64,000 nt of DNA, taken from positions 496,001 to 560,000 of the forward strand of contig NZ_OY782759.1 in NCBI RefSeq assembly GCF_963678195.1, in the 5' to 3' direction. Source of the DNA: an uncultured Hyphomonas sp. (GTDB lineage: Bacteria; Pseudomonadota; Alphaproteobacteria; Caulobacterales; Hyphomonadaceae). The position numbers and the translations under genes were made by a program. Numbering within the stretch: the first letter of the stretch is position 1; the number at the start of each line of letters is the position of its first letter. This document shows, one piece after another, positions 1-64,000 of this stretch. The notes under the pieces were generated by a model that did no database searches, was not told where the DNA came from, and saw only the letters and a program-made list of their open reading frames with translations.

Positions 1-740
1 AGATAGACATGCTCCCAGCGGGTGAGGCGTTCGACTTCCTGCCCGTAGAGGCGGGCGAGGTAGAAATCGAGTTCCAGTCTGTGGGCGGGGCAGGCGGCAT
101 AGAGCGACTGGAGGCGGTTCTCCGCCCAGCCATAGCCCGGGTGGTCGTATTTCGTCTTGATCGTGCGGTCCCACAAGTTCGCCTCTTCCTGCAGGCGGAA
201 ATTTGCATGGTCGGCATAGGGGCAGGCCTCATAGGCCGCGCCTGAAATCGCCGGATGAATGCGGCCCGCTTCGGCCAGCCGGATCATATAGGGCAGGGCA
301 TATTTGAGCAGCGATGTGGTGGCGGCGTTGTAGCCGAAATAGTTCTTCTCGGTGCCGTCCGGCTGCTTCAGCACGCTCGGCTTCTGTTTCGTGTTCCAGG
401 CATAATCGTTCTGCGTGATCGCGGTCAGCGCCCGCGTGATGTCCCGCTCCAGCGTGTCCATGTCTGTGGCGGACCCCATGGCCGCGCTGGACAGGGTGGA
501 GGCGATGGCCTGCGCATCCGGCCGGTCCGGGCAGGTTTCGATGGCCCAGTCTGCCAGGTCCCGGATTGCCGCCGGATCCGTTTGCGCACCCTGACGGATG
601 GCCATTTCCATATCGTAGAGCGTCTGTTCGGCATCGGCCGGGCAGGCAGGGGCCGTTTCGGCAAGGGCGGATGCAGGCATGGCGGCTGTGAGGGCGGCGA
701 GGGCGAGGGGCGCGAATGCGCGGATCAGTCTTGTCTTCAT
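1..740 (-). CDS. exported hypothetical protein, 3' end outside window
   Basis: Reading the minus strand from the ATG at 738-740 gives an open frame of about 246 codons that runs off the left edge, so the C-terminus is missing. The N-terminus is a typical Sec signal peptide: MKTR, then a run of Ala/Leu, then a likely cut after ASALA near residue 27. The mature part has several cysteines (in CPADAEQ, ETCPDRPD, EACPYAD and AACPAHR contexts), suggesting a disulphide-bonded periplasmic protein. I do not recognise the family. The frame is favoured over overlapping frames by the signal peptide and unbroken GC-rich codon use. Confidence 0.6.
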   Translation of the reverse strand, partial: MKTRLIRAFAPLALAALTAAMPASALAETAPACPADAEQTLYDMEMAIRQGAQTDPAAIRDLADWAIETCPDRPDAQAIASTLSSAAMGSATDMDTLERDITRALTAITQNDYAWNTKQKPSVLKQPDGTEKNYFGYNAATTSLLKYALPYMIRLAEAGRIHPAISGAAYEACPYADHANFRLQEEANLWDRTIKTKYDHPGYGWAENRLQSLYAACPAHRLELDFYLARLYGQEVERLTRWEHVY

Positions 741-910
741 CGTGTCCCCGAAATGGTGTCCCCAAAATTTCCGGGACTTTGTGGCATGGATGGGGCGGTA
801 TGCGCACCTGCGCCGTGATTAACAGCCAGCGCAGTTCCATTAACCTTCTGTCGACACGATTGGTTCAAGTCTGGTGGCAGACACGGAACACACGGACGGG
901 AGATCCGCCC

Positions 911-1717
911 ATGGCCTTTGACGCAGCGCTTGCCGCCGCCCCGCAGACCGATACGAAGCCGACCAAATGGCAGCGCTTCAAGGTCGATCTGTGGCTGACA
1001 GACCTGAACCTCACCGAAATCGGCATCATGAAGCACACGCAGCATGAGGCCGAGTCCGACCAGTTCACCAAGGATATGGAGATTATCGGCCAGATCCGGG
1101 AAGACGGAAAACGCTCCGGCATCGTCGCCTACCGCAAGGAATTGTGGAAGGACGGCAAGGACATGAAGCGCCGCCTGGTGATCAAGCTGTTCTCGGAGAA
1201 CATGCATTGGCGCGGCACGATGGAACTGATGATGGGCCGCTCGCTGCAGCTGTCCATCGGGGCGCGGGGTGTGCCGGTATCGGCGTTCTCGCTGAACCTG
1301 TCGCGCTCGAAACAGCTGATCCAGCTGGAACGGTCGGCGCAGAAATGGCCGCTGTTTCCGGAGAAATTCTCCTTCTTCATCGAAACCTCGCGGGGCCCGC
1401 GCTTCTACCGGCTGCGTCGCAATGTGATCGGCATTGGCGCGGATTACACGCTGTATGACGACAAGAACCGCAAGATCGGTTCGCTGGACCACCGGATCAT
1501 CAATCTGGGCGGCAGCTGGATCGTGAAGCTCGATGCCTCGCACTCCTATGCGGCGCTGGAATCGGTGCTGCAGATGTTCTGCACCATGCTGCGCTTCAAC
1601 GGGGCAGTGCGCCGGCATGTTTCGCATGAGGTTGAGATGGTCAATCGCGGCCGCGCGGTGCGCGAACTGGATCATCAGGAGTCGGATCTTTACCTCAATC
1701 CACGGCGCCGGCGCTGA
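911..1717 (+). CDS. conserved hypothetical protein, possible LURP-one/Tubby-like fold
   Basis: A 268-residue cytoplasmic protein with no signal peptide or membrane segment. The start is taken at MAFDAALAAAP rather than an ATG 195 bases upstream, because the upstream codons overlap the promoter side of the divergent gene. Residues ~165-215 (FFIETSRGPRFYRLRRN, then DYTLYDDKNRKIGSLDHRI) alternate beta strands in a way reminiscent of the LURP-one-related/Tubby C-terminal barrel. That is a fold impression, not an identification. It is divergent from the exported protein on the left and ends 3 bases before the YjbR gene on the other strand. Confidence 0.6.
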   Translation: MAFDAALAAAPQTDTKPTKWQRFKVDLWLTDLNLTEIGIMKHTQHEAESDQFTKDMEIIGQIREDGKRSGIVAYRKELWKDGKDMKRRLVIKLFSENMHWRGTMELMMGRSLQLSIGARGVPVSAFSLNLSRSKQLIQLERSAQKWPLFPEKFSFFIETSRGPRFYRLRRNVIGIGADYTLYDDKNRKIGSLDHRIINLGGSWIVKLDASHSYAALESVLQMFCTMLRFNGAVRRHVSHEVEMVNRGRAVRELDHQESDLYLNPRRRR

Positions 1718-1720
1718 CGC

Positions 1721-2089
1721 CTATTTGCCGTCCTTGAGGAAGCCCAGCTCGCGCTGAAGCTTTTTTGTCAGCCCTGCCGCCACCAACCGGTAAGAGCCTT
1801 CGAGATAGGCTTTCAGATCATCGTCGGAGAGCGTGTCCGCGCTGTAGCGCTGGATCCATTTCATCCCGCGTGAGGCAAGGTGCGGTGCGCCCCGGCAGCC
1901 GGGCTGTTCCTTCAATATATCGAAGCTCATCTCCGAGACCTTGAACGAGCAGACCATGTCGCCGCCTTCCTCGCGGCCGATGGCGAACACTTTGCCGCCG
2001 ATCTTCCACACCGTTGCCTCGCCCCACTGGATGACGCTGGTCGTGTGCGGAAGACCGCCGCAGAATGTGTTGTAGGCTTTGAGTTTCAT
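1721..2089 (-). CDS. MmcQ/YjbR family protein
   Basis: A 122-residue protein of the YjbR (MmcQ-like, CyaY-fold) family. Family hallmarks are an N-terminal TSVIQWGEATVWKIGGKVFA stretch (residues ~17-36), a central CSFKVS strand near residue 47, and the C-terminal half with RGMKWIQRYSADTLSDDDL followed by a helix ending in KKLQREL. These are small double-wing DNA-binding-like proteins of uncertain physiological role, often annotated as DNA-binding. Length matches the family. It lies tail to tail with the preceding plus-strand gene, with only 3 bases between the stop codons. Confidence 0.8.
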   Translation of the reverse strand: MKLKAYNTFCGGLPHTTSVIQWGEATVWKIGGKVFAIGREEGGDMVCSFKVSEMSFDILKEQPGCRGAPHLASRGMKWIQRYSADTLSDDDLKAYLEGSYRLVAAGLTKKLQRELGFLKDGK

Positions 2090-2137
2090 GACGCCCCCTT
2101 CACCCGCACTCTAGCCGGGGAAGGGGGCGCCGGAAAG

Positions 2138-2896
2138 TCAGCCTTCGTAGGCGTCGTTCAGGCCCTTGAAGATCTGGTCGAAATTGCCGCTGGCTTCGGC
2201 GGCGCGCAGCATTTTCGCGCGCTGGACGCAGACTTCGGCGGGCGTGTCTTCGATGCCGAAGCTTTCCATCGTCTCGGCGGTGAAGTCTGCCAGCGGCATA
2301 TAGCTTTCGCGCGTTTCCTGGCCGGGGGTGATGCCCGTCTGCACGCCCGGCGGGGCCAGTTCGATGACTTCCACGTTGGTGTCGCGCAGCTGATAGCGCA
2401 GCGATTGCGTCCAGGCATGCAGCGCGGCCTTGGAAGCGCTATAGGCGGGGGCGTGGGCGAGTGGCACATAGGCGAGGCCGGAGGTGACATTGACCACGCG
2501 CGCCACAGGCTGGGCACGCAGATGGGGGAGGAGGGCCGCGGTCAGCCGGATCGGGCCGAGGATATTGGTCGTGACGGTCGCTTCGGTGACAGTGAGGTCC
2601 ACCGGGTCCGCCAGCAGGTCCTCTTTCACCATGATGCCGGCATTGTTGAACAGCACGTTCAGGGCCGGAAAGTCCGCAATCAGGGCCTTGGCGAAGCGGG
2701 AAATGTCTGCCGCGTCGCTGACATCCAGCGTGCGGGCATGCATGCCGTCCCGGCCTTCGATCGTTTCTTCAAGGCTACTGGCGGTGCGCCCTGCGACGAT
2801 GACCGTATTGCCGAGCGCGTGGAATTCGCGGGCCAGCGCCCGGCCGATGCCGGAACCGCCGCCCGTGATGAGGATTGTGTTGCCTGTGGTTTTCAT
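2138..2896 (-). CDS. short-chain dehydrogenase (DltE-like SDR)
   Basis: A 252-residue classical SDR. It has the Rossmann cofactor motif TGGGSGIG (residues 11-18), NNAG at 84-87, catalytic Ser139, Tyr152 and Lys156 in the YSASK motif, and the following amphipathic helix. The sequence is most like the COG3967 DltE group of predicted oxidoreductases, and substrate is unknown. The start at 2896 is chosen over an upstream ATG at 2995 because it has AAGGAGAG at good spacing and begins just before the Rossmann strand. The upstream extension would be a non-conserved 33 residues. Confidence 0.85.
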   Translation of the reverse strand: MKTTGNTILITGGGSGIGRALAREFHALGNTVIVAGRTASSLEETIEGRDGMHARTLDVSDAADISRFAKALIADFPALNVLFNNAGIMVKEDLLADPVDLTVTEATVTTNILGPIRLTAALLPHLRAQPVARVVNVTSGLAYVPLAHAPAYSASKAALHAWTQSLRYQLRDTNVEVIELAPPGVQTGITPGQETRESYMPLADFTAETMESFGIEDTPAEVCVQRAKMLRAAEASGNFDQIFKGLNDAYEG

Positions 2897-3021
2897 GATG
2901 TCTCTCCTTGCGGGCGGGCCGGCTGCCCAACTGTTCAGGAGATAGGGCCGAATCGGCACATTGGAAGTAGCGGCCATGCAGTGCATGGCGCACAAGAAAT
3001 CCGCTTACGGAAGACTTTCTG

Positions 3022-3504
3022 CTAAAGCGCCTTTTCCAGGAACAGGGCGTGGCCCTTTTCAGGGTCCAGCTCATAGGCGCGGTAGCCGGCGGCTTCGTAA
3101 ACGCCCTTGGCGCGCGTGTTTCCGGACAGGACTTCGAGCGTGAGCTTGCAGCAGCCGCGGCGGCGCGCTTCGGCTTCGGCCGCGTCCAGCAGCAGCTTCC
3201 CGATACCCTTGCCGCGATGGTCCGGATGCACGGCAATGTCGTGCACGTTCAGCAGCGGCTTGCAGGCAAAGGTCGAGAAGCCTTCGAACGCGTTCAGCAA
3301 CCCGGCCGGCGCACCGTCGTCAAAGGCGAGGAAGGAGACTGCGGTGGGCCGCGCCGCCAGTTCTGCGGCAAGGTGTTCCTGCGTGTGCGCGCTCAGCGGC
3401 TTGCCCCCGCCCATCGGGTCGCGCGCATAGACGTCCAGCAGGCCGGTCAGCGCGGCGGCATCTGAGGGATCGGCATAATCGGCCTGGCGGATGGTCAGGG
3501 TCAT
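3022..3504 (-). CDS. GNAT family N-acetyltransferase
   Basis: A 160-residue single-domain GNAT acetyltransferase. The acetyl-CoA pyrophosphate-binding loop is HRGKGIG (residues 96-102), preceded by the beta4 strand VHDIAVHPD. The later LEVLSGNTRAKGVYEAAGY motif is the usual beta5/alpha4 region of the fold. The acceptor substrate cannot be told from sequence. It starts 5 bases downstream of the stop of the ArsC-like gene on the same strand, so the two are probably co-transcribed. Confidence 0.85.
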   Translation of the reverse strand: MTLTIRQADYADPSDAAALTGLLDVYARDPMGGGKPLSAHTQEHLAAELAARPTAVSFLAFDDGAPAGLLNAFEGFSTFACKPLLNVHDIAVHPDHRGKGIGKLLLDAAEAEARRRGCCKLTLEVLSGNTRAKGVYEAAGYRAYELDPEKGHALFLEKAL

Positions 3505-3509
3505 GCCGG

Positions 3510-3863
3510 TCAGCCGATCAGGGCGCTTTGCACGTCCTTGCCCCAGCCGACATGGACATCGCTGCCGGCTTCGATAACCGGGCGTTTGATCAGGGTCGGA
3601 TGCTTCGCCAGCAGGGCCTTTTCGCCATGGGTGCCGGCCTTTGCCTTTTCGGCATTGGTCAGCTTGCGCCAGGTGGCAGAGCTCTTGTTCACCAGCTTGT
3701 CGGGCACCGCCTTCAGCCAGACCGGCAGCTTCGCGGCAAGGTCTGCCTCGTCGCGGATGTCGACAAATTTTACCTTGCTGCCGGCGGATTCAAGTTCACG
3801 TTTTGCTTTGCGGCAGGTGTCGCAATTCTTGAGTCCATAGAGGACGACCGCCGGCTCGGGCAT
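3510..3863 (-). CDS. ArsC/Spx family protein (YffB-like)
   Basis: A 117-residue thioredoxin-fold protein of the ArsC/Spx/YffB family. It has LYGLKNCDTCRKA near the N-terminus with cysteines 14 and 17, and the conserved IKRPVIE segment near residue 94. The CxxC plus overall length points to the YffB-like branch rather than a true arsenate reductase, and no arsenic genes are nearby. The start at MPEPAVV is chosen because the thioredoxin strand begins immediately after it and a GGAG precedes it. A longer in-frame extension to 4031 has no family support. First gene of a probable two-gene unit with the GNAT gene. Confidence 0.8.
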   Translation of the reverse strand: MPEPAVVLYGLKNCDTCRKAKRELESAGSKVKFVDIRDEADLAAKLPVWLKAVPDKLVNKSSATWRKLTNAEKAKAGTHGEKALLAKHPTLIKRPVIEAGSDVHVGWGKDVQSALIG

Positions 3864-3966
3864 GCTCTGTCTCCGATTTGAAAGAGGCGAGTCCCTATCC
3901 CCAAAGGGACGCCTGCACAAGTTGCCAACCGCGCTGCAGTGCAACACGTCGCAGGGTTTTTTCCGA

Positions 3967-4725
3967 TCAGCGCGGGTTCCGTGCAGGGGGGCGCACGATG
4001 GCGACGATCGGGCCCATATCCGTGCCACCATCGTTGCGGTTCAGGGCGGGTGCGTAGAGGCGCGAAACGGTCCCGTCGAGATAGAGCGCGTCTGCGGCGC
4101 CAAGCTGGTCGCGGAAGAGGCGCGCGAACGTGTCGAAGTTCACCGGCGCATCGCTGATCGCGAACCAGAGCGTGTCGCCATCCGCGCTGAGGCCGACTCC
4201 GTTGCGGCGCTTACGGCTGGTGCCGTCCGGATTGAACGCCGGGTGCAGCGCGCCATCGATCACCAGCATCGGGCCGGACTGGGTGGCATAGCGCGCGTCT
4301 GGCGCCAGGGCCTCATAGGCCAGCGTCTCGGTGACATGGGCGGCGCCGCCACCGTCCACCCAGAACACGCCGTTGGGCAACATGCCGAAATTGCCGGGCC
4401 CGGCGCGCGTCACCAGGCCAGCCTGTTGGTCGCCATTCTCGATATAGAGCCCGACCGGCCGGCGGTCGTCATGATACATGCCGGCATTCATGGCGAAGAC
4501 CAGCTCGCCGCCATCGGCCGCAACCGTTTCGGCCAGCCGGTTGAAATCGGCAAAAGGCGCGCCGTCGGGATGCGTGCGGAACAGGGCAAGTCCCGGATCG
4601 TCCGCCGCGAACCGGCAGACCGTGAAGGGCTGGTCCTCAAACCGGATCGCCTCGCACGCCTGCGCCGTCTCCTCCCGGCAGGCAGGCAACATGAGCAGCA
4701 GGAGAAGGATCGGCCAGGTGCGCAT
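3967..4725 (-). CDS. phosphodiester glycosidase (NAGPA-domain) lipoprotein
   Basis: A 252-residue exported protein with a lipoprotein signal (hydrophobic run ending LMLPAC, Cys16). The body matches the NAGPA-type phosphodiester glycosidase domain. Typical motifs are FAMNAGMYHDDRRPVGLYIE, NGVFWVDGG, ATQSGPMLVIDG, RNGVGLSADG and DALYLDGTVSRLY. Family members cleave sugars from phosphodiesters, but the natural substrate here is unknown. It is divergent from the PadR gene, and the PadR operator cluster lies in the shared 136-base upstream region, so co-regulation is possible. Confidence 0.8.
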   Translation of the reverse strand: MRTWPILLLLLMLPACREETAQACEAIRFEDQPFTVCRFAADDPGLALFRTHPDGAPFADFNRLAETVAADGGELVFAMNAGMYHDDRRPVGLYIENGDQQAGLVTRAGPGNFGMLPNGVFWVDGGGAAHVTETLAYEALAPDARYATQSGPMLVIDGALHPAFNPDGTSRKRRNGVGLSADGDTLWFAISDAPVNFDTFARLFRDQLGAADALYLDGTVSRLYAPALNRNDGGTDMGPIVAIVRPPARNPR

Positions 4726-4786
4726 GGCCGCAACCTATCGATCCTCCTGCCGGCCTTCCAGAGCTTGCGGTCAGCTGTGCGACATC

Positions 4787-4875
4787 TTTTCGATATATCG
4801 ATACTTGTCATTTCGATATATCTAAACTATATGGAATTCAGATATATCGAAAGGACAGAAAATGAGATATCGAAA
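4787..4875. promoter_or_regulatory. multi-copy operator for the PadR regulator
   Basis: Four copies of a TTTCGATATATC-type site lie in 89 bases. TCGATATATCGA is a perfect palindrome at 4790-4801. TTTCGATATATCT (4811-4823) faces AGATATATCGAAA (4840-4852) as an exact 13-base inverted repeat. A partial AGATATCGAAA lies at 4865-4875 over the regulator's first codons. The position between the divergent NAGPA lipoprotein and PadR genes suggests autoregulation and perhaps control of both. Binding is inferred. Confidence 0.65.
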
Positions 4876-5539
4876 CAGACATTCAGAACGCGGTGCCGGC
4901 AGGTATTTTTTCGCCGATCAGGGCGAAGTCTGCCTTGGTGACTGCATGGACTGGGAAGGTAGAGGTATGCGCCAGGGAAGAGGCGGACGTGGCCGCGGTC
5001 AGGGCGGTGGCCCCGGAAGAGGCCAGGGCAGAGGACAGGGACGAGGACAAGGTAGGGGACGGGGCTATGGCCGCCGCCGTCCGCTGGATCATGGCGATCT
5101 GCGTCTCCTCATCCTGAAACTGATCTCGGAAGAACCACGCCACGGCTATGAGCTTATCCGAGAGATCGAAGCCCGCACGGGCGGCGCCTATGTGCCGAGC
5201 CCCGGCGTGATCTATCCGGCCCTGGAAGCGCTGCTGGATCTCGGCTGGGCCGAGGCCGAGGCAGACGGGGCGCGCCGGTCCTTCAGGCTGAGCGGTGAAG
5301 GCAAAGCAGAGCTGGAGGCCGAGGCGGAAACGCTGGCGCGGATCGAACTGAGACTGGCTGACCTGTTGGACAGCGACCGGCCGGAAGACCCGCAGGATGT
5401 GCGCGGCGCGATGTGGCGGCTGCGCCATGCGGTGCGGGAAGCCGTTCGTACGGATCCGGACGATGCGGACCGGCGCAAGGCGGTCGCCGACATCCTGACC
5501 GAAGCGCAGGAACGCATCAGCAAGCTGAGCGACGACTGA
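4862..5539 (+). CDS. PadR family transcriptional regulator with Arg/Gly/Gln-rich N-terminus
   Basis: A 225-residue protein. Residues ~76-150 form the PadR winged helix, including the conserved HGYELIREIE (94-103) and SPGVIYPALEALLDLG (113-128) segments. The C-terminal part is a helical dimerisation/effector region ending in EAQERISKLSDD. The N-terminal ~70 residues are unusual: a cysteine pair (CLGDC, 24-28) and a low-complexity RGQGRGQ-type repeat (~38-72). Some PadR relatives such as E. coli YqjI carry metal-binding N-terminal extensions, so a sensory role is possible but unproven. The start at 4862 has AAAGGAC 5 bases upstream. ATGs at 4946 or 4967 are alternatives. Confidence 0.8.
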   Translation: MRYRNRHSERGAGRYFFADQGEVCLGDCMDWEGRGMRQGRGGRGRGQGGGPGRGQGRGQGRGQGRGRGYGRRRPLDHGDLRLLILKLISEEPRHGYELIREIEARTGGAYVPSPGVIYPALEALLDLGWAEAEADGARRSFRLSGEGKAELEAEAETLARIELRLADLLDSDRPEDPQDVRGAMWRLRHAVREAVRTDPDDADRRKAVADILTEAQERISKLSDD

Positions 5540-5567
5540 TCAGGCATAGCGCCGGATGATAATGGGG

Positions 5568-5595
5568 AAGGGAGGCGCAGGCCTCCCTTTCTTTT
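5568..5595 (+). terminator. rho-independent terminator after padR-type gene
   Basis: Hairpin with stem AAGGGAGGC / GCCTCCCTTT and loop GCAG, followed by CTTTT. It sits 28 bases after the PadR stop codon. Confidence 0.8.
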
Positions 5596-5689
5596 GCGCT
5601 GTGGCAGGGTCGAGGCCCCCGGCGGTTTGGGTTAGGCTGCAGGCAATGTCCCGCCTTTCCGGATGGGGCTTTACCACAAGGAGGCCGCC

Positions 5690-5869
5690 ATGGCCGAGAA
5701 GTTCGAACGCCACCGCCAGGCCTGGACCACGGACGAGATCCAGAAACTGCACCTGCTGGCGACCAAGGGCATGAGCCTGAAGGCGATCAGCAAGGCCATG
5801 ACGCGCAGCGAGGAATCGATCCAGAAGCGCGCCAAGATCGACAAGCTCAAGATCTCAAAGATGCGCTAG
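5690..5869 (+). CDS. small helix-turn-helix-like protein
   Basis: A 59-residue basic protein. The start is set by a perfect AAGGAGG seven bases upstream of ATG 5690. The central stretch WTTDEIQKLHLLATKG, then SLKAISKAMTRSEESIQKRA, reads as a tri-helical Myb/SANT- or sigma-like HTH, followed by a lysine-rich tail. Function is unknown, and DNA or RNA binding is plausible from the charge and the predicted helices. It is monocistronic, convergent with rlmN, whose stop codon is 8 bases away. Confidence 0.7.
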   Translation: MAEKFERHRQAWTTDEIQKLHLLATKGMSLKAISKAMTRSEESIQKRAKIDKLKISKMR

Positions 5870-5877
5870 GCGCGTCC

Positions 5878-7074
5878 TTACTCGGCCGCCGGGCCTTCGG
5901 CCTGACCGGTTTCGGCGGCCAGGGCCTCGCGGCGCTTCTCTGCCGCGGATTTTTTGACGCTTTCAGAACGTAGCTGGCCGCAGGCAGCGAAGATATCGCG
6001 GCCGCGCGGCGTACGGATGGGGCTCGCATAACCGGCCCGGTTCAGCACTTCGGCAAATTCTTCGATCGTTTCCCAGTCGGAGCATTCATACGGGCTGCCC
6101 GGCCACGGGTTGAACGGGATCAGGTTGATCTTAGCCGGCACACCTTTCAGCAGGCTGACAAGGTCTCGTGCTTCGGCCAGCGTGTCGTTGACGCCTTTCA
6201 GCATGACATATTCAAACGTTACGCGTTTGGAATTGCCAAGGTCCGGATAGGCGCGGATCGCGTCGAACAGGGTCTGCAGATCGTATTTCCGGTTGATCGG
6301 CACGATCTCGTTGCGCAAATCGTTGTTCGTGGCGTGCAGTGAGATGGCCAGCGCCGCATTGGTGCGCGCGCCCAGTTCCGGAATCTTCGGCGCAACGCCT
6401 GCGGTCGAGACCGTGATGCGGCGGCGGCCGATGGCAATGCCATCCCCGTCAGAGATCGTGTCGATCGCCTCGGCGACATTATCCAGATTATAGAGCGGCT
6501 CGCCCATGCCCATGAAAACGATATTGGTCAGACGGCGGTTCTCGGTCGAGGTCGGCCATTCGCCCAGTTCGTCCCGCGCAATCAGCACCTGCGCGACGAT
6601 TTCCTGTGCCGTCAGGTTGCGGACAAGTTTCTGCGTGCCGGTATGGCAGAAGGTGCAGTTCAGCGTACAGCCGACCTGGCTGGAGACACACAGCGCGCCC
6701 GCCTTGCCGACATCCGGAATAAAGACGCTTTCGCCTTCGATGCCGGGGCCGAACCGGGTCAGCCATTTTTGCGTGCCGTCGCGCGACACCTGATGGTCGG
6801 CAATTTCTGGACGGCTGAGGATGAACCGCTCGGCCAGCTGCGCGCGCAGCTCCTTGGCAACATCGGTCATGTCGGCAAAGTCCTGCGTGCCGAAATGATG
6901 GATCCAGCGGCGCAGCTGTTTGGCGCGCATGCCGGATTTCTTCGGCTCAACGCCCATCGCCTCCATCTCTGCCTTCAGCGCAGGCAGGCTCAGCCCGGCC
7001 AGAGACGGGGGCGGCGAGGCCAGAGCGGCAGGCGCCGCGTCAGGGCGGCGGGAGAGGTCAAGTTCGATTTTCAT
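5878..7074 (-). CDS. rlmN: 23S rRNA (adenine-2503-C2)-methyltransferase RlmN
   Basis: A 398-residue radical-SAM methyltransferase that methylates A2503 of 23S rRNA and A37 of some tRNAs. The iron-sulphur cluster motif CxxxCxxC is at Cys136/140/143 in CTLNCTFC. The methyl-carrying cysteine is Cys365 in FAACGQL. SAM-binding GMGEPLYN and the STAGVAP segment are also present. Residues 1-80 form the N-terminal accessory domain. The C-terminal ~30 residues are an Ala/Glu-rich tail beyond the usual family end. Transcribed alone, divergent from the OmpA-like lipoprotein. Confidence 0.95.
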
Positions 7075-7246
7075 TTCGCGGGGCCTATATCACGGTTGGG
7101 TGACAGGCGGAAACCACCAGCGCACTTATGGTTCACAAGGCGTTCATTTTCGCGCCCTCAAAAAGCCATGAGTGGAACATATGTCTCGGCGGCGCGTTAT
7201 TACGCGTCCCGATAAGTGGGCTGATCCTTATATGGAGCTGATAATT

Positions 7247-7885
7247 ATGAAACGTCTCGCCATTGCTGTCTGTGCTGTCTCAATGCTTACCGCCTGCGCG
7301 GAAGGCCCCAGCCGTAACGTCTGGACCGGTGCTGCCGCCGGTGCAATTCTCGGAGCCGGAGCCGGTACGCTCGCCGGCGGCGACGACGGCCGCAACGCTG
7401 CAATCGGTGCAGCAGTGGGCGCTATCGCCGGTGCTGCCGTCGGTGATTATATGGACAAGCAGGAACGCGCCCTGCGCGAACAGACAGCCGGTACCGGTAT
7501 CGGTGTTCAGCGCCAGGGCGACCAGATCGCGCTGACCATGCCGTCAAACATCACGTTCGATGTCGATAGCTCGGCCATCAAACCCGGCTTCTATACGACG
7601 CTGAACGACGTCGCCACGACGCTGGTGGACTACCCGTCGACCGCTGTGGACGTCATCGGCCACGCCTCGTCCGATGGCCCGGATGACTACAACATGCAAC
7701 TGTCGCAGCGCCGTGCCGTCTCGGTTGAGAACTACCTGGTCAATCAGGGCGTCGCCTCTGTCCGCATGCGCGCCATCGGCATGGGTGAAACCCAGCCGAT
7801 CGCCGACAATTCGACCGCTGCCGGCCGCGCTGCCAACCGCCGCGTGGAAATCATCCTGACCCCGGTGACGCAGGACAGCTACTAA
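7247..7885 (+). CDS. OmpA-family lipoprotein with glycine-zipper segment
   Basis: A 212-residue lipoprotein. The signal peptide ends in the lipobox LTAC (Cys17). Residues ~26-70 form a glycine zipper rich in GAAAGAILGAGAG-type repeats, and residues ~100-205 form an OmpA-like peptidoglycan-binding domain with TFDVDSSAIKPGF, VIGHASSDGP and AANRRVEI. This is the YiaD/Pal-like architecture, anchoring envelope to peptidoglycan. The start at 7247 precedes the signal peptide. An in-frame ATG at 7172 would put charged residues ahead of it. A strong terminator follows. Confidence 0.85.
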   Translation: MKRLAIAVCAVSMLTACAEGPSRNVWTGAAAGAILGAGAGTLAGGDDGRNAAIGAAVGAIAGAAVGDYMDKQERALREQTAGTGIGVQRQGDQIALTMPSNITFDVDSSAIKPGFYTTLNDVATTLVDYPSTAVDVIGHASSDGPDDYNMQLSQRRAVSVENYLVNQGVASVRMRAIGMGETQPIADNSTAAGRAANRRVEIILTPVTQDSY

Positions 7886-7920
7886 GCTGCCTCGCCCGTC
7901 AAAGGGTGTCGGAAAACAAG

Positions 7921-7954
7921 GGCCAGCCGGTGTTCGCCGGCTGGCCTTTTTCTT
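7921..7954 (+). terminator. rho-independent terminator after OmpA-like lipoprotein gene
   Basis: Stem GGCCAGCCGG / CCGGCTGGCC around a TGTTCG loop, followed by TTTTTCTT. It lies 36 bases after the stop codon. Confidence 0.85.
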
Positions 7955-8040
7955 GGGCATATACTTTGGTGCCGGGCCGGTATTTGCACGACTTCTGTGT
8001 TCGGAAAGTCTATGGTCCGGGCAGGGAAGGGGGCGCAACG

Positions 8041-8667
8041 ATGAAAGAAGATGCGCCGATGCAGCGTGCACGAGGAAGCTTCGGCAAGCCCGGCCCATAT
8101 CGGGGCGTCTTTTCCGAAGGCGTCCGGGGCTTTTCCTGGCTGTTCCTGAAAGCGGCCGGCTGGCATGTCGCGACAGACTGGCCGGGCGTCCCGAAGTCCG
8201 TCGTGATCGCGGCCCCGCACACATCGAATTTCGACGGCCTGCTGATGCTGGCCATCGCCGGCTGGTACCGGCAGAAGCTCAGCTGGATGGGCAAGGCGTC
8301 GCTGGTGTCGGGACCATTGGGCGGGCTGGTGCGCCGGGCCGGCTGCGTGCCGGTTGACCGGTCAAGATCGGCGGATGTGGTGTCCCTGATGCGGGAAGCA
8401 TTTGCGCAGGCAGACTCGCTGCACCTTGCCGTTTCACCGGAAGGCACACGCGATGCGAACGCAGACTGGAAAACCGGCTTCTGGCATATCGCCAAATCGG
8501 CCGATGTGCCGATGCTGATCGCGGTGCTGGATTTCGGGACGCAGGAAATGCGCTTCGAAGGGCCGATGACGCCCGGCGAGGACATCACTGCAGATCTTGC
8601 TGAAATCGTCTCGCACTATCGCGATGCCGAAGGCAAGCACCCGGAAAAATTCCTCCTGCCGGACTGA
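8041..8667 (+). CDS. 1-acyl-glycerol-3-phosphate acyltransferase family protein (PlsC-like)
   Basis: A 208-residue acyltransferase. The catalytic HX4D is HTSNFD at residues 60-65, and the substrate-binding motif PEGTR is at 133-137. This short, soluble-looking version lacks clear membrane helices and resembles the group of small lysophospholipid acyltransferase-like proteins rather than canonical PlsC. The start at ATG 8041 is supported by AAGGGGG upstream. An in-frame ATG at 7906 would overlap the terminator of the previous gene. Convergent with the IalB-family gene, 4 bases apart. Confidence 0.85.
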   Translation: MKEDAPMQRARGSFGKPGPYRGVFSEGVRGFSWLFLKAAGWHVATDWPGVPKSVVIAAPHTSNFDGLLMLAIAGWYRQKLSWMGKASLVSGPLGGLVRRAGCVPVDRSRSADVVSLMREAFAQADSLHLAVSPEGTRDANADWKTGFWHIAKSADVPMLIAVLDFGTQEMRFEGPMTPGEDITADLAEIVSHYRDAEGKHPEKFLLPD

Positions 8668-8671
8668 AGCA

Positions 8672-9205
8672 TCAGCGGCAGGTGGCAGCAGCCTTGTCGA
8701 TGGCGGCGGCGGAGCCGCTCAGCGAGAAGTGATAGGCAACCTGCGTGTTGCGGGCCGAGACGGCCTGGACGCGCAGCTCAGACCCTTTCTTCAGTGCCGT
8801 GACGATCCGTGCATCATCGGAATCGTCGGCAAAGGCTTCGCGGCCGACCGCGAACAGGGTCCAGGACGAGCGTCCCACCCGGGCTTTCGGGGTCATGTCT
8901 TCGCGCAGATTGTAGCCCACTTTCAGGCTCGGCTGGTTGCGGGCCCGTCCGGACTTCCAGCTCGTGACATAGAACCAGACATCGCCATGGTCGGCATTTT
9001 TCGGCGCCTTGTCGGTGGCAGGCGTCGCTGCATAGCAGATCGTTTCGCCGCCGGTCGTGTCGGTGAAGACCGACCAGTCCTTGTATCGGCCGATCGCGGT
9101 CGGCTCCGCGCTGGCCAGCGGGGCGACCAGGACAAGGGCGGCGGCCAGAAGCCCCGAAAGGCGGAGGCCGGAAAGTCGGGAGGAAGGGGTCATATCTTTA
9201 TGCAT
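8672..9205 (-). CDS. invasion associated locus B (IalB) family exported protein
   Basis: A 177-residue protein with a Sec signal peptide (hydrophobic AAALVLVAPLASAE, cut near residue 33) and the IalB-like domain: GRYKDWSVFTDTTGGETICYA near the start of the mature chain, then a beta-rich body ending in a cysteine (AAATCR). These are widespread alphaproteobacterial periplasmic proteins. The Bartonella name reflects first description, not a virulence role here. The start could also be the ATG at 9193, since neither has a clear ribosome-binding site. Confidence 0.75.
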   Translation of the reverse strand: MHKDMTPSSRLSGLRLSGLLAAALVLVAPLASAEPTAIGRYKDWSVFTDTTGGETICYAATPATDKAPKNADHGDVWFYVTSWKSGRARNQPSLKVGYNLREDMTPKARVGRSSWTLFAVGREAFADDSDDARIVTALKKGSELRVQAVSARNTQVAYHFSLSGSAAAIDKAAATCR

Positions 9206-9400
9206 CTTCTATACAGCGTCTCGTCCGGATCGGTTTCTGCCGCCAGTGTAGGTGTCATAGAGTTAAGGCCAAACTTCGGCAAATTGAATGACACCGGATT
9301 CCGGCAACTGAATTTCTGTTTCTTCACCCTGCCACAGGCGGTCTGAGCAGCGGATGAACCCCGCGGTTGTGCGCAGTTCAGGAAATTTCAGGAAACCGGC

Positions 9401-9901
9401 TCAGCCCGGCAGCTTGCCGTCACCCGGCACACCGCCCGGCATGATCGGCCGCGGGGCATAGGCGCCAAGGGCGAGGTGGCGGTCATACATGACGAGGGCC
9501 CCGGCGAGGCTGAGATTGATGCAGAACTTGGTCGGGATCTTCACGACATGGTCGCAGCGGGCGAGGGTTTCCGGCGACAGGCTGCCGCGCTCAGGTCCCA
9601 GGATATAGGCGGCCTGGACCGGATGCCGGAAGGTCGGCAGCATCACCGCCTCGTCGGTCAGCTCCACACCGACCAGCTGGCAGCCGCGCGGCAGCTGCAT
9701 CTCGTCGATCGTGTCATACTGATAGTAGGGGATGTGCCCCGCCGTCTTCGACGTGTCGGCGGCATAGGCGGCGCGCAGGCGGTGTTCGGCGTCGATGGAG
9801 AAGAAAAAGCTCGCCCCGAAGGCATTCGCCGTGCGCATCAGCGCACCGAGATTCATGGCCTTGGAGATCCGCTCCGACCCGATGGCAAAATAACCGCGCA
9901 T
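9401..9901 (-). CDS. SPOUT-family (TrmH-like) RNA methyltransferase
   Basis: A 166-residue SPOUT/TrmH-type 2'-O-ribose methyltransferase without the N-terminal substrate-binding domain of larger relatives. The three family motifs are visible: NLGALMRTANAFGAS (motif 1, Asn/Arg), AAYILGPERGSLS (motif 2) and IPTKFCINLSLAGALVMYDR (motif 3, knot). The RNA target is unknown. Third and last gene of a minus-strand unit, starting 4 bases after the stop of the small membrane-protein gene. Confidence 0.85.
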   Translation of the reverse strand: MRGYFAIGSERISKAMNLGALMRTANAFGASFFFSIDAEHRLRAAYAADTSKTAGHIPYYQYDTIDEMQLPRGCQLVGVELTDEAVMLPTFRHPVQAAYILGPERGSLSPETLARCDHVVKIPTKFCINLSLAGALVMYDRHLALGAYAPRPIMPGGVPGDGKLPG

Positions 9902-9905
9902 GGGG

Positions 9906-10226
9906 TCAGAACGCCCTCACAATCAAGCGCAGATAGGCAAGCGACAGGAGAATGGCCATGGGCGCTGTATAGGTCACCCGGCGGGCGAGGCGCAATTGCG
10001 CGAGCTGGGCAGGATAGGTCTCCATCAGCCAGGCGAGGTGCTCGCCCGGCGTATCGGTTTTTCCGGAGGAGGCAATCGCGTCGCGGAAAGCGGGATCGCG
10101 ATAGTCTCCGCCGAACTTGTCCGCCAGCGCCCGGCGCAGGGAGACAGAAATCAGCATCCGCATCTGTGCTGCCAGCACCAAAGCAAAGCCCGAGAGGCCC
10201 AGAACGATCCATCCGGCAATCATCAT
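9906..10226 (-). CDS. hypothetical two-helix membrane protein
   Basis: A 106-residue protein with hydrophobic segments at residues ~3-25 (IAGWIVLGLSGFALVLAAQM) and ~84-105 (YTAPMAILLSLAYLRLIV). They are separated by a polar, charged domain with ALADKFGGDYRDP. I do not recognise the family. It overlaps the upstream isoaspartyl peptidase gene by 4 bases and is followed at once by the methyltransferase gene, so it is translationally coupled and real. Confidence 0.7.
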   Translation of the reverse strand: MMIAGWIVLGLSGFALVLAAQMRMLISVSLRRALADKFGGDYRDPAFRDAIASSGKTDTPGEHLAWLMETYPAQLAQLRLARRVTYTAPMAILLSLAYLRLIVRAF

Positions 10227-11092
10227 GCGAAGGTCGCCACTTCGAACCGGCCGTCGGAATCCATCAGGCCGCGCTTCAGGCCGCCGGAATTGGACCCTGC
10301 GATCAGCGTGCCGTCAGCGCCGACCGCGATCATGCCGCCTTCGCCGCCAAGATGTTTCACATCGTCCAGCGCGCCCTGAACGGCATCTTCCAGCTGGGCC
10401 CCGCCATAGCGGATGCGGGCGGAGACGTCTGCGGCGGCCGCAGCGCGGATGAAATACTCGCCGAGGCCCGTGCAGGAGATGGCGCAGCGCTCGTCTGCCC
10501 AGGTGCCAGCGCCGATCAGCGGGGTGTCGCCCACGCGGCCCGGCGTCTTGGACTTCACCCCGCCGGTGGAGGTGGCGGCGGCCAGGTCGCCATACTGGTC
10601 CAGAACGACCGCGCCGACCGTGCCCATGGCCCGGGCCGGCAGCAGGCAGCGTTCTTCGACCGGCTGGTAATAGGTTTCGGGGTCGCGCACTTCCGGCAGG
10701 CCGTATTCGGTGGCCAGCGCCCAGGCACCTTCACCGGCGATCAGCACGTGCGGCGTGCGTTCCATCACGATCCGGGCGGCCGCGATGGGGCTGACAATGC
10801 CGGAGAGGGCCGCAACGGCCCCGGCATTGCGGGTGCGCCCGTCCATGATGGCCGCGTCCAGCTCGTAACGTCCGTCGGTATTGGGCGCAGCGCCCTTGCC
10901 GGCAAGGTGCAGGCCGGACTCTTCCAGCGCCGTCACCATGGCTTCCACCACGTCCAGCGCGGCCACGCCCGCTGCCAGCCGCTTGCCGCCTTCGCGCAGC
11001 AGCTCCGCCATGTGCGCTTCCTCGCGCGAATAGTCGCGGCCGAATACCGGTCCGGCACCGCCATGAAGGGCAATGGCCCATTTCCTCGCCAT
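10223..11092 (-). CDS. isoaspartyl peptidase / plant-type L-asparaginase
   Basis: A 289-residue N-terminal-nucleophile hydrolase of family T2. The chain is expected to cleave itself before Thr158 in AMGTVGAVVLD, exposing the catalytic threonine. WAIALHGGAG at the N-terminus and ATSTGGVKSKTPGRVGD and TGLGEYFIR in the beta subunit are family signatures. It removes beta-aspartyl residues from damaged dipeptides and may hydrolyse asparagine. First gene of a three-gene minus-strand unit. Confidence 0.9.
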   Translation of the reverse strand: MARKWAIALHGGAGPVFGRDYSREEAHMAELLREGGKRLAAGVAALDVVEAMVTALEESGLHLAGKGAAPNTDGRYELDAAIMDGRTRNAGAVAALSGIVSPIAAARIVMERTPHVLIAGEGAWALATEYGLPEVRDPETYYQPVEERCLLPARAMGTVGAVVLDQYGDLAAATSTGGVKSKTPGRVGDTPLIGAGTWADERCAISCTGLGEYFIRAAAAADVSARIRYGGAQLEDAVQGALDDVKHLGGEGGMIAVGADGTLIAGSNSGGLKRGLMDSDGRFEVATFA

Positions 11093-11188
11093 AGCTGGTC
11101 ACACTCCCTTACGTCAGGCTTGGATTATGAAGGCCACACCGCTACCGTCTGGCGCAGCAAACAACAAGACAGGAAGGGTAGCGCGCTC

Positions 11189-12181
11189 ATGAAGGCAGTG
11201 CTTTCGAAAGAAGTCGGCGGACCGGAAACTCTGGTCCTCGAAGAGGTCGCCTCGCCGGAATATGGCAAAGGCCAGGTTCTGGTGCGGGTAAAGGCGTGCG
11301 GGGTGAACTTCCCGGACTCGCTGATGATCAAGGACATGTACCAGTTCAAGCCGCCGCGCCCGTTCAGCCCGGGCGGTGAAGTGGCCGGCTATGTCGAATC
11401 GGTCGGGGAGGGCGTGACCCATGTGAAGCCGGGTGATCGCGTGCTGGCCTCCATCGGCAATGGCGGCATGGCGGAACTGGCTGTCGCTGCAGCCCATTCC
11501 GTGATGCCGATCCCGGACGAGATGCCGTTCGCCGAGGCGGCGGCCTTCATGATGACCTATGGCACGTCCTATTATGCCCTGAAGGACCGGGCCGACCCGA
11601 AGAAAGGCGAGAAACTGCTCGTCCTCGGCGCGGCCGGCGGTGTCGGCATTGCGGCGGTGGAGCTTGGCAAGGCGATGGGCCTTGAGGTCATCGCGGCCTG
11701 TTCCAGCCAGGAAAAGGTCGATTTCTGCCTCGACAAGGGCGCCGACAAGGGCCTCGTCTATGCCCGCGAGCTGGACAAGGACGGCATGAAAGCCTTCTCC
11801 GGCGACATCAAGGAAATCTCCGGCGGCGGCGTGGACATCATCTATGATGCGGTTGGCGGCAATTATGCCGAACCGTCCCTGCGGGCAATGAACTGGGAAG
11901 GCCGCTTCCTGGTGATCGGCTTCCCGGCCGGTATCCCGAAGATCCCGCTGAACCTGACCCTGCTGAAAAGCTGCGACATCCGCGGTGTGTTCTGGGGCGC
12001 CGCCGTGGCGCGCGATCCGAAGGCCCATGCGCAGAACGTCAAGGAACTGTTCGAGCTGTACAGCGAAGGCAAGATCCGCCCGCACATCTCCAACACCTAT
12101 CCGCTGGAGAAGTCCGCCGATGCCATCCTTGAGCTGACGGAACGCCGGGCCCAGGGCAAGGTCGTGGTGGTCATGGACTAG
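11189..12181 (+). CDS. NADPH:quinone oxidoreductase family protein (zinc-independent MDR)
   Basis: A 330-residue medium-chain dehydrogenase/reductase. The N-terminal GroES-like domain contains VKACGVNFPDSLMI and GGEVAGYVESVGEGV. The Rossmann domain has the dinucleotide motif LGAAGGVGIAAVELGKA (near residue 150). The zinc ligands of alcohol dehydrogenases are absent, placing it with quinone oxidoreductases/enoyl reductases. The start at 11189 has AGGAAGGG upstream. The in-frame codons before it run antisense through other genes and are not coding. Substrate unknown. Confidence 0.9.
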   Translation: MKAVLSKEVGGPETLVLEEVASPEYGKGQVLVRVKACGVNFPDSLMIKDMYQFKPPRPFSPGGEVAGYVESVGEGVTHVKPGDRVLASIGNGGMAELAVAAAHSVMPIPDEMPFAEAAAFMMTYGTSYYALKDRADPKKGEKLLVLGAAGGVGIAAVELGKAMGLEVIAACSSQEKVDFCLDKGADKGLVYARELDKDGMKAFSGDIKEISGGGVDIIYDAVGGNYAEPSLRAMNWEGRFLVIGFPAGIPKIPLNLTLLKSCDIRGVFWGAAVARDPKAHAQNVKELFELYSEGKIRPHISNTYPLEKSADAILELTERRAQGKVVVVMD

Positions 12182-12242
12182 GCCTGCCGCAGCGGGAAAC
12201 TGCTGCCATTAAGCATTTTGTGCGGAACGGTTTATCGCCGTT

Positions 12243-12578
12243 ATGCATAGACAAGGTATGACAAGCATACCTGAAACACAGGTGGGGAAGCCGGTTGGCG
12301 AGCATCGGGAAGATGCTCGCCACCGGACGCTGCGAAAGGGCCGGATCCTCATCAACGGACTGCAAAGCTCGTTCGATGTGATGATCCGCGATTTCTCGGA
12401 AGAGGGGATGCAGCTGAAGCTCTGGGAAGCCTGGGCGGTGCCGGAGACGTTCGATCTGGAACTGATGTCGCGCTACGGCCACATTGAGGCGATCTACCAT
12501 TGTGAGCGCCGCTGGCAGCACGGCCTGCTGGTCGGGGCGCATATCATTCCGCATGAGAGAGATCATTCCCCGAAATAG
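12243..12578 (+). CDS. PilZ domain protein
   Basis: A 111-residue single PilZ domain, the bacterial receptor fold for cyclic di-GMP. The RxxxR-type motif is in RHRTLRKGRI (residues ~26-35), and the second motif (D/N)xSxxG is DFSEEG (~50-55), followed by the beta-barrel strands MQLKLW and VPETFDLEL. This suggests c-di-GMP-dependent control of motility or surface polysaccharide, but no partner is adjacent. Start uncertain: ATG 12258 is an alternative and neither has a good ribosome-binding site. Confidence 0.8.
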   Translation: MHRQGMTSIPETQVGKPVGEHREDARHRTLRKGRILINGLQSSFDVMIRDFSEEGMQLKLWEAWAVPETFDLELMSRYGHIEAIYHCERRWQHGLLVGAHIIPHERDHSPK

Positions 12579-12629
12579 GGCCGCGGCCAGGTGGCAAGAG
12601 CTGTTTCCCGGACCCCGTGCCTGATCTAG

Positions 12630-13616
<987 letters not shown>

Positions 13617-13642
13617 CGCCGCCGCCAGCTGAGACCCAAATG

Positions 13643-13680
13643 AAAAGCCCGCCGGATCGCTCCGGCGGGCTTTATCTTTT
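13643..13680. terminator. bidirectional terminator between pip and dnaK
   Basis: Stem AAAGCCCGCCGGA / TCCGGCGGGCTTT with a short TCGC loop. It is flanked by A-rich sequence on the left and TATCTTTT on the right, so it can serve both converging genes. Confidence 0.85.
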
Positions 13681-13695
13681 CCGTTGTCTGACGGA

Positions 13696-15606
13696 TTATT
13701 TCTTGTCGTCGTCGACCTCTTCGAAGTCGGCATCGACCACATCGTCACCGCTATCGTCAGCAGCAGCATCGGCGGCCGCGTCAGCATGGGCGGTTGCCTC
13801 CTGCTGGCTGGCATAGATGGCTTCGCCGAGTTTCATCGCGGCCGACATCAGGGCCTGATGCTTGGCCTGGATGTCTGCGAGATTGTCCGTTTCGCGGGCT
13901 TCTTTCAGCTCGCCGACGGCTTTCTCGATCTCGCTTTTGACGTCCTCGGAGACCTTGTCGCCATGCTCTTCGAGCTGCTTCTCGGTCTGATGCACCAGCG
14001 CTTCGGCGTGGTTCTTCGCTTCCACCAGTTCGCGGCGGGCCTTGTCTTCGCCCGCATTGGCTTCTGCGTCTGCCATCATGCCCTTGATGTCGTCTTCCGA
14101 GAGACCGCCATCGGCCTGGATGGTGATCACCTGTTCCTTGCCGGTGGCCTTGTCCTTGGCGGACACGGACACGATGCCGTTGGCGTCGATGTCGAAGGTC
14201 ACTTCGATCTGAGGCACGCCGCGCGGGGCCGGCGGAATGCCTTCGAGGTTGAACTGGCCGAGCATCTTGTTGTCGGCGGCCATTTCGCGCTCGCCCTGGA
14301 AGACCTTGATCGTCACGGCCGGCTGATTGTCGTCAGCGGTCGAGAAGACCTGGGACTTCTTGGTCGGGATCGTCGTGTTGCGGTCGATGAGGCGGGTGAA
14401 CACGCCGCCGAGGGTTTCGATACCCAGAGACAGCGGGGTCACGTCGAGAAGGACAACGTCTTTCACGTCACCCTGCAGGACGCCGCCCTGGATCGCGGCG
14501 CCGATGGCAACCACTTCATCCGGGTTCACACCTTTGTGCGGCTCACGGCCGAAGAATTTCTTCACCGCTTCCTGCACGGCCGGCATACGGGTCATGCCGC
14601 CGACCAGAACGACTTCGTCAATCTCGGAAGCCGACTTGCCGGCATCCTTGAGCGCTTTCTCGCACGGCGAGATGGTGCGCTTGACGAGGTCCTCGACCAG
14701 GCTTTCGAACTTGGCGCGCGTCAGCTTGATGTTGAGGTGTTTCGGGCCGGAGGCATCCGCCGTGATGAAGGGCAGGTTCACTTCGTATTGCGAAGCGGAC
14801 GAGAGTTCCTTCTTGGCCTTCTCGGCTTCTTCCTTCAGGCGCTGGAGGGCCAGCTTGTCTGCCTTCAGGTCGATGCCCTGATCCTTTTTGAACTCTTCGG
14901 CGAGGTAATCGACGATGCGAAGGTCGAAGTCTTCACCGCCGAGGAAGGTGTCGCCGTTCGTCGACAGCACTTCGAACACGCCGTCGCCGATTTCCAGCAG
15001 CGAGACGTCGAACGTACCGCCGCCGAGGTCGTAGACCGCGATCGTCTTGTTCTCACCCTTGTCGAGGCCGTAGGCGAGGGCGGCTGCCGTCGGCTCGTTG
15101 ATGATGCGCAGCACTTCAAGACCGGCAATTTTACCGGCGTCTTTCGTGGCCTGACGCTGGGCGTCGTTGAAGTAGGCCGGGACCGTGATGACGGCCTGGG
15201 TCACTTCGCTGCCCAGATAGGCTTCAGCGGTTTCCTTCATCTTGGTGAGGATGAAGGCGGAAACTTCCTGCGGGGCATAGTCCTTGTCGCGGCCTTTGAC
15301 CCATGCGTCGCCATTCGGGCCTTTGACGATCTCGAAGGGCGAGATGTCTTTGTCCTTCTGCGCGGTCGGGTCGTCGAACTGACGGCCGATCAGGCGTTTG
15401 ATGGCGTAGAATGTGAAGTCCGGGTTGGTCACGGCCTGGCGGCGGGCAGGCATGCCGATCAGGCGTTCGCCGCTTTCGGTGAAGGCAACGACGGACGGGG
15501 TCGTGCGCGCGCCTTCTGCATTCTCGATGACCTTCGCCTGGCCGCCTTCCATGACGGCAACGCAGGAGTTCGTGGTCCCGAGGTCGATACCGATAATCTT
15601 GCTCAT
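13696..15606 (-). CDS. dnaK: molecular chaperone DnaK (Hsp70)
   Basis: A 636-residue Hsp70. The ATPase domain begins [18 protein letters not shown] and has [13 protein letters not shown] and [13 protein letters not shown]. The substrate-binding domain follows with [14 protein letters not shown] and the Gln/Thr-rich helical lid. The C-terminus is the acidic tail ending near EEVDDDKK. It refolds proteins with DnaJ and GrpE. The next gene on this strand is not dnaJ, because a terminator and the convergent pip follow directly. A sigma-32-type promoter lies upstream, and GGAGAGAGA precedes the ATG. Confidence 0.98.
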
Positions 15607-15746
15607 TTTAAGTCTCTCTCTCCTATAGCCGCCACCCGCCCCGTTCGCGCGGTCTGCTCAGCAGCCCCGCAAGGCAGATGGCTCTGCAAGTGACGTTTTG
15701 AGTAGGCGAATGGAGGGTTTGAACCTGTTCGCCCGTTCGGTCTGGG

Positions 15747-15774
15747 ATATGGGGAAATTTCAACGCGTCACAAG
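15747..15774 (-). promoter_or_regulatory. sigma-32 (RpoH)-type heat-shock promoter of dnaK
   Basis: Reading toward dnaK: CTTGTG (15774-15769) as -35, a 14-base spacer, then CCCCATAT (15754-15747) as -10. The -10 fits the E. coli sigma-32 consensus CCCCATnT exactly and the -35 has the CTTG core. This would give an untranslated leader of about 130 bases. Confidence 0.65.
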
Positions 15775-15855
15775 AGGTCTGCGACGCCTTTTCCATGTCC
15801 GGCTGCGCTTTACGGCCATAGACCGCGCCTATGGCAGCGTATTGCAGGATTTATT

Positions 15856-15870
15856 TGAGAATCGTTCGCA
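15856..15870. promoter_or_regulatory. possible Fur/Irr-type iron box
   Basis: TGAGAATCGTTCGCA agrees at 11 of 14 informative positions with the 7-1-7 Fur consensus TGATAATnATTATCA. It lies in the dnaK-DUF2061 intergenic gap, about 110 bases upstream of the DUF2061 start. No iron gene is adjacent, so this may be chance. Confidence 0.25.
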
Positions 15871-15979
15871 TCTAGGCCATATTGGAAGTGAGAACAGCCC
15901 GCATTCAAGGTCCTTAGACGGTCCTTAGAGGGTCTGTTGAGGGTGTTCTTGATGGTCTGAAGCGGGAGTTATCCAACAA

Positions 15980-16165
15980 ATGTCATTGCAGGTTTTCAAG
16001 ACAGCGACCTACAGCCTCATGCACCTGACCGTGGCGATGACAGTGGCCTTTCTGCTGACCGGCAGCTGGCACGCTGCGCTTGCCATCGGCCTCATCGAGC
16101 CGCTGGTCCAGACAGCCGCCTACACGATGCACGAACGCGCCTGGGCGCGATCCGTCCGCCAGTAA
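15980..16165 (+). CDS. DUF2061 family membrane protein
   Basis: A 61-residue protein matching DUF2061: KTATYSLMHLTVAMTVAFLLTGSW, then ALAIGLIEPLVQ and a closing YTMHERAW. It has two predicted transmembrane helices (residues ~12-28 and 31-48). Function is unknown. In other bacteria such domains occur alone or fused to sulphate-assimilation proteins. It stands alone, divergent from dnaK. Confidence 0.8.
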   Translation: MSLQVFKTATYSLMHLTVAMTVAFLLTGSWHAALAIGLIEPLVQTAAYTMHERAWARSVRQ

Positions 16166-16248
16166 GCCCGCCTGCGGCAGCACCCGTTGCTGGCCAGATG
16201 CAGGCCTGTGAGGCATAGTTCCCCCAACGTTAGGTGGGAGGAACGTAA

Positions 16249-17235
16249 GTGTTTAAAATCATCAGGATTGTGTTGGCTGTATTTGGCCTGGCGCTGTTGC
16301 CCGCGATCGCCGCGGCGCAGGATATCGAAGGGGTGGTCGAACACCCGATGATCGAGCGGTATCCCGGGCAGGTCATCGCCTGGCAACACATTGAAAACTA
16401 TCAGCCTTACAAGGTCGCGGTTGGGCCGGTGACCGGCTATCGCCAAATTGGCGACTGGATCGAAACCGAGGGCCGCGTCACCCGGACTTTCTACAAATAT
16501 GAAGGCGAAGCCCGGTCCTATTCCGAGGTCTACAAGAACTATCTAGATGCCTTGAAGGCAGAGGGGTTCGAAATTCTCGGCGAGGGTATGTCGGCGGACC
16601 GCAAAGGTGCGGCGGTCGGCTCGCGCCAGTGGATGGAGGTCACCTTCAGGGAAAACCCGGCCACCAAGCCCGGCGCGGTCGGAACGATGTTTTCCGGCAC
16701 GTCATCCTCCGGCGGGGCGGGGGCTATCGTGGCCAGCAAGGAGCGCGCTGCCGGGACGGCTTATGTGGTGATCTATGTCGAACAGCATTCGAAAAACTAT
16801 GTCGGAACGCTGATCGACATCGTCGAGGTGGAAGCCGCCGAGACGGGCCTCGTCGTGGTGGATGCCGAAGCCATGGGCGCCGATATCGAAGAGTACGGCC
16901 GCGTCGTGCTGGACGGGATCGTATTCGAATTCGACAAGGCCACGCTGATGCCGGAATCGAAAGCCGCGCTTGATGCCATAGCCGACTATTTGGCCGCCCA
17001 CCCGGACAAGGCGTTTTACGTGGTGGGGCATACCGACTCCAAGGGCACCTATGCCTATAACAGCAAGCTGTCGGATGACCGCGCCCGCGCCGTCGCCGAC
17101 GCGCTGAAACAGGATTACGGGATCGCGTCTGACCGGCTGGAGCCGCACGGCGTAGGCCCCTTGTCGCCGGTCTTCTCCAATACCAGCGATGCCGGGCGTG
17201 AACAGAACCGGCGGGTCGAACTGGTGGAGCGTTGA
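16249..17235 (+). CDS. OmpA family exported protein
   Basis: A 328-residue protein starting at GTG with GGGAGGA upstream. A Sec signal peptide (IVLAVFGLALLPAIAAA, cut near residue 24) is followed by a ~190-residue region of unknown function and a C-terminal OmpA-like peptidoglycan-binding domain (~residues 215-328). That domain contains FEFDKATLMPESKAALDAIA, VVGHTDSKGTYAYNSKLSDD and EQNRRVELVE. It probably tethers the periplasm or outer membrane to the wall. It ends 9 bases before a PP2C phosphatase gene on the same strand, so the two probably form an operon. Confidence 0.85.
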   Translation: MFKIIRIVLAVFGLALLPAIAAAQDIEGVVEHPMIERYPGQVIAWQHIENYQPYKVAVGPVTGYRQIGDWIETEGRVTRTFYKYEGEARSYSEVYKNYLDALKAEGFEILGEGMSADRKGAAVGSRQWMEVTFRENPATKPGAVGTMFSGTSSSGGAGAIVASKERAAGTAYVVIYVEQHSKNYVGTLIDIVEVEAAETGLVVVDAEAMGADIEEYGRVVLDGIVFEFDKATLMPESKAALDAIADYLAAHPDKAFYVVGHTDSKGTYAYNSKLSDDRARAVADALKQDYGIASDRLEPHGVGPLSPVFSNTSDAGREQNRRVELVER

Positions 17236-17244
17236 GGACGCAGG

Positions 17245-18084
17245 ATGAAAATCAGGGCGATGCGGCTGGATGTCGTCAGCACGGTGAATGATCCCGGTGT
17301 GCCCGGCAAAACGGGCGATGACCGGGCGGGCTTCGATGCGGCTGCCGGCACGGCCTGGGTGCTGGACGGCGCGACCGATGTCACCGATCTGCGCCCGTTT
17401 CCGGCCTGTGAAAGCGGTGCGGCCTGGATCGCTGAAGTGCTGTCAGACCGGCTGATGCAGGGGCCCGAGGCCGGCGAAGCGACGGAAGCCTATTTTGCCT
17501 CCGTGCTGGCCGATGTACGCCAGCGCGCCGAAGCCGAAAGCCGGATCCCGCTGGACAAATTGCCGGGCGAAGCCCTGCCCATCGCCTCCGGAATCTGGAT
17601 GTGGCTGCAGGGCGAAGGGGCGGTGTTCGTCTATATGGGCGACTGTATGGCGCTCGTCCGGTCCGGGGCGGGCGTTCGCCTGATCGGGCAGGCCGAGAAG
17701 GCCGAGGACGAGACCGCAGCCGCGCGCCGCGTCATGGCCCTGACGCCCGAAGAGCGCATGGGCTGGCTGCGGCAGGCCCGGCGGATGTCCAATGAAATCG
17801 GGACGGCCTTTGGCCTGGGGCCGGATGTTGTCAGCAATCTCAAGACTGGGCGTATCGCAATGCGTCCGGGCGATGAGGTCTGCCTGATGAGCGACGGCCT
17901 CTACAGGCTTATCTCGCCCTATGCGACCCACACGTTGGAAAGCCTGATGGCAGACCTGTCAGAGAAGGGCCTGCCAGCCCTGATCCGGATGCTCCGCGAT
18001 TTCGAAAATGCTCCCGACGGCGACATCCCCCGCATCAAGCGAAGGGACGATGCCTCGGCGGTCTATCTGAATATCGAACCCTAG
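17245..18084 (+). CDS. PPM/PP2C-type serine/threonine protein phosphatase
   Basis: A 279-residue PP2C-fold phosphatase. Metal-binding aspartates appear in KTGDDRAGFD, AWVLDGATD, VYMGDC, CLMSDGLYR and RRDDASAVY, in the family's order. It has no receiver or membrane domain. It probably dephosphorylates Ser/Thr proteins, and no partner kinase is in the window. Immediately downstream of an OmpA-family gene. The last 4 bases overlap the end of grpE on the opposite strand. Confidence 0.85.
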   Translation: MKIRAMRLDVVSTVNDPGVPGKTGDDRAGFDAAAGTAWVLDGATDVTDLRPFPACESGAAWIAEVLSDRLMQGPEAGEATEAYFASVLADVRQRAEAESRIPLDKLPGEALPIASGIWMWLQGEGAVFVYMGDCMALVRSGAGVRLIGQAEKAEDETAAARRVMALTPEERMGWLRQARRMSNEIGTAFGLGPDVVSNLKTGRIAMRPGDEVCLMSDGLYRLISPYATHTLESLMADLSEKGLPALIRMLRDFENAPDGDIPRIKRRDDASAVYLNIEP

Positions 18085-18641
18085 TTCGTCGAGCCTGCGC
18101 TGACGGCGACCATGGCGGCGCGCAGGACGCGGTCGCCGATCTTCCAGCCGGTCTGGAACACGTCATGGATCGTGCCGGGCGCCTGCGGGGAGGGGACGTT
18201 CGCCACGGCCTGGTGCAGGTTCGGGTCGAAGGCATCGCCAGGCAGGGCTGCGATCACGGTCACGCCGTTGCGGGAGAGCGCCGTGTGCAGCTCTTTCTCC
18301 GTCATCTCGATGCCGCCGAGCAAATTCTTGCCGGCTTCCGAAAGGGCATCGCGGTCACCGTCCGGCAGCGCGGCCAGTGCGCGGGCGAGGTTGTCGGAGA
18401 CGCTGAGAAGATCTGCCGCGAATTTCTCGATGGCGTAGACGCGCGCATCGGCGACCTCTTTCTGGGCGCGTTTGCGGGTGTTTTCGAGATCGGCCAGCGT
18501 GCGCAGCAGCTGGCCGCGCATCTCTTCTTTTTCCGCTTCGAGGCGGAGGATCGTGTCTTCCGGCGTCGCCTCTTCCGGGGCGGCGTTTTCAGGCGTTTCG
18601 ACAGATTCGGTGTCTTCAGTCTTCGCTTCGTCGCTCATCAT
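18081..18641 (-). CDS. grpE: nucleotide exchange factor GrpE
   Basis: A 186-residue GrpE, the ADP/ATP exchange factor for DnaK. An acidic N-terminal tail (~residues 1-28) is followed by the long coiled-coil helix with RGQLLRTLADLENTRKRAQKE. The C-terminal beta-wing carries GDAFDPNLHQAVANVPS and the end GWKIGDRVLRAAMVAVSAG, all family hallmarks. The start overlaps the hrcA stop by 4 bases (ATGATGA), showing translational coupling. It is convergent with and overlaps the PP2C gene by 4 bases. Confidence 0.96.
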   Translation of the reverse strand: MMSDEAKTEDTESVETPENAAPEEATPEDTILRLEAEKEEMRGQLLRTLADLENTRKRAQKEVADARVYAIEKFAADLLSVSDNLARALAALPDGDRDALSEAGKNLLGGIEMTEKELHTALSRNGVTVIAALPGDAFDPNLHQAVANVPSPQAPGTIHDVFQTGWKIGDRVLRAAMVAVSAGSTN

Positions 18642-19726
18642 TTTCCGTCCTTGGCGCGGCGGCGGGAGAGGATCTCGCCCACGACCTTCGCTGTATAGTC
18701 TACCATCGGGATCACTCTTGCATAATTCAGCCGTGTCGGCCCAATCACGCCCAGGGCGCCGATAACCTGCTTTCCGCCACCCATATAGGGCGCCACAATC
18801 ACACTTGAACCTGATAGCGGGAAAAGCTGGTTTTCGGAGCCGATGAAGAGTCGCACCCCGCCAGCTTCCCGCGTCGTATCAAGGATATCGAGCACATTCT
18901 GCTGGCGTTCCAGTTCATTGAACAGCTGGCGCACCCGGTCGAGGTCCTCGGCGGCCTTGGCGTCTTCCAGCAGGTTCGCCCGGCCCCGCACGATCAGTGA
19001 GCGGCCGCGTCCCGGCGTCTCGCCGCTCCACTGGGCCAGGCCCTGTTCGACGAGACCTGTCGCGGTTGCGTCCAGCTGCGCCCGGCGGGAGCTCAGTTCC
19101 TCGCGCACGCCCTGCGCTGCTTCGGACAGCGTGCGGCCCTTCATGCGGGTGGAGAGGTAGTTCCCGGCTTCAATCAGGGCGGTGGAGGGCAGGCCTTCCG
19201 GCACCTGGAGGAAGCGGTTTTCGACATCGCCATCCTCGGTCAGCAGGATGCAGATCGCATCGCGCGGGCCCAGCGGCAGGAATTCGACATGGCGCACAGC
19301 CGCGTCGCGCTTCGGCGAAGAGACAAGGCCAGCGCCGCCGGCAAGGCCGGAGAGAATGTCGGAGGCTTCCGACAGGACGTTTTCAAAGTCTGCGCCGGCT
19401 GATTTCAGCCGGTCGTCAATCGCCAGCCGGTCGGAGCGGGCAGGCTCTCCGATCTCGAGGAAACCATCCACGAACAGGCGCAGGCCCATATGGGTCGGCG
19501 CGCGCCCGGCAGAGATGTGCGGGGCGTCCAGCAGGCCGAGATCCGTCAGGTCCGCCATGACATTGCGGATCGAGGCAGGGGAGAGGGCAATGCTGCCTTT
19601 GGACAGGGTGCGCGAGCCGACAGGTTCCCCGGTCGCCAGATAGCCCTCGACGATCTCGCGGAAAATATCCCGCGAGCGCTGGTCGAGGCGCTGCATCAGC
19701 GATTGGGTGTCGGCAAAAGGCGGCAT
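18638..19726 (-). CDS. hrcA: heat-inducible transcription repressor HrcA
   Basis: A 362-residue HrcA counted from ATG 19726. The N-terminal winged helix contains RSRDIFREIVEGYLATGEPV and SRTLSKGSIALSPASIRNVM. The GAF-like domain ends with GVIGPTRLNYARVIPMVDY, the family signature. HrcA binds CIRCE elements upstream of chaperonin genes, and no CIRCE palindrome is visible in this window. A longer TTG start at 19762 is possible but adds non-conserved residues. Co-transcribed with grpE, possibly together with the SdpI-like gene 42 bases upstream. Confidence 0.95.
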   Translation of the reverse strand: MPPFADTQSLMQRLDQRSRDIFREIVEGYLATGEPVGSRTLSKGSIALSPASIRNVMADLTDLGLLDAPHISAGRAPTHMGLRLFVDGFLEIGEPARSDRLAIDDRLKSAGADFENVLSEASDILSGLAGGAGLVSSPKRDAAVRHVEFLPLGPRDAICILLTEDGDVENRFLQVPEGLPSTALIEAGNYLSTRMKGRTLSEAAQGVREELSSRRAQLDATATGLVEQGLAQWSGETPGRGRSLIVRGRANLLEDAKAAEDLDRVRQLFNELERQQNVLDILDTTREAGGVRLFIGSENQLFPLSGSSVIVAPYMGGGKQVIGALGVIGPTRLNYARVIPMVDYTAKVVGEILSRRRAKDGK

Positions 19727-19768
19727 ACCAAAATGGATAGGGGGCCGGTGGCCGGGGTTCAATAGGCC

Positions 19769-20482
19769 TCACACCGTGAGATTGGTCCCGTGTTCACGGT
19801 CCGGGGCGTTGCGCCAGGCGAAATAGGAGTAGATCACCGAAATTATTGCGGCGAGTCCGGCCCAGCCGGTCAGCTGGACGGCCAGCAGGATACCATTGAA
19901 GATGAAGGCGCCGGCAAGGCCGAGCGCCCCCGCCACCATGAACAATGGGCCGGCGAGCCGGTGCGTCTTTTCCCAGGCCGTATCGGAGGACAAGGTCCAA
20001 GGCGTGCGGATGCCGAAAAAGAAGCTGGACCGCGTCTTGGGCAGGTAGTTGCCGATGATAATGAACATGATTGAGGCGCCGGCGATGACCCAGCGCACCA
20101 TCTGGCTGGAGCCTTGTGTGGTTTCTCCGGCCCGGATCATCTGCAGGGCGACGCCGCCATGGATACAGGTCAGCAGGACCATGACCGCGAGCCAGATGGC
20201 AACATAGCCGCGGCGGCCTTTCTCGATATTGTCCTTACGCGGGTCGATTGACGGTACGGCGGCCAGAAGCAGGCCGACGGCCAGCGTGATGATCGGCATG
20301 GTCCAGAGATAGCGGATGGCCCCGGCGTGGTCGGTCCACCGGTCCGGCGCGCCTGTTACGCCCCAGTGGACCGGAAACTTCCCGTCTGCCGGCAGCGCAT
20401 GCGTGGCGGCCAGGGAGATCGCCGCCCCGGCGATGGTGGCGCCCAGGGTGATCAGAAGACCGTTGCGGATAAAGGGTTTCAT
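19769..20482 (-). CDS. SdpI family integral membrane protein
   Basis: A 237-residue protein with about six membrane segments. The N-terminal half is a DUF1648-type segment with LPADGKFPVHWGVTGAPDRW. The C-terminal half is the SdpI signature: IIGNYLPKTRSSFFFGIRTP with WTLSSDTAWEKTHRLAGPL. In Bacillus subtilis SdpI gives immunity to the SdpC toxin and sequesters the repressor SdpR at the membrane. The ArsR-type gene directly upstream, overlapping by 4 bases, matches that arrangement. No SdpABC-like toxin genes are nearby. Confidence 0.88.
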   Translation of the reverse strand: MKPFIRNGLLITLGATIAGAAISLAATHALPADGKFPVHWGVTGAPDRWTDHAGAIRYLWTMPIITLAVGLLLAAVPSIDPRKDNIEKGRRGYVAIWLAVMVLLTCIHGGVALQMIRAGETTQGSSQMVRWVIAGASIMFIIIGNYLPKTRSSFFFGIRTPWTLSSDTAWEKTHRLAGPLFMVAGALGLAGAFIFNGILLAVQLTGWAGLAAIISVIYSYFAWRNAPDREHGTNLTV

Positions 20483-20775
20483 TCGGCTGCCTCCTTGAGG
20501 GGGTCGTCACCGTCATCCCGGCCAATCAGGCCGAGCAGGGCGGTGGCAGCGTCTTCCAGGACGCTGGTATTGATACGGTAGAGGATCTGGTTGCCCTGCC
20601 GGTCTGACGTGACCAGTTCGGCCTCCTTCAGGACAGCGAGGTGGCGGCTCATCGTCGGCCAGCTCGTGTCGAACTCTGCGGCAAGGTCACCGGCAAGCTG
20701 TGGCCCCTTGCGCAGGAGCGCCAGGATCTGCCGGCGGGCAGGGTGGGACAGGGCCTTGAAGACGGCGTTTTGCAT
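20479..20775 (-). CDS. ArsR family repressor (SdpR-like)
   Basis: A 98-residue winged-helix repressor with LSHPARRQILALLRKGPQLAGDL and the recognition helix DTSWPTMSRHLAVLKEAELV. It lacks the metal-binding ELCVC box of arsenic sensors. With an SdpI gene overlapping downstream it fits SdpR, an autorepressor relieved by membrane sequestration. A palindrome lies 9 bases upstream of its start (20785-20800). Confidence 0.88.
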   Translation of the reverse strand: MQNAVFKALSHPARRQILALLRKGPQLAGDLAAEFDTSWPTMSRHLAVLKEAELVTSDRQGNQILYRINTSVLEDAATALLGLIGRDDGDDPLKEAAE

Positions 20776-20784
20776 TTCTGCTAA

Positions 20785-20800
20785 TTAGCGAAAATGCTAA
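20785..20800. promoter_or_regulatory. operator palindrome of the ArsR/SdpR-like gene
   Basis: TTAGC-GAAAAT-GCTAA, a perfect 5-base inverted repeat in an AT-rich patch directly upstream of the regulator start. An additional half site TTAGC is at 20785 and GCTAATTAGC straddles 20780-20789. Probable autoregulatory site. Confidence 0.55.
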
Positions 20801-20849
20801 ATTGAGTCAAACAGGCATCGCTCTGCGCGAGGGGCAGGGGCCGGAAAAG

Positions 20850-22520
20850 CTAATACAGGCCTTCGATTTCCCCGTCGGAATTGAGGGAGATGCCCTCTGC
20901 TGCCGGGTGCCGCGGCAGGCCGGGCATCGTCATGATGTCTCCGCAAATGCCGACGACGAACCCAGCGCCGGCCGACAGGCGGACTTCCCGCAATTGGAGC
21001 GTATGGTTTTCAGGCGCGCCGACCAGTTTCGGGTTGGTCGAGAAACTGTACTGCGTCTTGGCCATGCAGACGGGCAAATGGCCATAGCCTGCCTCTTCCA
21101 TCCGGCGCAGGGCCGCGCGGACATTGTCAGACGCCTCGACCCGTTCAGCGCGATAGATCTCGCGGGCGACGGTTTCGATCTTGTCCAGAAGCGGGGCTTC
21201 GTCGCGGTAGAGCGGCTTGAACTGGGACGGGTTGGCGTCAATCGTGCTGACGACTTTCTGCGCCAGGTCTTCTGCGCCGCGCCCGCCTTCGGCCCAGTGG
21301 GTGCAGACCGACACCGGCACGCCAAGCTCGTTGCAATAGGATTCCACGGTCGCCAGTTCGCTGGACGTATCGGACGTGAACCGGTTGATGGCGACAACGA
21401 CCGGCACACCGAACTTCTTCAAGTTTTCGATATGCCGCCCGAGATTGGCGAGGCCGTCTTTCAGCGCGTCATACCCGACCGAAGCAGATTCCTTCAGCGA
21501 CAGGCCGCCATGCATCTTCAGGGCGCGGACTGTTGCAACGACCACCGCGGCAGACGGGGTCAGCCCGGCCTGGCGGCATTTGATGTTGAAGAATTTCTCC
21601 GCGCCCAGATCGGCGCCGAAGCCCGCTTCGGTGACGACATAGTCCGACATCTTCAGCGCTGCCTTGGTGGCAATCACCGAGTTGCAGCCATGGGCGATAT
21701 TGGCGAACGGGCCACCATGGATCAGCACCGGGTTGTTTTCCAGCGTCTGGACGAGATTGGGCAGCATGGCATAGCGCAGCAGGGCCATAATCGCGCCGAC
21801 GGCGCCGATGTCCTTTGCCGTGACGGGCACCCGGCCCCGCTTGTACCCGATGACGATCCGCTCCAGCCGCTGTTCCAGATCATGTGCATCCTTGGCGAGG
21901 CAGAGGATGGCCATGATCTCGGAGGCGACCGTGATGTCGAAGCCGGACTCCATGGGCGCGCCATTGCCGGAGCCGCCGAGCCCGGTCACGATCTGGCGCA
22001 GGTTGCGGTCATTCATGTCCAGGACGCGGCGCCAGGCAACGCGGGTGGATTCCAGTCCGGACTCCGCGCCCCAGTGCAAATGGTTGTCGATCATCGCCGC
22101 CAGCAGATTGTGCGCTGATGTGATCGCGTGGAAGTCTCCGGTGAAGTGGAGGTTGATGTCGTCCATCGGGACGACCTGTGCCCGCCCGCCGCCGGTTGCG
22201 CCGCCCTTCATGCCAAAGCAGGGGCCAAGCGAAGGTTCGCGCAGGCAGAGCAGGGCTTTCTTGTCCAGCCGCTTCAGGGCGTCGGCCAGGCCGATCGAGG
22301 TTGTGGTCTTGCCTTCACCGGCAGGCGTCGGATTGATCGCCGTGACCAGGATCAGCTTGCCGTCCTTCTTCTGCTTCAGGCTGGCAAGGTAGTGGTTGCT
22401 GATCTTGGCCTTGTCATAACCGTATGGAATGAGATCCATCGCACCGATGCCGAGCCGTTTGCCGACCTGTCCGATAGGCAGTTTCTTTGCGCCCCGCGCA
22501 ATCGTGATGTCGTTGCTCAT
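20850..22520 (-). CDS. fhs: formate-tetrahydrofolate ligase
   Basis: A 556-residue enzyme that makes 10-formyl-THF from formate, THF and ATP. The P-loop is [10 protein letters not shown] near residue 46. Family motifs follow: [37 protein letters not shown] and the C-terminal [15 protein letters not shown]. The start at [10 protein letters not shown] (22520) matches the family N-terminus, and a 24-codon upstream extension is not conserved. It stands alone, divergent from rph, and supplies one-carbon units for purine and related synthesis. Confidence 0.97.
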
Positions 22521-22610
22521 GAGCCCCGCTTTCTGTTCCCTCGGTGATCCGGTGTAGACAGGTGCGCCAAAACCCGCAATCAGGCGTGGCACCCAAACAG
22601 GAGGTCCCCC

Positions 22611-23336
22611 ATGAGCCAGCTCGTCCGTCCGTCAGGCCGCCCATTTGACCAGATGCGCGAGATTGTCCTCGAGACCCAGGTGACGCGTTATGCCGAGGGG
22701 TCGTGCCTGGCGAAGTTCGGGAATACCCATGTTCTGTGCACCGCCAGCTGGGAGAGCCGTGTTCCCGGTTGGATGAAGGGGCAGGGGCGTGGCTGGGTGA
22801 CGGCGGAATATGGCATGCTGCCACGCGCGACGCATACGCGCGGCCGCCGTGAAGCCGCCGCCGGCAAGCAGTCCGGCCGGACACAGGAAATCCAGCGCCT
22901 GATCGGCCGCTCGCTGCGCTCTGTCTGCGATCTTGCCGCGCTGGGGGAAAACCAGATCACGATCGACTGCGACGTGCTGCAGGCCGATGGCGGCACGCGG
23001 ACGGCCTCCATTACCGGCGGCTTTGTTGCGCTGTCTCTGGCCTGCAAATACCTCGTCGACGAAGGCGTGATCCCTGCCAACCCAATCATGAAACAGGCCG
23101 CCGCGATTTCCGTCGGCGTGTTCCAGGACCATCCCGTTCTGGACGTCGACTATCCGGAAGACTCTGCCGGTGAAGCCGATATGAATGTCGTGATGAGTTC
23201 CGATGGCGGCTTTATCGAAGTGCAGGGGACCGGCGAAGAGCGCCCTCTGACCCGCACCGAGCTCGACGAAATGCTGCGGCTCGCCGAGAAGGGCTGCAAC
23301 GAGCTCTTCGCGGCTCAGCGCGCCGCCCTCGGCTGA
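22611..23336 (+). CDS. rph: ribonuclease PH
   Basis: A 241-residue 3'-to-5' phosphorolytic exoribonuclease that trims tRNA 3' ends. It begins [13 protein letters not shown] and has the active-site stretches [36 protein letters not shown] and the phosphate-binding GGFVAL. The C-terminal [17 protein letters not shown] is conserved. GGAGG lies upstream of the ATG. In many alphaproteobacteria rdgB and hemW follow directly, but here four minus-strand genes intervene. Confidence 0.97.
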
Positions 23337-23834
23337 TCAGCGCGGGGCCGGTTTGCCCTGCGTCCACGTCACGTCGCGGCCATAGAGCGGCACGGTCGAC
23401 AGGCTCATCTTGGCTGAGCCATCGACGATCTTCCGGCTGAAAGACACATACATCAGGCTGTCGGTATCAGCATCATAGATGCGGCGGACGGCCAGCTGTT
23501 TGAAGATCAGGCTCTGGTTCTGGTCGAAGACTTCCTCGCCGGACTTGTCGAGATCGATCCTGCCGATCACGACCGGTCCGGTCTGCAGGCAGGAAATCGA
23601 GGAATTGGAGGGGTTTTCGAACCAGTTGCCTTTGCCGACCCGGTCCCAGAATCCCCGGTCGAAATGTGCAAGGTGGCAGACGACACCCTGTACTTTGGGG
23701 TCAGCCAGCTGGGTGATCTTGATCTCGTTGCCTGACCAGTCGTTCTTGAATTCGCCGACTTCCTTTGCACCGCCGCCACAGGCGGGCAGGGCGGAAAGCA
23801 TCAGGGCCAGACAGGGCAGGGTGAGGCGTTTCAT
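23337..23834 (-). CDS. CreA family lipoprotein
   Basis: A 165-residue CreA-like protein. The signal ends in the lipobox ALPAC (Cys19). The body shows the CreA pattern: ITQLADPKVQGVVCHLAHFD, NPSNSSISCLQTGPV, GEEVFDQNQSLIFKQLAVRR and SAKMSLSTVPL. Function is poorly known, and most CreA proteins are periplasmic but not lipoproteins. The stop codon abuts the rph stop on the other strand. Confidence 0.85.
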   Translation of the reverse strand: MKRLTLPCLALMLSALPACGGGAKEVGEFKNDWSGNEIKITQLADPKVQGVVCHLAHFDRGFWDRVGKGNWFENPSNSSISCLQTGPVVIGRIDLDKSGEEVFDQNQSLIFKQLAVRRIYDADTDSLMYVSFSRKIVDGSAKMSLSTVPLYGRDVTWTQGKPAPR

Positions 23835-23879
23835 GTTGTTCCAACGTCGGGAGGCGCGTGTCGTTCCCTTTCGGGCGGT

Positions 23880-24257
23880 CTACCAGCGGCGTTTCGGTCC
23901 GCCAAACATGTCGCCGACCGTTCGCACGGTTGCGGCAGCGACCTGCATCGGGGTCGGCTTGCGGCGGTGCGCATGGCGGACGAAATGGCCGCAATTGGAG
24001 CCGAACAGGTCATAGTCCTTGCCGAGGTGACGCCGCGCGCGCTGCTCGACATGATAGCCATCAAGGTCGCTGTAGCGGCCGTGCAGGCGCACATCGCGTC
24101 CGGCAGAAAAGGCGTCGAGGCTTTGTTCGACAACGCCGCCATGCAGGCGGGAATTGCAGATGACCGTGCCGCGGCCGGTGACCACGCCATAATGGCGCAG
24201 CACGCCGCCGAAACGGATCGAGACGACATCTCCTGCGGTGTAGAAATCGTCCCGCAT
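23880..24257 (-). CDS. LRAT-domain (NlpC/P60-like) protein
   Basis: A 125-residue protein with the circularly permuted NlpC/P60 fold of the lecithin:retinol acyltransferase family. The likely catalytic residues are His22 in LRHYGVVTGRG, a second His near residue 39, and Cys89 in SNCGHFVRH, matching the NCEHFV box of LRAT with Gly for Glu. Family members act as thiol acyltransferases or lipid hydrolases; the bacterial role is unknown. Third gene of an operon with XRE and DUF2975, starting 2 bases before the XRE stop codon region. Confidence 0.8.
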   Translation of the reverse strand: MRDDFYTAGDVVSIRFGGVLRHYGVVTGRGTVICNSRLHGGVVEQSLDAFSAGRDVRLHGRYSDLDGYHVEQRARRHLGKDYDLFGSNCGHFVRHAHRRKPTPMQVAAATVRTVGDMFGGPKRRW

Positions 24258-24259
24258 GG

Positions 24260-24499
24260 CTATTCCGCCGCCACGCGTTCGGTGGCGCCATCATCCTCGC
24301 TGTCGAAGATGAGGATGTCGCCTGGCTGGCAGCTGAGTTCCCGGCAGAGCGCTTCGAGCGTCGAGAACCGGATAGCCTTGGCCTTGCCGGTCTTGAGAAT
24401 GGAGAGATTGGCGAGCGTCACGCCGACACGTTCCGACAGTTCTGTCAGGGACATGCGGCGATCCAGAAGCACGCGGTCGAGGGTGACGCGAATAGACAT
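24260..24499 (-). CDS. XRE family regulator (YozG-like)
   Basis: A 79-residue helix-turn-helix protein. LDRVLLDRRMSLTELSERVG and VTLANLSILKTGKAKAIRF give the HTH, and TLEALCRELSCQPGDIL is the typical C-terminal motif of the YozG/HTH_26 group. These regulators are commonly encoded next to DUF2975 membrane proteins, as here. GGAGGG precedes the ATG. The middle gene of a three-gene minus-strand operon, 10 bases after the DUF2975 gene. Confidence 0.9.
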   Translation of the reverse strand: MSIRVTLDRVLLDRRMSLTELSERVGVTLANLSILKTGKAKAIRFSTLEALCRELSCQPGDILIFDSEDDGATERVAAE

Positions 24500-24509
24500 G
24501 GCTACCCTC

Positions 24510-25031
24510 CTATATGGTCATTTTTTCTTCATCGCGAAGGCGGGTGCCCTCCCGGAAGACTTGGCTGAGGATGAACAGGGCGGCCACTGACGCCCAGGCG
24601 ATCAGGTCAACGGAGAACTCCAGCGATGTGCCGTTCACCATGAGGCCCACAAAGATCGCGATCACGTAACGCATCAGCTGGGTGATGGCGATGGCGATGG
24701 CAATCCGGGTCAGGCGGACGGCGTTTTCTGGGACGAACGGGTCGCCGGCCGCCAGGGTTGCCAGGATCTTGCGCAGCTCCAGGCTGACGAAGACCACCGC
24801 ACAGACCACGACGAGCACACCGATCAGGCCGGCGGCCAGTTCCGGCACGGAGATGTCATGATCGTCGACCTTGATGGAGCCGATGCTGATCGGCGAACCG
24901 GAGATCATCGAGATCAGCTCGATGCTGCCGGCGAGGAGAACGATGGCGCCGATAGCGGCCGTCATCCACATGACGACGGTGACCAGGACCGTCATGATCG
25001 CCGCCATGGAATTGCGCGTTTTGCCTGTCAT
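24510..25031 (-). CDS. DUF2975 family membrane protein
   Basis: A 173-residue protein with four hydrophobic segments (~residues 13-38, 66-86, 108-131 and 142-160). The LRKILATLAAGDPFVPENAVRLTRIAI stretch of the DUF2975 family lies between the second and third. Role unknown. The pairing with a YozG-like regulator is widespread and suggests that the membrane protein signals to or is controlled by it. GAAGAAGG precedes the ATG. Divergent from rdgB. Confidence 0.88.
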   Translation of the reverse strand: MTGKTRNSMAAIMTVLVTVVMWMTAAIGAIVLLAGSIELISMISGSPISIGSIKVDDHDISVPELAAGLIGVLVVVCAVVFVSLELRKILATLAAGDPFVPENAVRLTRIAIAIAITQLMRYVIAIFVGLMVNGTSLEFSVDLIAWASVAALFILSQVFREGTRLRDEEKMTI

Positions 25032-25165
25032 GCCTTCTTCTCTTCATCCTTTCTGCTGGATGATCTATGCCGGACGGGTCGTTGCTTTTGCGTGAACCCT
25101 TACCGAATAACGATATACGGATTTGTGACGAAAGCAAGAATGGAACCATTTCAGAAGGGCGAATT

Positions 25166-25771
25166 ATGACACACCGCACCCTGTCCCCCGGCAGGTTGAT
25201 CGCCGCGACCCACAACAAGGGAAAAGTCAGGGAACTCAAGGACTTGTTTGAGCCTTTAGGGCTCGAAGTCGTCTCTGCGATCGACCTGGACCTGCCCGAA
25301 CCGGAAGAAACGGAAAGCAGTTTTACCGGCAACGCACTGCTGAAAGCGCGTGCCGCAGCGGAAAAAACAGGCGCACCGGCCTTGTCGGACGATTCCGGCC
25401 TGTCCGTCACTTTGCTGGACGGGGCGCCCGGAATCTACTCAGCCCGCTGGGCGGGAGAGCCCCGGGATTTCGGTGTCGCGATGGCCCGTGTGGAGCAGGA
25501 ATTGCAGGCCGCAGGCAATTCCGACCGCTCGGCCAAATTTGTCTGCGCGCTCGCCGTGGTCTGGCCGGACGGGCATGAGGAAGTCTTCGAAGGCGAGGTG
25601 CATGGCGAGCTGGTCTGGCCGCCGAGAGGGGAGAAAGGCTTCGGCTATGATCCCATCTTCGTTGCCGATGGCGAGACGATCACGTTCGGCGAAATGGACC
25701 CGGACCGCAAACACGCCATGAGCCACCGCGCCGATGCTGTCCGCAAGCTGAAGGCGGCGCTGCTGCCGTGA
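25166..25771 (+). CDS. rdgB: XTP/dITP diphosphatase
   Basis: A 201-residue HAM1/RdgB house-cleaning pyrophosphatase that removes non-canonical purine nucleotides. Motifs: [17 protein letters not shown] at the N-terminus, [20 protein letters not shown] in the middle, and [10 protein letters not shown] with [10 protein letters not shown] at the C-terminus. The start at ATG 25166 lies just before the conserved ATHNKGK. In-frame codons upstream overlap the promoter region. Overlaps hemW by 4 bases. Confidence 0.95.
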
Positions 25772-26943
25772 CAGACGAAGCGCTTCATCCTTTCGGTCCG
25801 CATTTCGGGTTTGGCCTTTATGTTCACTGGCCGTATTGCACGCGCATCTGCCCGTATTGCGATTTCAATGTCTACGCCGCCAAGGACCGCGACCCCTCGC
25901 TCCTGGTAGAGGCGATCTGCGACGACATCCGCGCGCATCGCCAGCGCATGCCGGATCATGGCGCGCTGGATTCCGTCTATCTCGGGGGTGGCACGCCGTC
26001 GCTCCTCGCGCCGGCCGATGTTGAGCGGATTCTGGCCACGGCGGATGAAGTGTTCGGGATCAGACCCGGCGCGGAAGTGACGCTGGAAGCAAACCCGAAC
26101 GATGTCATGCGGGCAGATCTCGCCGGACTGAAAAGCGCGGGCGTGAACCGGCTGTCCGTCGGCGTTCAGTCGCTGCGTGATTCGGCGCTGGCTTTCCTCG
26201 GGCGTGACCATGATGCTGACGGCGCGCGGGCCAGCGTGGCGCGGGCGATGCGTGTTTTTCCTTCTGTGAGTGTGGACCTGATCTATGCCCGGCCGGATCA
26301 GCAGGCCGACGACTGGCGGAGCGAACTGGAAGACGTGCTGGCGCTCGGCATGCCGCATCTGTCGCTCTATGAGCTGACCATCAAGGAAGGCACAGCATTC
26401 GGCCTGGCGGTCGGGCGCGGCCAGATCCAACCCATGCCGGATGACGACCAGGCCGACATGTTCGAGCTGACGCAGGATATTCTGGAGAAGGCCGGCCTGG
26501 CCGCTTACGAAGTCTCCAATCATGCGATGTCGCCGGAATATCAGTCCGTGCACAATATGATCTACTGGCAGGGCGGAGACTGGATCGGGGCCGGGCCGGG
26601 CGCGCATGGCCGCGTCACGGTCGGCGGGCACCGCTATGCCTATGAGGCGCACCGGCGTCCGGAAGTCTACATGGCGAACGTACAGACGCTCGGGTCTGGC
26701 TGGGGTGAGGCAGAGCGGCTGGACCGCAATGCGATTGCGCAGGAATTGCTGGCCATGGGGCTGCGGCCTGCTAACGGGATCGACATTGCACGGGTTGAGG
26801 CGGTCGCAGGGCGGCCGGTCTCCCGCGAGAAGATCGGCGTGTTCGTGGAGCAGGGATGGCTGACCTTTGATCAGGGCGTCCTGTCTCTGACAGCGTCCGG
26901 CCGGTTGCTTGCGGACGCGATCACAGCGCAGCTGGCGTCCTGA
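25768..26943 (+). CDS. hemW: HemW-like radical SAM heme chaperone
   Basis: A 391-residue HemN-like protein of the HemW type. It starts at GTG overlapping the rdgB stop (GTGA). The radical-SAM motif CxxxCxxC is CTRICPYC, preceded by GLYVHWPYC and followed by [17 protein letters not shown] and the C-terminal HemN domain ([10 protein letters not shown]) follow. True coproporphyrinogen dehydrogenases have an extra Cys after the motif, and here the residue is Asp/Phe, favouring heme chaperone. Conserved rdgB-hemW pair. Confidence 0.93.
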
Positions 26944-26955
26944 CGGCGCAGTCGC

Positions 26956-27543
26956 TCACGCCGGCGGGAAGCGTCCCATCTTCTCTTCCCAATGGCGGCG
27001 GCAGAGCGAGACATAGGTCGATTTTCCGATGGAAACCTGATCGCCTTCCGTGGCGGCATTTCCTTCGGCGTCAAGACGAATGACCATGGTCGCCTTGCGT
27101 CCGCATTCGCAGATTGTGCGCACTTCCCGCAGCGAATCCGCAATGGCGAGCAGGGCAGATGAGCCTTCGAACAATTCGCCGCGGAAATCGGTGCGCAGCC
27201 CATAGGCCAGCACCGGCACATTCAGATGATCTGCCACCCGGGCCAGTTGCCAGACCTGATCCTTGGTCAGGAACTGGGCCTCGTCAACGAAGATGGCGTC
27301 GATCCGGTGTTCCGACTGGCGGTCCCGGACGAGAGCGAGCAGGTCCGTCTTGTCCGTGTACAACGTTGCATCGGCGCCGATGCCGATGCGGGACGAGATG
27401 TGGCCGGCATCGTCGTCCTTGTAGAGGGCAGAGGTGAGCAGGAGGACATCCATCCCCCGCTCACGATAATTGTACGCCGCCTGAAGCAGGAGGGTCGACT
27501 TGCCTGCATTCATGGCGGCGTAGGAGAAGTAGAGCTTGGCCAT
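26956..27543 (-). CDS. tdk: thymidine kinase (type II)
   Basis: A 195-residue type II thymidine kinase of the nucleotide salvage pathway. The P-loop is AMNAGKST near residue 11, the Walker B-type motif is FVDEAQFL, and the zinc site uses cysteines in RTICECGRKA and LCRRHW. The lasso segment between them is present. Tail to tail with hemW (12 bases) and 20 bases downstream of ggt on the same strand. Confidence 0.95.
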   Translation of the reverse strand: MAKLYFSYAAMNAGKSTLLLQAAYNYRERGMDVLLLTSALYKDDDAGHISSRIGIGADATLYTDKTDLLALVRDRQSEHRIDAIFVDEAQFLTKDQVWQLARVADHLNVPVLAYGLRTDFRGELFEGSSALLAIADSLREVRTICECGRKATMVIRLDAEGNAATEGDQVSIGKSTYVSLCRRHWEEKMGRFPPA

Positions 27544-27563
27544 ACCGGATGAGGCGTGACTGT

Positions 27564-29396
27564 CTATTCGAGGGCGAGGGCAACCCCGTCACGGCGCGGG
27601 TCTGCTCCGCCTTCCAGGCTATCCTCGCGCACGATGATGACATGCAGGCCGGAATTCTCACCCTCACGCTCTTCAACACTGTAGCCCATTTCGCGCAGAG
27701 CTTCGGCCGCTTCCGGCCCGCCTTCGCGATCGACTTCAACGCCAACCATATCGCCGCGGGCGATGATGTTCGGCAGGTTGATGGCTTCCTGGGCCGTTTT
27801 GCCCCATTCGAGCACGCCGACCAGCGTCTTGGCGACATAGGCAACGATGGAGTTGCCGCCCGGCGAACCGGTGACCATGAACAGATCGCCTTCCGGATCG
27901 AAGACCACCGTCGGGGACATGGACGAACGGGGGCGCTTGTTGCCGGCAACAGCATTGGCCACCGGCTTGCCGCCTTTTGTCGGTTCACGCGAGAAGTCGG
28001 TCAGCTGGTTGTTCAGCATGAAGCCGTGAACCATGACGGAGTTCCCGAAGGCGGCTTCAACGGTCATCGTCATGGAGACGGCGTTGCCATAGGGGTCGAT
28101 GATCGAGAAATGCGTCGTGCCCGGATGATGCTCGGTCGGATCTTCGCCCCACATCTGGCGCATCGGGCCGCGGCCGAGGGCAAGTCCCGGATCGCCCGGC
28201 GTTGTATGCTGGTCCGGCGCGAAGACCTCGGTCGCCCGCACGTCGAGATAGATCGGATCGATCAGTTCGGCCGCCGGGACCGGGACGAAGTCTGCGTCGG
28301 CGACATAGTGGTCGCGGTCGGCATAGGTCAGGCGCTGGGCATCGACAAATGCCTTCAGCTGGGCGGCTTCGGTCGTTTCTTCCGCATCTTCCGGCTCGAG
28401 GCGGTCATACAGGCCGAGGATCATGTTTTGCGTCACACCGCCGGAAGACGGCGGCGGCGCCGAGCAGATCTCGTAGCCATCCGGTGCGACGCCGCACAGA
28501 GCCGGACGAACGGCGACTTCATAATTTGCGAGATCTTCCACCGTCATGGCGCCCGGCAGGGACGGATCGTGCGATACGGCATAGGCGATCGATTCAGCGA
28601 TATCACCGCTATAGAAGGCGGACGGACCTTCGGTTGCGATCCGCTTCAGCGTTTCGGCATAGGCCGGATTGGTCTTGATTGAGCCTTCTGCCAGCGGCAC
28701 GCCGTCCGGATAGAAATAGGCCGACGATTCCGGCAGGTCATCCAGGCGGACATATTGCTGAAGCCGATCGCTGGCCAGCGTGGCGGCGAGCTTGCGTTCC
28801 ACCACGAAGCCATCTTCGGCGAGCTTGATGGCGGGCTGGAAGAGGTCTTCCCAGTCCAGCTTGCCGGCCGCGTCATGAGCCGATTTGTAGAGGGCAACTG
28901 CGCCTGGCACACCGACCGACCGGCCTGACTGCCAGGCGGAGAAGAAGTCCATCACCTCGCCATCTTTCATGAAATATTCCGGCGTGGCCGCAGCGGGCGC
29001 GCGCTCGCGTCCGTCAAATACGGTGACCTCGCCGCTGGCGTGATCGTAATAGACCATGAAACCGCCGCCGCCGATGCCGGAGCTTTCCGGCTCGACGAGG
29101 CCGAGTGCGGTGTGCACAGCGATGGCCGCATCGACGGCCGTGCCGCCTTCGCGCAGGATCTCGAGACCGGCTTCCACCGCTTCGGGATTTGCCGCGGCCA
29201 CCATGGCGCCTTTGGTCCATTCAGTCTCGTCGGCAACTTCCACTTCGGCTTCGAGGGCTTCGGTGGCGGCCGCCTCTGCCGCGCTCTGCGCCGCTTCGGA
29301 GACCGAGACGTCCTGCTTTCCGTCCGGCGCTGCGCAGGCGGACAGGAGGAGGGCGGCAAGGAAAGGGGCGGCAAGGAGGGGGCGGGCGATCTTCAT
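27564..29396 (-). CDS. ggt: gamma-glutamyltransferase
   Basis: A 610-residue exported Ntn-hydrolase. The signal ends in a lipobox-like LLLSAC (Cys21), so it may be a lipoprotein. A Glu/Ala-rich linker (~residues 30-60) separates it from the catalytic region. Autocleavage is expected before the threonine in HHPGTTHFSIIDPYGNAVS, giving large and small subunits. GIGGGGFMVYYD and TGSPGGNSIV are family signatures. It cleaves glutathione and other gamma-glutamyl compounds in the periplasm. Divergent from a P1-family peptidase. Confidence 0.94.
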   Translation of the reverse strand: MKIARPLLAAPFLAALLLSACAAPDGKQDVSVSEAAQSAAEAAATEALEAEVEVADETEWTKGAMVAAANPEAVEAGLEILREGGTAVDAAIAVHTALGLVEPESSGIGGGGFMVYYDHASGEVTVFDGRERAPAAATPEYFMKDGEVMDFFSAWQSGRSVGVPGAVALYKSAHDAAGKLDWEDLFQPAIKLAEDGFVVERKLAATLASDRLQQYVRLDDLPESSAYFYPDGVPLAEGSIKTNPAYAETLKRIATEGPSAFYSGDIAESIAYAVSHDPSLPGAMTVEDLANYEVAVRPALCGVAPDGYEICSAPPPSSGGVTQNMILGLYDRLEPEDAEETTEAAQLKAFVDAQRLTYADRDHYVADADFVPVPAAELIDPIYLDVRATEVFAPDQHTTPGDPGLALGRGPMRQMWGEDPTEHHPGTTHFSIIDPYGNAVSMTMTVEAAFGNSVMVHGFMLNNQLTDFSREPTKGGKPVANAVAGNKRPRSSMSPTVVFDPEGDLFMVTGSPGGNSIVAYVAKTLVGVLEWGKTAQEAINLPNIIARGDMVGVEVDREGGPEAAEALREMGYSVEEREGENSGLHVIIVREDSLEGGADPRRDGVALALE

Positions 29397-29476
29397 GGGA
29401 GTGTCCTTGGCTTGCGTGAGTCGCGGCGGACCTTAAGAGAGTGAGTTCCAAAGGGAAAGACCGACAGGACATTGTC

Positions 29477-30478
29477 ATGGCCACAACCGCCGGGAAACGG
29501 AATCTCATCACCGATGTCAAAGGATTGCGCGTCGGGCAGGCACATGATGCCCGCATCAACACCGGTGTGACCGTCATTCTGCCGGATCAGCCAGCTGTTG
29601 CAGCCTGTGTCGTCGCCGGTGGCGGACCGGGGACACGGGAAACCGATTTGCTGACGGCCGGCGCGATGGTGGACCAGGTGGACGGGGTTTTCCTGTCGGG
29701 CGGCAGCGCGTTCGGCCTGGGCGCCGCCGATGGCGTCATGGCGGGCCTCAAACAGGCGGGCCGGGGCTTCAGCCTTGTCGAGCGCCCCGGCGTGCCGCCG
29801 ACACCGATCGTGCCGGGGGCCATTCTCTATGACCTCGCGAATGGCGGCGACAAGGACTGGGACGGCATCGCGCCCTACGCGGCACTGGGCCTCGAGGCCT
29901 TCAATGCAGCCTCCGGGACATTTGCACTTGGCCGGGCAGGGGCGGGGCATGGCGCACGGGCCGGCCAGCATCCGGGCGGAACCGGATCGGCCAGCGTGGT
30001 TATGCCGGAAGGGATTACCGTCGGTGCGCTTGCCTGTGTGAATTGCTTCGGCTCTGTGCTGATGCCCGGAACAGATGCCTACTGGGCCTGGCCTTATGAA
30101 ATGGAAGGTGAATTCGGCGGTGCCCGCCCGCCTGCACACTTCTCCATGGATGCGGAAGACTGGGGCGCAGCAAAGGCCAATCCGGGCCTTGGTCAGAACA
30201 CCACGATTGCCTGCGTCGCGACAGATGCCGCCCTGACCCCGTCCCAGGCGCAGCGTGTGGCGCAGATGGCACTGTCAGGCTTTTCCCGCGCGATCCGCCC
30301 GGTATTTGCGCCTTTCGACGGGGATGCTGTATTTGTGCTATCAACCAAAGGTGTGGCGCTGCCCGAGCCGGATCCGCTGATGGTGACCCGGATTGGAGAC
30401 CTCGCCGCCTCGACGCTCGCCCGGGCCATTGCGCGCGGCGTGCATGAGGCGCGCAGGCAGGCGGGGGCGGTGGCCTGA
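29477..30478 (+). CDS. P1 family peptidase (DmpA/BapA-like)
   Basis: A 333-residue self-processing aminopeptidase of family S58. Signatures are NLITDVKGLRVGQAHD, VDQVDGVFLSGGSAFGLGAADG, and the subunit-junction motif GLGQNTTIACVATDAALT around residue ~250, where cleavage exposes the nucleophile. The start at ATG 29477 has AGGAC upstream. GTG 29441 is an alternative. Relatives release N-terminal D-Ala or beta-amino acids. Specificity cannot be read here. Confidence 0.88.
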   Translation: MATTAGKRNLITDVKGLRVGQAHDARINTGVTVILPDQPAVAACVVAGGGPGTRETDLLTAGAMVDQVDGVFLSGGSAFGLGAADGVMAGLKQAGRGFSLVERPGVPPTPIVPGAILYDLANGGDKDWDGIAPYAALGLEAFNAASGTFALGRAGAGHGARAGQHPGGTGSASVVMPEGITVGALACVNCFGSVLMPGTDAYWAWPYEMEGEFGGARPPAHFSMDAEDWGAAKANPGLGQNTTIACVATDAALTPSQAQRVAQMALSGFSRAIRPVFAPFDGDAVFVLSTKGVALPEPDPLMVTRIGDLAASTLARAIARGVHEARRQAGAVA

Positions 30479-30507
30479 AAGGAAAACGGCCGGAGAGGTA
30501 AGTCGGC

Positions 30508-31515
30508 ATGAAACAGGTCTGGAAGTGGGCGAGTGCGGCGGGCACGCTGGCCCTCGCAACGGCATGCGTCATTGGCGGCCGCGAGGCCGATCCGGAGGAT
30601 TGGCCGGGCGTTGTGTCGCTGCAATCCCAGCAGGGCCGCAACATCTATCATGAGTGCGGCGCCGCGATGATCTCTCCCGAATGGGCCCTGACCGCGGCGC
30701 ACTGCATGGAGACGGTCAAGATCGATGCCGATCTGGGCCGGGCCGTGCAATACCTGCCGGATGGGCGGGGCGAGCTGAAAAAATTTGGCCCGCTCCAGCT
30801 TGTGGTCGGCGCCGGGACGCTTCTGGAGACGCCGAAAGATGCAACCTTTCCGGTCGACCGGATTGTCATGCACCCCGGCTATGAGGCCGGCCATGCCGAA
30901 CTCGGCAACGATCTGGCGCTGATCCATATCTCAGGGCGCTGGGACGGCCCGCTCTCCCGGCTCGATGGGCTGACGGGGCGTGCGCCGGACCTCGACGTGC
31001 CGGAAACGGAGGTCGTGGTTGCCGGCTACGGCAACACCGAAGAGCAGGGCAGTCAGGAAGAAGGTTTCAACCGGACCGGCCGGCATGTCAGCGCGCCAAG
31101 CCTCGCCCTGATGGAAGGGATCGTCCCGCCGGTCGAACCGGAGACCTGTGGCCAGCAGATCGCGACGCTGATCGACAAATACGGCCTCGACGAGGAGTTT
31201 GCCGGCGTCAGCATCGATCCGGCCCTGCAGATCTGCGCGGGGACGGGGGGCACCGATTCCTGCCAGGGGGACAGCGGTGGTCCGCTCGTCGCCCGAACCT
31301 GGGAAGACGGCCCGGTGCAGATTGGCGTGGTGAGCTGGGGACTGGGCTGCGCCCGGCCGGACAGTCCGGGCATCTATATGCGGGTTTCGGCCTATTCAGG
31401 CTGGATTGCCGATGTGACCGGAATTGAGCCGGACCTCGACGCGCCACCCGCGCATCTCCCCGAATATGACCGCCCGGCTGGCCACGAGACCGGAACGGAA
31501 GACGCCGGGGATTAG
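30508..31515 (+). CDS. trypsin-like serine protease (S1)
   Basis: A 335-residue chymotrypsin-fold protease with triad His65 (LTAAHC), Asp135 (GNDLALIH) and Ser256 (GDSGGP). Asp250, six residues before the serine, corresponds to trypsin Asp189, so cleavage after Lys/Arg is expected. Cysteines at 50/66 and around 243, 252 and the later WGLGCARP fit conserved disulphides. A signal peptide of ~20 residues ends ATAC directly before VIGGREA, the equivalent of the trypsin IVGG activation terminus, with no propeptide in between. The C-terminal ~30 residues are acidic and proline-rich. Confidence 0.9.
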   Translation: MKQVWKWASAAGTLALATACVIGGREADPEDWPGVVSLQSQQGRNIYHECGAAMISPEWALTAAHCMETVKIDADLGRAVQYLPDGRGELKKFGPLQLVVGAGTLLETPKDATFPVDRIVMHPGYEAGHAELGNDLALIHISGRWDGPLSRLDGLTGRAPDLDVPETEVVVAGYGNTEEQGSQEEGFNRTGRHVSAPSLALMEGIVPPVEPETCGQQIATLIDKYGLDEEFAGVSIDPALQICAGTGGTDSCQGDSGGPLVARTWEDGPVQIGVVSWGLGCARPDSPGIYMRVSAYSGWIADVTGIEPDLDAPPAHLPEYDRPAGHETGTEDAGD

Positions 31516-31601
31516 GTTCCGTCGGGTCTGCTGCACAAGGCCGGGAAAACGGGCTTGCATCCCTTGGGGGCTGACTGTATGTGTCCGCCTTCTTTCGGCC
31601 G

Positions 31602-31678
31602 GCACCGGTAGCTCAGTTGGATAGAGCACTAGACTACGAATCTAGGGGTCGGGGGTTCGAATCCTCCCCGGTGCGCCA
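31602..31678 (+). tRNA. tRNA-Arg (anticodon ACG)
   Basis: Cloverleaf: acceptor GCACCGG / CCGGTGC, D-arm GCTCAGTTGGATAGAGC, anticodon stem CTAGA-CTACGAA-TCTAG with ACG at 31636-31638, T-arm GGGGGTTCGAATCCTCC, discriminator G and encoded CCA. Single-copy context between the protease gene and a hypothetical gene. Confidence 0.97.
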
Positions 31679-31745
31679 TTTTCCTTTGAAATGAAGACGC
31701 TGTGCAGTCTGCAGAAGCAGGATGCGGATCAGTGAGCGTTGTGGG

Positions 31746-32150
31746 TCACGTGGTTGCAGGCCCGGCGGGCTCAGATAGCAGTTGCGCGGCGATCTCCATA
31801 GCCTCTTCGCGAGACGTGGTGAGCCTCATCGGAAAACCCCAGACCTTACTAAAGGCAACGCCGAAAGCCTTGAATGCCATGCGCTTGGCAGCGTTCGGCT
31901 CAATCACGATCATCGCCAGCACGAGCGTCCGCAGTTCGGTCTTGTGTTTCTTCATCCACAATACAGTGCGTTTCTTTTCTTCCTGGCTGTGCTCGTGGTC
32001 TTCGCTCGGTGCGTTATCGGTCAGGATCACGAACGGCTCGCCGCGCCTGAAGCGCGCCTCCAACACTTCGAAGTCCTCGTCGTGGTCGTGATCGGGCGCT
32101 TCGTCATAACTCATCCAGACGAGCGGGAAATTCGTGTTGTCCAAAGGCAT
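31746..32150 (-). CDS. hypothetical protein
   Basis: A 134-residue protein with AAGGAGA just upstream of ATG 32150. N-terminal half: PLVWMSYDEAPDHDHDEDF and RRGEPFVILTDN. C-terminal half: a long charged helix region EEKKRTVLWMKKHKTEL, then TLVLAMIVIEP and a closing TSREEAMEIAAQLL. The alternation of strand and helix recalls SpoIIAA/STAS-like folds, but this is only an impression. No signal peptide. It is divergent from an AraC regulator 126 bases away, suggesting it may be that regulator's target. Confidence 0.6.
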   Translation of the reverse strand: MPLDNTNFPLVWMSYDEAPDHDHDEDFEVLEARFRRGEPFVILTDNAPSEDHEHSQEEKKRTVLWMKKHKTELRTLVLAMIVIEPNAAKRMAFKAFGVAFSKVWGFPMRLTTSREEAMEIAAQLLSEPAGPATT

Positions 32151-32275
32151 GCGTCGTCTCCTTGCGCGTATCCCTCCTGCCTGAAAGGCATAAGACCGAC
32201 AGCGGTTGGCGTCATTGCGCAACCTTGCCAATATATGTTTCAATTCGGCCAAAGTGGAAAACGCCGAGGCCCTTG

Positions 32276-33097
32276 ATGCATTTAGACGTCCGTAGCGATT
32301 GGCTTTCTTATGTCGATGAGGTTCCCCGTGCGCTGGTCGCGGCCAATGCTGTCGCTAATCTTGAGGCCCTGGAGCATTCGCCGCGGCACAAGCATCAGAA
32401 AGCACAACTGCTTTTCACGGTCCGCGGCGTCATCAACTGCGAGGTCGACGACGCTGTCTGGATCGTGCCGCCGCAATGCGCCGTATGGATTCCCGGCGGG
32501 CTGCCCCATACCGTTTTCGGCTCCGGCGAGGTGGAGTGCATCTCCCTGTTCATCGACCCTCCCGGATCTCCGAATCTGCCGACCGGATGCTGCACCATCA
32601 CGGTGTCGGGCTTTTTCCGTCATTTGCTGATGCGGGCCAACGATCTGCCGGAACTCTATGACGTTGACGGTCCGGACGGCCGGATCGTGTCCGTTATCTT
32701 CGATGAGCTGGCTGCCGCACCGGTCGAAGACCTGCGCCTGCCGCTCCCCGGCGATCCGCGCCTCAAGAAGCTTACGGACCTGCTAATCGCTGCGCCTGCG
32801 GATCGTGCCACCGTCGCGGAGTGGGCTGCCCGCATCGCGCTCAGCGAGCGCAGCCTGAGCCGTCTGTTGGCGGAAGAAGTGGGCATGAGTTTCGGCCGCT
32901 GGCGCCGGCAGCTGCATATTGTCCTCGCTTTGCGGCAGCTGAGCGCCGGCCAGACGGTCCAGGCCGTCGCGATGGATCTCGGCTATGAAAGCGCCAGCAG
33001 TTTCGTGACCATGTTCCGAAAGATGGTCGGTAAACCGCCAAGCCGCTATCTGCTCGAAAGGCTGAGACCTGCGCCTCGCGATCATGGAGGGCATTAG
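32276..33097 (+). CDS. AraC family transcriptional regulator
   Basis: A 273-residue regulator. The N-terminal cupin-like effector domain contains SPRHKHQKAQLLFTVRGV and VPPQCAVWIPGGLPHTV. The C-terminal ~100 residues hold two HTH motifs: WAARIALSERSLSRLLAEE and VAMDLGYESASSFVTMFRK, ending in GKPPSRYL. The start at ATG 32276 directly precedes the cupin. Upstream in-frame codons overlap the divergent hypothetical gene's promoter. Target genes unknown. Confidence 0.85.
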   Translation: MHLDVRSDWLSYVDEVPRALVAANAVANLEALEHSPRHKHQKAQLLFTVRGVINCEVDDAVWIVPPQCAVWIPGGLPHTVFGSGEVECISLFIDPPGSPNLPTGCCTITVSGFFRHLLMRANDLPELYDVDGPDGRIVSVIFDELAAAPVEDLRLPLPGDPRLKKLTDLLIAAPADRATVAEWAARIALSERSLSRLLAEEVGMSFGRWRRQLHIVLALRQLSAGQTVQAVAMDLGYESASSFVTMFRKMVGKPPSRYLLERLRPAPRDHGGH

Positions 33098-33138
33098 AGA
33101 ACCAGAGGGCTAGGGCGTAAACGCCGTGCTCATCTTCC

Positions 33139-33161
33139 CGGGTGCCCCTTGAGAGGCACCC
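33139..33161. other. hairpin between araC-type gene and glycosyltransferase gene
   Basis: GGGTGCC-CCTTGAGA-GGCACCC, a perfect 7-base inverted repeat in the gap between two converging genes. There is no run of T on either side, so it is not a classical intrinsic terminator. Confidence 0.4.
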
Positions 33162-33179
33162 ATTGGTGAGTGGCGTATA

Positions 33180-34271
33180 TCAGGCGGCTGCGCTGGCGGA
33201 TTTTTTGTCGGCCGCACCGGATGCAGGCGGGTGTGCTCCGTCTGACGGGCGGTAATCCTGCGCCTGCTGGTCCGCCATGCGCGCGCCGATGAATTTCAGC
33301 AATGGCATCAGGAGGAGCGAGCCAGCCTGCTGCACCTTGTAGCTGTGCCCGACGAAGGGGATCTTCCGGATCAGGGGCTTGGCCACGCCTTCACGATAGC
33401 GCCAGCCCGTGAGTTTCAGGTAGCGATCGAAATAGGGGTCATTCTCCAGTTTCCACTTTTTCTGGAAGTGGCTGAGGCTCTGGCGCTGCCATTTTGGCGA
33501 CCAGCGCAGTAGGAAGAAGGCACGGTCCACCGGTTCCACCGGATGGGCCCGGCTCGGCACGCAGAAGGTCACGACCGACGTCGGTTCCAGCATGATACGC
33601 CCGCCCTTGCTCCAGACGTTTACGCTGAAGTCCACATGATCCTTGGAGCAGGGCATGTTCTCGTCGAACTCTCCCAGCCAATCGAAGGCATCCCGGCGAA
33701 CGAGGAAACAGTGAACTTCCGTGACCTGTGTTTCTGTACGGGTAAGCTCAACATCGCTGACCTGTTCGCCCTGGTGCCATAGATGGCTGTCGGACAAGCG
33801 GCGCTGGTCTTCCGTGCCATTGAAGAAGGCGTCCATGTCGTCGGTAAAATTGCCGCCGGCCTGGTGAATTTCCGTATGAAGCGGCGTGCCCTGGCAGATC
33901 AGGGGCTGAACCACTTCGGCGCCGGTTTCCTCGGCGCATTTCACGAGGTTTGCCAGCCAGCCGCCGGTGACGAGGACATCATTCTCGCAATAAACGACAT
34001 AGGGTGTGGTCGACAGGCGCAGGCCGATATTGCGGGCCTGGCAGGGGGCGAGGAAATGGTCGTAGCGCAGGTAGCGGAACCCGTTTTTCTCGCAGACAGC
34101 GCGGATCTCGTCGGCAACATGTTTCGGGCTGCCGCCGTCCACATAGATAAGCTCGTAGGGGCGTGCCGTGACATCTGCGATCTCGTTCAGTGTCCGGACG
34201 GCCATGCTGAACCGGTCTCGCGCGGTCATGATGATCGTGGCCTTTGCCTCGGGGGTCATTGCGTCAGTCAT
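33180..34271 (-). CDS. family 2 glycosyltransferase
   Basis: A 363-residue GT-A-fold transferase. ATIIMTARDRFSMAVRTL begins the nucleotide-binding domain. ELIYVDGGSPKH and ARNIGL follow, and the DxD position is occupied by YVVYCENDVLVTGGWL. The C-terminal ~100 residues are positively charged and contain a hydrophobic patch (QQAGSLLLMPLLKFIGA), perhaps a membrane anchor. Start codon lies 1 base from the stop of the GT4 gene upstream, so the two form an operon. Sugar and acceptor unknown. Confidence 0.85.
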   Translation of the reverse strand: MTDAMTPEAKATIIMTARDRFSMAVRTLNEIADVTARPYELIYVDGGSPKHVADEIRAVCEKNGFRYLRYDHFLAPCQARNIGLRLSTTPYVVYCENDVLVTGGWLANLVKCAEETGAEVVQPLICQGTPLHTEIHQAGGNFTDDMDAFFNGTEDQRRLSDSHLWHQGEQVSDVELTRTETQVTEVHCFLVRRDAFDWLGEFDENMPCSKDHVDFSVNVWSKGGRIMLEPTSVVTFCVPSRAHPVEPVDRAFFLLRWSPKWQRQSLSHFQKKWKLENDPYFDRYLKLTGWRYREGVAKPLIRKIPFVGHSYKVQQAGSLLLMPLLKFIGARMADQQAQDYRPSDGAHPPASGAADKKSASAAA

Positions 34272-34272
34272 A

Positions 34273-35550
34273 TCAGGCTACTTTCCTTGAAGGGCGGGGA
34301 GTGTCTTTGGGGGAGGGGGCTGCCGTAATGGCGGTGTAGATGTCGATCAGGTCTTCGGTTTTCCGGCGCAGCGCATAGGTGTCTTCGACGGCCGTGCGGG
34401 CATTCTTCAGCATCTGTGGCCAGTCGTCCCGCAGGCTGAGGATGCGGTGAACGGCCTGTTCGAGCGCGTCGATATCGCCTTCCTCGCAAAGCAGGCCTGT
34501 TTCTCCGTCGGCAACCAGCTCGGAAATCCCGCCGTGGCGGGTGCCGATGACCGGGCGTCCGATGGCCATGGCTTCCTTGAGTGTGTTGACGGGGCCGTCC
34601 TGGCTTCCTTTGGAACAGGTCATGGAAGGCGCAATGAATACATCGCACTGGCGGATGAAGTCTGCGATCTCTGTATGGCTTCGCGCGCCATGGAACGTGA
34701 CACAGGCGCCAAGACCGCAATCCTGCGCAAGCTGCGCCAGGTCGGCACGCAACGGTCCGTCGCCGACGATGTCGACATGGACCCGGCGTCCTGTGGCGCG
34801 TGCAAAACGAGAGAGGGCCGGTAGGGCAATGTGAAAGCCCTTACGCTCGATGAGCCGCCCCACCATCAGGAAACGCATGTCGCCAGCCGGCGCTTCTTCG
34901 ATCGGCTGGAACGGGAAGCTCTCCAGCCGCATGCCCGAACCGACGACGCTGATACGGTCTTCGGGGCATCCGATGGCGATGGCGCGCTGGCGGAAATAGT
35001 CGGAGTTGGAGATGAACGCATCGGCTTCCGGCCAGATATGGTCGTAGAGATGTTCCCCGTGCAGGGTCACCAGTTCCGAGATGTCATAACCGCGGAAGTT
35101 CACAACGAGGTGGCCGGAGAGAAATCCAGCACGGCGATGCTTTATCACATGCTCAGCAAGCGGAGCAAACTGGCAATGAATGATGTCGTAGACGCCATCG
35201 GCAGGCATTTGTGCGGCCTGGTAAAAGGCGGACAGATCCATGAATGTGCGCCGGTAGGTGCCGGGCTGAACCCGCGTCAGGCCTGAGACCCCATGTCGGC
35301 CAACGAGGCGCCCAAGCGTGCCTGGCAAACCTTTCCAGCGGCCGGCGGATGTGTCCGGCCAACGGATATTGGTTGTCGATTGTTCCAGTTGCAGAGGCTC
35401 TGCTTCCGGAACCGACAGTCCGGTGGCATCGACATTGCCAATACCGTAAATATCGACACTGTGCCCGGCTTCGATCAGGGCGGCCGCGCTGTTCACAATG
35501 AAGGCTTCCGACATCATCGGAAACGCGTTGGTAAAGAACGCAATCTTCAT
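34273..35550 (-). CDS. family 4 glycosyltransferase
   Basis: A 425-residue GT-B enzyme starting MKIAFFTNAFPMMSEAFI with GAGGAGG upstream. The C-terminal GT4 domain has FLMVGRLIERKGFHIALPAL, DIVGDGPLRADL and the nucleotide-binding EX7E region in KEAMAIGRPVIGTRHGGISELV. Longer in-frame extension upstream to 36363 runs antisense through another gene and is not coding. Divergent from a GT2 gene 189 bases away. Part of the first glycan cluster. Confidence 0.9.
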   Translation of the reverse strand: MKIAFFTNAFPMMSEAFIVNSAAALIEAGHSVDIYGIGNVDATGLSVPEAEPLQLEQSTTNIRWPDTSAGRWKGLPGTLGRLVGRHGVSGLTRVQPGTYRRTFMDLSAFYQAAQMPADGVYDIIHCQFAPLAEHVIKHRRAGFLSGHLVVNFRGYDISELVTLHGEHLYDHIWPEADAFISNSDYFRQRAIAIGCPEDRISVVGSGMRLESFPFQPIEEAPAGDMRFLMVGRLIERKGFHIALPALSRFARATGRRVHVDIVGDGPLRADLAQLAQDCGLGACVTFHGARSHTEIADFIRQCDVFIAPSMTCSKGSQDGPVNTLKEAMAIGRPVIGTRHGGISELVADGETGLLCEEGDIDALEQAVHRILSLRDDWPQMLKNARTAVEDTYALRRKTEDLIDIYTAITAAPSPKDTPRPSRKVA

Positions 35551-35739
35551 TCCGCCTCCTCTCAATTGGAATTCCGTCACCTTGGGGTAGGAGCCGCTGA
35601 TTTTTCCCGTCTTCTGGCACGCGGGTTGCAGGTTCGGCGCTATGTGACGAAGCCAATTTGTGCCTAAATTCAAGCAAGACCAATGCCAGTCGGCAATCGC
35701 TTGAGTCAGGGGACGCTCAAAAGACCAGAAGGAAGACGC

Positions 35740-36918
35740 ATGCCTGCCAATTCGGTTACTGTGCTGATCCCCACCTTTAACAGGGCGCATCTTCTCGTAG
35801 AGGCTCTGGACTCGATTCTGGCCCAGACGCGGCGGCCTGATCAGATCATCGTGATTAATGATGGTTCCACAGATGACACACTGGAGAGGCTTGAACCCTA
35901 CCGGCGAGACATCGAAATCCTCAATCAGGACAATACGGGAAAGTCGGCGGCGTTGAACAAGGCGCTCAGAGTCGCGAAGGGCGATCTGATCTGGATCTTC
36001 GACGATGATGATATTGCCGAAGCGGATGCCCTGGAAATCCTGCTGGGCCTTCTGGACGAAAACCCGGATGCGGATTTCGTCTATGGCCGCCACGACCGGT
36101 TCGAGGTCCGCCCGGATGGCCGGGTCAAATGGAGAGACACAGGCTATTGGCGCGAGACTTCGCCGGAAGACTTCCTGTTTGCAACACTCCTCGACATGTT
36201 TGCCCATCAGCCCGGAATGCTGGTGCGCAAGTCGCTTTACAGCAAGGCTGGCGCGTTCGACGAAAGCCTCGTCCGGTCCCAGGACTATGACATGCTGCTT
36301 CGGCTTGCGCGCCATGGCCGCCCGGCTCCGACAGAGCGCGTCCTGTTCCATCAGCGCCAGCACGATCTTCCGCGCGGCACCGCCGCGAAAGTGGTTGAAG
36401 CCGCAGAGCGAAATGCCGTCTGGCAGCGGTACGACCGCCGGATTTTCGGGGCCAACTATATCTCCCTGCCGCTTGGCAAATACCTGCCGGCGGATTGCTC
36501 GCTGACCGAACCTGGTATGACCCGCCGGGCCCTTATCCGGCGCGGCATTGTCATGGGCCGCAAGAATTTCTGGAGAGAGGCCGGGGCGGACTTCAACCGC
36601 GCAGCCCGCATTTCAGACAGGCCGCTGACCCGTGAAGAAACGGCAGACCTGCGCACCATGTTCACGATGAAATACGGCTGCGACGAATGTCTGATGAATG
36701 CGGACGTGCAGGCCCTGTTCTTTGACATAAAACATGCCTCTCCGGTTGGCGCACAGATGATCCGGGTTGTCGCGCGGGCAATGGTCTGGCGGGTTCGCCT
36801 TGCCTTGCAGAAGGGGAAACCTTTGCTCGCGTTCAGGCTTGCTTCACTGGTTGGCCGTTTGATTGCGCCGAGCAAAAATGTTTCCCGGGAGGTTTCGTCC
36901 TCCTTCGCCAGCAGGTAG
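35740..36918 (+). CDS. family 2 glycosyltransferase
   Basis: A 392-residue transferase. VTVLIPTFNRAHLLVEALDS and IIVINDGSTDDTLERL make the nucleotide-binding half. The metal-binding motif is in DLIWIFDDDDIAEADAL, and the acceptor side has RSQDYDMLLRLARHG. The C-terminal third (~residues 260-392) is helical and not conserved with simple GT2 enzymes. GAAGGAAG precedes ATG 35740. A 23-base gap separates it from the flippase gene, so the two are co-transcribed. Confidence 0.88.
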   Translation: MPANSVTVLIPTFNRAHLLVEALDSILAQTRRPDQIIVINDGSTDDTLERLEPYRRDIEILNQDNTGKSAALNKALRVAKGDLIWIFDDDDIAEADALEILLGLLDENPDADFVYGRHDRFEVRPDGRVKWRDTGYWRETSPEDFLFATLLDMFAHQPGMLVRKSLYSKAGAFDESLVRSQDYDMLLRLARHGRPAPTERVLFHQRQHDLPRGTAAKVVEAAERNAVWQRYDRRIFGANYISLPLGKYLPADCSLTEPGMTRRALIRRGIVMGRKNFWREAGADFNRAARISDRPLTREETADLRTMFTMKYGCDECLMNADVQALFFDIKHASPVGAQMIRVVARAMVWRVRLALQKGKPLLAFRLASLVGRLIAPSKNVSREVSSSFASR

Positions 36919-36941
36919 CCGGTTTCGGCTCGGAGTTTCCC

Positions 36942-38447
36942 ATGGCACCCAACCTGCTTCAAAAGGCCGGACAGGCGGTCGCGCTCAACGCGATTGCGAA
37001 CTGGACCACGCTGATCGGCTCGTTCCTGTCGATTGTCATCATTGCCCGGATCCTGACGCCGGACGATTATGGCGTGTTCGTTATGGCGTTTATGGTCGTG
37101 ATGCTGCCCGAGGTGCTTGCCTCAGGGACGTTGGGCGATTCCCTCGTCCAGCGGAAGGAGTTGCGGCCGGGTCATATCAATTCGGTTTTCCTGCAATCGA
37201 TGGCGCTTTCCATTGCGTTCTGGGGATTGTTGGTTCTGCTGGCACCCTGGATCGCGCATGCTTTCGGTGAACCGTCCGTTGCGCCCGTCCTGATCGTGAC
37301 CGGGGCCATCCTGCCGATCGGCGCGGTGATGTCTGTACCGGCCGCCATTCTGCAGCGTGATCTGCGTTACAAGGAAATTACCGTCATCGATATTCTGGGG
37401 ACCGTGACGGCCGCTATTGTCGGCATCGTTCTCGCCTTGATGTGGCGCAATGAATGGGCGCTGGTCGGGATGGAACTGTCGCGCCGCATCGTGCGGGTTT
37501 TCGGCTTTCTCTATTTCGCGAAGTGGGCGCCCAGTATCCGCTCCAGCTGGCCGGACTTCCAGGAACTGATCCGGTTCAATCTGGCTAATGGCACGTCCAA
37601 GATTCTGCAGACATTCGACCAGATGCTGCCAAAGACACTGATCGGCATGACCCTCGGCTCGCAGGCGGTCGGGCTGTTCAATCTGCCGGAGCGGCTCTTC
37701 CAGCAGGCAAACCAGGCGCTGATCGCGCCGTTCGCCGCCGTGGCGATGCCGGTCGCCTCGGCCATGCAGGACAATCGCGAGACGCTTCATCAGGCGATGG
37801 ACAGTGCCATCCGCATGTCCGCCTTGCTGGCCTATCCGACCTTCATGGGTGCGTTCGTTGTGGCGCCGGTCGCGATCCCCGTCGTCTTCGGCGAGCAATG
37901 GGCGCCAAGTGTGCCGATTTTTCAGATCTATATGGTCATCGGCCTGCGCGCGCCGATCACGGCGATCATTCTCGGCGTGTTCCGCGGCGTTGGCCGGCCG
38001 GATGTGGTGGCGTGGATCACGCTGACCTCGATCATTGCGACCTCCATTCTCCTCGCCTTTACTTATCAGTATGGCATCGTGGCCATCGCTCTAGGTCTGC
38101 TGGCCAAGCAGGTGATCACATTCGTGCTCAGTACCTGGATGATCCAGCGCGTGGTCGGGTTCACGGTCATCCGCCAGCTGCTTGCGGGGTCGGCGGCCTT
38201 CTTTGCCTCCTGTGTCATGGGGCTCGCCGTCTGGCTGTTCATGGATTTCGTGCCGGATCTCGCCCATCCGCTGCTCCATGTGGTCGCCACAATCGTGCTG
38301 GGAGCGCTGATCTATCCGGTGGCGCTGTACTTCTTCATGCCCCGCCTTGGCCGTCACATTCTCAAAGCGGTGCGCATCCTCCTGTCGGGCCAGCCGCGCG
38401 AGGCGCTCAAAACAGTCCGCGGTGCCCTGACAGAGCAGCGGATCTGA
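36942..38447 (+). CDS. oligosaccharide flippase (WzxC-like, MOP superfamily)
   Basis: A 501-residue polytopic protein with about 14 membrane helices. The N-terminus GQAVALNAIANWTTLIGSFLSIVIIARILTP-type segment and the PAAILQRDLRYKEITVIDILG stretch are typical of WzxC/PST-type exporters in COG2244. It should flip undecaprenyl-linked oligosaccharide to the periplasm. It follows a glycosyltransferase gene and closes the first glycan cluster. No polymerase (Wzy) or chain-length regulator is seen beside it. Confidence 0.9.
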   Translation: MAPNLLQKAGQAVALNAIANWTTLIGSFLSIVIIARILTPDDYGVFVMAFMVVMLPEVLASGTLGDSLVQRKELRPGHINSVFLQSMALSIAFWGLLVLLAPWIAHAFGEPSVAPVLIVTGAILPIGAVMSVPAAILQRDLRYKEITVIDILGTVTAAIVGIVLALMWRNEWALVGMELSRRIVRVFGFLYFAKWAPSIRSSWPDFQELIRFNLANGTSKILQTFDQMLPKTLIGMTLGSQAVGLFNLPERLFQQANQALIAPFAAVAMPVASAMQDNRETLHQAMDSAIRMSALLAYPTFMGAFVVAPVAIPVVFGEQWAPSVPIFQIYMVIGLRAPITAIILGVFRGVGRPDVVAWITLTSIIATSILLAFTYQYGIVAIALGLLAKQVITFVLSTWMIQRVVGFTVIRQLLAGSAAFFASCVMGLAVWLFMDFVPDLAHPLLHVVATIVLGALIYPVALYFFMPRLGRHILKAVRILLSGQPREALKTVRGALTEQRI

Positions 38448-38621
38448 CCCGGCGTTCCGGTCATCCCTGACGGGGGCCTGTCGGCAGTGAAAAAGCTGGC
38501 GCACCGGGGAAGGTGAAGATGGGAACCTTCATCTCGTCATCAGTCATAGAGAGTAGCGAAGCTGATTTTCAAACCCGTTTCAGCTCTCTATCCACGCGCC
38601 TCGTCCCGCCCCGGAATCCCA

Positions 38622-40268
38622 TCAATTATAATAACAGGTTCTCTTGCCCTGATTGACATAGCAGCGCAGGGATTTGCCTTCTCTGGCTGCGCGGTCCTGA
38701 TCCAGCTTGTCATTCCAGGCCTTCATGGCACTCGCGAAGTCACCCTCCGGCTCGGGCGGGGGCCCTGATTCTTCCTGGACAAGGCCCGACTGCATCATGG
38801 CCGAATAGATCGAGGACGGCAGATAATGACAAGCGTTGCTGCCGTAGCCGTTATAGGCTTGGATAAACAGGCGCGAGGCCTCGTCCGAGCGTCCGATGCT
38901 AAACTGGTGGGCGGCGGCGCACAGGTCGCCATTGACGGACATGGCTCCGCCGCGCGATTTCAGAGCTGCAATCGCGTCGACCCGCTGACTAACATAGGCC
39001 CAGCGGGCTTCACGCGCCGCATTTGCTTCCGCCTCGTTTTTGGCGTTCCGCGTGTCGATCGCCAGGACTGGATCGGGGTAGCCGTCCTCGGCGGTCCATG
39101 CCTCTTCGAGACGGCTTGGCGATATTGAATACCACACGTCGGACTCATCTCGGTCGTCGCGTTTTACGGCAGTCGAAAACGATTCAAAATTGTCGTAGTT
39201 CCTGTTCTTGAAATAGAGATCGCTCCAGCGGTAATTGTTATTGTTGTGATACATCGCTGAACCGGCAGTCTTGATGTTCGGCGCAATTTCGAAGGTTTGC
39301 GTCCCGTCCTGCTCGTAGACGATGACATAGCCATCGAGTTCTTGATTGGACGATCCCGCATTCTCGAACGTCTCGCCCGTATTCATGGCGGTATACAGGG
39401 GAAACAGGCCCTTGAAGTTTTCGGTCGCCTCAATCGGCACACCGTTCTCGTCCATGGGCCAGTAGAGGTGCGTGCTGTAATCACCGAATTTACGGTCGAA
39501 CGGGCCGAGATCGTAGAGAACTGACTGAAGCACGCGCTCCGACCGATGTTCCGGGTTCTGGGTGTGCACGGCGACCACAGGCGGACCCTTCTCAAGCAGG
39601 GCGTTCCCGTTCCAGTCAAAGCTGGACGAATATTTCTGCCCTTCGGGCGTCAGCCTGTTCATCACAATCCGCGTCTCAAAGATGAAGCCTGATGGGCCGT
39701 CTTCCAGCTCAGCCGAAATGTCCCCCGCCACCCGGTCGACCCATTTCTCGCATTCACCATCCGCCCCGGTAAAACAGTATCGGAATGTCCCGTCCGGCTG
39801 ACTGGATCCGATCAGCAGCACAGCGGGCGCCGCGCCGTTGAACGACGTATAGTACCAACTCGCATCAGGCAGGGGGCGGAATGTGCCGGTGGGAATGTCC
39901 ACAATGCCCCACACGCCGTCATCCCGCTTTACAAGCGCCGCGACCGTCGAAAGCGGATCGACACTCGCATAGATCCCCTCAATCAGAACCTCTCCCGTTG
40001 CCGTTTGGAGCCGCTCGAACTTCACGCGCTGCTCAGAGCCGGAATAGTAGAATGTCCGGCGCTCATGGCCCTTTTTCGGCTTCGGCAACCCGCTTCTGGC
40101 GACGCGCTTGCGGGATTCTTTCAATTTCACCTTCTCGATCATGACGGTGAGTTCGACAGGCGGCCCGCCATCAGCGTCGCGCACCAGATACTTAGCCAGT
40201 GCCGGCGGCGCCACCACCACGACACAAAAGACCACAATGCCGCAAATCCGGCCGAGCATAGACTGCAT
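38622..40268 (-). CDS. exported hypothetical protein, 548 residues
   Basis: A 548-residue protein with a Sec signal peptide (ICGIVVFCVVVVAPPALA, cut near residue 25) and GGGAGA upstream of ATG 40268. The mature chain is beta-rich and full of Asp, Asn and Tyr. Cysteines lie near residues 167, 175, 456, 482 and close to the C-terminus (RCYVNQGKRTCYYN), suggesting an extracytoplasmic disulphide-bonded protein. I recognise no domain. A longer in-frame reading to 41645 crosses a tRNA and an antisense gene and is rejected. It stands alone beside tRNA-Arg. Confidence 0.65.
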   Translation of the reverse strand: MQSMLGRICGIVVFCVVVVAPPALAKYLVRDADGGPPVELTVMIEKVKLKESRKRVARSGLPKPKKGHERRTFYYSGSEQRVKFERLQTATGEVLIEGIYASVDPLSTVAALVKRDDGVWGIVDIPTGTFRPLPDASWYYTSFNGAAPAVLLIGSSQPDGTFRYCFTGADGECEKWVDRVAGDISAELEDGPSGFIFETRIVMNRLTPEGQKYSSSFDWNGNALLEKGPPVVAVHTQNPEHRSERVLQSVLYDLGPFDRKFGDYSTHLYWPMDENGVPIEATENFKGLFPLYTAMNTGETFENAGSSNQELDGYVIVYEQDGTQTFEIAPNIKTAGSAMYHNNNNYRWSDLYFKNRNYDNFESFSTAVKRDDRDESDVWYSISPSRLEEAWTAEDGYPDPVLAIDTRNAKNEAEANAAREARWAYVSQRVDAIAALKSRGGAMSVNGDLCAAAHQFSIGRSDEASRLFIQAYNGYGSNACHYLPSSIYSAMMQSGLVQEESGPPPEPEGDFASAMKAWNDKLDQDRAAREGKSLRCYVNQGKRTCYYN

Positions 40269-40446
40269 GAAAATCTCCCTCACCGAAAAGACCGGACCGA
40301 TCCCTTCACATCTACTTCTGAGAACAATCGGCGGAGTTGGCAAGGAACGTTGCGGGGCTTTTGCCCGGCACGCCCGAATTCGGTGAAGACTTGAGCTGCC
40401 GGAAACAGCCTGGCTTCGACATCGCAATAGCTGCAAGAAGGAAAAA

Positions 40447-40523
40447 TGGCGCACCCAAGAGGATTCGAACCTCTGACCTCTGCCTTCGGAGGGCAGCGCT
40501 CTATCCAGCTGAGCTATGGGTGC
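40447..40523 (-). tRNA. tRNA-Arg (anticodon CCG)
   Basis: On the minus strand: acceptor GCACCCA / TGGGTGC, D-arm GCTCAGCTGGATAGAGC, anticodon stem CTGCC-CTCCGAA-GGCAG with CCG (complement of 40487-40489), T-arm AGAGGTTCGAATCCTCT, discriminator G and encoded CCA. Confidence 0.97.
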
Positions 40524-40664
40524 CAAGCCGAGGCCGGTGAATAAGCCAAGCTGGCGCGCAGTGCAATGGCGCAGTGCCGCTGTCGGCGGGTGCAGTTGCG
40601 GTGCTTCCCCGGCGGGGAGGGCCGGTCTAGGGTGCCGGCGATTGGGCAGAAGAGGTTTTTCTCC

Positions 40665-41663
40665 ATGAAGCATACGGGTTGGGCGGCATTTGCTGCCACG
40701 GCGATGATGCTGGTTGTGGCTGCGTGCGGTGGCGGCGGCACGGTCGAAGACAAGCCGGATCTTTCCCCGGAAGCCCAGCGCGCCGCGCGCGTGGCCGAGC
40801 AGGAGGCGCTTTACGAGGCGGCCCTTGCCGCGGCGGAGGCGAGCCATGGCGCAGGCGAACCGGCGGTCTGGACGCTGGCTGACGAGGACACGACCATTTA
40901 CATAATGGGCACGGTCCATCTGCTGCGCCCGGACCTCGACTGGCGCTCCGAGGAGATCGACACCGCGCTGGACGAAGCCGATACGCTGGTCTTCGAAGCC
41001 GACGTGTCGAGCCCGCAAGCGGCCAGCGAAATGATGGACTTTGTCAGCAAGCACGCCCTCTTTACCGATGGCCGCCAGCTGACCAGTCTGCTGGACGAGG
41101 GCGAGACGGCTGAACTGAAAGCCGCGCTGGATTATCTTGGCTTTCCGCTTGGCGCGATGGAAACGTTCCGGCCCTGGTATGCGGCGGTGAATTTGTCGGT
41201 CCTGCAGATGCAGAAGGATGGCTTCGACCCGAGTGCCGGGGTGGAGCAGGTTCTGGAGCGGGAGGGCAAGGCCGCAGACAAGAACTTTGCCTATCTCGAA
41301 ACCATCGAGGAACAGCTCGGCCGGTTTGCCAATCTGCCGGATGACGAGCAGGTCGACTTCCTGGTTTCCTCCGCAGAGTCGGTGGAGGAGGGGAGCGAGA
41401 TGCTCGATGTCCTGGTCAGCGAGTGGGAAGATGGCGACGTTAACGGCCTTGCTGCGCTGATGTCCAATCCGGAGATGATGGGATCGGAAGCAATCTATGA
41501 TGCCCTCCTGAAAGACCGCAACGAAGACTGGGTGCCGAAGATCGAAGCCATGCTGGATGCGCCGGGCACGGTGCTGATCGCCGTCGGCGCCGGACACCTG
41601 GCCGGTGAGGACAGCGTGATCGAACTCCTCCGCGCCGAAGGCCATGAGGTCGCAGGCCCGTAA
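40665..41663 (+). CDS. TraB/GumN family lipoprotein
   Basis: A 332-residue protein. The signal ends in the lipobox VVAAC (Cys21) followed by a Gly run. The TraB/GumN domain shows the two conserved GxxH motifs, IYIMGTVHLL near residue 81 and IAVGAGHLAGEDSVIELL near the C-terminus, with the Glu of VFEADVSS between. Family members are predicted metalloproteases (Tiki-like). The start at 40665 precedes the signal peptide, and upstream in-frame codons overlap the tRNA region. Confidence 0.85.
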   Translation: MKHTGWAAFAATAMMLVVAACGGGGTVEDKPDLSPEAQRAARVAEQEALYEAALAAAEASHGAGEPAVWTLADEDTTIYIMGTVHLLRPDLDWRSEEIDTALDEADTLVFEADVSSPQAASEMMDFVSKHALFTDGRQLTSLLDEGETAELKAALDYLGFPLGAMETFRPWYAAVNLSVLQMQKDGFDPSAGVEQVLEREGKAADKNFAYLETIEEQLGRFANLPDDEQVDFLVSSAESVEEGSEMLDVLVSEWEDGDVNGLAALMSNPEMMGSEAIYDALLKDRNEDWVPKIEAMLDAPGTVLIAVGAGHLAGEDSVIELLRAEGHEVAGP

Positions 41664-41731
41664 GCCCCAGCACGTGCGACGCCCGTGAAGGCGCTTCGTA
41701 GGTGAGTTTGGTTGTCAGAGCAGTTTCCGCG

Positions 41732-42148
41732 TCACGTTTCCGGCAAGGGCAACAGTCCCATTACCCGCTCATCCCGGCATCGGCCGGGATCCAGAGCCAC
41801 AGAGTGCAGTCCATGCCGCACTGGACCCCGGCCTGCGCCGGGGTGAGCGGAGAGGGAGAGAGCGGTGGCGTAGGCAGGTGTAGCCGCCCGGCCATCGCAG
41901 GCCGCCGCGAGCTGGTCGTTGTAGTGCTCAGAGGGCTTCAGCCACCTGCGCTCAGCTTTCTGACCCGGCATCCACTCGATGCTGACAAGGTAGACACGCA
42001 GATTGTCCGTCACACTCCAACGATACACCACGCCGCGTCCATAGGCGGCCCGGATCTGCGCGCGCAGCATCAGCACCTGGACCCAGATCATGGGCCAGAG
42101 AAAGGCAAGCTGCGGCGGGAACCAGGCGGGTGGGTGAAAGAGTGACAT
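41732..42148 (-). CDS. hypothetical protein with repeat-derived C-terminus
   Basis: A 138-residue frame from ATG 42148. The first ~95 residues look like a real gene: a membrane-leaning N-terminus (PQLAFLWPMIWVQVLMLRAQI) and a coherent VVYRWSVTDNLRVYLVSIEW segment. From about residue 100 the frame reads through a palindromic dispersed repeat (41766-41849), giving the HPGAGRGP and LDPGRCRDE strings typical of such translated repeats. The original stop may have been replaced by the repeat. Family unknown. An extension upstream of 42148 is unlikely. Confidence 0.5.
   Translation of the reverse strand: MSLFHPPAWFPPQLAFLWPMIWVQVLMLRAQIRAAYGRGVVYRWSVTDNLRVYLVSIEWMPGQKAERRWLKPSEHYNDQLAAACDGRAATPAYATALSLSAHPGAGRGPVRHGLHSVALDPGRCRDERVMGLLPLPET
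41766..41849. repeat. palindromic dispersed repeat (REP-like), copy 1
   Basis: Outer arms CGCTCATCCCGGC and GCCGGGGTGAGCG are complementary with one mismatch. Inside are two perfect hairpins: ATCCCGGC/GCCGGGAT (41771-41790) and ACCCCGGC/GCCGGGGT (41825-41844). This layout is common for dispersed extragenic palindromes in alphaproteobacteria. It overlaps the 3' part of the hypothetical gene. Confidence 0.75.
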
Positions 42149-42251
42149 GGCGGGGAATATACGTCCGGGGACTGAGGTGTCGGATAAGTTTGTTTTTGGG
42201 TGAGTGGTTGCTGCAGAATGGGGTGGTTGGGGGGGTGGATAACGCTCAACT

Positions 42252-42386
42252 CGCGTCATCCCCGGCCGCGCAGCGGTCTGGGGATCCATCTCTGAACGAT
42301 ACCTCGGGAGCGTCATGTCATGACGGACACGACGCCTCTTTCAGAGATGGGCACCCGGATGGCCGTTGGCCATCGGGCGTGACGCG
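42252..42386. repeat. palindromic dispersed repeat (REP-like), copy 2
   Basis: Outer arms CGCGTCA (42252-42258) and TGACGCG (42380-42386) enclose inner complementary arms CCATCTCTGA (42286-42295) and TCAGAGATGG (42341-42350), with hairpins between outer and inner arms. The architecture is like copy 1, but the sequence differs. It lies in a non-coding stretch upstream of the 42148 gene start. Confidence 0.6.
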
Positions 42387-42414
42387 TGTGGGGAGTAAGG
42401 CGAACCCGCGCTCG

Positions 42415-42479
42415 TGCTTCGACTTCGCTCAGCATGAGCGCTCACGAGAACGGGACTCATGCTGAGCGAAGTCGAAGCA
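42415..42479. repeat. perfect 24-base inverted repeat
   Basis: Left arm 42415-42438 (starts TGCTTCGACTTCGC) and right arm 42456-42479 (ends GCGAAGTCGAAGCA) are exact reverse complements over 24 bases, separated by 17 bases. It can form a strong cruciform or hairpin. There is no T tract typical of a terminator. The remaining sequence from 41664 to 42554 outside these repeats shows no other gene. Confidence 0.85.
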
Positions 42480-42554
42480 TGACTGGCAGAGGATTACATC
42501 CGTCTACGCCATGATCAGGCATGACTTGCCATGACCATACCGGACTATAGGTGA

Positions 42555-43376
42555 CTATGCCGGACTTGTCTCTGCGGCCGGGGCGAGGAGGGTGAGGGCT
42601 TGCTCCATGAGGGCGTCGGTGGCGGTGCACAGGACCTGGCCGCCAAGGCTGGCCGGGGCGCCGGTCCAGTCGGTGGCGTGTCCGCCCGCGCCGGTGACGA
42701 CCGGGATCAGGGCGGCGACATCCCAGGGCTGCAGGCCGGACTCTGCCACAAGGTGGACGGTGCCGCCGGCGAGCCGGGCATAGGCATAGGCGTCGAGCCC
42801 ATAACGCGCGAGCCGGGTGGCGCCTCGCAGGCCAGTCCAGGCGCCCTGTTCCGCTGCGCTGAGAATGAACGGGTCCGTCGTCGAGATCACGGCATCGGAA
42901 AGAGAGGGGACATCCGACACGGCGAGCGGGCTGCGTCCGGTCGGTGTCTGCAGGGCTGCGCCGCCCGGCCAGCCGATATAGCGCTCGCCGAGGACAGGCT
43001 GGTCGATCACGCCGATCACCGGGAAGCCCATCGGGTCGACGAGGGCAATCAGCGTGGTCCAGACCGGCAGGCCGGCCACGAAGGCCCGCGTGCCGTCGAC
43101 CGGGTCGAGCACCCAGCGCCAGCCGGAAGAGGAGGGGGTCTCGCCGAATTCCTCGCCGGTAATGCCGTGATGCGGCTGCTCGCGGGCGATGATCTCGCGC
43201 ATCGCCTTTTCGGCGGCACGGTCGGCTTCGGTGACGGGATCATAGGATTCGCCGGCGCCAGCCTTGTTATCGATATTGCTGAGCGCACGAAAATGCGGCC
43301 GGATCGCTGACCAGGCCGCATCGGCAAGACGGTTCGCCAAAGCGAGGTCTTCGTCGAAATTGAGAACCGAATTCAT
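42555..43376 (-). CDS. hisN: histidinol-phosphatase (inositol monophosphatase family)
   Basis: A 273-residue IMPase-fold phosphatase. Motifs: YDPVTEADRAAE, ITGEEFGE, and the metal-binding WVLDPVDGTRAFVAG (residues ~88-102), with LQPWDVAALIPVVTGAGG at the C-terminus. The sequence is closest to the HisN group that does the penultimate step of histidine synthesis in many actinobacteria and alphaproteobacteria, but inositol-phosphatase activity cannot be excluded. Monocistronic, next to the repeat-rich stretch. Confidence 0.85.
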   Translation of the reverse strand: MNSVLNFDEDLALANRLADAAWSAIRPHFRALSNIDNKAGAGESYDPVTEADRAAEKAMREIIAREQPHHGITGEEFGETPSSSGWRWVLDPVDGTRAFVAGLPVWTTLIALVDPMGFPVIGVIDQPVLGERYIGWPGGAALQTPTGRSPLAVSDVPSLSDAVISTTDPFILSAAEQGAWTGLRGATRLARYGLDAYAYARLAGGTVHLVAESGLQPWDVAALIPVVTGAGGHATDWTGAPASLGGQVLCTATDALMEQALTLLAPAAETSPA

Positions 43377-43434
43377 GCTGACCAGCTAGGCCCCAAGCAA
43401 CCGGGCCGGTCAAGCATGGAAAGGTTAAGCCGGA

Positions 43435-43830
43435 TCAGGCAGCGCCGTGACCGGAAGAATCGCCTTCCAGCGCCTTGGCCAGTTCGAGCAGGCGGCGGCG
43501 CGGACGTTCGTCCAGGCGGTAATAGGCGCGGACCAGTTCGAGCGTTTCCTTCTGGCTGAGGATGTCGCTTTCGAGGCGTTCGGCGTCATTGGCGGCATCC
43601 GGGGTGCCGGCGGCAGGCATGCCGTCGAAGAAATACTGGACGGATACGTTCATCGCCTTGGCCAGTTCATAGAGGCGCGAGGCGGTGATGCGGTTTGCGC
43701 CGCACTCATATTTCTGGATCTGCTGGAAGCGTACGCCTACCTGGCTCGCAAGGTCCTGCTGGGTCATGCCCAGAAGGCGGCGGCGGCGGCGCAGGCGTTT
43801 ACCAACGTGCAGGTCTGTTTCATCAGCCAT
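43435..43830 (-). CDS. XRE family transcriptional regulator
   Basis: A 131-residue regulator with an N-terminal HTH: KRLRRRRRLLGMTQQDLASQ, then VRFQQIQKYECGANRITASR. The ~60-residue C-terminal helical tail contains EKETLELVRAYYRL-type sequence (SQKETLELVRAYYRLDERPR). Similar short XRE proteins with this tail are abundant in Caulobacterales and Rhizobiales. Start chosen at MADETDLHVG. Upstream dyads at 43884-43907 and 43949-43962 are candidate operators. Confidence 0.85.
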   Translation of the reverse strand: MADETDLHVGKRLRRRRRLLGMTQQDLASQVGVRFQQIQKYECGANRITASRLYELAKAMNVSVQYFFDGMPAAGTPDAANDAERLESDILSQKETLELVRAYYRLDERPRRRLLELAKALEGDSSGHGAA

Positions 43831-43883
43831 AGTCAAATACTCCGGGCGGTCTCTGCTTGGGACAGGGGCTGTCCCGTTTCGGT

Positions 43884-43907
43884 GTTTGCGGCTGATGTCT
43901 CGCAAAC
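43884..43907. promoter_or_regulatory. candidate operator upstream of the XRE gene
   Basis: GTTTGCG (43884-43890) and CGCAAAC (43901-43907) form a perfect 7-base dyad with a 10-base spacer, 54 bases upstream of the XRE start. Nearby are ACTGCCC/GGGCAGT (43926-43946) and the 14-base palindrome TATGAAATTTCATA (43949-43962). Function inferred from position only. Confidence 0.4.
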
Positions 43908-43980
43908 GGCGTGCCGGAAGGCATGACTGCCCAATTCCCGGGCAGTTTTATGAAATTTCATACCTGCGTCAGCCTGTCCC

Positions 43981-44009
43981 TTGCTCGTTTGTGCATCGCA
44001 GCATAAATC
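43981..44009 (+). promoter_or_regulatory. promoter of candidate small RNA
   Basis: TTGCTC (43981-43986) as -35 and ATAAAT (44003-44008) as -10 with a 16-base spacer, placing transcription start near 44012-44015, at the base of the first RNA hairpin. Confidence 0.5.
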
Positions 44010-44011
44010 TG

Positions 44012-44092
44012 GTCTTGCACTTCGGTGCAGACGCCTCTGGCGTTTCCTCCCTTTGACTTTACGGCCGCGCTTCACAGCGCGGCCCTTTTTTT
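44012..44092 (+). ncRNA. candidate trans-acting small RNA (~80 nt)
   Basis: No open frame lies here, but the transcript would fold cleanly. Hairpin 1: TGCAC-TTCG-GTGCA with flanking GTC/GAC (44012-44032). Hairpin 2: ACGCC-TCT-GGCGT (44031-44043). A single-stranded TTTCCTCCCTTTGAC stretch follows, carrying an anti-Shine-Dalgarno CCTCCC. A strong terminator hairpin ends in seven T (44063-44092). CCTCC-bearing single-stranded loops are typical of alphaproteobacterial regulatory RNAs that block ribosome-binding sites. The family is not identified. Confidence 0.6.
44063..44092 (+). terminator. rho-independent terminator of the candidate small RNA
   Basis: GGCCGCGC-TTCACA-GCGCGGCC followed by CTTTTTTT. 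No protein gene precedes it on this strand, which is the main clue to a non-coding transcript. Confidence 0.85.
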
Positions 44093-44317
44093 GGCCGGAA
44101 CGTCAAGTCTACTGTATTTATTGAATATTTTATGTCTCCTGGGCGTTCAAATGAGCGCTTTTCTGTCGTTTTGATTGGGCCGGGCGCCGGATCGGCGCGC
44201 CTTTGGCGCCATTAACCAAAGTTTCTGCCTGGCTGGCCGGGGGCAATAAAGACGGTGCAATGCTGGCCTGCGAGGCTGCATGGATACCTTTTCGCAAAAA
44301 TGCAGCCAGGTGAAAAA

Positions 44318-45235
44318 TTACACCTTTGGCAGGATCAGCGCCGTATCCAGCAATCCGGAGATAACTGTTTCAATCGCGCCGGCCAGGTCGTCGAACCGGT
44401 CCAGGCGTTCGACGGCCTGTTCATCCATATAAAGGCCGCGATTGATTTCGATCTGCAGCGCATGCACGCCGCGCCGCGGTTTGCCATAACGCCGGGTCGT
44501 GTAGCCGCCGGCATAGGGCGCATTGCGCGCGACGCTGAAGCCCAGTTCGCGGAAGGCCCGCTCGGCCCGGCTGGTCAGGCGCGGATCGCAGGAGGCGCCG
44601 AACCGGTCGCCCAATACAATGTCTGCCAGCGCCCGGCGGCCGGGCTGGACCGACGGCATGGAGTGGCAATCGATCAGCACGGCATGGCCATGGGCGTCGC
44701 GCAGGGCGGCCAGCTCATCGCCGAGGCAGGCATGATAGGCGTCATGTATATGGGCCAGGCGCGCTTCGCCCTCTTCGCGGGTCAGGCGGCGGCTGTAGAT
44801 CTCGGTCCCGCCGGCGGCGACGCGGGGCAGGCAGCCGAGCCCGGCTTCCACTCTCGCCGTCGGCATGCCGCAGGTGCGGGGCGGGGGGCCGTCGAACATG
44901 GAGGCGTCCAGTTCGCGCGGGTCGCGGTTGAGGTCTGCCACCGACCGGCCATAGCAGGCGGCCAGCAGCGTCGCCCCGGCGGCCGGCGCGGAGGCGAACA
45001 ATTCCTCTATAAAGGCATCTTCGGTGCGGCGCAGGTCCATCACCGGCACCCGCAGCGCTTCCAGCATGCTTTCGGGATAGAGCGAGCCGGAATGCGGGGA
45101 GGCGAACACGAAAGGCGCCGGCTGTCCGGCGGGCCGGGTCAGCGTGTAGGCCGGGCCGAAGGATTCCACGCCGCGCGGGCCCGTCCTGGCAGGTAAGGGG
45201 ACCGGATCGAGGGAAAGGGGCGGGGTCGGGCGCAT
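44318..45235 (-). CDS. N-formylglutamate amidohydrolase family protein
   Basis: A 305-residue protein of the FGase family. Metal-site signatures are FVFASPHSGSLYPE, RTEDAFIEELF, YGRSVADLNRDPRELD and HAVLIDCHSMPS, with RRGVHALQIEINRGLYMDE near the C-terminus. The classical role is the last step of one histidine-degradation route, but no other hut genes are here, so the substrate is uncertain. Divergent from the cpdR-like gene, an arrangement seen repeatedly in alphaproteobacteria. Confidence 0.88.
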   Translation of the reverse strand: MRPTPPLSLDPVPLPARTGPRGVESFGPAYTLTRPAGQPAPFVFASPHSGSLYPESMLEALRVPVMDLRRTEDAFIEELFASAPAAGATLLAACYGRSVADLNRDPRELDASMFDGPPPRTCGMPTARVEAGLGCLPRVAAGGTEIYSRRLTREEGEARLAHIHDAYHACLGDELAALRDAHGHAVLIDCHSMPSVQPGRRALADIVLGDRFGASCDPRLTSRAERAFRELGFSVARNAPYAGGYTTRRYGKPRRGVHALQIEINRGLYMDEQAVERLDRFDDLAGAIETVISGLLDTALILPKV

Positions 45236-45396
45236 CGCCCTTATCGTTTGCCTGTTCGTGACAAGGTCAAGCCCTTCGAAGCGTCTTGGACAGCGGCAAG
45301 GTAAAAAAGACAGCGCGAATTTCGCAAAATTCACCCATGATTTACCCGGATCGCTGTTTATGCTTAGGCTTATCGGACGGACGAAGGGGGCCCCAG

Positions 45397-45756
45397 GTGA
45401 CCAAGATCCTGCTGGCTGAAGATGATGATTCCATGCGCGCCTTCCTGGCCGCGGCGCTGCGCCGTGCCGGGCACGAGGTGCAGGACTATGCCGACGGCGA
45501 GACAGCCCTCGCTGCACTTGAGCGCGAAGTGTTCGATCTGCTGCTGACCGACATTGTGATGCCGGGCCTCGACGGGATTGAACTCGCCCGCCGCGGGGCC
45601 GAGCTCGACCCGGCCATGAAGATCGTCTTCATTACCGGCTTTGCCGCAGTGGCGCTGTCGTCCGGAGCGCCGACACCAGCAGGCGCGAAAGTCCTGTCGA
45701 AGCCGTTCCACCTGCGGGAAATCGTCGAGGAAGTCGACAAGGTGATGGCGGCCTGA
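45397..45756 (+). CDS. cpdR: single-domain response regulator CpdR
   Basis: A 119-residue stand-alone receiver domain starting at GTG. Phospho-acceptor Asp52 lies in LLLTDIVMPGLDG, Thr80 is in FITGFAAVAL, and Lys102 is in VLSKPFHLREIVEEVD. The closely similar Caulobacter CpdR, when unphosphorylated, localises ClpXP and primes degradation of cell-cycle regulators. It is dephosphorylated by the CckA-ChpT pathway running as a phosphatase. The N-formylglutamate amidohydrolase neighbour supports the assignment. It ends in Ala-Ala. Confidence 0.85.
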   Translation: MTKILLAEDDDSMRAFLAAALRRAGHEVQDYADGETALAALEREVFDLLLTDIVMPGLDGIELARRGAELDPAMKIVFITGFAAVALSSGAPTPAGAKVLSKPFHLREIVEEVDKVMAA

Positions 45757-45834
45757 GGGCCGGCAATTCGGGAAATCGAATCTGAAATCGGACCGGTCCG
45801 GTCTTGAAACCCGGCATTTTCATACCCATCGTTA

Positions 45835-45857
45835 CAATATTGGTGATGCCAATATTG
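45835..45857. promoter_or_regulatory. operator of the TetR gene
   Basis: CAATATTGG-TGATG-CCAATATTG, a perfect 9-base inverted repeat, 23 bases upstream of the TetR start and next to the probable -10 region. Typical autoregulatory TetR site. Confidence 0.7.
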
Positions 45858-45880
45858 CTGACGCATGGAGGAAATGCCTG

Positions 45881-46522
45881 ATGACCGGGAACAGCCCCTC
45901 ACCCCGCCGCGGCCGCCCACGCAGCTTCGATCCGCATGAAGTGATGCAGCAGGTGCAGGACGCCTTCTGGAAAGGCGGCTTTGAAGGCACCTCGATCGGC
46001 GACCTGGCCGGCGCCACGGGCCTCAACCGGCCGAGCCTGTACGGCGCGTTCGGCGACAAGCACACCCTTTATATCCAGGCCCTGCAGCAATATCGCGACG
46101 CCACCCAGGCCGCCGGCCGCAAGATTCTCGAAGACGCGCCGACCCTGCGCACCGCGCTGGAAGACCTCTTCCGCGCCGCCATCCGCCTCTATACCGACGA
46201 TGAAGAGGCGCGCGGCTGTTTCGTCGCCAGCACCGCCCCGCCCGAAGCCATGCGCGACACGACCGTGCGCCGGGAACTCGCTGTCACGAATGACGGCCTG
46301 GACGAGATGTTCGAAGCGCGGATCGCGCGAGCCCAGGCGGAGGGGGAGGCCTGCACCGGCCTGCCGCCGGACGAGGCCGCACGGATCGCTTCGGCTGTGC
46401 TGCATTCCTTGTCTGTCCGGGCGCGGGCAGGGGCCTCGAGACGGGCTTTGCATGCGCTGGCACAGAGCGCGGTGGACCTGCTGGCACAGGCGCCGGAGAC
46501 GGGTCGCAGCGAAGGCCGCTGA
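45881..46522 (+). CDS. TetR family transcriptional regulator
   Basis: A 213-residue repressor. The N-terminal HTH is preceded by the basic RRGRPRSFDP and contains AFWKGGFEGTSIGDLAGATG and LNRPSLYGAFGDKHTLY. The C-terminal ligand domain has RGCFVASTAPPEAMRD and resembles the AcrR/COG1309 group that often controls oxidoreductase genes. No target gene adjoins it: upstream is cpdR and downstream is tRNA-Val. It probably acts on itself through the 45835-45857 palindrome and on remote genes. Confidence 0.88.
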   Translation: MTGNSPSPRRGRPRSFDPHEVMQQVQDAFWKGGFEGTSIGDLAGATGLNRPSLYGAFGDKHTLYIQALQQYRDATQAAGRKILEDAPTLRTALEDLFRAAIRLYTDDEEARGCFVASTAPPEAMRDTTVRRELAVTNDGLDEMFEARIARAQAEGEACTGLPPDEAARIASAVLHSLSVRARAGASRRALHALAQSAVDLLAQAPETGRSEGR

Positions 46523-46602
46523 AGACGCTTGACGCAGGCGCGCCGATTGTCCATTACCCACGCTTCCTGACGGGCCCCGCCGTTCTTGAACGGGCCCCGG
46601 AC

Positions 46603-46677
<75 letters not shown>

Positions 46678-47007
46678 TTTCATCTCCTCAAACAGATTTC
46701 CCGGGGCGTTGACGCGGTCATTCATGCGCCTTGCAATCAGGCCAGACCCCATTCGCCTTGAGGTGGGATGTGCCGTGTCGGGAACCTGTCCCGGATTCGT
46801 CCATGAGGCGAATTGTCGGGATTCCGGTCCGATCAGGCGATTTACCTTGGCGTGGCCCTGTTTTCGGGCGAATGTGGCGCCTCAAGTGCGCCAATTCAGA
46901 GCGCCCGGGTGGGGAAATCTGCGGCACGTCATTTGCAGACCCGGAAAAGTAGATTCGCGCGGAGGCTGGATGTTTCCGCGCATGACTGTTCAGGAGTGGA
47001 GATTATC
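46678..47007. other. 330-base gap without recognisable gene
   Basis: The stretch between tRNA-Val and the GDP-mannose epimerase-like gene has no convincing frame, terminator or repeat. A small CGGGAACCTGTCCCG hairpin lies near 46780. It probably holds the promoter and leader of the epimerase gene. Confidence 0.5.
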
Positions 47008-47985
47008 ATGAAATCGGTACTGGTCTGCGGCGCGGGCGGCTTCATCGGGGGACATCTGGTCCGCCGTCTCAAGCGGGAAGGCTATTGGGTGCGCGGCGTC
47101 GACCTTAAAATGCACGAATTCGCCGAGACCGAAGCAGACGATTTTGTCGTCGGGGACCTGCGCGACCAGTCTCTGGTTCGCGAAGTGGTGGACCGCAAGT
47201 TCGACGAGATCTACCAGCTGGCCGCCGACATGGGCGGGGCAGGCTATATCTTCACCGGCGAAAACGATGCCGACGTGATGCACAACTCCGCCACGATCAA
47301 TCTGAACGTTCTGGATGCGGCCCATAAGCGTAACTGCAAGCGCATCTTCTATTCTTCCTCGGCCTGCATGTATCCGGCCTATAATCAGGAAGACCCGGAC
47401 AATCCGAACTGCCGCGAAGACAGCGCCTATCCGGCCGCTCCGGACAGCGAATATGGCTGGGAGAAACTGTTCTCCGAACGCCTCTACCTTTCCTACAACC
47501 GCAATCACGGCATGGAAGCGCGCGTTGCGCGTTACCACAACATCTTCGGGCCGCAGGGCACCTGGGATGGCGGCAAGGAAAAGGCCCCGGCCGCGCTCTG
47601 CCGCAAGATCGCCAGGGCAAAATCCGGCGACTCGATCGAGATCTGGGGCGATGGCCAGCAGACCCGCTCGTTCCTCTATGTCGATGAATGCCTGGAAGGC
47701 ACGATCCGCCTGACCCGGTCTGACTTCGAAGGGCCGGTGAATGTCGGGTCTGAGGAAATGGTGACCATCAACCAGCTCGCCATGATGATTGCCGATGTTG
47801 CCGGCAAGAAGATCGAGCTGGAGCATATTCCGGGACCACTGGGCGTGCGTGGCCGCAATTCCGAAAATTCGCTGATCTCTGAAAAGCTTGGCTGGTCGCC
47901 GAGCCAGCCGCTGAAAACCGGTCTCGAAAAGACCTATGAGTGGATCGAGCGCCAGGTGCATTCCAATGCACGGGCGGTGGCCTGA
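47008..47985 (+). CDS. GDP-mannose 3,5-epimerase-like sugar epimerase
   Basis: A 325-residue extended SDR. GAGGFIGGHLVRRLKREG binds NAD, and Tyr149/Lys153 (EYGWEK) form the SDR pair. The sequence follows plant GDP-mannose 3,5-epimerase closely: LAADMGGAGYIF, SSSACMYPAYNQ, RYHNIFGPQGTW, GGKEKAPAALCRK, WGDGQQTRSFLYVDEC and GVRGRNS. Cys120 and Lys192 align with the plant acid/base pair Cys145 and Lys217 at the same 72-residue spacing. The likely product is GDP-L-galactose or GDP-L-gulose for surface glycan. GGAGTGGAG precedes the ATG. Standing alone near the second glycan region. Confidence 0.85.
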   Translation: MKSVLVCGAGGFIGGHLVRRLKREGYWVRGVDLKMHEFAETEADDFVVGDLRDQSLVREVVDRKFDEIYQLAADMGGAGYIFTGENDADVMHNSATINLNVLDAAHKRNCKRIFYSSSACMYPAYNQEDPDNPNCREDSAYPAAPDSEYGWEKLFSERLYLSYNRNHGMEARVARYHNIFGPQGTWDGGKEKAPAALCRKIARAKSGDSIEIWGDGQQTRSFLYVDECLEGTIRLTRSDFEGPVNVGSEEMVTINQLAMMIADVAGKKIELEHIPGPLGVRGRNSENSLISEKLGWSPSQPLKTGLEKTYEWIERQVHSNARAVA

Positions 47986-48001
47986 ACCAGATCTGAGGGA
48001 A

Positions 48002-48026
48002 GGGGCCGGCCGGATGGATCGGCCCC
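48002..48026 (+). terminator. probable terminator after the epimerase gene
   Basis: GGGGCCG-GCCGGATGGAT-CGGCCCC followed by GTTTCC. The U-tract is short, so termination may be partial. Confidence 0.4.
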
Positions 48027-48080
48027 GTTTCCGCTTCTGACCTCTCCCGGCCGCGCATTCCTGCCGGCTGAAACGGATCG

Positions 48081-48602
48081 ATGACCATGGACCAGATGGC
48101 TGCCCAGCTGATCGGCTTTGCTGCCGACCACCCGCAATGGATTGCGGCGATGGTCTTTGTGCTGGCCTTTTTCGAATTCGTCCCTTTCGTCTGGGTGGCG
48201 CTTGTCGGCGTGGCGGCACTGGTCGGTCCGCAGAATGTCAGCCATTTGCTGGCGGTCGTGGCGGCCGCAACGATCGGCGGGGCACTGGGCGACATCAGCC
48301 TTTACCTGATCGGCCAGAAGAATTCCGGCCGTCTCGGCCGTATCTGGCCGTTCCGCAAACATCCCAGCCTGATCGAAAAGAGCGAAGCCTTCTGTGCCCG
48401 CTGGGGCATCGGCGCTGTCGTGATCGGACGGTTCTCCGGCCCGATCCGGGCAGGGGTGCCGGTGGTGGCCGGCGCGCTGCGCATGCCGGCGGTGACCTTT
48501 GCGGTCGCCTCGGTTCTCGCGGCGCTGATTGCGGCAATCGTGTTCCTTGTCCCGGCTGCAGTGGGTGCGGGCACCCTGTTCAGTCTGATCGGACTTCGCT
48601 GA
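48081..48602 (+). CDS. DedA family membrane protein
   Basis: A 173-residue VTT/DedA-domain protein with about four membrane segments. Conserved features are the N-terminal FFEFVPFVW re-entrant region and GALGDISLYLIGQKNSG, then GRFSGPIRAGVPVVAGALRMP, the DedA signature with an essential Arg. The family includes undecaprenyl-phosphate and phosphatidylethanolamine flippases. A link to polyprenyl-phosphate recycling for the neighbouring glycan operon is plausible but inferred. Convergent with the deacetylase gene. Confidence 0.85.
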   Translation: MTMDQMAAQLIGFAADHPQWIAAMVFVLAFFEFVPFVWVALVGVAALVGPQNVSHLLAVVAAATIGGALGDISLYLIGQKNSGRLGRIWPFRKHPSLIEKSEAFCARWGIGAVVIGRFSGPIRAGVPVVAGALRMPAVTFAVASVLAALIAAIVFLVPAAVGAGTLFSLIGLR

Positions 48603-48629
48603 CCGGTTCCTGAAAAATCTTGATAATAT

Positions 48630-49520
48630 TCAGGCGAGATCGCGGAAAGAGATCAGCTCGATCCCTTTTGCGGCCACTTCCGCTTTGACGGTGTCTGCCT
48701 TCAGGGCGGAAAGCTCGTGCGCCCAGCTATAGCCCCAGTGGAGCTTGTCTGAGGCCGGGTCGTCTTCCCCCGGATGGCACATGAGTTCACAGGTGCCCGT
48801 TTGCGGCATCGCCGCGATGACTTTCAGCAGGGCGTCCGTGTCGAGCTTGCCGCCGAAATAGAAACCCGCGAAGCGGTCCGTCGTCGGGCCGAAGCCTTTC
48901 CCGCCGCGGCGGCAGAAATGGTTGAGCACCAGCTGCTGTGCCACGCGCGAAAGTCCGCCGGGCGAGGTCAGCATATAGGGGCTGACCGGTTCTCGCGGCA
49001 GGCGCATCGGGGCGATGCCGTGTTTGCGGCCAAGCTCCTGCGCGACCTTGAGAATGCCCGGCAGCATGTGGACGTGCTGATGGCTGTCGAGATGGGAAAT
49101 CTGGAGACCTGCTTCCTGGATGCGGGCGATCTGGGCATCCAGTTCCAGCCGCACTTCCTCCGGATTGATCAGGCCCCGGAAATAATGCTTTGCAAACACG
49201 GTGATGTGTTTGTGGAAATGGCCGGTCTCGTCGATAAGGCTGGGGATTTTCGCCGGATCGCTCAGCGGGCGTTCCTCAATCAGGGTGAGGTGGACGCCGA
49301 TGTCGAGCGACGGGGTCGCTTTTGCCGATTTGACGGCATGATCGAAGGCAGGCGCGCAGGCCATGATCGAGGTGGAGGTCAGGATGCCATTAAGATGCGC
49401 ATCGACGATACCGTCATTCACCCGCTCGGACAGGCCGAAATCGTCCGCATGCACGATCAGGCGCAGGCCGTCTTTCGCGGCCTTGTCCGGTGTTGGCGAG
49501 TGAGAGACGGTTTCGGTCAT
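48630..49520 (-). CDS. ChbG/YdjC-type carbohydrate deacetylase (HpnK/NaxD-like)
   Basis: A 296-residue metal-dependent deacetylase. LRLIVHADDFGLSERVNDGI (metal ligand aspartates 26/27), SHLDSHQHVHMLPGI (the two histidine ligands) and the C-terminal ELMCHPGEDD are family signatures. Relatives include HpnK and Francisella NaxD, which deacetylates undecaprenyl-phosphate GalNAc. The last gene of a six-gene operon, overlapping the GT-C gene by 4 bases. Context with a polyprenyl-P glycosyltransferase and a GT-C enzyme favours a NaxD-like role over hopanoid synthesis. Confidence 0.85.
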   Translation of the reverse strand: MTETVSHSPTPDKAAKDGLRLIVHADDFGLSERVNDGIVDAHLNGILTSTSIMACAPAFDHAVKSAKATPSLDIGVHLTLIEERPLSDPAKIPSLIDETGHFHKHITVFAKHYFRGLINPEEVRLELDAQIARIQEAGLQISHLDSHQHVHMLPGILKVAQELGRKHGIAPMRLPREPVSPYMLTSPGGLSRVAQQLVLNHFCRRGGKGFGPTTDRFAGFYFGGKLDTDALLKVIAAMPQTGTCELMCHPGEDDPASDKLHWGYSWAHELSALKADTVKAEVAAKGIELISFRDLA

Positions 49521-51097
49521 GGCGCGGCAGGGGCCTCGGCGATTGTCGGGAAGGCATACCAGATTTCGGTGTCATCACGCGAGTGGATGACAACCGGTTC
49601 GCGCCCGCCGGAACGTTCGCTGGCGCGCTTCATCAGACGGTCGAACCGCTCGTCCAGCCAGCGCGGCTGGTACTTCGATGTGCGCAGGATATAGACCGTT
49701 GGCGTCTCGCCATAGGTCGGGCCGTAGCCCCACGGCCAGTTGCGGGTGGAGGCCACATAGTCCGGATCGAAATAGGGGATCTGGAAGCGGACCGTGTCCG
49801 GATCGTTTTCCGGGAAGAGCAGCGTGTCGCCCCAGGGATAGAGTTCCACAGTCGTCAGCCCGTCTTCCTGGATCCCGTTCATATAGGCTTCCAGCACCGC
49901 GCGGTCTTCCGGCGTGAAGTAGGGCACATCGTCGGCGATCACCATGCCGTCGACGTTCAGCTCCTGAAGGTAACCTTTCGGGCCTTCGATCCGGCCGGTC
50001 TTCAGGAAGAAAAGGCCTGCCACGGCGACGAGGGCGAGCGAGGCGCCGAGCGAAATCAGCGTATTGCCGGGATAGCGCAGGCGCACCTGTTTGACGACAA
50101 TCTCGATCAGGGCGAGGGCGGCGAGCAGATAGGCGAAATCGTTGAACACGTCATACCATTGCTCCTCGCGCACGCGGCTCATCAGCCAGGCACCGACAGC
50201 GAAAGCGGTGAGGTGCGCAACCGGCACCTTGCGCCAGACAGCCAGCGCCCAGATCGCGAAGATCGACGCAAGGCCCACGCCATGCCAGCCGCCGAATTCC
50301 AGGGTGCCTTTATTGGCCGAGGTTGTCTCCGACATGCGGTAGGCGAGGTCATGTTCGAAGGCGGCCCAATGGGTGAAGATGTAGAGCGCCTGCGCGGCCC
50401 AGGCAGCGACGCCGATGCCGATCACGATCATGCCGGTACGGTTCGGCCAGTTTTTCCACAGCTTGCCGGCGAAGATGGCGTAGAAGAAGACCGGTGCGCC
50501 CATCAGCATGGCGTTCGGGTGGATTACGGCAGACCCGCCAAGCAGGCCGAGCGCCACCCAATAGCGTTTGTTCTGAACCAGCAGCAAGGCTGCGCAGATG
50601 ATCGCGAACATGATCGCTTCCATCCGCGCATTGTTGGCCATGGAAACGAAATGCCCGTTCAGCAGGAAGGCGCCGATCAGGATCAGGCTGACCGCGGCGA
50701 TCTTGCGAGTACGCATAGCGGTGGCGAGCAGGCCGAAGCCGGCCAGCGTCGCGACGAGGGAGACCGCGCGGGCGATTTCCAGCGAAAAGCCGGTGACCTT
50801 GAAGATCAGCCCCAGGATGAGGGGATAGCCATAAGGCAGCAGCAGGAGCGGCCGGTCCGGGTCGATTTCCGGTGCGATGAAATCATTCCAGCGCTCAAAC
50901 CCGCGTGCCTGCCAGAGGAAGTAGGCTTCGTCGCCCCATGGGGCGGGCAGGGTAAGTCCGGCGGCCATGTGAACGGCGATCATCAGGATACCAACGATGG
51001 CCACGCCCGCGAGGAAGAGGCCTGTGCGCAATGTCCAGCTGTCGTCCCCGCCGCGCAGGAAGCGCATGAGTTTCTGAAGTGTCTGAGCAGCGTCCAT
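49517..51097 (-). CDS. GT-C membrane glycosyltransferase (ArnT/PMT-like)
   Basis: A 526-residue protein with about 10-11 membrane helices and a periplasmic C-terminal domain (~residues 385-526). The first periplasmic loop carries APWGDEAYFLWQARG, the acidic site typical of GT-C enzymes that use polyprenyl-phosphate sugars. The sequence is poorly conserved elsewhere. It overlaps the deacetylase gene by 4 bases and lies 37 bases after the CapD-like gene. Predicted to transfer a lipid-linked sugar to an envelope acceptor, which is not identified. Confidence 0.82.
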   Translation of the reverse strand: MDAAQTLQKLMRFLRGGDDSWTLRTGLFLAGVAIVGILMIAVHMAAGLTLPAPWGDEAYFLWQARGFERWNDFIAPEIDPDRPLLLLPYGYPLILGLIFKVTGFSLEIARAVSLVATLAGFGLLATAMRTRKIAAVSLILIGAFLLNGHFVSMANNARMEAIMFAIICAALLLVQNKRYWVALGLLGGSAVIHPNAMLMGAPVFFYAIFAGKLWKNWPNRTGMIVIGIGVAAWAAQALYIFTHWAAFEHDLAYRMSETTSANKGTLEFGGWHGVGLASIFAIWALAVWRKVPVAHLTAFAVGAWLMSRVREEQWYDVFNDFAYLLAALALIEIVVKQVRLRYPGNTLISLGASLALVAVAGLFFLKTGRIEGPKGYLQELNVDGMVIADDVPYFTPEDRAVLEAYMNGIQEDGLTTVELYPWGDTLLFPENDPDTVRFQIPYFDPDYVASTRNWPWGYGPTYGETPTVYILRTSKYQPRWLDERFDRLMKRASERSGGREPVVIHSRDDTEIWYAFPTIAEAPAAP

Positions 51098-51134
51098 GCG
51101 CCTGGCTCCTCCAAACTTGCCGCTGTTGAGACGG

Positions 51135-52358
51135 CTACATTCTCTGATCGAGATTCTTTTCGGTTTCGATGTGCGCGAAGTTCGGGATCACCGAGGCAAT
51201 GGTTTCCACCACATCGGCTTTCTGCACCTTGCCGGACGTGTCGCTGACGAGGGCTTCCAGCCGGTCGATAAAGTCCGGACCGATCTTCGCCTTGGCGTGG
51301 CGGATCGCGAGGATGCTTTCCATGCCGATCTCGTGCGAGGTCTCGTCGGCGCCGACGAATTCCTCGTACGGCTTCTCGCCGGACGTATCGAGCGGGGTCA
51401 GGAGGAGGGGCCATTTGCCCTGCTTGCGCAGCGCGGCCACTTCATGGCGGGCTTCGGCCTCGTCCTCGAACGGGACGGCTTCGAAGCCGGTGAGTTTCAG
51501 CACGTCAGCCGCAATGGTTTCCAGAAGGCGCAGCTCTTTTTCCGGGTCGAGGCGCGGGATGATGATCTCATCCTGTCCGCCAAGCAGCGACGCCAGCAGG
51601 CAGATTTCGCCTGCTTCGGCCCGGGTCACGAAATAGCGGCGCGTGCCGCGCGGCGCGGCCAGCGGCTGGCCGAGCTCGATCCGGCGCAGCCAGGCCTGCG
51701 GCAGGCTGCCATTGGAGAAGAGGACGTTGGCGAACCGCGCCGACGACACGTTCATGCCGGCGGTGGGGCTCGCGCTGAACAGGACATCTTCCATCAGGCG
51801 TTTGGTGGCGCCCATCAGGCTGGTCGGGTTGGCGGCCTTGTCGGTGGAAACGCCGAAGAAACGCGCCGTGCCGCCGCGCGCCGCGATCCAGGATTTGAAC
51901 CGCGCCTGGCGCACGACGTTCGTGTCCAGCATCTGCAGCAGGGAATAGATGTCCTTTTCCGAGCGGACATGTTTCAGGGCCGCGAAATTCATCACGATGT
52001 CGTAGGGATCTTCGGAATTGATCAGACGTTCCGTGACCGGGGCGCCGAAATTGATCGGCCACATGCGCAGGTCGAGGCCCGCCGGAAGGTCCATGCCGGA
52101 GCGCAGGTCCCGCACGAGTTCCGCGAGATAGTTTTCCGAATGATCGATGACGTGGATGGCAGCCGGCGCGAAGCGGATCAGGGCACGGAGCGTGGCCGAG
52201 CCGATGGAACCGCCGCCGCCGACGATCAGGACACGCTTGCCGGTGACGGTCTCGCGGATGCGGGCTTCATTGGCCGCAATGTCGCCTTCAAAGAAGGAGC
52301 GGGCGCGCGCCACGACATGCTGGTCGAACCGGTCGGGGGAGAGATCGCTCATGCTCAC
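51135..52358 (-). CDS. CapD/FlaA1-like nucleotide-sugar dehydratase (extended SDR)
   Basis: A 407-residue soluble SDR. GKRVLIVGGGGSIGS (residues ~40-54) binds NAD(P). The catalytic YxxxK is replaced by Met182-Gly-Ala-Thr-Lys186 (MGATKRLME), as in CapD/FlaA1/PglF-type 4,6-dehydratases. FFGVSTDKAANP precedes it. Unlike PglF or WbpM there are no N-terminal membrane helices. Probably makes a 4-keto-6-deoxy amino sugar from a UDP-N-acetylhexosamine. Overlaps the downstream GT2 gene's stop by 4 bases on the operon's upstream side. Confidence 0.83.
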   Translation of the reverse strand: MSMSDLSPDRFDQHVVARARSFFEGDIAANEARIRETVTGKRVLIVGGGGSIGSATLRALIRFAPAAIHVIDHSENYLAELVRDLRSGMDLPAGLDLRMWPINFGAPVTERLINSEDPYDIVMNFAALKHVRSEKDIYSLLQMLDTNVVRQARFKSWIAARGGTARFFGVSTDKAANPTSLMGATKRLMEDVLFSASPTAGMNVSSARFANVLFSNGSLPQAWLRRIELGQPLAAPRGTRRYFVTRAEAGEICLLASLLGGQDEIIIPRLDPEKELRLLETIAADVLKLTGFEAVPFEDEAEARHEVAALRKQGKWPLLLTPLDTSGEKPYEEFVGADETSHEIGMESILAIRHAKAKIGPDFIDRLEALVSDTSGKVQKADVVETIASVIPNFAHIETEKNLDQRM

Positions 52359-53338
52359 GATACGGTCTCCTTGCGGGCACCGGCGTCAGCGTCTGCATTG
52401 GCGCCGAACTTGTCGCCGACGAGGTAACGCGGACGGTTTTTCACTTCGTCGAAGATTAGGCCGACATATTCGCCGAGCACGCCGAGGAAGAAGAGGTTCA
52501 TCGACAGGCCGAAGGCGCCGAGCGCGAACAGCGACGCCCAGCCGGGTACGACGATGTCTTCGAAGAAGAGGTAGACGGTGAGGTAGTAAGCGCCGGACAG
52601 CGCGCTGAAAGTGGCGAAGATCAGGCCAAGCCAGATGCAGACGCGCAAAGGCAGCTTCGAGAAGGAAAAGATGCCATTCGTCGCAAACAGGATCAGCGCG
52701 GCGAGGGAATAGTTCGACTGGCCTGCAAAGCGTTTCTCCGGGACGAAGGAAACGTAAGAGATGCGATAGCCCACCCAGGTGACGAGACCGCGGAAGAACG
52801 GGTTGTGTTCGCGGAACTGGGTCCGGAATACATCGGCGACTTTGCGGGACAGGAGGCGGAAATCGGCCGACCCGGCGTTCAGGTCGATCCCGGTCATGCG
52901 TTCGAACACGCCATAGAACATGCGCGAGGTGACGCGCTTGCCGAAGGAGATTTTCTGATCGTCATGGCGGAGCGTCTGGACGATTTCGGAGCCGCCGCGC
53001 CATTCCTCGATCAGTTTCGGGATCAGCGAGGGCGGGTGCTGCATGTCGCTGTCCAGCATGATGACGGCGTCGCCGCGCGTCTCGTCGATGCCGGCAATCA
53101 GGGCCGCCTGGTGGCCGAAGCGGCGGGACATCACCAACACGGTGACATCGTCTGTCTTCTCGGCGATGCCCTGAAGGATTTCCGCACTGCGGTCCGGCGG
53201 GGACGGGTCAACGACATAGATGTAGCGGAATTTGTACTCGCCATAGAGCGGCTGGGTCGCTTCGATCAGCGCTTTGTGGAAGGTTTCGATTGCCGCTTCC
53301 TCGCGGAAGACCGGGCAGACGACATCAATACTCAACAT
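52355..53338 (-). CDS. polyprenyl-phosphate glycosyltransferase (GtrB/DPM1-like GT2)
   Basis: A 327-residue GT2 with a cytosolic catalytic half and two C-terminal membrane helices (~residues 228-255 and 262-295). IDVVCPVFREEAAIETF, ALIAGIDETRGDAV and the metal motif MLDSDMQHPP (Asp96, Asp98) are typical. The usual DDGS stretch reads VDPSPPDRS, a variant. It should load a sugar from a nucleotide donor onto polyprenyl phosphate for the GT-C enzyme. Overlaps both neighbours on the same strand. Confidence 0.9.
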   Translation of the reverse strand: MLSIDVVCPVFREEAAIETFHKALIEATQPLYGEYKFRYIYVVDPSPPDRSAEILQGIAEKTDDVTVLVMSRRFGHQAALIAGIDETRGDAVIMLDSDMQHPPSLIPKLIEEWRGGSEIVQTLRHDDQKISFGKRVTSRMFYGVFERMTGIDLNAGSADFRLLSRKVADVFRTQFREHNPFFRGLVTWVGYRISYVSFVPEKRFAGQSNYSLAALILFATNGIFSFSKLPLRVCIWLGLIFATFSALSGAYYLTVYLFFEDIVVPGWASLFALGAFGLSMNLFFLGVLGEYVGLIFDEVKNRPRYLVGDKFGANADADAGARKETVS

Positions 53339-54222
53339 GGGCTTAGGGCCTCGATCACCGATTTCATACCGTTTTCAAATTCGACCTGCGGACGCCAGCC
53401 TGTGGCAGCCGTCAGGGCGGAGATGTCTGCTACGACATCCATGACTTCATTTTCGCGGCGTTCGCCGCGGTCCGAATAGGGCTTGTCCGTGCCGGCCGCC
53501 TTCAGCAAGGCGGCGATCACGTCGCCCACAGAATGGGACTTGCCGGAGCCGACATTGTACGTGCCGCCGCCGGACATGCCGATTGTGCTGATCATCGCGT
53601 CCACCACATCGTCCACATGGACGAAATCCCGGCGCGGGGCGAGGTCCGCCACGACGATTTCCTTCACCGACGGGTCAACTGCCTGGCGGGCAATCGTTGG
53701 TATCAGGAAGGAGTCCTTCTGGCCGGGACCGAACGCGTTGAAGAGGCGCAGCACGGTCACGTCCAGGCCAAAATTTTTCGCGAAGAAACGGCAGGCGTCC
53801 TCCGCGGCAAGCTTCGACCAGGCATAGGGATTGGCCGGGGCAGGCGGGAAATCTTCCGACACCGGCACCGGGGCACCGGCGCCATAGACGAAAGTGCTGA
53901 TGAAGGTCATCGGCACGCCCGCTTTGCGGCACTGGTCCAGCACGCGCACGGTGCCGTGCGTGTTCACGAGATGATAGGTGGCAGGATCATTCCAGCTGTC
54001 CGGCACGAAGGAGAGTGCGCCCAGATGGAAGACGTGGCCGGCGCCTTCGAGCGGCAGCTCGCCGGACAGCAGGTCGCCGCCGGTGGAGCGGGAGAAGCCT
54101 TTCACCTCAACGCCCGATGCCTGCAGGCGCGCCGTCAGACGGCGTCCTACAAAACCGGTTTCCCCGGTCACAACAATGCGGCCGGGGAGGGGGCGTTTCG
54201 CGATCGGGTCAGTTGCCGGCAC
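53332..54222 (-). CDS. NAD-dependent epimerase/dehydratase (RMD-like SDR)
   Basis: A 296-residue extended SDR. RIVVTGETGFVGRRL binds the cofactor, the Tyr/Lys pair is in NPYAWSKLAAED, and RRDFVHVDDVVDAM with TYNVGSGKSHSV closes the substrate domain. It resembles GDP-4-keto-6-deoxymannose reductases and related nucleotide-sugar enzymes. The exact substrate is unknown. Its stop overlaps the GT2 start by 7 bases, and its start is one base after the nucleotidyltransferase stop. Confidence 0.85.
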   Translation of the reverse strand: MPATDPIAKRPLPGRIVVTGETGFVGRRLTARLQASGVEVKGFSRSTGGDLLSGELPLEGAGHVFHLGALSFVPDSWNDPATYHLVNTHGTVRVLDQCRKAGVPMTFISTFVYGAGAPVPVSEDFPPAPANPYAWSKLAAEDACRFFAKNFGLDVTVLRLFNAFGPGQKDSFLIPTIARQAVDPSVKEIVVADLAPRRDFVHVDDVVDAMISTIGMSGGGTYNVGSGKSHSVGDVIAALLKAAGTDKPYSDRGERRENEVMDVVADISALTAATGWRPQVEFENGMKSVIEALSPC

Positions 54223-54223
54223 G

Positions 54224-54943
54224 TCAGAGTCCCAGCTTTTCGCTCAGTTCGGGCCATTCGTCGACGGCGCGGAAGTAGTCGTCCGGCCGGCCGATATCGA
54301 GCCAGTAGCCTTCATGCGTCTGGACGCTGACATCGCGCTTTTCGTCCAGGAAGCGGAGCATCAGCTGGTCAAAGCCATAGGCCTGATCTTCGGGGATGAA
54401 GTCCAGCACACGGCGGCTGAGGCAGTAGACGCCCATTGAGACGAGATAAGGCGTGCGCGGCTTCTCGGTGAAGGAGACAAGATGGTCTTCCTCGCAGCCA
54501 AGCACACCATAATCGATCAGCTGTTCGCGCTTGGACGCGGCGATGGTGAAAAGGCGGTCTTCGTCGGCATGGCTCGCAAAGAAGTCGCCGAAATCGAGGT
54601 CGCAGAGAATGTCGCCATTCATGACGATGAAATTCTCCGGCAAATCCTTCATCAGGTGAAGCGGGCCCATGGTGCCGAGCGGCTTGGTCTCCAGGGAGTA
54701 TTCGATGCTGACGCCGAGCTGGCTGCCATCGCCGAAATAAGCGCGCAGGATGTCGGCCTGGTGGTTCACCGCCAGGATGATGCGGCTGAAACCCTTCTGG
54801 GCCAGCTGCTTGATGATGACTTCAAGGATCGGGGAGTCGCCGACCGGCATGAGGGGTTTCGGCAGCACGACCGTATATGGGCGCAGCCGCGATCCGAGGC
54901 CCCCCGCCAGAATGACGGCTGTGCGGCCGGTGTCGTTGCTCAT
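54224..54943 (-). CDS. sugar-1-phosphate nucleotidyltransferase (HddC-like)
   Basis: A 239-residue NTP transferase. AVILAGGLGSRLRPYT (residues ~10-24) and LPKPLMPVGDSPILEV are the nucleotide-binding motifs, IVMNGDILCDLDF holds the metal Asp, and GYWLDIGRPDDYFRA is the conserved end. The closest resemblance is to D-glycero-D-manno-heptose-1-phosphate guanylyltransferases and mannose-1-P guanylyltransferases. A heptose-kinase-like gene lies 3.2 kb away on the other strand. First gene of the six-gene minus-strand operon. Confidence 0.85.
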   Translation of the reverse strand: MSNDTGRTAVILAGGLGSRLRPYTVVLPKPLMPVGDSPILEVIIKQLAQKGFSRIILAVNHQADILRAYFGDGSQLGVSIEYSLETKPLGTMGPLHLMKDLPENFIVMNGDILCDLDFGDFFASHADEDRLFTIAASKREQLIDYGVLGCEEDHLVSFTEKPRTPYLVSMGVYCLSRRVLDFIPEDQAYGFDQLMLRFLDEKRDVSVQTHEGYWLDIGRPDDYFRAVDEWPELSEKLGL

Positions 54944-55150
54944 ATGAATACTCCTGTCCCCAGTCTGTGCAGCGCGTAGCGTCTGTTCGGATTACCCCAA
55001 GAAGGCTGCAATAACCTTGCCATTTAAACAGGAAATTTCACTCGCGTCTGGTGTAAATCGGAACACTTTCCGGGCGAGTGGGTGAAAGACCGCCAGCCCC
55101 ATCAGGAGATTCCGGTCGACTGGCATGCCTGATGCAGAAATTCCAGAGTC

Positions 55151-57073
55151 ATGAACGCTGATGCCACTCGTAATCCGGTCCATCAGGACCCCGGTGCAAA
55201 ACCGGGCTACCGGGCAGATGTGGACGGGCTGCGCGCCGTCGCTGTGGTGGCGGTCCTCTTCTTTCATGCGGGATGGAGCCGGTTTTCCGGCGGGTTTGCC
55301 GGGGTCGACGTGTTTTTCGTCATTTCCGGTTTCGTGATTGCGCTCAGCCTGTTCCGGGACCTGGATTCCGGGCGTTTCTCGCTGAGCGGCTTCTTTGCCC
55401 GGCGGGCGCTTCGCATCCTGCCGGCACTGACGGTGGTCCTGCTGGGCACATTGCTGGTCAGCCTCGTGATGGTACCGCCGGTCTATTTCCAGCCTTTCGC
55501 GGATAGTCTGATCGCGGCATCGCTGTTCTTTTCGAACGTGCATTTCTGGCAGACCAGTTCCTACTTCAACAATGACATGCCGTTCCGGCCGCTGCTGCAC
55601 ACCTGGTCGCTGGGGGTGGAGGAGCAGTTCTATCTGGCTGCGCCGGTGTTGTTGCTGCTGATCCAGCGATTTCTGGCCGGGCGCTGGCGGCTGGTGGTGA
55701 CGCTCTGCCTGATCGCCTCATTCGGCGTGAACCTTTATGCCATTCGCCACGGCCATCTGGACGCTGCCTTCTATCTGCCTTTTACGCGGGCCTGGGAATT
55801 CCTGCTGGGGGTGCTGATTGCGCTCTTGCCGCGGCCGGGCCTGCCGCGCGGCTGGAACGAGCTGGGCACGCTGGCGGGCCTCGCGATGATCGCCGGATCT
55901 GTGCTTCTGTTCGGGCCAGGCACGCCGTTTCCGGGCGTTGCCGCACTCGGGCCCTGCCTTGGGGCCGGGCTGGTGATCTGGTTCGGCAAACCGGCGGGAG
56001 AAGGGAGCGTCCCGCTCGTGTCGCGCGTTCTGGCGCTGAAACCCGTCGTCTGGACCGGGCGGATTTCCTATTCGCTCTACCTTGTGCACTGGCCGGTGCT
56101 GGTGCTGGCGCCCTTTCTGATGATGCGCCGGCTCACCCTGCCGGAGACATTCGCTGCGCTTGGCCTCTGCATCCTGCTCGCCTGGCTGGTTTACCGCTTT
56201 GTCGAGACGCCGATGCGGCAGATCCGCTGGAGAACCCCCGCTGTGCTGGTGGCTGCATTGGTCTGCGCGACTGGCACGGCGGCGGCCGGATGGGCTGGCG
56301 CGAAGGTCAATGCCCGCCTGTTCGCTGATCAGCCCGCTTATCAGCGCGTGCCGGACTTTCACGCCGCCGAACAGGCCTGGCGCGTTGGCACCTGCCTCCT
56401 GCGCGACCGTCAGAGCTGGACGGACTGGCAGGCCGGCGCCTGCACGATCGGTGACGGCGAAGCGCCGCCCGTCCTGTTGTTCGGCGACTCCTTTGCGGCA
56501 CATTATGTTCCGGGCCTTGTCCGGAAAGGCGGGACGAACGGGGCGCCGGTCATTGAATACGCGATGGAGGGATGCCCGCCGACATTGGCGCCGGACAGTC
56601 CCGGTACGCCAGCCTGCCAGGCCTTCCGCGCTCAGGCTGTCGAACTGGCGACCCGCCTCGGCGCGGACCATGTGATCGTCGCGGGCAGCTGGCTGGAATA
56701 TGGCCCCGGCATTTCCATGCAGGCAGACAGTACATTAACCGCCTTCAAGGCTGCAGGTATTGAGGTGACGCTGGTCGGCCAGTCGCCGAATTTCCATATT
56801 CCCCCTTACATGATCCTCGCCCGGACGGTGCCGCCGGAAGCGCAGCAGGCGAGCCTGCCGCTCAGCGCAGAGGCCAGGGCGATGAACGCAAGACTGGCGC
56901 GTCTCGCTGCGCGAAACGGGGCGGCATTCATCGACCCGGCCGCCTTGCTCTGCCCGGGTGGCATTTGTCCGGTCCGCCTGGCAGGGGAGGATCTTTATCT
57001 CGATTATGGCCATTTCACACAGGCAGGCTCCATCGAGGCGGCTGGCGCTGTGTTCCCGGATCGGATTCCCTGA
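55151..57073 (+). CDS. OafA-like acyltransferase with C-terminal SGNH domain
   Basis: A 640-residue protein. Residues ~15-380 form the acyltransferase-3 domain with about 10-11 membrane helices, including YRADVDGLRAVAVVAVLFFH (catalytic His), FFVISGFVI and LHTWSLGVEEQFYL. Residues ~420-640 form a periplasmic SGNH-like domain with VLLFGDSFAAHYVPGL (nucleophile Ser) and DYGHFTQAGSIEAA (His). Such fusions O-acetylate O-antigen, capsule or peptidoglycan. It is 207 bases from the divergent operon. Confidence 0.92.
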   Translation: MNADATRNPVHQDPGAKPGYRADVDGLRAVAVVAVLFFHAGWSRFSGGFAGVDVFFVISGFVIALSLFRDLDSGRFSLSGFFARRALRILPALTVVLLGTLLVSLVMVPPVYFQPFADSLIAASLFFSNVHFWQTSSYFNNDMPFRPLLHTWSLGVEEQFYLAAPVLLLLIQRFLAGRWRLVVTLCLIASFGVNLYAIRHGHLDAAFYLPFTRAWEFLLGVLIALLPRPGLPRGWNELGTLAGLAMIAGSVLLFGPGTPFPGVAALGPCLGAGLVIWFGKPAGEGSVPLVSRVLALKPVVWTGRISYSLYLVHWPVLVLAPFLMMRRLTLPETFAALGLCILLAWLVYRFVETPMRQIRWRTPAVLVAALVCATGTAAAGWAGAKVNARLFADQPAYQRVPDFHAAEQAWRVGTCLLRDRQSWTDWQAGACTIGDGEAPPVLLFGDSFAAHYVPGLVRKGGTNGAPVIEYAMEGCPPTLAPDSPGTPACQAFRAQAVELATRLGADHVIVAGSWLEYGPGISMQADSTLTAFKAAGIEVTLVGQSPNFHIPPYMILARTVPPEAQQASLPLSAEARAMNARLARLAARNGAAFIDPAALLCPGGICPVRLAGEDLYLDYGHFTQAGSIEAAGAVFPDRIP

Positions 57074-57188
57074 TCAGGAGTCTGTTTCATTCAGATACAC
57101 CAATTTGGGGAATCTCGCCTGAATAGGGCGGATTTGTCTCGCTTTGGTGGATTCTGACTGGATTCCTGTGGTGTGAGAGTTGCTATAG

Positions 57189-58175
<987 letters not shown>

Positions 58176-58184
58176 GGCCTCGTA

Positions 58185-59222
58185 ATGATCATTGTCCGCA
58201 GCCCGCTTCGTGTCTCCTTCTTCGGAGGCGGTACCGATCACCCTTCCTGGCTGGAGCGCGGGGAGAAGGGGGCCGTGCTGTCGACGTCGATCGATAAGTA
58301 CATCTACATCCAGCTGCGCCGCCTGCCGGCGGTGTTCGATTTCAACTATCGCGTCGCCTGGGGCATGCTGGAAGAGGTCTCGACGATCAACGAGATCCAG
58401 CATCCGGTCGTGCGCGAAGTGCTGAAACACTATGCCGGCGACAATGAGACGGGCTATGAAGTGATCCACAACTCCGACCTGCCATCCAAGTCTGGACTCG
58501 GATCGTCTTCCTCGTTCACTGTGTCGCTGTTGCATGCCTTTTACGGCAACCAGGAAATGCTCTGTTCCAAGAAGAAGCTGGCGCGTGAAGCCATCTTTGT
58601 TGAGCAGAAGCTTCTCGGTGAAACCGTCGGCTACCAGGATCAGATCGCGGCAGCTCATGGCGGCCTGAACCGGATCGAGTTTACCGAGGACGGCGATTAT
58701 GACATCTCTCCCATCCGCCTGCCGGCTTCACGCCGCGCGGCGCTGGAAGACTCTATGATGCTGTTCTTCACCGGCTTCACCCGCTTTGCCGACGAGATCG
58801 AAAAACGCAAAGTGGCGAAGTTCGGTGACCGGACGAAAGAGCTGCGTGAAATCTACGACATGGTCGGCGAGGGTGAACGTATCCTCACGGATCCGTCCCG
58901 CGACATCAATGATTTCGGCGCGCTGCTGCACCAGACCTGGCTCAACAAGAAAGCGCTGGACGCCTCGGTTTCCAATCCGGAAATCGATGAGCGCTATGAG
59001 GCGGCCCTCAAGGCCGGCGCGCTTGGCGGAAAGCTTCTGGGCGCAGGCGGCGGTGGCTTCCTGCTGATGTTCGTGCCACCGGATAAGCGCGCTGCTGTTC
59101 TGGCTGCCATGAAAGGCATGACCCATGTGCCGCTGCGCATGGAGCGGAGCGGATCGCAGGTCGTTCTTTACGATCCGGAACTGGATTCCAACTATCTTCC
59201 CGCCGGGGCCAAGGTTTCCTGA
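58185..59222 (+). CDS. hddA: GHMP kinase, D-glycero-D-manno-heptose 7-phosphate kinase-like (HddA)
   Basis: A 345-residue GHMP-superfamily kinase. It begins IIVRSPLRVSFFGGGTDHP, typical of heptose/fucose-type sugar kinases, has the P-loop PSKSGLGSSSS (residues ~100-110), and ends with GGKLLGAGGGGFLLMFVP (motif 3). HddA phosphorylates heptose 7-phosphate at C1 to allow GDP activation. No GmhA or GmhB lies in the window. Between a GDP-heptose-dehydrogenase-like gene and an aminotransferase gene, 2 bases from the latter. Confidence 0.83.
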   Translation: MIIVRSPLRVSFFGGGTDHPSWLERGEKGAVLSTSIDKYIYIQLRRLPAVFDFNYRVAWGMLEEVSTINEIQHPVVREVLKHYAGDNETGYEVIHNSDLPSKSGLGSSSSFTVSLLHAFYGNQEMLCSKKKLAREAIFVEQKLLGETVGYQDQIAAAHGGLNRIEFTEDGDYDISPIRLPASRRAALEDSMMLFFTGFTRFADEIEKRKVAKFGDRTKELREIYDMVGEGERILTDPSRDINDFGALLHQTWLNKKALDASVSNPEIDERYEAALKAGALGGKLLGAGGGGFLLMFVPPDKRAAVLAAMKGMTHVPLRMERSGSQVVLYDPELDSNYLPAGAKVS

Positions 59223-59224
59223 AC

Positions 59225-60637
59225 ATGATTGAGGTTGATGTGTCTGCACAAACGGCTGCCATGAGCTGCGCGCAAGGCGATGCTTTGTTCGCCGGGCTTG
59301 AAAAGGCATTGGACAATGGACGGGGCTTCGTCTTCGTCACCGATGCGGCCGGCAAGCTGGCCGGCTATGCTGACCTCGCGATGATGCGGGAAGCCTTCAT
59401 GAAAGGCGGCCATCTTTCTGGCCAGACGGTTGGCGATGTCGCAGCGCCCTGGGGCACGGCGACAGAAACGCTGGGTGTGGAACCCGTTCTGGACGGCGAA
59501 GGCCGTCTCAGCGGGATCGACGAATCTGGCCCGCAACCTTTCCTGCCGGTGTCCGAACCGGACCTGACACACCGCGAAATGCGCAACGCATTTGATGCGT
59601 TCCTGTCGACCTGGATCTCCTCGACAGGCGATTACATCCGCCGCTTCGAACGGGAGTTCGCCGAAAAGATGGGCATGGCCCATGGCGTGGCGACCTCGAA
59701 CGGAACGGTTTCGCTGCATCTCGCCATGGCGACGCTGGGGATCGGGGAGGGGGACGAAGTGATCGTTCCGGACCTGACCTTCGCAGCGTCGATCAATACG
59801 GTGATGCATGTCGGCGCCCGGCCCGTCCTGGTCGATGTCGACCGGGATACCTGGTGTCTCTCCGCAGAAGCTGTCGAGCAGGCGATCACACCACGCACGC
59901 GCGCGATCATGCCGGTGCACGTCTTCGGCCGCCCGTCGCAGATGACGGAAATCGTTGAACTGGCACAAGCCCGCGGGCTCTACATTATCGAAGATTGTGC
60001 CGAGGCGCATGGCGCGAAATATGACGGCCAGCCGATCGGGTCCTTCTCGGATATTTCGAGCTTCTCCTTCTTTGCCAACAAGATCATTACCACTGGTGAA
60101 GGCGGCATCTGCCTGACCAATGATGCGGATATTGCCACACGCATGCGCATGCTGCGCGACCATGGTATGCGGCCGGAGCGCCGTTACTGGCACGAAGAGC
60201 CAGGCTTCAATTTCCGCATGACCAATATGCAGGCCGCCATCGGGTGCGCCCAGATTGAGCGGATGGATGAATTGCTGGCGATGCGCGCGGATGTGTATGA
60301 CCGCTATGTCAAAGCGCTGTCCGGCATTCCGGGCGTGTCTTTCCCGCCTGCCATGGATCAGCGCGCTCAGCCGGTGACCTGGTTTGCCTGTGCGCAGGTG
60401 CCGGAAGACAAGCGCGCCGACCTGATTGCTGCCTGCAAGGCGGCCAATATCGACCTGCGGCCTTTCTTCCATGGCTTGTCATCCATGCCGGCCTATCGTC
60501 AGTATGCCCGCAAATGCCCGAACAGCACCTGGCTGTCCCGGACGGGCGTCAATCTGCCAACCTCGCGCCGTGTGGACGATGCCATGGTGGCCCGGATTGC
60601 GGACGTGTTCGAAAGCGTGCTGGGCAAGAAAGCCTAG
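59225..60637 (+). CDS. DegT/DnrJ/EryC1/StrS aminotransferase with N-terminal CBS-like domain
   Basis: A 470-residue protein. Residues ~18-100 look like a CBS pair, the second degenerate (GFVFVTDAAGKLAGYAD, GQTVGDVAAP, VEPVLDGEGRLSGIDE). Residues ~105-470 form the sugar aminotransferase: TSNGTVSLHLAMATLGI, DEVIVPDLTFAASIN, EDCAEAHGAKYDG and the PLP lysine Lys286 in FFANKIITTGEGG. The core resembles GDP-perosamine synthase. It would aminate a 4-keto sugar. The CBS fusion is unusual for this family. Third gene of the operon. Confidence 0.88.
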   Translation: MIEVDVSAQTAAMSCAQGDALFAGLEKALDNGRGFVFVTDAAGKLAGYADLAMMREAFMKGGHLSGQTVGDVAAPWGTATETLGVEPVLDGEGRLSGIDESGPQPFLPVSEPDLTHREMRNAFDAFLSTWISSTGDYIRRFEREFAEKMGMAHGVATSNGTVSLHLAMATLGIGEGDEVIVPDLTFAASINTVMHVGARPVLVDVDRDTWCLSAEAVEQAITPRTRAIMPVHVFGRPSQMTEIVELAQARGLYIIEDCAEAHGAKYDGQPIGSFSDISSFSFFANKIITTGEGGICLTNDADIATRMRMLRDHGMRPERRYWHEEPGFNFRMTNMQAAIGCAQIERMDELLAMRADVYDRYVKALSGIPGVSFPPAMDQRAQPVTWFACAQVPEDKRADLIAACKAANIDLRPFFHGLSSMPAYRQYARKCPNSTWLSRTGVNLPTSRRVDDAMVARIADVFESVLGKKA

Positions 60638-60655
60638 GCGCCGCAATCTGCCAAA

Positions 60656-60695
60656 ACAAAGCGGGCGCTCCATGACGGGGCGCTCGTTTTTGTTT
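60656..60695. terminator. bidirectional terminator between aminotransferase and GT4 genes
   Basis: Stem GGGCGCTCC-ATGAC-GGGGCGCTC with two wobble pairs, extended by flanking AAA and TTTTT that would serve both converging genes. Confidence 0.65.
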
Positions 60696-60711
60696 CAGGT
60701 CTCAGGCCTGC

Positions 60712-61965
60712 CTAGTCGCGGATTGGATAGCGCATCCAGTCATGGGCGAGCAGCGCTGCATCTTCAGCATCGAGATTACGGCCTGCGGCCCGGCGATAGG
60801 TGGCGCGGTTGGCACGGGCGGTACGCAGGAAGTCGAAATCCGACAGGCGGACCTTGCCCTTGGCGATGAGGTCGGCGCACAGCGCGTCGTCCGTGAAGAG
60901 GCGTTCGATGACACCGGCCATGTCCTGCGGGTCCATCGGGTCGAACAGCAGGCCGGCATCGCCGACCTGTTCCGGCAGGGCGGTGACGTTCGAACTTGCC
61001 ACGGGAATGCCTTCGGCCCACGCCTCGAAGATTGGCAGGCTGTTGGCTTCGAAGAGGCTCGGCACGACGAGGCACCGGGCCATCTGATAGATCGCGCGGA
61101 GCTCCTCATTGGAGACGAAGCCCAGGAACTGAACCTGGCTCTCAAGGCCGAGTTCGCGCACCCGGTTGTCCAGCGCTTCGCGGCTTGGCTCATGCCGGGC
61201 GCCGGTGGAAACGAGCGGTACGGTGACGCCCTTGTTGTCGCGTAGCCAGGCCATCGCCTCGAACAGGCGGAGGTGGTTTTTGTGCGGCCAGGTATTGTTC
61301 GGATAAAAGATATAGCGTTCCGGCAGAGCGTATTTCGCGCGGGTTTCGGCTTTGCCTTCGTCCGATACTTCAGCGAGCAATTGGGTCGGCGCCGCTTCCG
61401 GGATGATCTGCACCTTGTCCGGGCTGACCGCGAACTGTGCGACGACGTCATCCTTGATCCATTGAGAGTTCACGATGATCGCATGCGATGTCCGGCAGGC
61501 CGCGCGATAAATCGTCTCGCGCCAGGTGAGGTCTGCAAGATCAAAGAATTGCGGATAGTGCAGGTGCTGCAGATCGTGCGGATTATAGACGGTCGGAATG
61601 GCGCAATAGATGAAACCCTGTGTCGGTTGGTGCAGCACGTCGAGGCCGAGGCTTTCCAGCCAGCCGTCCGAGATCGGCACCTGAGGCCAGCCGACCCTGC
61701 CATCCCGGCCAAGCGCCTTGTTGGCCATGCCCTTCACGCTGCGCAGCAGGTCACGCACAGGATTGCCGGAAGAGGCGGGGCGCATTTCGAACCGCTGGTT
61801 GGCGGCGAGCGGGCTCAGCCAGTCCACCTGGGTCTGGTTTTCGACGATCAGGACATAGGTCTCCGGCCCCTCCAGCTGCCCCAGTGCCGTGATGAGACTG
61901 CGCAGGGCCGTCGCGATGCCGCCATGAATGCCGGGTTCGACGTCTACAATGATGCCAACCTTCAA
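60712..61965 (-). CDS. family 4 glycosyltransferase
   Basis: A 417-residue GT-B enzyme. VGIIVDVEPGIHGGIATALRS is the acceptor-domain start. RYIFYPNNTWPHKNHLRLFE opens the donor domain, and CLVVPSLFEANSLPIFEAWAEG with VASSNVTALPEQVGDAG holds the EX7E motif. This pattern is typical of mannosyltransferase-B-like enzymes that build surface polysaccharides. Transcribed alone, divergent from the pyruvyltransferase-like gene across a 250-base gap. Confidence 0.9.
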   Translation of the reverse strand: MKVGIIVDVEPGIHGGIATALRSLITALGQLEGPETYVLIVENQTQVDWLSPLAANQRFEMRPASSGNPVRDLLRSVKGMANKALGRDGRVGWPQVPISDGWLESLGLDVLHQPTQGFIYCAIPTVYNPHDLQHLHYPQFFDLADLTWRETIYRAACRTSHAIIVNSQWIKDDVVAQFAVSPDKVQIIPEAAPTQLLAEVSDEGKAETRAKYALPERYIFYPNNTWPHKNHLRLFEAMAWLRDNKGVTVPLVSTGARHEPSREALDNRVRELGLESQVQFLGFVSNEELRAIYQMARCLVVPSLFEANSLPIFEAWAEGIPVASSNVTALPEQVGDAGLLFDPMDPQDMAGVIERLFTDDALCADLIAKGKVRLSDFDFLRTARANRATYRRAAGRNLDAEDAALLAHDWMRYPIRD

Positions 61966-62216
61966 AATCCTGTCCCCTCGCTGGAACGATCCGATCGATC
62001 CTGTTCAAATATCCGGTTGCGCGTGACCATAGATGGGCGCAGCACGCAAGTCTCATGCAATAGGATCGTCCTTTTATAGGCCGTTTCTTGAAATTCCGTG
62101 TTAGTAGAAAGAGGAAGTTTACTGGAATAGGGTTTGCAACCAAAACGAAGTTTTTGCGAGCATGCCCTGCCATGGGGCGCGATCGCGTATAGCAGAGGCG
62201 TTCTGACGGCGTATTT

Positions 62217-63431
62217 ATGAGACTGGTGGCTCCCTTCGGCTTCTATGGCAGCGGCAATATCGGCGATGAGGCCACGCTGCTGGGTTTTGGCCGCCTGATT
62301 GAACGTTTTGGCGGTAGCATCGGGGTGGATGTCGCTTCCAGCGATCCGGCGCATACCAAACGGGTTGAACCCGCATTCCGCTATTACCAGTATGTCGACG
62401 GCATCATGGGCCTGCCAGCCAAGCTGCATGCGCATATGGGGGCAGGCTATATCATCCCGGGCGGCACGCCTCTGATGGACAATCTGGGCGACTGGCCGCT
62501 CCTCAGCCTTGGCGGTATGCTCCAGCATGCGGGGAACTGGGGTAAGCCGGCGGCCTTTGTCGGGGTCGGTGTCGAACAGCTGCGCCATGATATTTCCCGC
62601 CAGCGCGTCCAGGAACAGATCATTCCGAATGTCATGTGCTGGAGCGTGCGAAGCGTGCACGACCGGGATCGTTTGCTAGACCTCGGCGTTGCACCAGACC
62701 TGATTACCGTGGCGGCCGACATGGCCTGGCTGCTGGATCCGGCGGACCCGGCCTATGGCCGCAAGGTGACACAGCGACTTGGGCTGGGCGGCCGCCCGGT
62801 CATCGGGGTCAATATCAATGCCGAAGACCATATGGTCGAAAAGGCCCCGCGACTGTTTACGGAACTGGCCGCCGGGCTAGACGAACTGATCAACCGTCAC
62901 GGCGCCCGCATCCTGTTCCTCTTCAATGAAGTCCGGGAAGGGGAGACCTATGATCAGGCGGCGGCGGAGCTGGTCCGCTCCCTGATGGCGCGCAAGGATG
63001 CCGTCCTGATGGGGCCGACAGATTATCTGACGCCGCAGGAGATGATGTCGATCATCGCACAATGTGCCATGACGATCTCGACGCGCTATCATTTTTGCGT
63101 CTTTTCCGCGCTTCAGGGCGTGCCATTCCTCGGGATCCGGCGGTCTGACAAGGTCAGCGACCTGTGCCGGGACCTCGGCTGGAAGGCGGCGGTGGATCCG
63201 GACACGGCAACGGGTGCAGATTTTGCCAGTACAGGTGACCGGTTGCTTGGCGACCCGGCTGCGGACCTGAAGAAACTGGCGGACAAGATTGCTGGTATGC
63301 GCGTGCGGGCAGAGGACAATCAGATCGCGCTGGAGGCCTTATTGCAGGCCATGCGCGGCGTAGGAATGCAGACCTGGGTGCGTCATGCCGCCAGCCGGGT
63401 CGGACAGAAATTGGGGGGTGGGGTTCGATGA
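62217..63431 (+). CDS. polysaccharide pyruvyl transferase family protein
   Basis: A 404-residue protein of the WcaK/CsaB type. FGFYGSGNIGDEATLLGFGRL at the N-terminus, PGGTPLMDN, GVGVEQL and the C-terminal MTISTRYHFCVFSALQGVPFLGI with SDKVSDL follow the family order. These enzymes add ketal pyruvate to sugars or, in some groups, act as glycosyltransferases. It overlaps the next glycosyltransferase gene by 4 bases (ATGA). Confidence 0.85.
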   Translation: MRLVAPFGFYGSGNIGDEATLLGFGRLIERFGGSIGVDVASSDPAHTKRVEPAFRYYQYVDGIMGLPAKLHAHMGAGYIIPGGTPLMDNLGDWPLLSLGGMLQHAGNWGKPAAFVGVGVEQLRHDISRQRVQEQIIPNVMCWSVRSVHDRDRLLDLGVAPDLITVAADMAWLLDPADPAYGRKVTQRLGLGGRPVIGVNINAEDHMVEKAPRLFTELAAGLDELINRHGARILFLFNEVREGETYDQAAAELVRSLMARKDAVLMGPTDYLTPQEMMSIIAQCAMTISTRYHFCVFSALQGVPFLGIRRSDKVSDLCRDLGWKAAVDPDTATGADFASTGDRLLGDPAADLKKLADKIAGMRVRAEDNQIALEALLQAMRGVGMQTWVRHAASRVGQKLGGGVR

Positions 63432-64000
63432 AGCCCGAAAATACAAGAGTTCTGGTCATCACGGGCGTCTTTCCGCCCATGCCGATTGCCGAGGGGGATC
63501 ATATCGCCCGCCTCAGCCAGGGGCTGGCGGACCGCGGCTATTCGGTTGATGTGCTGACCAGCACGCAGGCGGATGGAAAAAGCGTCAAAGGCTGCCGCGT
63601 GCATGCTGAGATCGAGCATTGGAACTGGGCGTCTCAGGGCAAGGTTCTGCGCTTTGCCCAGGACCTGAAGCCGGACCTGATCTTCATCTGGTTCATCGGC
63701 ATGGCGTTCGAGTTCCATCCGATGATTTCACTGATCCCGACGCGCCTGAAGGCGGTCCTGCCGGACACGCAGATCGTCACCCAGATCACGGCGCCGGTCG
63801 GTGTGCGTCCGAAGGATCATCCGTTCCTGACCCGGCTGAACCTGAAATTGTCTACGCGTGCGCTCGGCGGTGACAATATCAGTTATGAATATGGCACGAT
63901 CCTGCGCGACTGCGACCGCGTAATCGCCATGGCAAAGCCGCACCTGGAGCGTTTTGCCGAGCACATGCCGGACCTGGAAGACAAGGCCGTCATCATTCCG
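63428..64000 (+). CDS. glycosyltransferase (GT-B), 3' end outside window
   Basis: 191 codons of an open frame starting ATG 63428, overlapping the upstream stop by 4 bases and running off the right edge. The N-terminus VLVITGVFPPMPIAEGDHI, then ARLSQGLADRGYSVDVLTS, is the typical acceptor-side Rossmann of GT4-like enzymes. YEYGTILRDCDRVIAMAKPHLERF fits the same domain. The donor domain is missing, so the family is not certain. Confidence 0.75.
   Translation, partial: MKPENTRVLVITGVFPPMPIAEGDHIARLSQGLADRGYSVDVLTSTQADGKSVKGCRVHAEIEHWNWASQGKVLRFAQDLKPDLIFIWFIGMAFEFHPMISLIPTRLKAVLPDTQIVTQITAPVGVRPKDHPFLTRLNLKLSTRALGGDNISYEYGTILRDCDRVIAMAKPHLERFAEHMPDLEDKAVIIP

Follow-up and report, generated by a model that had tools for sequence, protein, structure and literature searches.

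The window analyzed here is a stretch of 64,000 bases, positions 496001-560000, from an uncultured Hyphomonas sp., the genome of which is a single contig of 3,672,159 bases. As described in the initial annotation, positions 57243-60637 are occupied by a three-gene operon that encodes an SDR, an HddA-like kinase, and an aminotransferase; the open reading frames lie at these places, all on the plus strand, with the short gaps given in Table 1. A second run of genes begins further downstream and continues past the window end, where coordinates are given in window-equivalent numbering.

TABLE 1 Genes and features in the window and in the sequence that follows it
Feature	Position	Strand	Remarks
Guanylyltransferase-like nucleotidyltransferase	54224-54943	-	Heads divergent operon
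SDR, Cj1427 type	57243..58175	+	First gene of operon
HddA-like kinase	58185..59222	+	9 bases after SDR
DegT/DnrJ/EryC1 aminotransferase	59225..60637	+	2 bases after kinase; PLP lysine K286; predicted C4-aminotransferase on GDP-4-keto-heptose
N-terminal extension of aminotransferase, ~104 aa	59225..59536	+	CBS-like in appearance
Polysaccharide pyruvyl transferase family protein	62217..63431	+	First gene of run; PF04230, 80 bits
GT4 glycosyltransferase, start	63428..64000	+	Continues past window to window-equivalent 64684
HddC-GmhB fusion	Window-equivalent 64681-65889		Starts 681 bases past window end; Pfam and NCBIfam
AGE-family isomerase	Window-equivalent 65900-67045		10-base gap after HddC-GmhB; PF07221, 214 bits

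Among solved structures, the SDR is by far most similar to 6vo6 (403 bits; next distinct sequence, 99.8 bits), which is titled "putative sugar-nucleotide epimerase/dehydratease" in the structure listing and which we take to be Cj1427. The YxxxK motif of extended SDRs is present as YGITK from residue 142, and the earlier assignment to the Cj1427 type is supported by both the score and the motif. Homologues of this SDR (E ≤ 1e-60) are encoded in 30 of the 385 genomes of the class, this one included. The closest solved structures to the kinase are of the HddA type (4usm, 4usk, 3k85, and 4n3o; 124 to 132 bits), and the GHMP kinase motif is present, in agreement with the HddA-like assignment, with a score against the NCBIfam HddA model NF049969 of 143.3 bits that misses the curated cutoff of 600. 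Two relatives of the kinase scanned with this model also score low (119 and 123 bits). Since a low-scoring relative that clusters with GmhA and GmhB (locus L043) misses the cutoff too, the cutoff seems to exclude this branch of the family. In all 20 SDR neighborhoods compared, which were fetched from 20 of the 29 other genomes, an HddA homologue lies inside the same 20-kb stretch.

The aminotransferase is closest to the perosamine synthetases 3dr7, 3bn1, and 3dr4 (304 to 307 bits), and the nearest named models include LegC/PseC. The PLP lysine is also found in all four operon relatives that were aligned, and the motif NKIITTGEGG is common to the window protein and four relatives. The best matches agree with the resemblance to GDP-perosamine synthase that had been claimed. 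The order SDR, HddA, aminotransferase is conserved in Ensifer and Hyphomicrobium, with approximately 60% identity between the aminotransferases. The N-terminal extension is shared by four lysine-type relatives but has no significant match in Pfam, and a fold model (four sequences) reached a pLDDT of 53, which is too poor for use; its CBS-like reading is therefore a guess.

The DegT-family partners of the SDR differ among the 20 other neighborhoods. A partner with histidine in place of the lysine is found in 15 of them, in 14 cases within 700 bases of the SDR, and a lysine-type partner is found in one, from the same genus (G183); no close DegT partner was found in the remaining four. At the position of the N-terminal extension, the histidine-type proteins have 11 residues or fewer in 11 of 15 cases and 28 to 153 residues in 4, as counted from mechanical ORF starts. 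The histidine-type protein of L043, the one of the 15 that was searched, matches ColD-type entries with 395 to 400 bits and the next entry with 171. ColD-type enzymes and aminotransferases both require a 4-keto sugar, and histidine/ColD-type partners beside the SDR thus support a 4-keto intermediate. Judged from sequence, this suggests that the histidine-type sister operons make GDP-3-deoxyheptoses, and it predicts that such sugars occur naturally. In the part of PMC10680097 used here, Cj1427 together with a C3-dehydratase forms GDP-3-deoxy-4-keto-heptose in vitro, and GDP-3-deoxyheptoses are presented as novel compounds made in vitro.

It is rather unlikely that the DegT enzyme of the window acts on another keto sugar, such as GDP-4-keto-6-deoxymannose or a UDP sugar, instead of GDP-4-keto-heptose. 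Its nearest named kin are perosamine synthase and the LegC/PseC models, and its unusual N-terminal extension matches no family, both of which would fit a different substrate. However, its gene is the third in an operon behind those of the SDR and HddA, in an order that is kept in Ensifer and Hyphomicrobium, and the ColD-kind partners of other SDRs, as judged from the single one searched of 15, would likewise need a GDP-4-keto sugar.

The nucleotidyltransferase gene at 54224, which the initial annotation took as the guanylyltransferase of the pathway, is separated from the operon by 2.3 kb (3.2 kb in the initial annotation), with a gene for a 640-aa acyltransferase in the interval. The protein scores 111.8 bits against the HddC model (cutoff, 300) and higher, 147.6 bits, against the mannose-1-phosphate guanylyltransferase model (cutoff, 440). 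The rest of its minus-strand operon encodes another SDR, an ArnC/PgfS-like GT2, a Polysacc_synt_2 protein, a YdjC protein, and a protein with a weak PMT_2 match that is ArnT-like in look. No homologue of the nucleotidyltransferase was found in the fetched stretches of two complete relatives, Ensifer sp. USDA 6670 (L121) and a Hyphomicrobium MAG (L133); in the same-genus G183, the gene adjoins the SDR operon as in the window. The low HddC score, the divergent operon with its glycosyltransferase, ArnT-like, and YdjC genes, and the absence from the L121 and L133 stretches led us to drop this gene as the likely HddC, and it is probably not part of the heptose route.

A likelier candidate for the HddC of the pathway is the HddC-GmhB fusion past the window end. 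In the run that contains it, the pyruvyltransferase-family and GT4 genes overlap by 4 bases, as do the GT4 and HddC-GmhB genes. Pfam and NCBIfam identify an NTP_transferase domain and a GmhB-type phosphatase domain, the latter beginning approximately 1.4 kb past the window end. Among solved structures, 2gmw, a heptose bisphosphate phosphatase, matches best (114.8 bits), and the fusion accompanies the SDR in the relatives L121, L122, L126, and L133. The NCBIfam scores are all under their cutoffs (GmhB, 143.6 of 178 and 122.7 of 149.6; HddC, 105.4 of 300), and that the HddA, HddC, and GmhB equivalog scores all fall below curated cutoffs counts against the pathway. The same is true of the distance of 4.0 kb, with a gene on the opposite strand, that separates the SDR-HddA-aminotransferase operon from the HddC-GmhB-AGE run.

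The protein that follows the fusion has the features of the AGE superfamily, namely the PF07221 match, an (alpha/alpha)6 barrel, and intact conserved histidines. Foldseek matched the fold predicted for the H. johnsonii protein (pLDDT, 96.7) to glucose 2-epimerase 8h1l, D-mannose isomerase 5x32, and YihS (2zbl and 7ag4), with TM scores of 0.77 to 0.88 by query length. Arg53, Arg59, His174, Glu232, His235, and His361 are conserved in all 26 heptose-linked rows counted, and His235 and His361 are among the conserved histidines that we presume to be catalytic after YihS.

Taken together, the window and the following 3 kb quite likely encode every step of a route by which sedoheptulose-7-phosphate would become a GDP-4-amino-4-deoxy-heptose. 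The AGE-family isomerase would convert sedoheptulose-7-phosphate to D-glycero-D-manno-heptose-7-phosphate in place of GmhA. As suggested by their families, the HddA-like kinase would then yield the 1,7-bisphosphate, the GmhB domain would remove the 7-phosphate, and the HddC domain of the fusion protein would form GDP-heptose. C4 would be oxidized by the SDR, a close family member of Cj1427, and the resulting 4-ketone would be aminated by the DegT enzyme with PLP, as expected from its conserved lysine and its similarity to GDP-perosamine synthase. The sugar would be destined for a surface polysaccharide, presumably via the neighboring glycosyltransferases. Of the pathway read earlier, the SDR, the kinase, and the lysine-bearing aminotransferase in one operon are retained and the 54224 gene as HddC is not. 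GDP-4-amino-4-deoxyheptose, the product proposed then, stays the most economical reading of a Cj1427-type SDR and a lysine-type DegT enzyme in one operon and is our best guess, from sequence, for the product of the three genes. The M-1 ion computed for this product has m/z 633.10, compared with 634.08 for GDP-heptose.

Heptose biosynthesis is regarded as starting with GmhA. The initial annotation had found neither GmhA nor GmhB in the window; in the whole genome, two GmhB-type phosphatases are present, the fusion and a second GmhB-like gene, whereas GmhA has no match (PF13580 SIS_2 and TIGR00441), nor has it one in the same-genus G183. A source of heptose-7-phosphate, on which the earlier proposal depends, is thus missing in its GmhA form. 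However, HldE (465.5 bits; cutoff, 521), GmhB, and an AGE in a heptose operon are present, so that heptose-7-phosphate is most likely supplied by an enzyme other than GmhA, and the missing first step is probably filled by the AGE-family isomerase. An SIS_2 match is present in 27 of the 30 genomes of the class that bear the SDR; the exceptions are this genome (G000), G183, and G226, which is 70% complete. SIS_2 is wider than GmhA, and of the 27, G164 lacks a TIGR00441 match altogether and those of G093 and G122 are weak (54 and 48 bits). No good GmhA was found in these three genomes and no AGE was seen in a heptose operon, i.e., neither solution was seen, which counts against the pathway.

Isomerization of fructose-6-phosphate to mannose-6-phosphate turns a ketose into a manno-aldose, and the step from sedoheptulose-7-phosphate to D-glycero-D-manno-heptose-7-phosphate is the same reaction on a homologous sugar; a switch of AGE between the two is therefore plausible. 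Counted over a distance of 5 kb from AGE, at least one heptose gene (HldE, HldD, GmhB, HddC, HddA, or SDR) occurs at 26 of 80 loci, ManC, adjacent or fused to AGE, at 29, and neither at 25; these 80 are the best of at least 543 stretches confirmed in an alignment search of genome contigs. Within these best 80, only one of the 26 heptose-linked loci (L125) also has ManC. The complete order HddC-GmhB, AGE, SDR, HddA, aminotransferase is present in Ensifer sp. USDA 6670 and the Hyphomicrobium MAG, and H. johnsonii (L111) has the gene order of the window from HddA to AGE over the fetched locus. AGE also occurs in ADP-type operons, as in Novosphingobium (gmhB-AGE-hldE-hldD), Lichenifustis (hldE-AGE-gmhB, with HldE at 525.5 bits, above the curated cutoff of 521), and Rhizobium (hldD-AGE-hldE-gmhB), and hldE-AGE pairs are found in several Acetobacteraceae. 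Searches of the L121, L122, L126, and L133 genomes gave no HldE, so that heptose use there would be of the GDP type only.

GmhA-like proteins were counted in these AGE genomes by SIS_2 and TIGR00441 searches, with seven SIS_2 matches checked against NCBIfam. One was found in 1 of 11 genomes of the GDP type (that of L126; L125, known by its SDR only, is counted in), in 1 of 12 of the ADP type (L157; L138, L150, and L168 are outside the count), and in 1 of 4 of the GmhB-only type (L164). The coexistence of GmhA-like proteins with heptose- or GmhB-linked AGE in these three genomes counts against the pathway. Besides the counted proteins, weaker SIS_2 matches (approximately 22 to 40 bits) are present in the genomes of L121, L135, L140, L154, L159, and L173. 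For L121 and L135, the top-scoring SIS_2 proteins of the genome are N-acetylmuramic acid 6-phosphate etherases, and for L140 and L147 they belong to another sugar isomerase family.

The AGE tree comprises 105 rows, of which 29 are heptose linked, 29 are ManC linked, and 47 are ungrouped; L125 was left out. The heptose and ManC contexts change 5 times on this tree (mean after shuffling, 19.7). The smallest set with good support that holds the window AGE and reaches beyond Hyphomonas includes 10 ManC-linked and 8 ungrouped rows, and clade membership was therefore rejected as proof of a heptose function. In several of the genomes in this set, HldE was not found. From both observations, the window AGE could be a mere mannose-6-phosphate isomerase that is in the cluster by chance, with heptose-7-phosphate coming from another unrecognized isomerase or from uptake. 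No residues cleanly divide the heptose-linked from the ManC-linked proteins. In the two ManC-AGE fusions scanned, the GMP_PMI model covers the guanylyltransferase part only and AGE occupies the place of the isomerase; in such Rhizobiales fusions AGE sits at the mannose-6-phosphate isomerase part, and the Hyphomonas genome itself has a ManC (365.8 bits; cutoff, 372.95). However, this ManC is 443 kb off with no AGE within the 13 kb examined there, and a second AGE of the genome belongs to the other large clade, in which the ManC fusions fall. In the window lineage, AGE comes directly after HddC-GmhB, not ManC, and the heptose-linked share of the best 80 of at least 543 loci extends across two nucleotide routes. 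Mannose-6-phosphate would have no use in the hldE operons, and genome G437 has separate AGEs, with L131 adjoining ManC and the domain match of a further AGE separated by 1.3 kb from the hldE match. We consider a chance mannose-6-phosphate isomerase unlikely and prefer AGE as the heptose isomerase.

The distribution of AGE and GmhA was compared in 80 of 102 HldE genomes (22 were dropped, 19 by quality and 3 with partial HldE hits), with GmhA scored as absent when TIGR00441 was under 75 bits, a cutoff that we set. Of the 17 genomes scored as lacking GmhA, 10 encode an AGE (E ≤ 1e-20), as do 10 of the 63 that have GmhA (Fisher p = 0.0008, uncorrected for kinship). When only AGE rows that reach 100 bits or more against the window AGE are counted, the figures are 10 of 17 and 5 of 63 (p = 2e-5, with a cutoff picked post hoc and kinship uncorrected). 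A heptose gene lies beside AGE in 4 of the 10 GmhA-less AGE genomes (G000, G183, G026, and G158; loci read with flanks of approximately 1.5 kb). Since relatedness is uncorrected and the heptose gene is beside AGE in just these 4, we take the profile as support only. In 7 of the 17 GmhA-less HldE genomes AGE is also absent, which counts against the pathway.

A route built of hexoses throughout is also conceivable, in which AGE gives mannose-6-phosphate, the kinase mannose-1,6-bisphosphate, and the phosphatase mannose-1-phosphate, with GDP-4-amino-4-deoxy-D-mannose as the end product. Mannose-6-phosphate and D-glycero-D-manno-heptose-7-phosphate have the C1-C5 stereochemistry in common, ManC-linked rows are among the nearest kin of the AGE, and the nearest solved aminotransferase is a perosamine synthase. 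We regard such a route as very improbable: mannose would gain nothing from a detour through the bisphosphate, the kinase and SDR families accompany GmhA and GmhB elsewhere (L043 and L057), and the SDR is far nearer to Cj1427 than to any other structurally known enzyme.

The preferred heptose reading may extend beyond the window. On balance, we lean slightly toward AGE as a second, unrelated substitute for GmhA in alphaproteobacterial operons for ADP- and GDP-heptose, and perhaps in a Mycolicibacterium, that has moved back and forth between mannose-6-phosphate and sedoheptulose-7-phosphate. In the window lineage, GDP-4-amino-4-deoxyheptose would result from the addition of a dehydrogenase of the Cj1427 type and a C4-aminotransferase, and related operons would probably make a GDP-3-deoxyheptose via a ColD-type enzyme. 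The more surprising point is the AGE that fills the missing first step. If true, a nonhomologous replacement of GmhA, which is pursued as an antibacterial target (PMC11056994, as far as excerpted), explains heptose synthesis in bacteria that bear hldE and lack gmhA, and genes known only as AGE-family epimerases gain a role. In the open-licence literature, where absence is weak evidence, we found no AGE-family enzyme with a role in sedoheptulose-7-phosphate or heptose metabolism. The part of that literature covered for the product, where absence is equally weak evidence, gave no GDP-linked amino-heptose and no pairing of Cj1427 with an aminotransferase; a 4-amino-heptose linked to GDP would, as far as the literature was searched, be new among activated sugars.

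The predicted route is similar to the GDP-heptose scheme of Campylobacter jejuni, which, in the sections of PMC10680097 consulted, runs through GmhA, a kinase (HddA), a phosphatase (GmhB), a guanylyltransferase (HddC), and a C4-dehydrogenase (Cj1427); the families of steps 2 to 5 are the same. According to the same sections, Cj1427 acts on GDP-heptose and its bound NADH is reoxidized by alpha-ketoglutarate in a ping-pong manner (PMC10680097). On the other hand, no GmhA was found for the window route, which has an AGE-family isomerase instead, and HddC and GmhB are fused. Amination of the ketone is predicted here, whereas epimerases, reductases, and dehydratases, and no aminotransferase, are given in those sections of PMC10680097. 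The DegT enzyme is like GDP-perosamine synthase (PerA/RfbE type; 3dr7 and 3bn1) in its family, its lysine, and the GDP-4-keto-mannose-like sugar expected as its substrate. It differs in the N-terminal part of 104 aa and in its partner, a Cj1427-type dehydrogenase instead of GDP-mannose 4,6-dehydratase, with which the C6 hydroxyl and C7 would be retained. A 4-amino-4-deoxyheptose is the sugar of septacidin and spicamycin. ADP-heptoses are intermediates of these antibiotics (PMC10948575, in part); unlike the window route, theirs is an ADP route in antibiotic producers, not a GDP route, and does not serve a surface polysaccharide. Finally, the AGE shares its fold and conserved histidines with the known isomerases of its superfamily (D-mannose isomerase 5x32, YihS, and glucose 2-epimerase), and it is distinguished from them in the window lineage by its linkage to heptose genes and by its predicted substrate, sedoheptulose-7-phosphate.

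In 15 of the 20 SDR neighbourhoods (loci L043, L045-L047, L049-L058 and L060), the DegT partner of the Cj1427-like SDR has a histidine where the PLP lysine would stand, in a motif of the SHHISTMEGG type, and the single histidine-type partner that was searched (1 of 15) is ColD-like. From this substitution and the ColD-like match, GDP-3-deoxyheptose pathways are predicted for these 15 neighbourhoods. The N-terminal extension of the aminotransferase also occurs in lysine-type relatives of the SDR-HddA-AT operon, and a Pfam search of this extension gave no significant match.

Among the best 80 of at least 543 AGE-family isomerase loci, the AGE domain is fused to the mannose-1-P guanylyltransferase ManC in proteins of approximately 745 to 805 aa (L160-L162, L169, L171, L178, L183, L184, L187 and L190), most of which are hosted by Rhizobiales. 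In the two fusions scanned, the GMP_PMI model (guanylyltransferase plus mannose-6-P isomerase) matched the guanylyltransferase part only. The fusions point to mannose-6-P isomerase activity of their AGE domains. Genome G437 has two AGE copies, one adjoining ManC (L131) and the other 1.3 kb from hldE, match to match, as if two isomerase jobs were split between them. The AGE gene of L118, from a MAG labelled Klebsiella pneumoniae, groups with alphaproteobacterial AGE genes; this bin may be mislabelled. Neither GmhA (≥75 bits) nor AGE (E ≤ 1e-20) was found in seven HldE-bearing genomes (G008, G019, G084, G086, G091, G122 and G125), which may use a different replacement, carry a GmhA that has diverged, or be incompletely assembled.

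Further features of the window
Feature	Position	Strand	Description
SDR	46990-47985		Top NCBIfam match GDP-fucose synthase, 130 of 500 bits
Divergent operon	48630-54943	minus	Nucleotidyltransferase, LegB-like SDR, ArnC/PgfS-like GT2, Polysacc_synt_2 protein, ArnT-like protein, YdjC deacetylase
AT3-SGNH kind acyltransferase	55151-57073		Between two divergent operons
Aminotransferase N-terminal extension	59225-59536		~104 aa; CBS-like to the eye

The acyltransferase is a candidate that could acylate one of the sugars. The SDR at 46990-47985 has the look of a GDP-mannose 3,5-epimerase, and the minus-strand operon resembles the FlmF2/NaxD/FlmK type of lipid A amino-sugar system.
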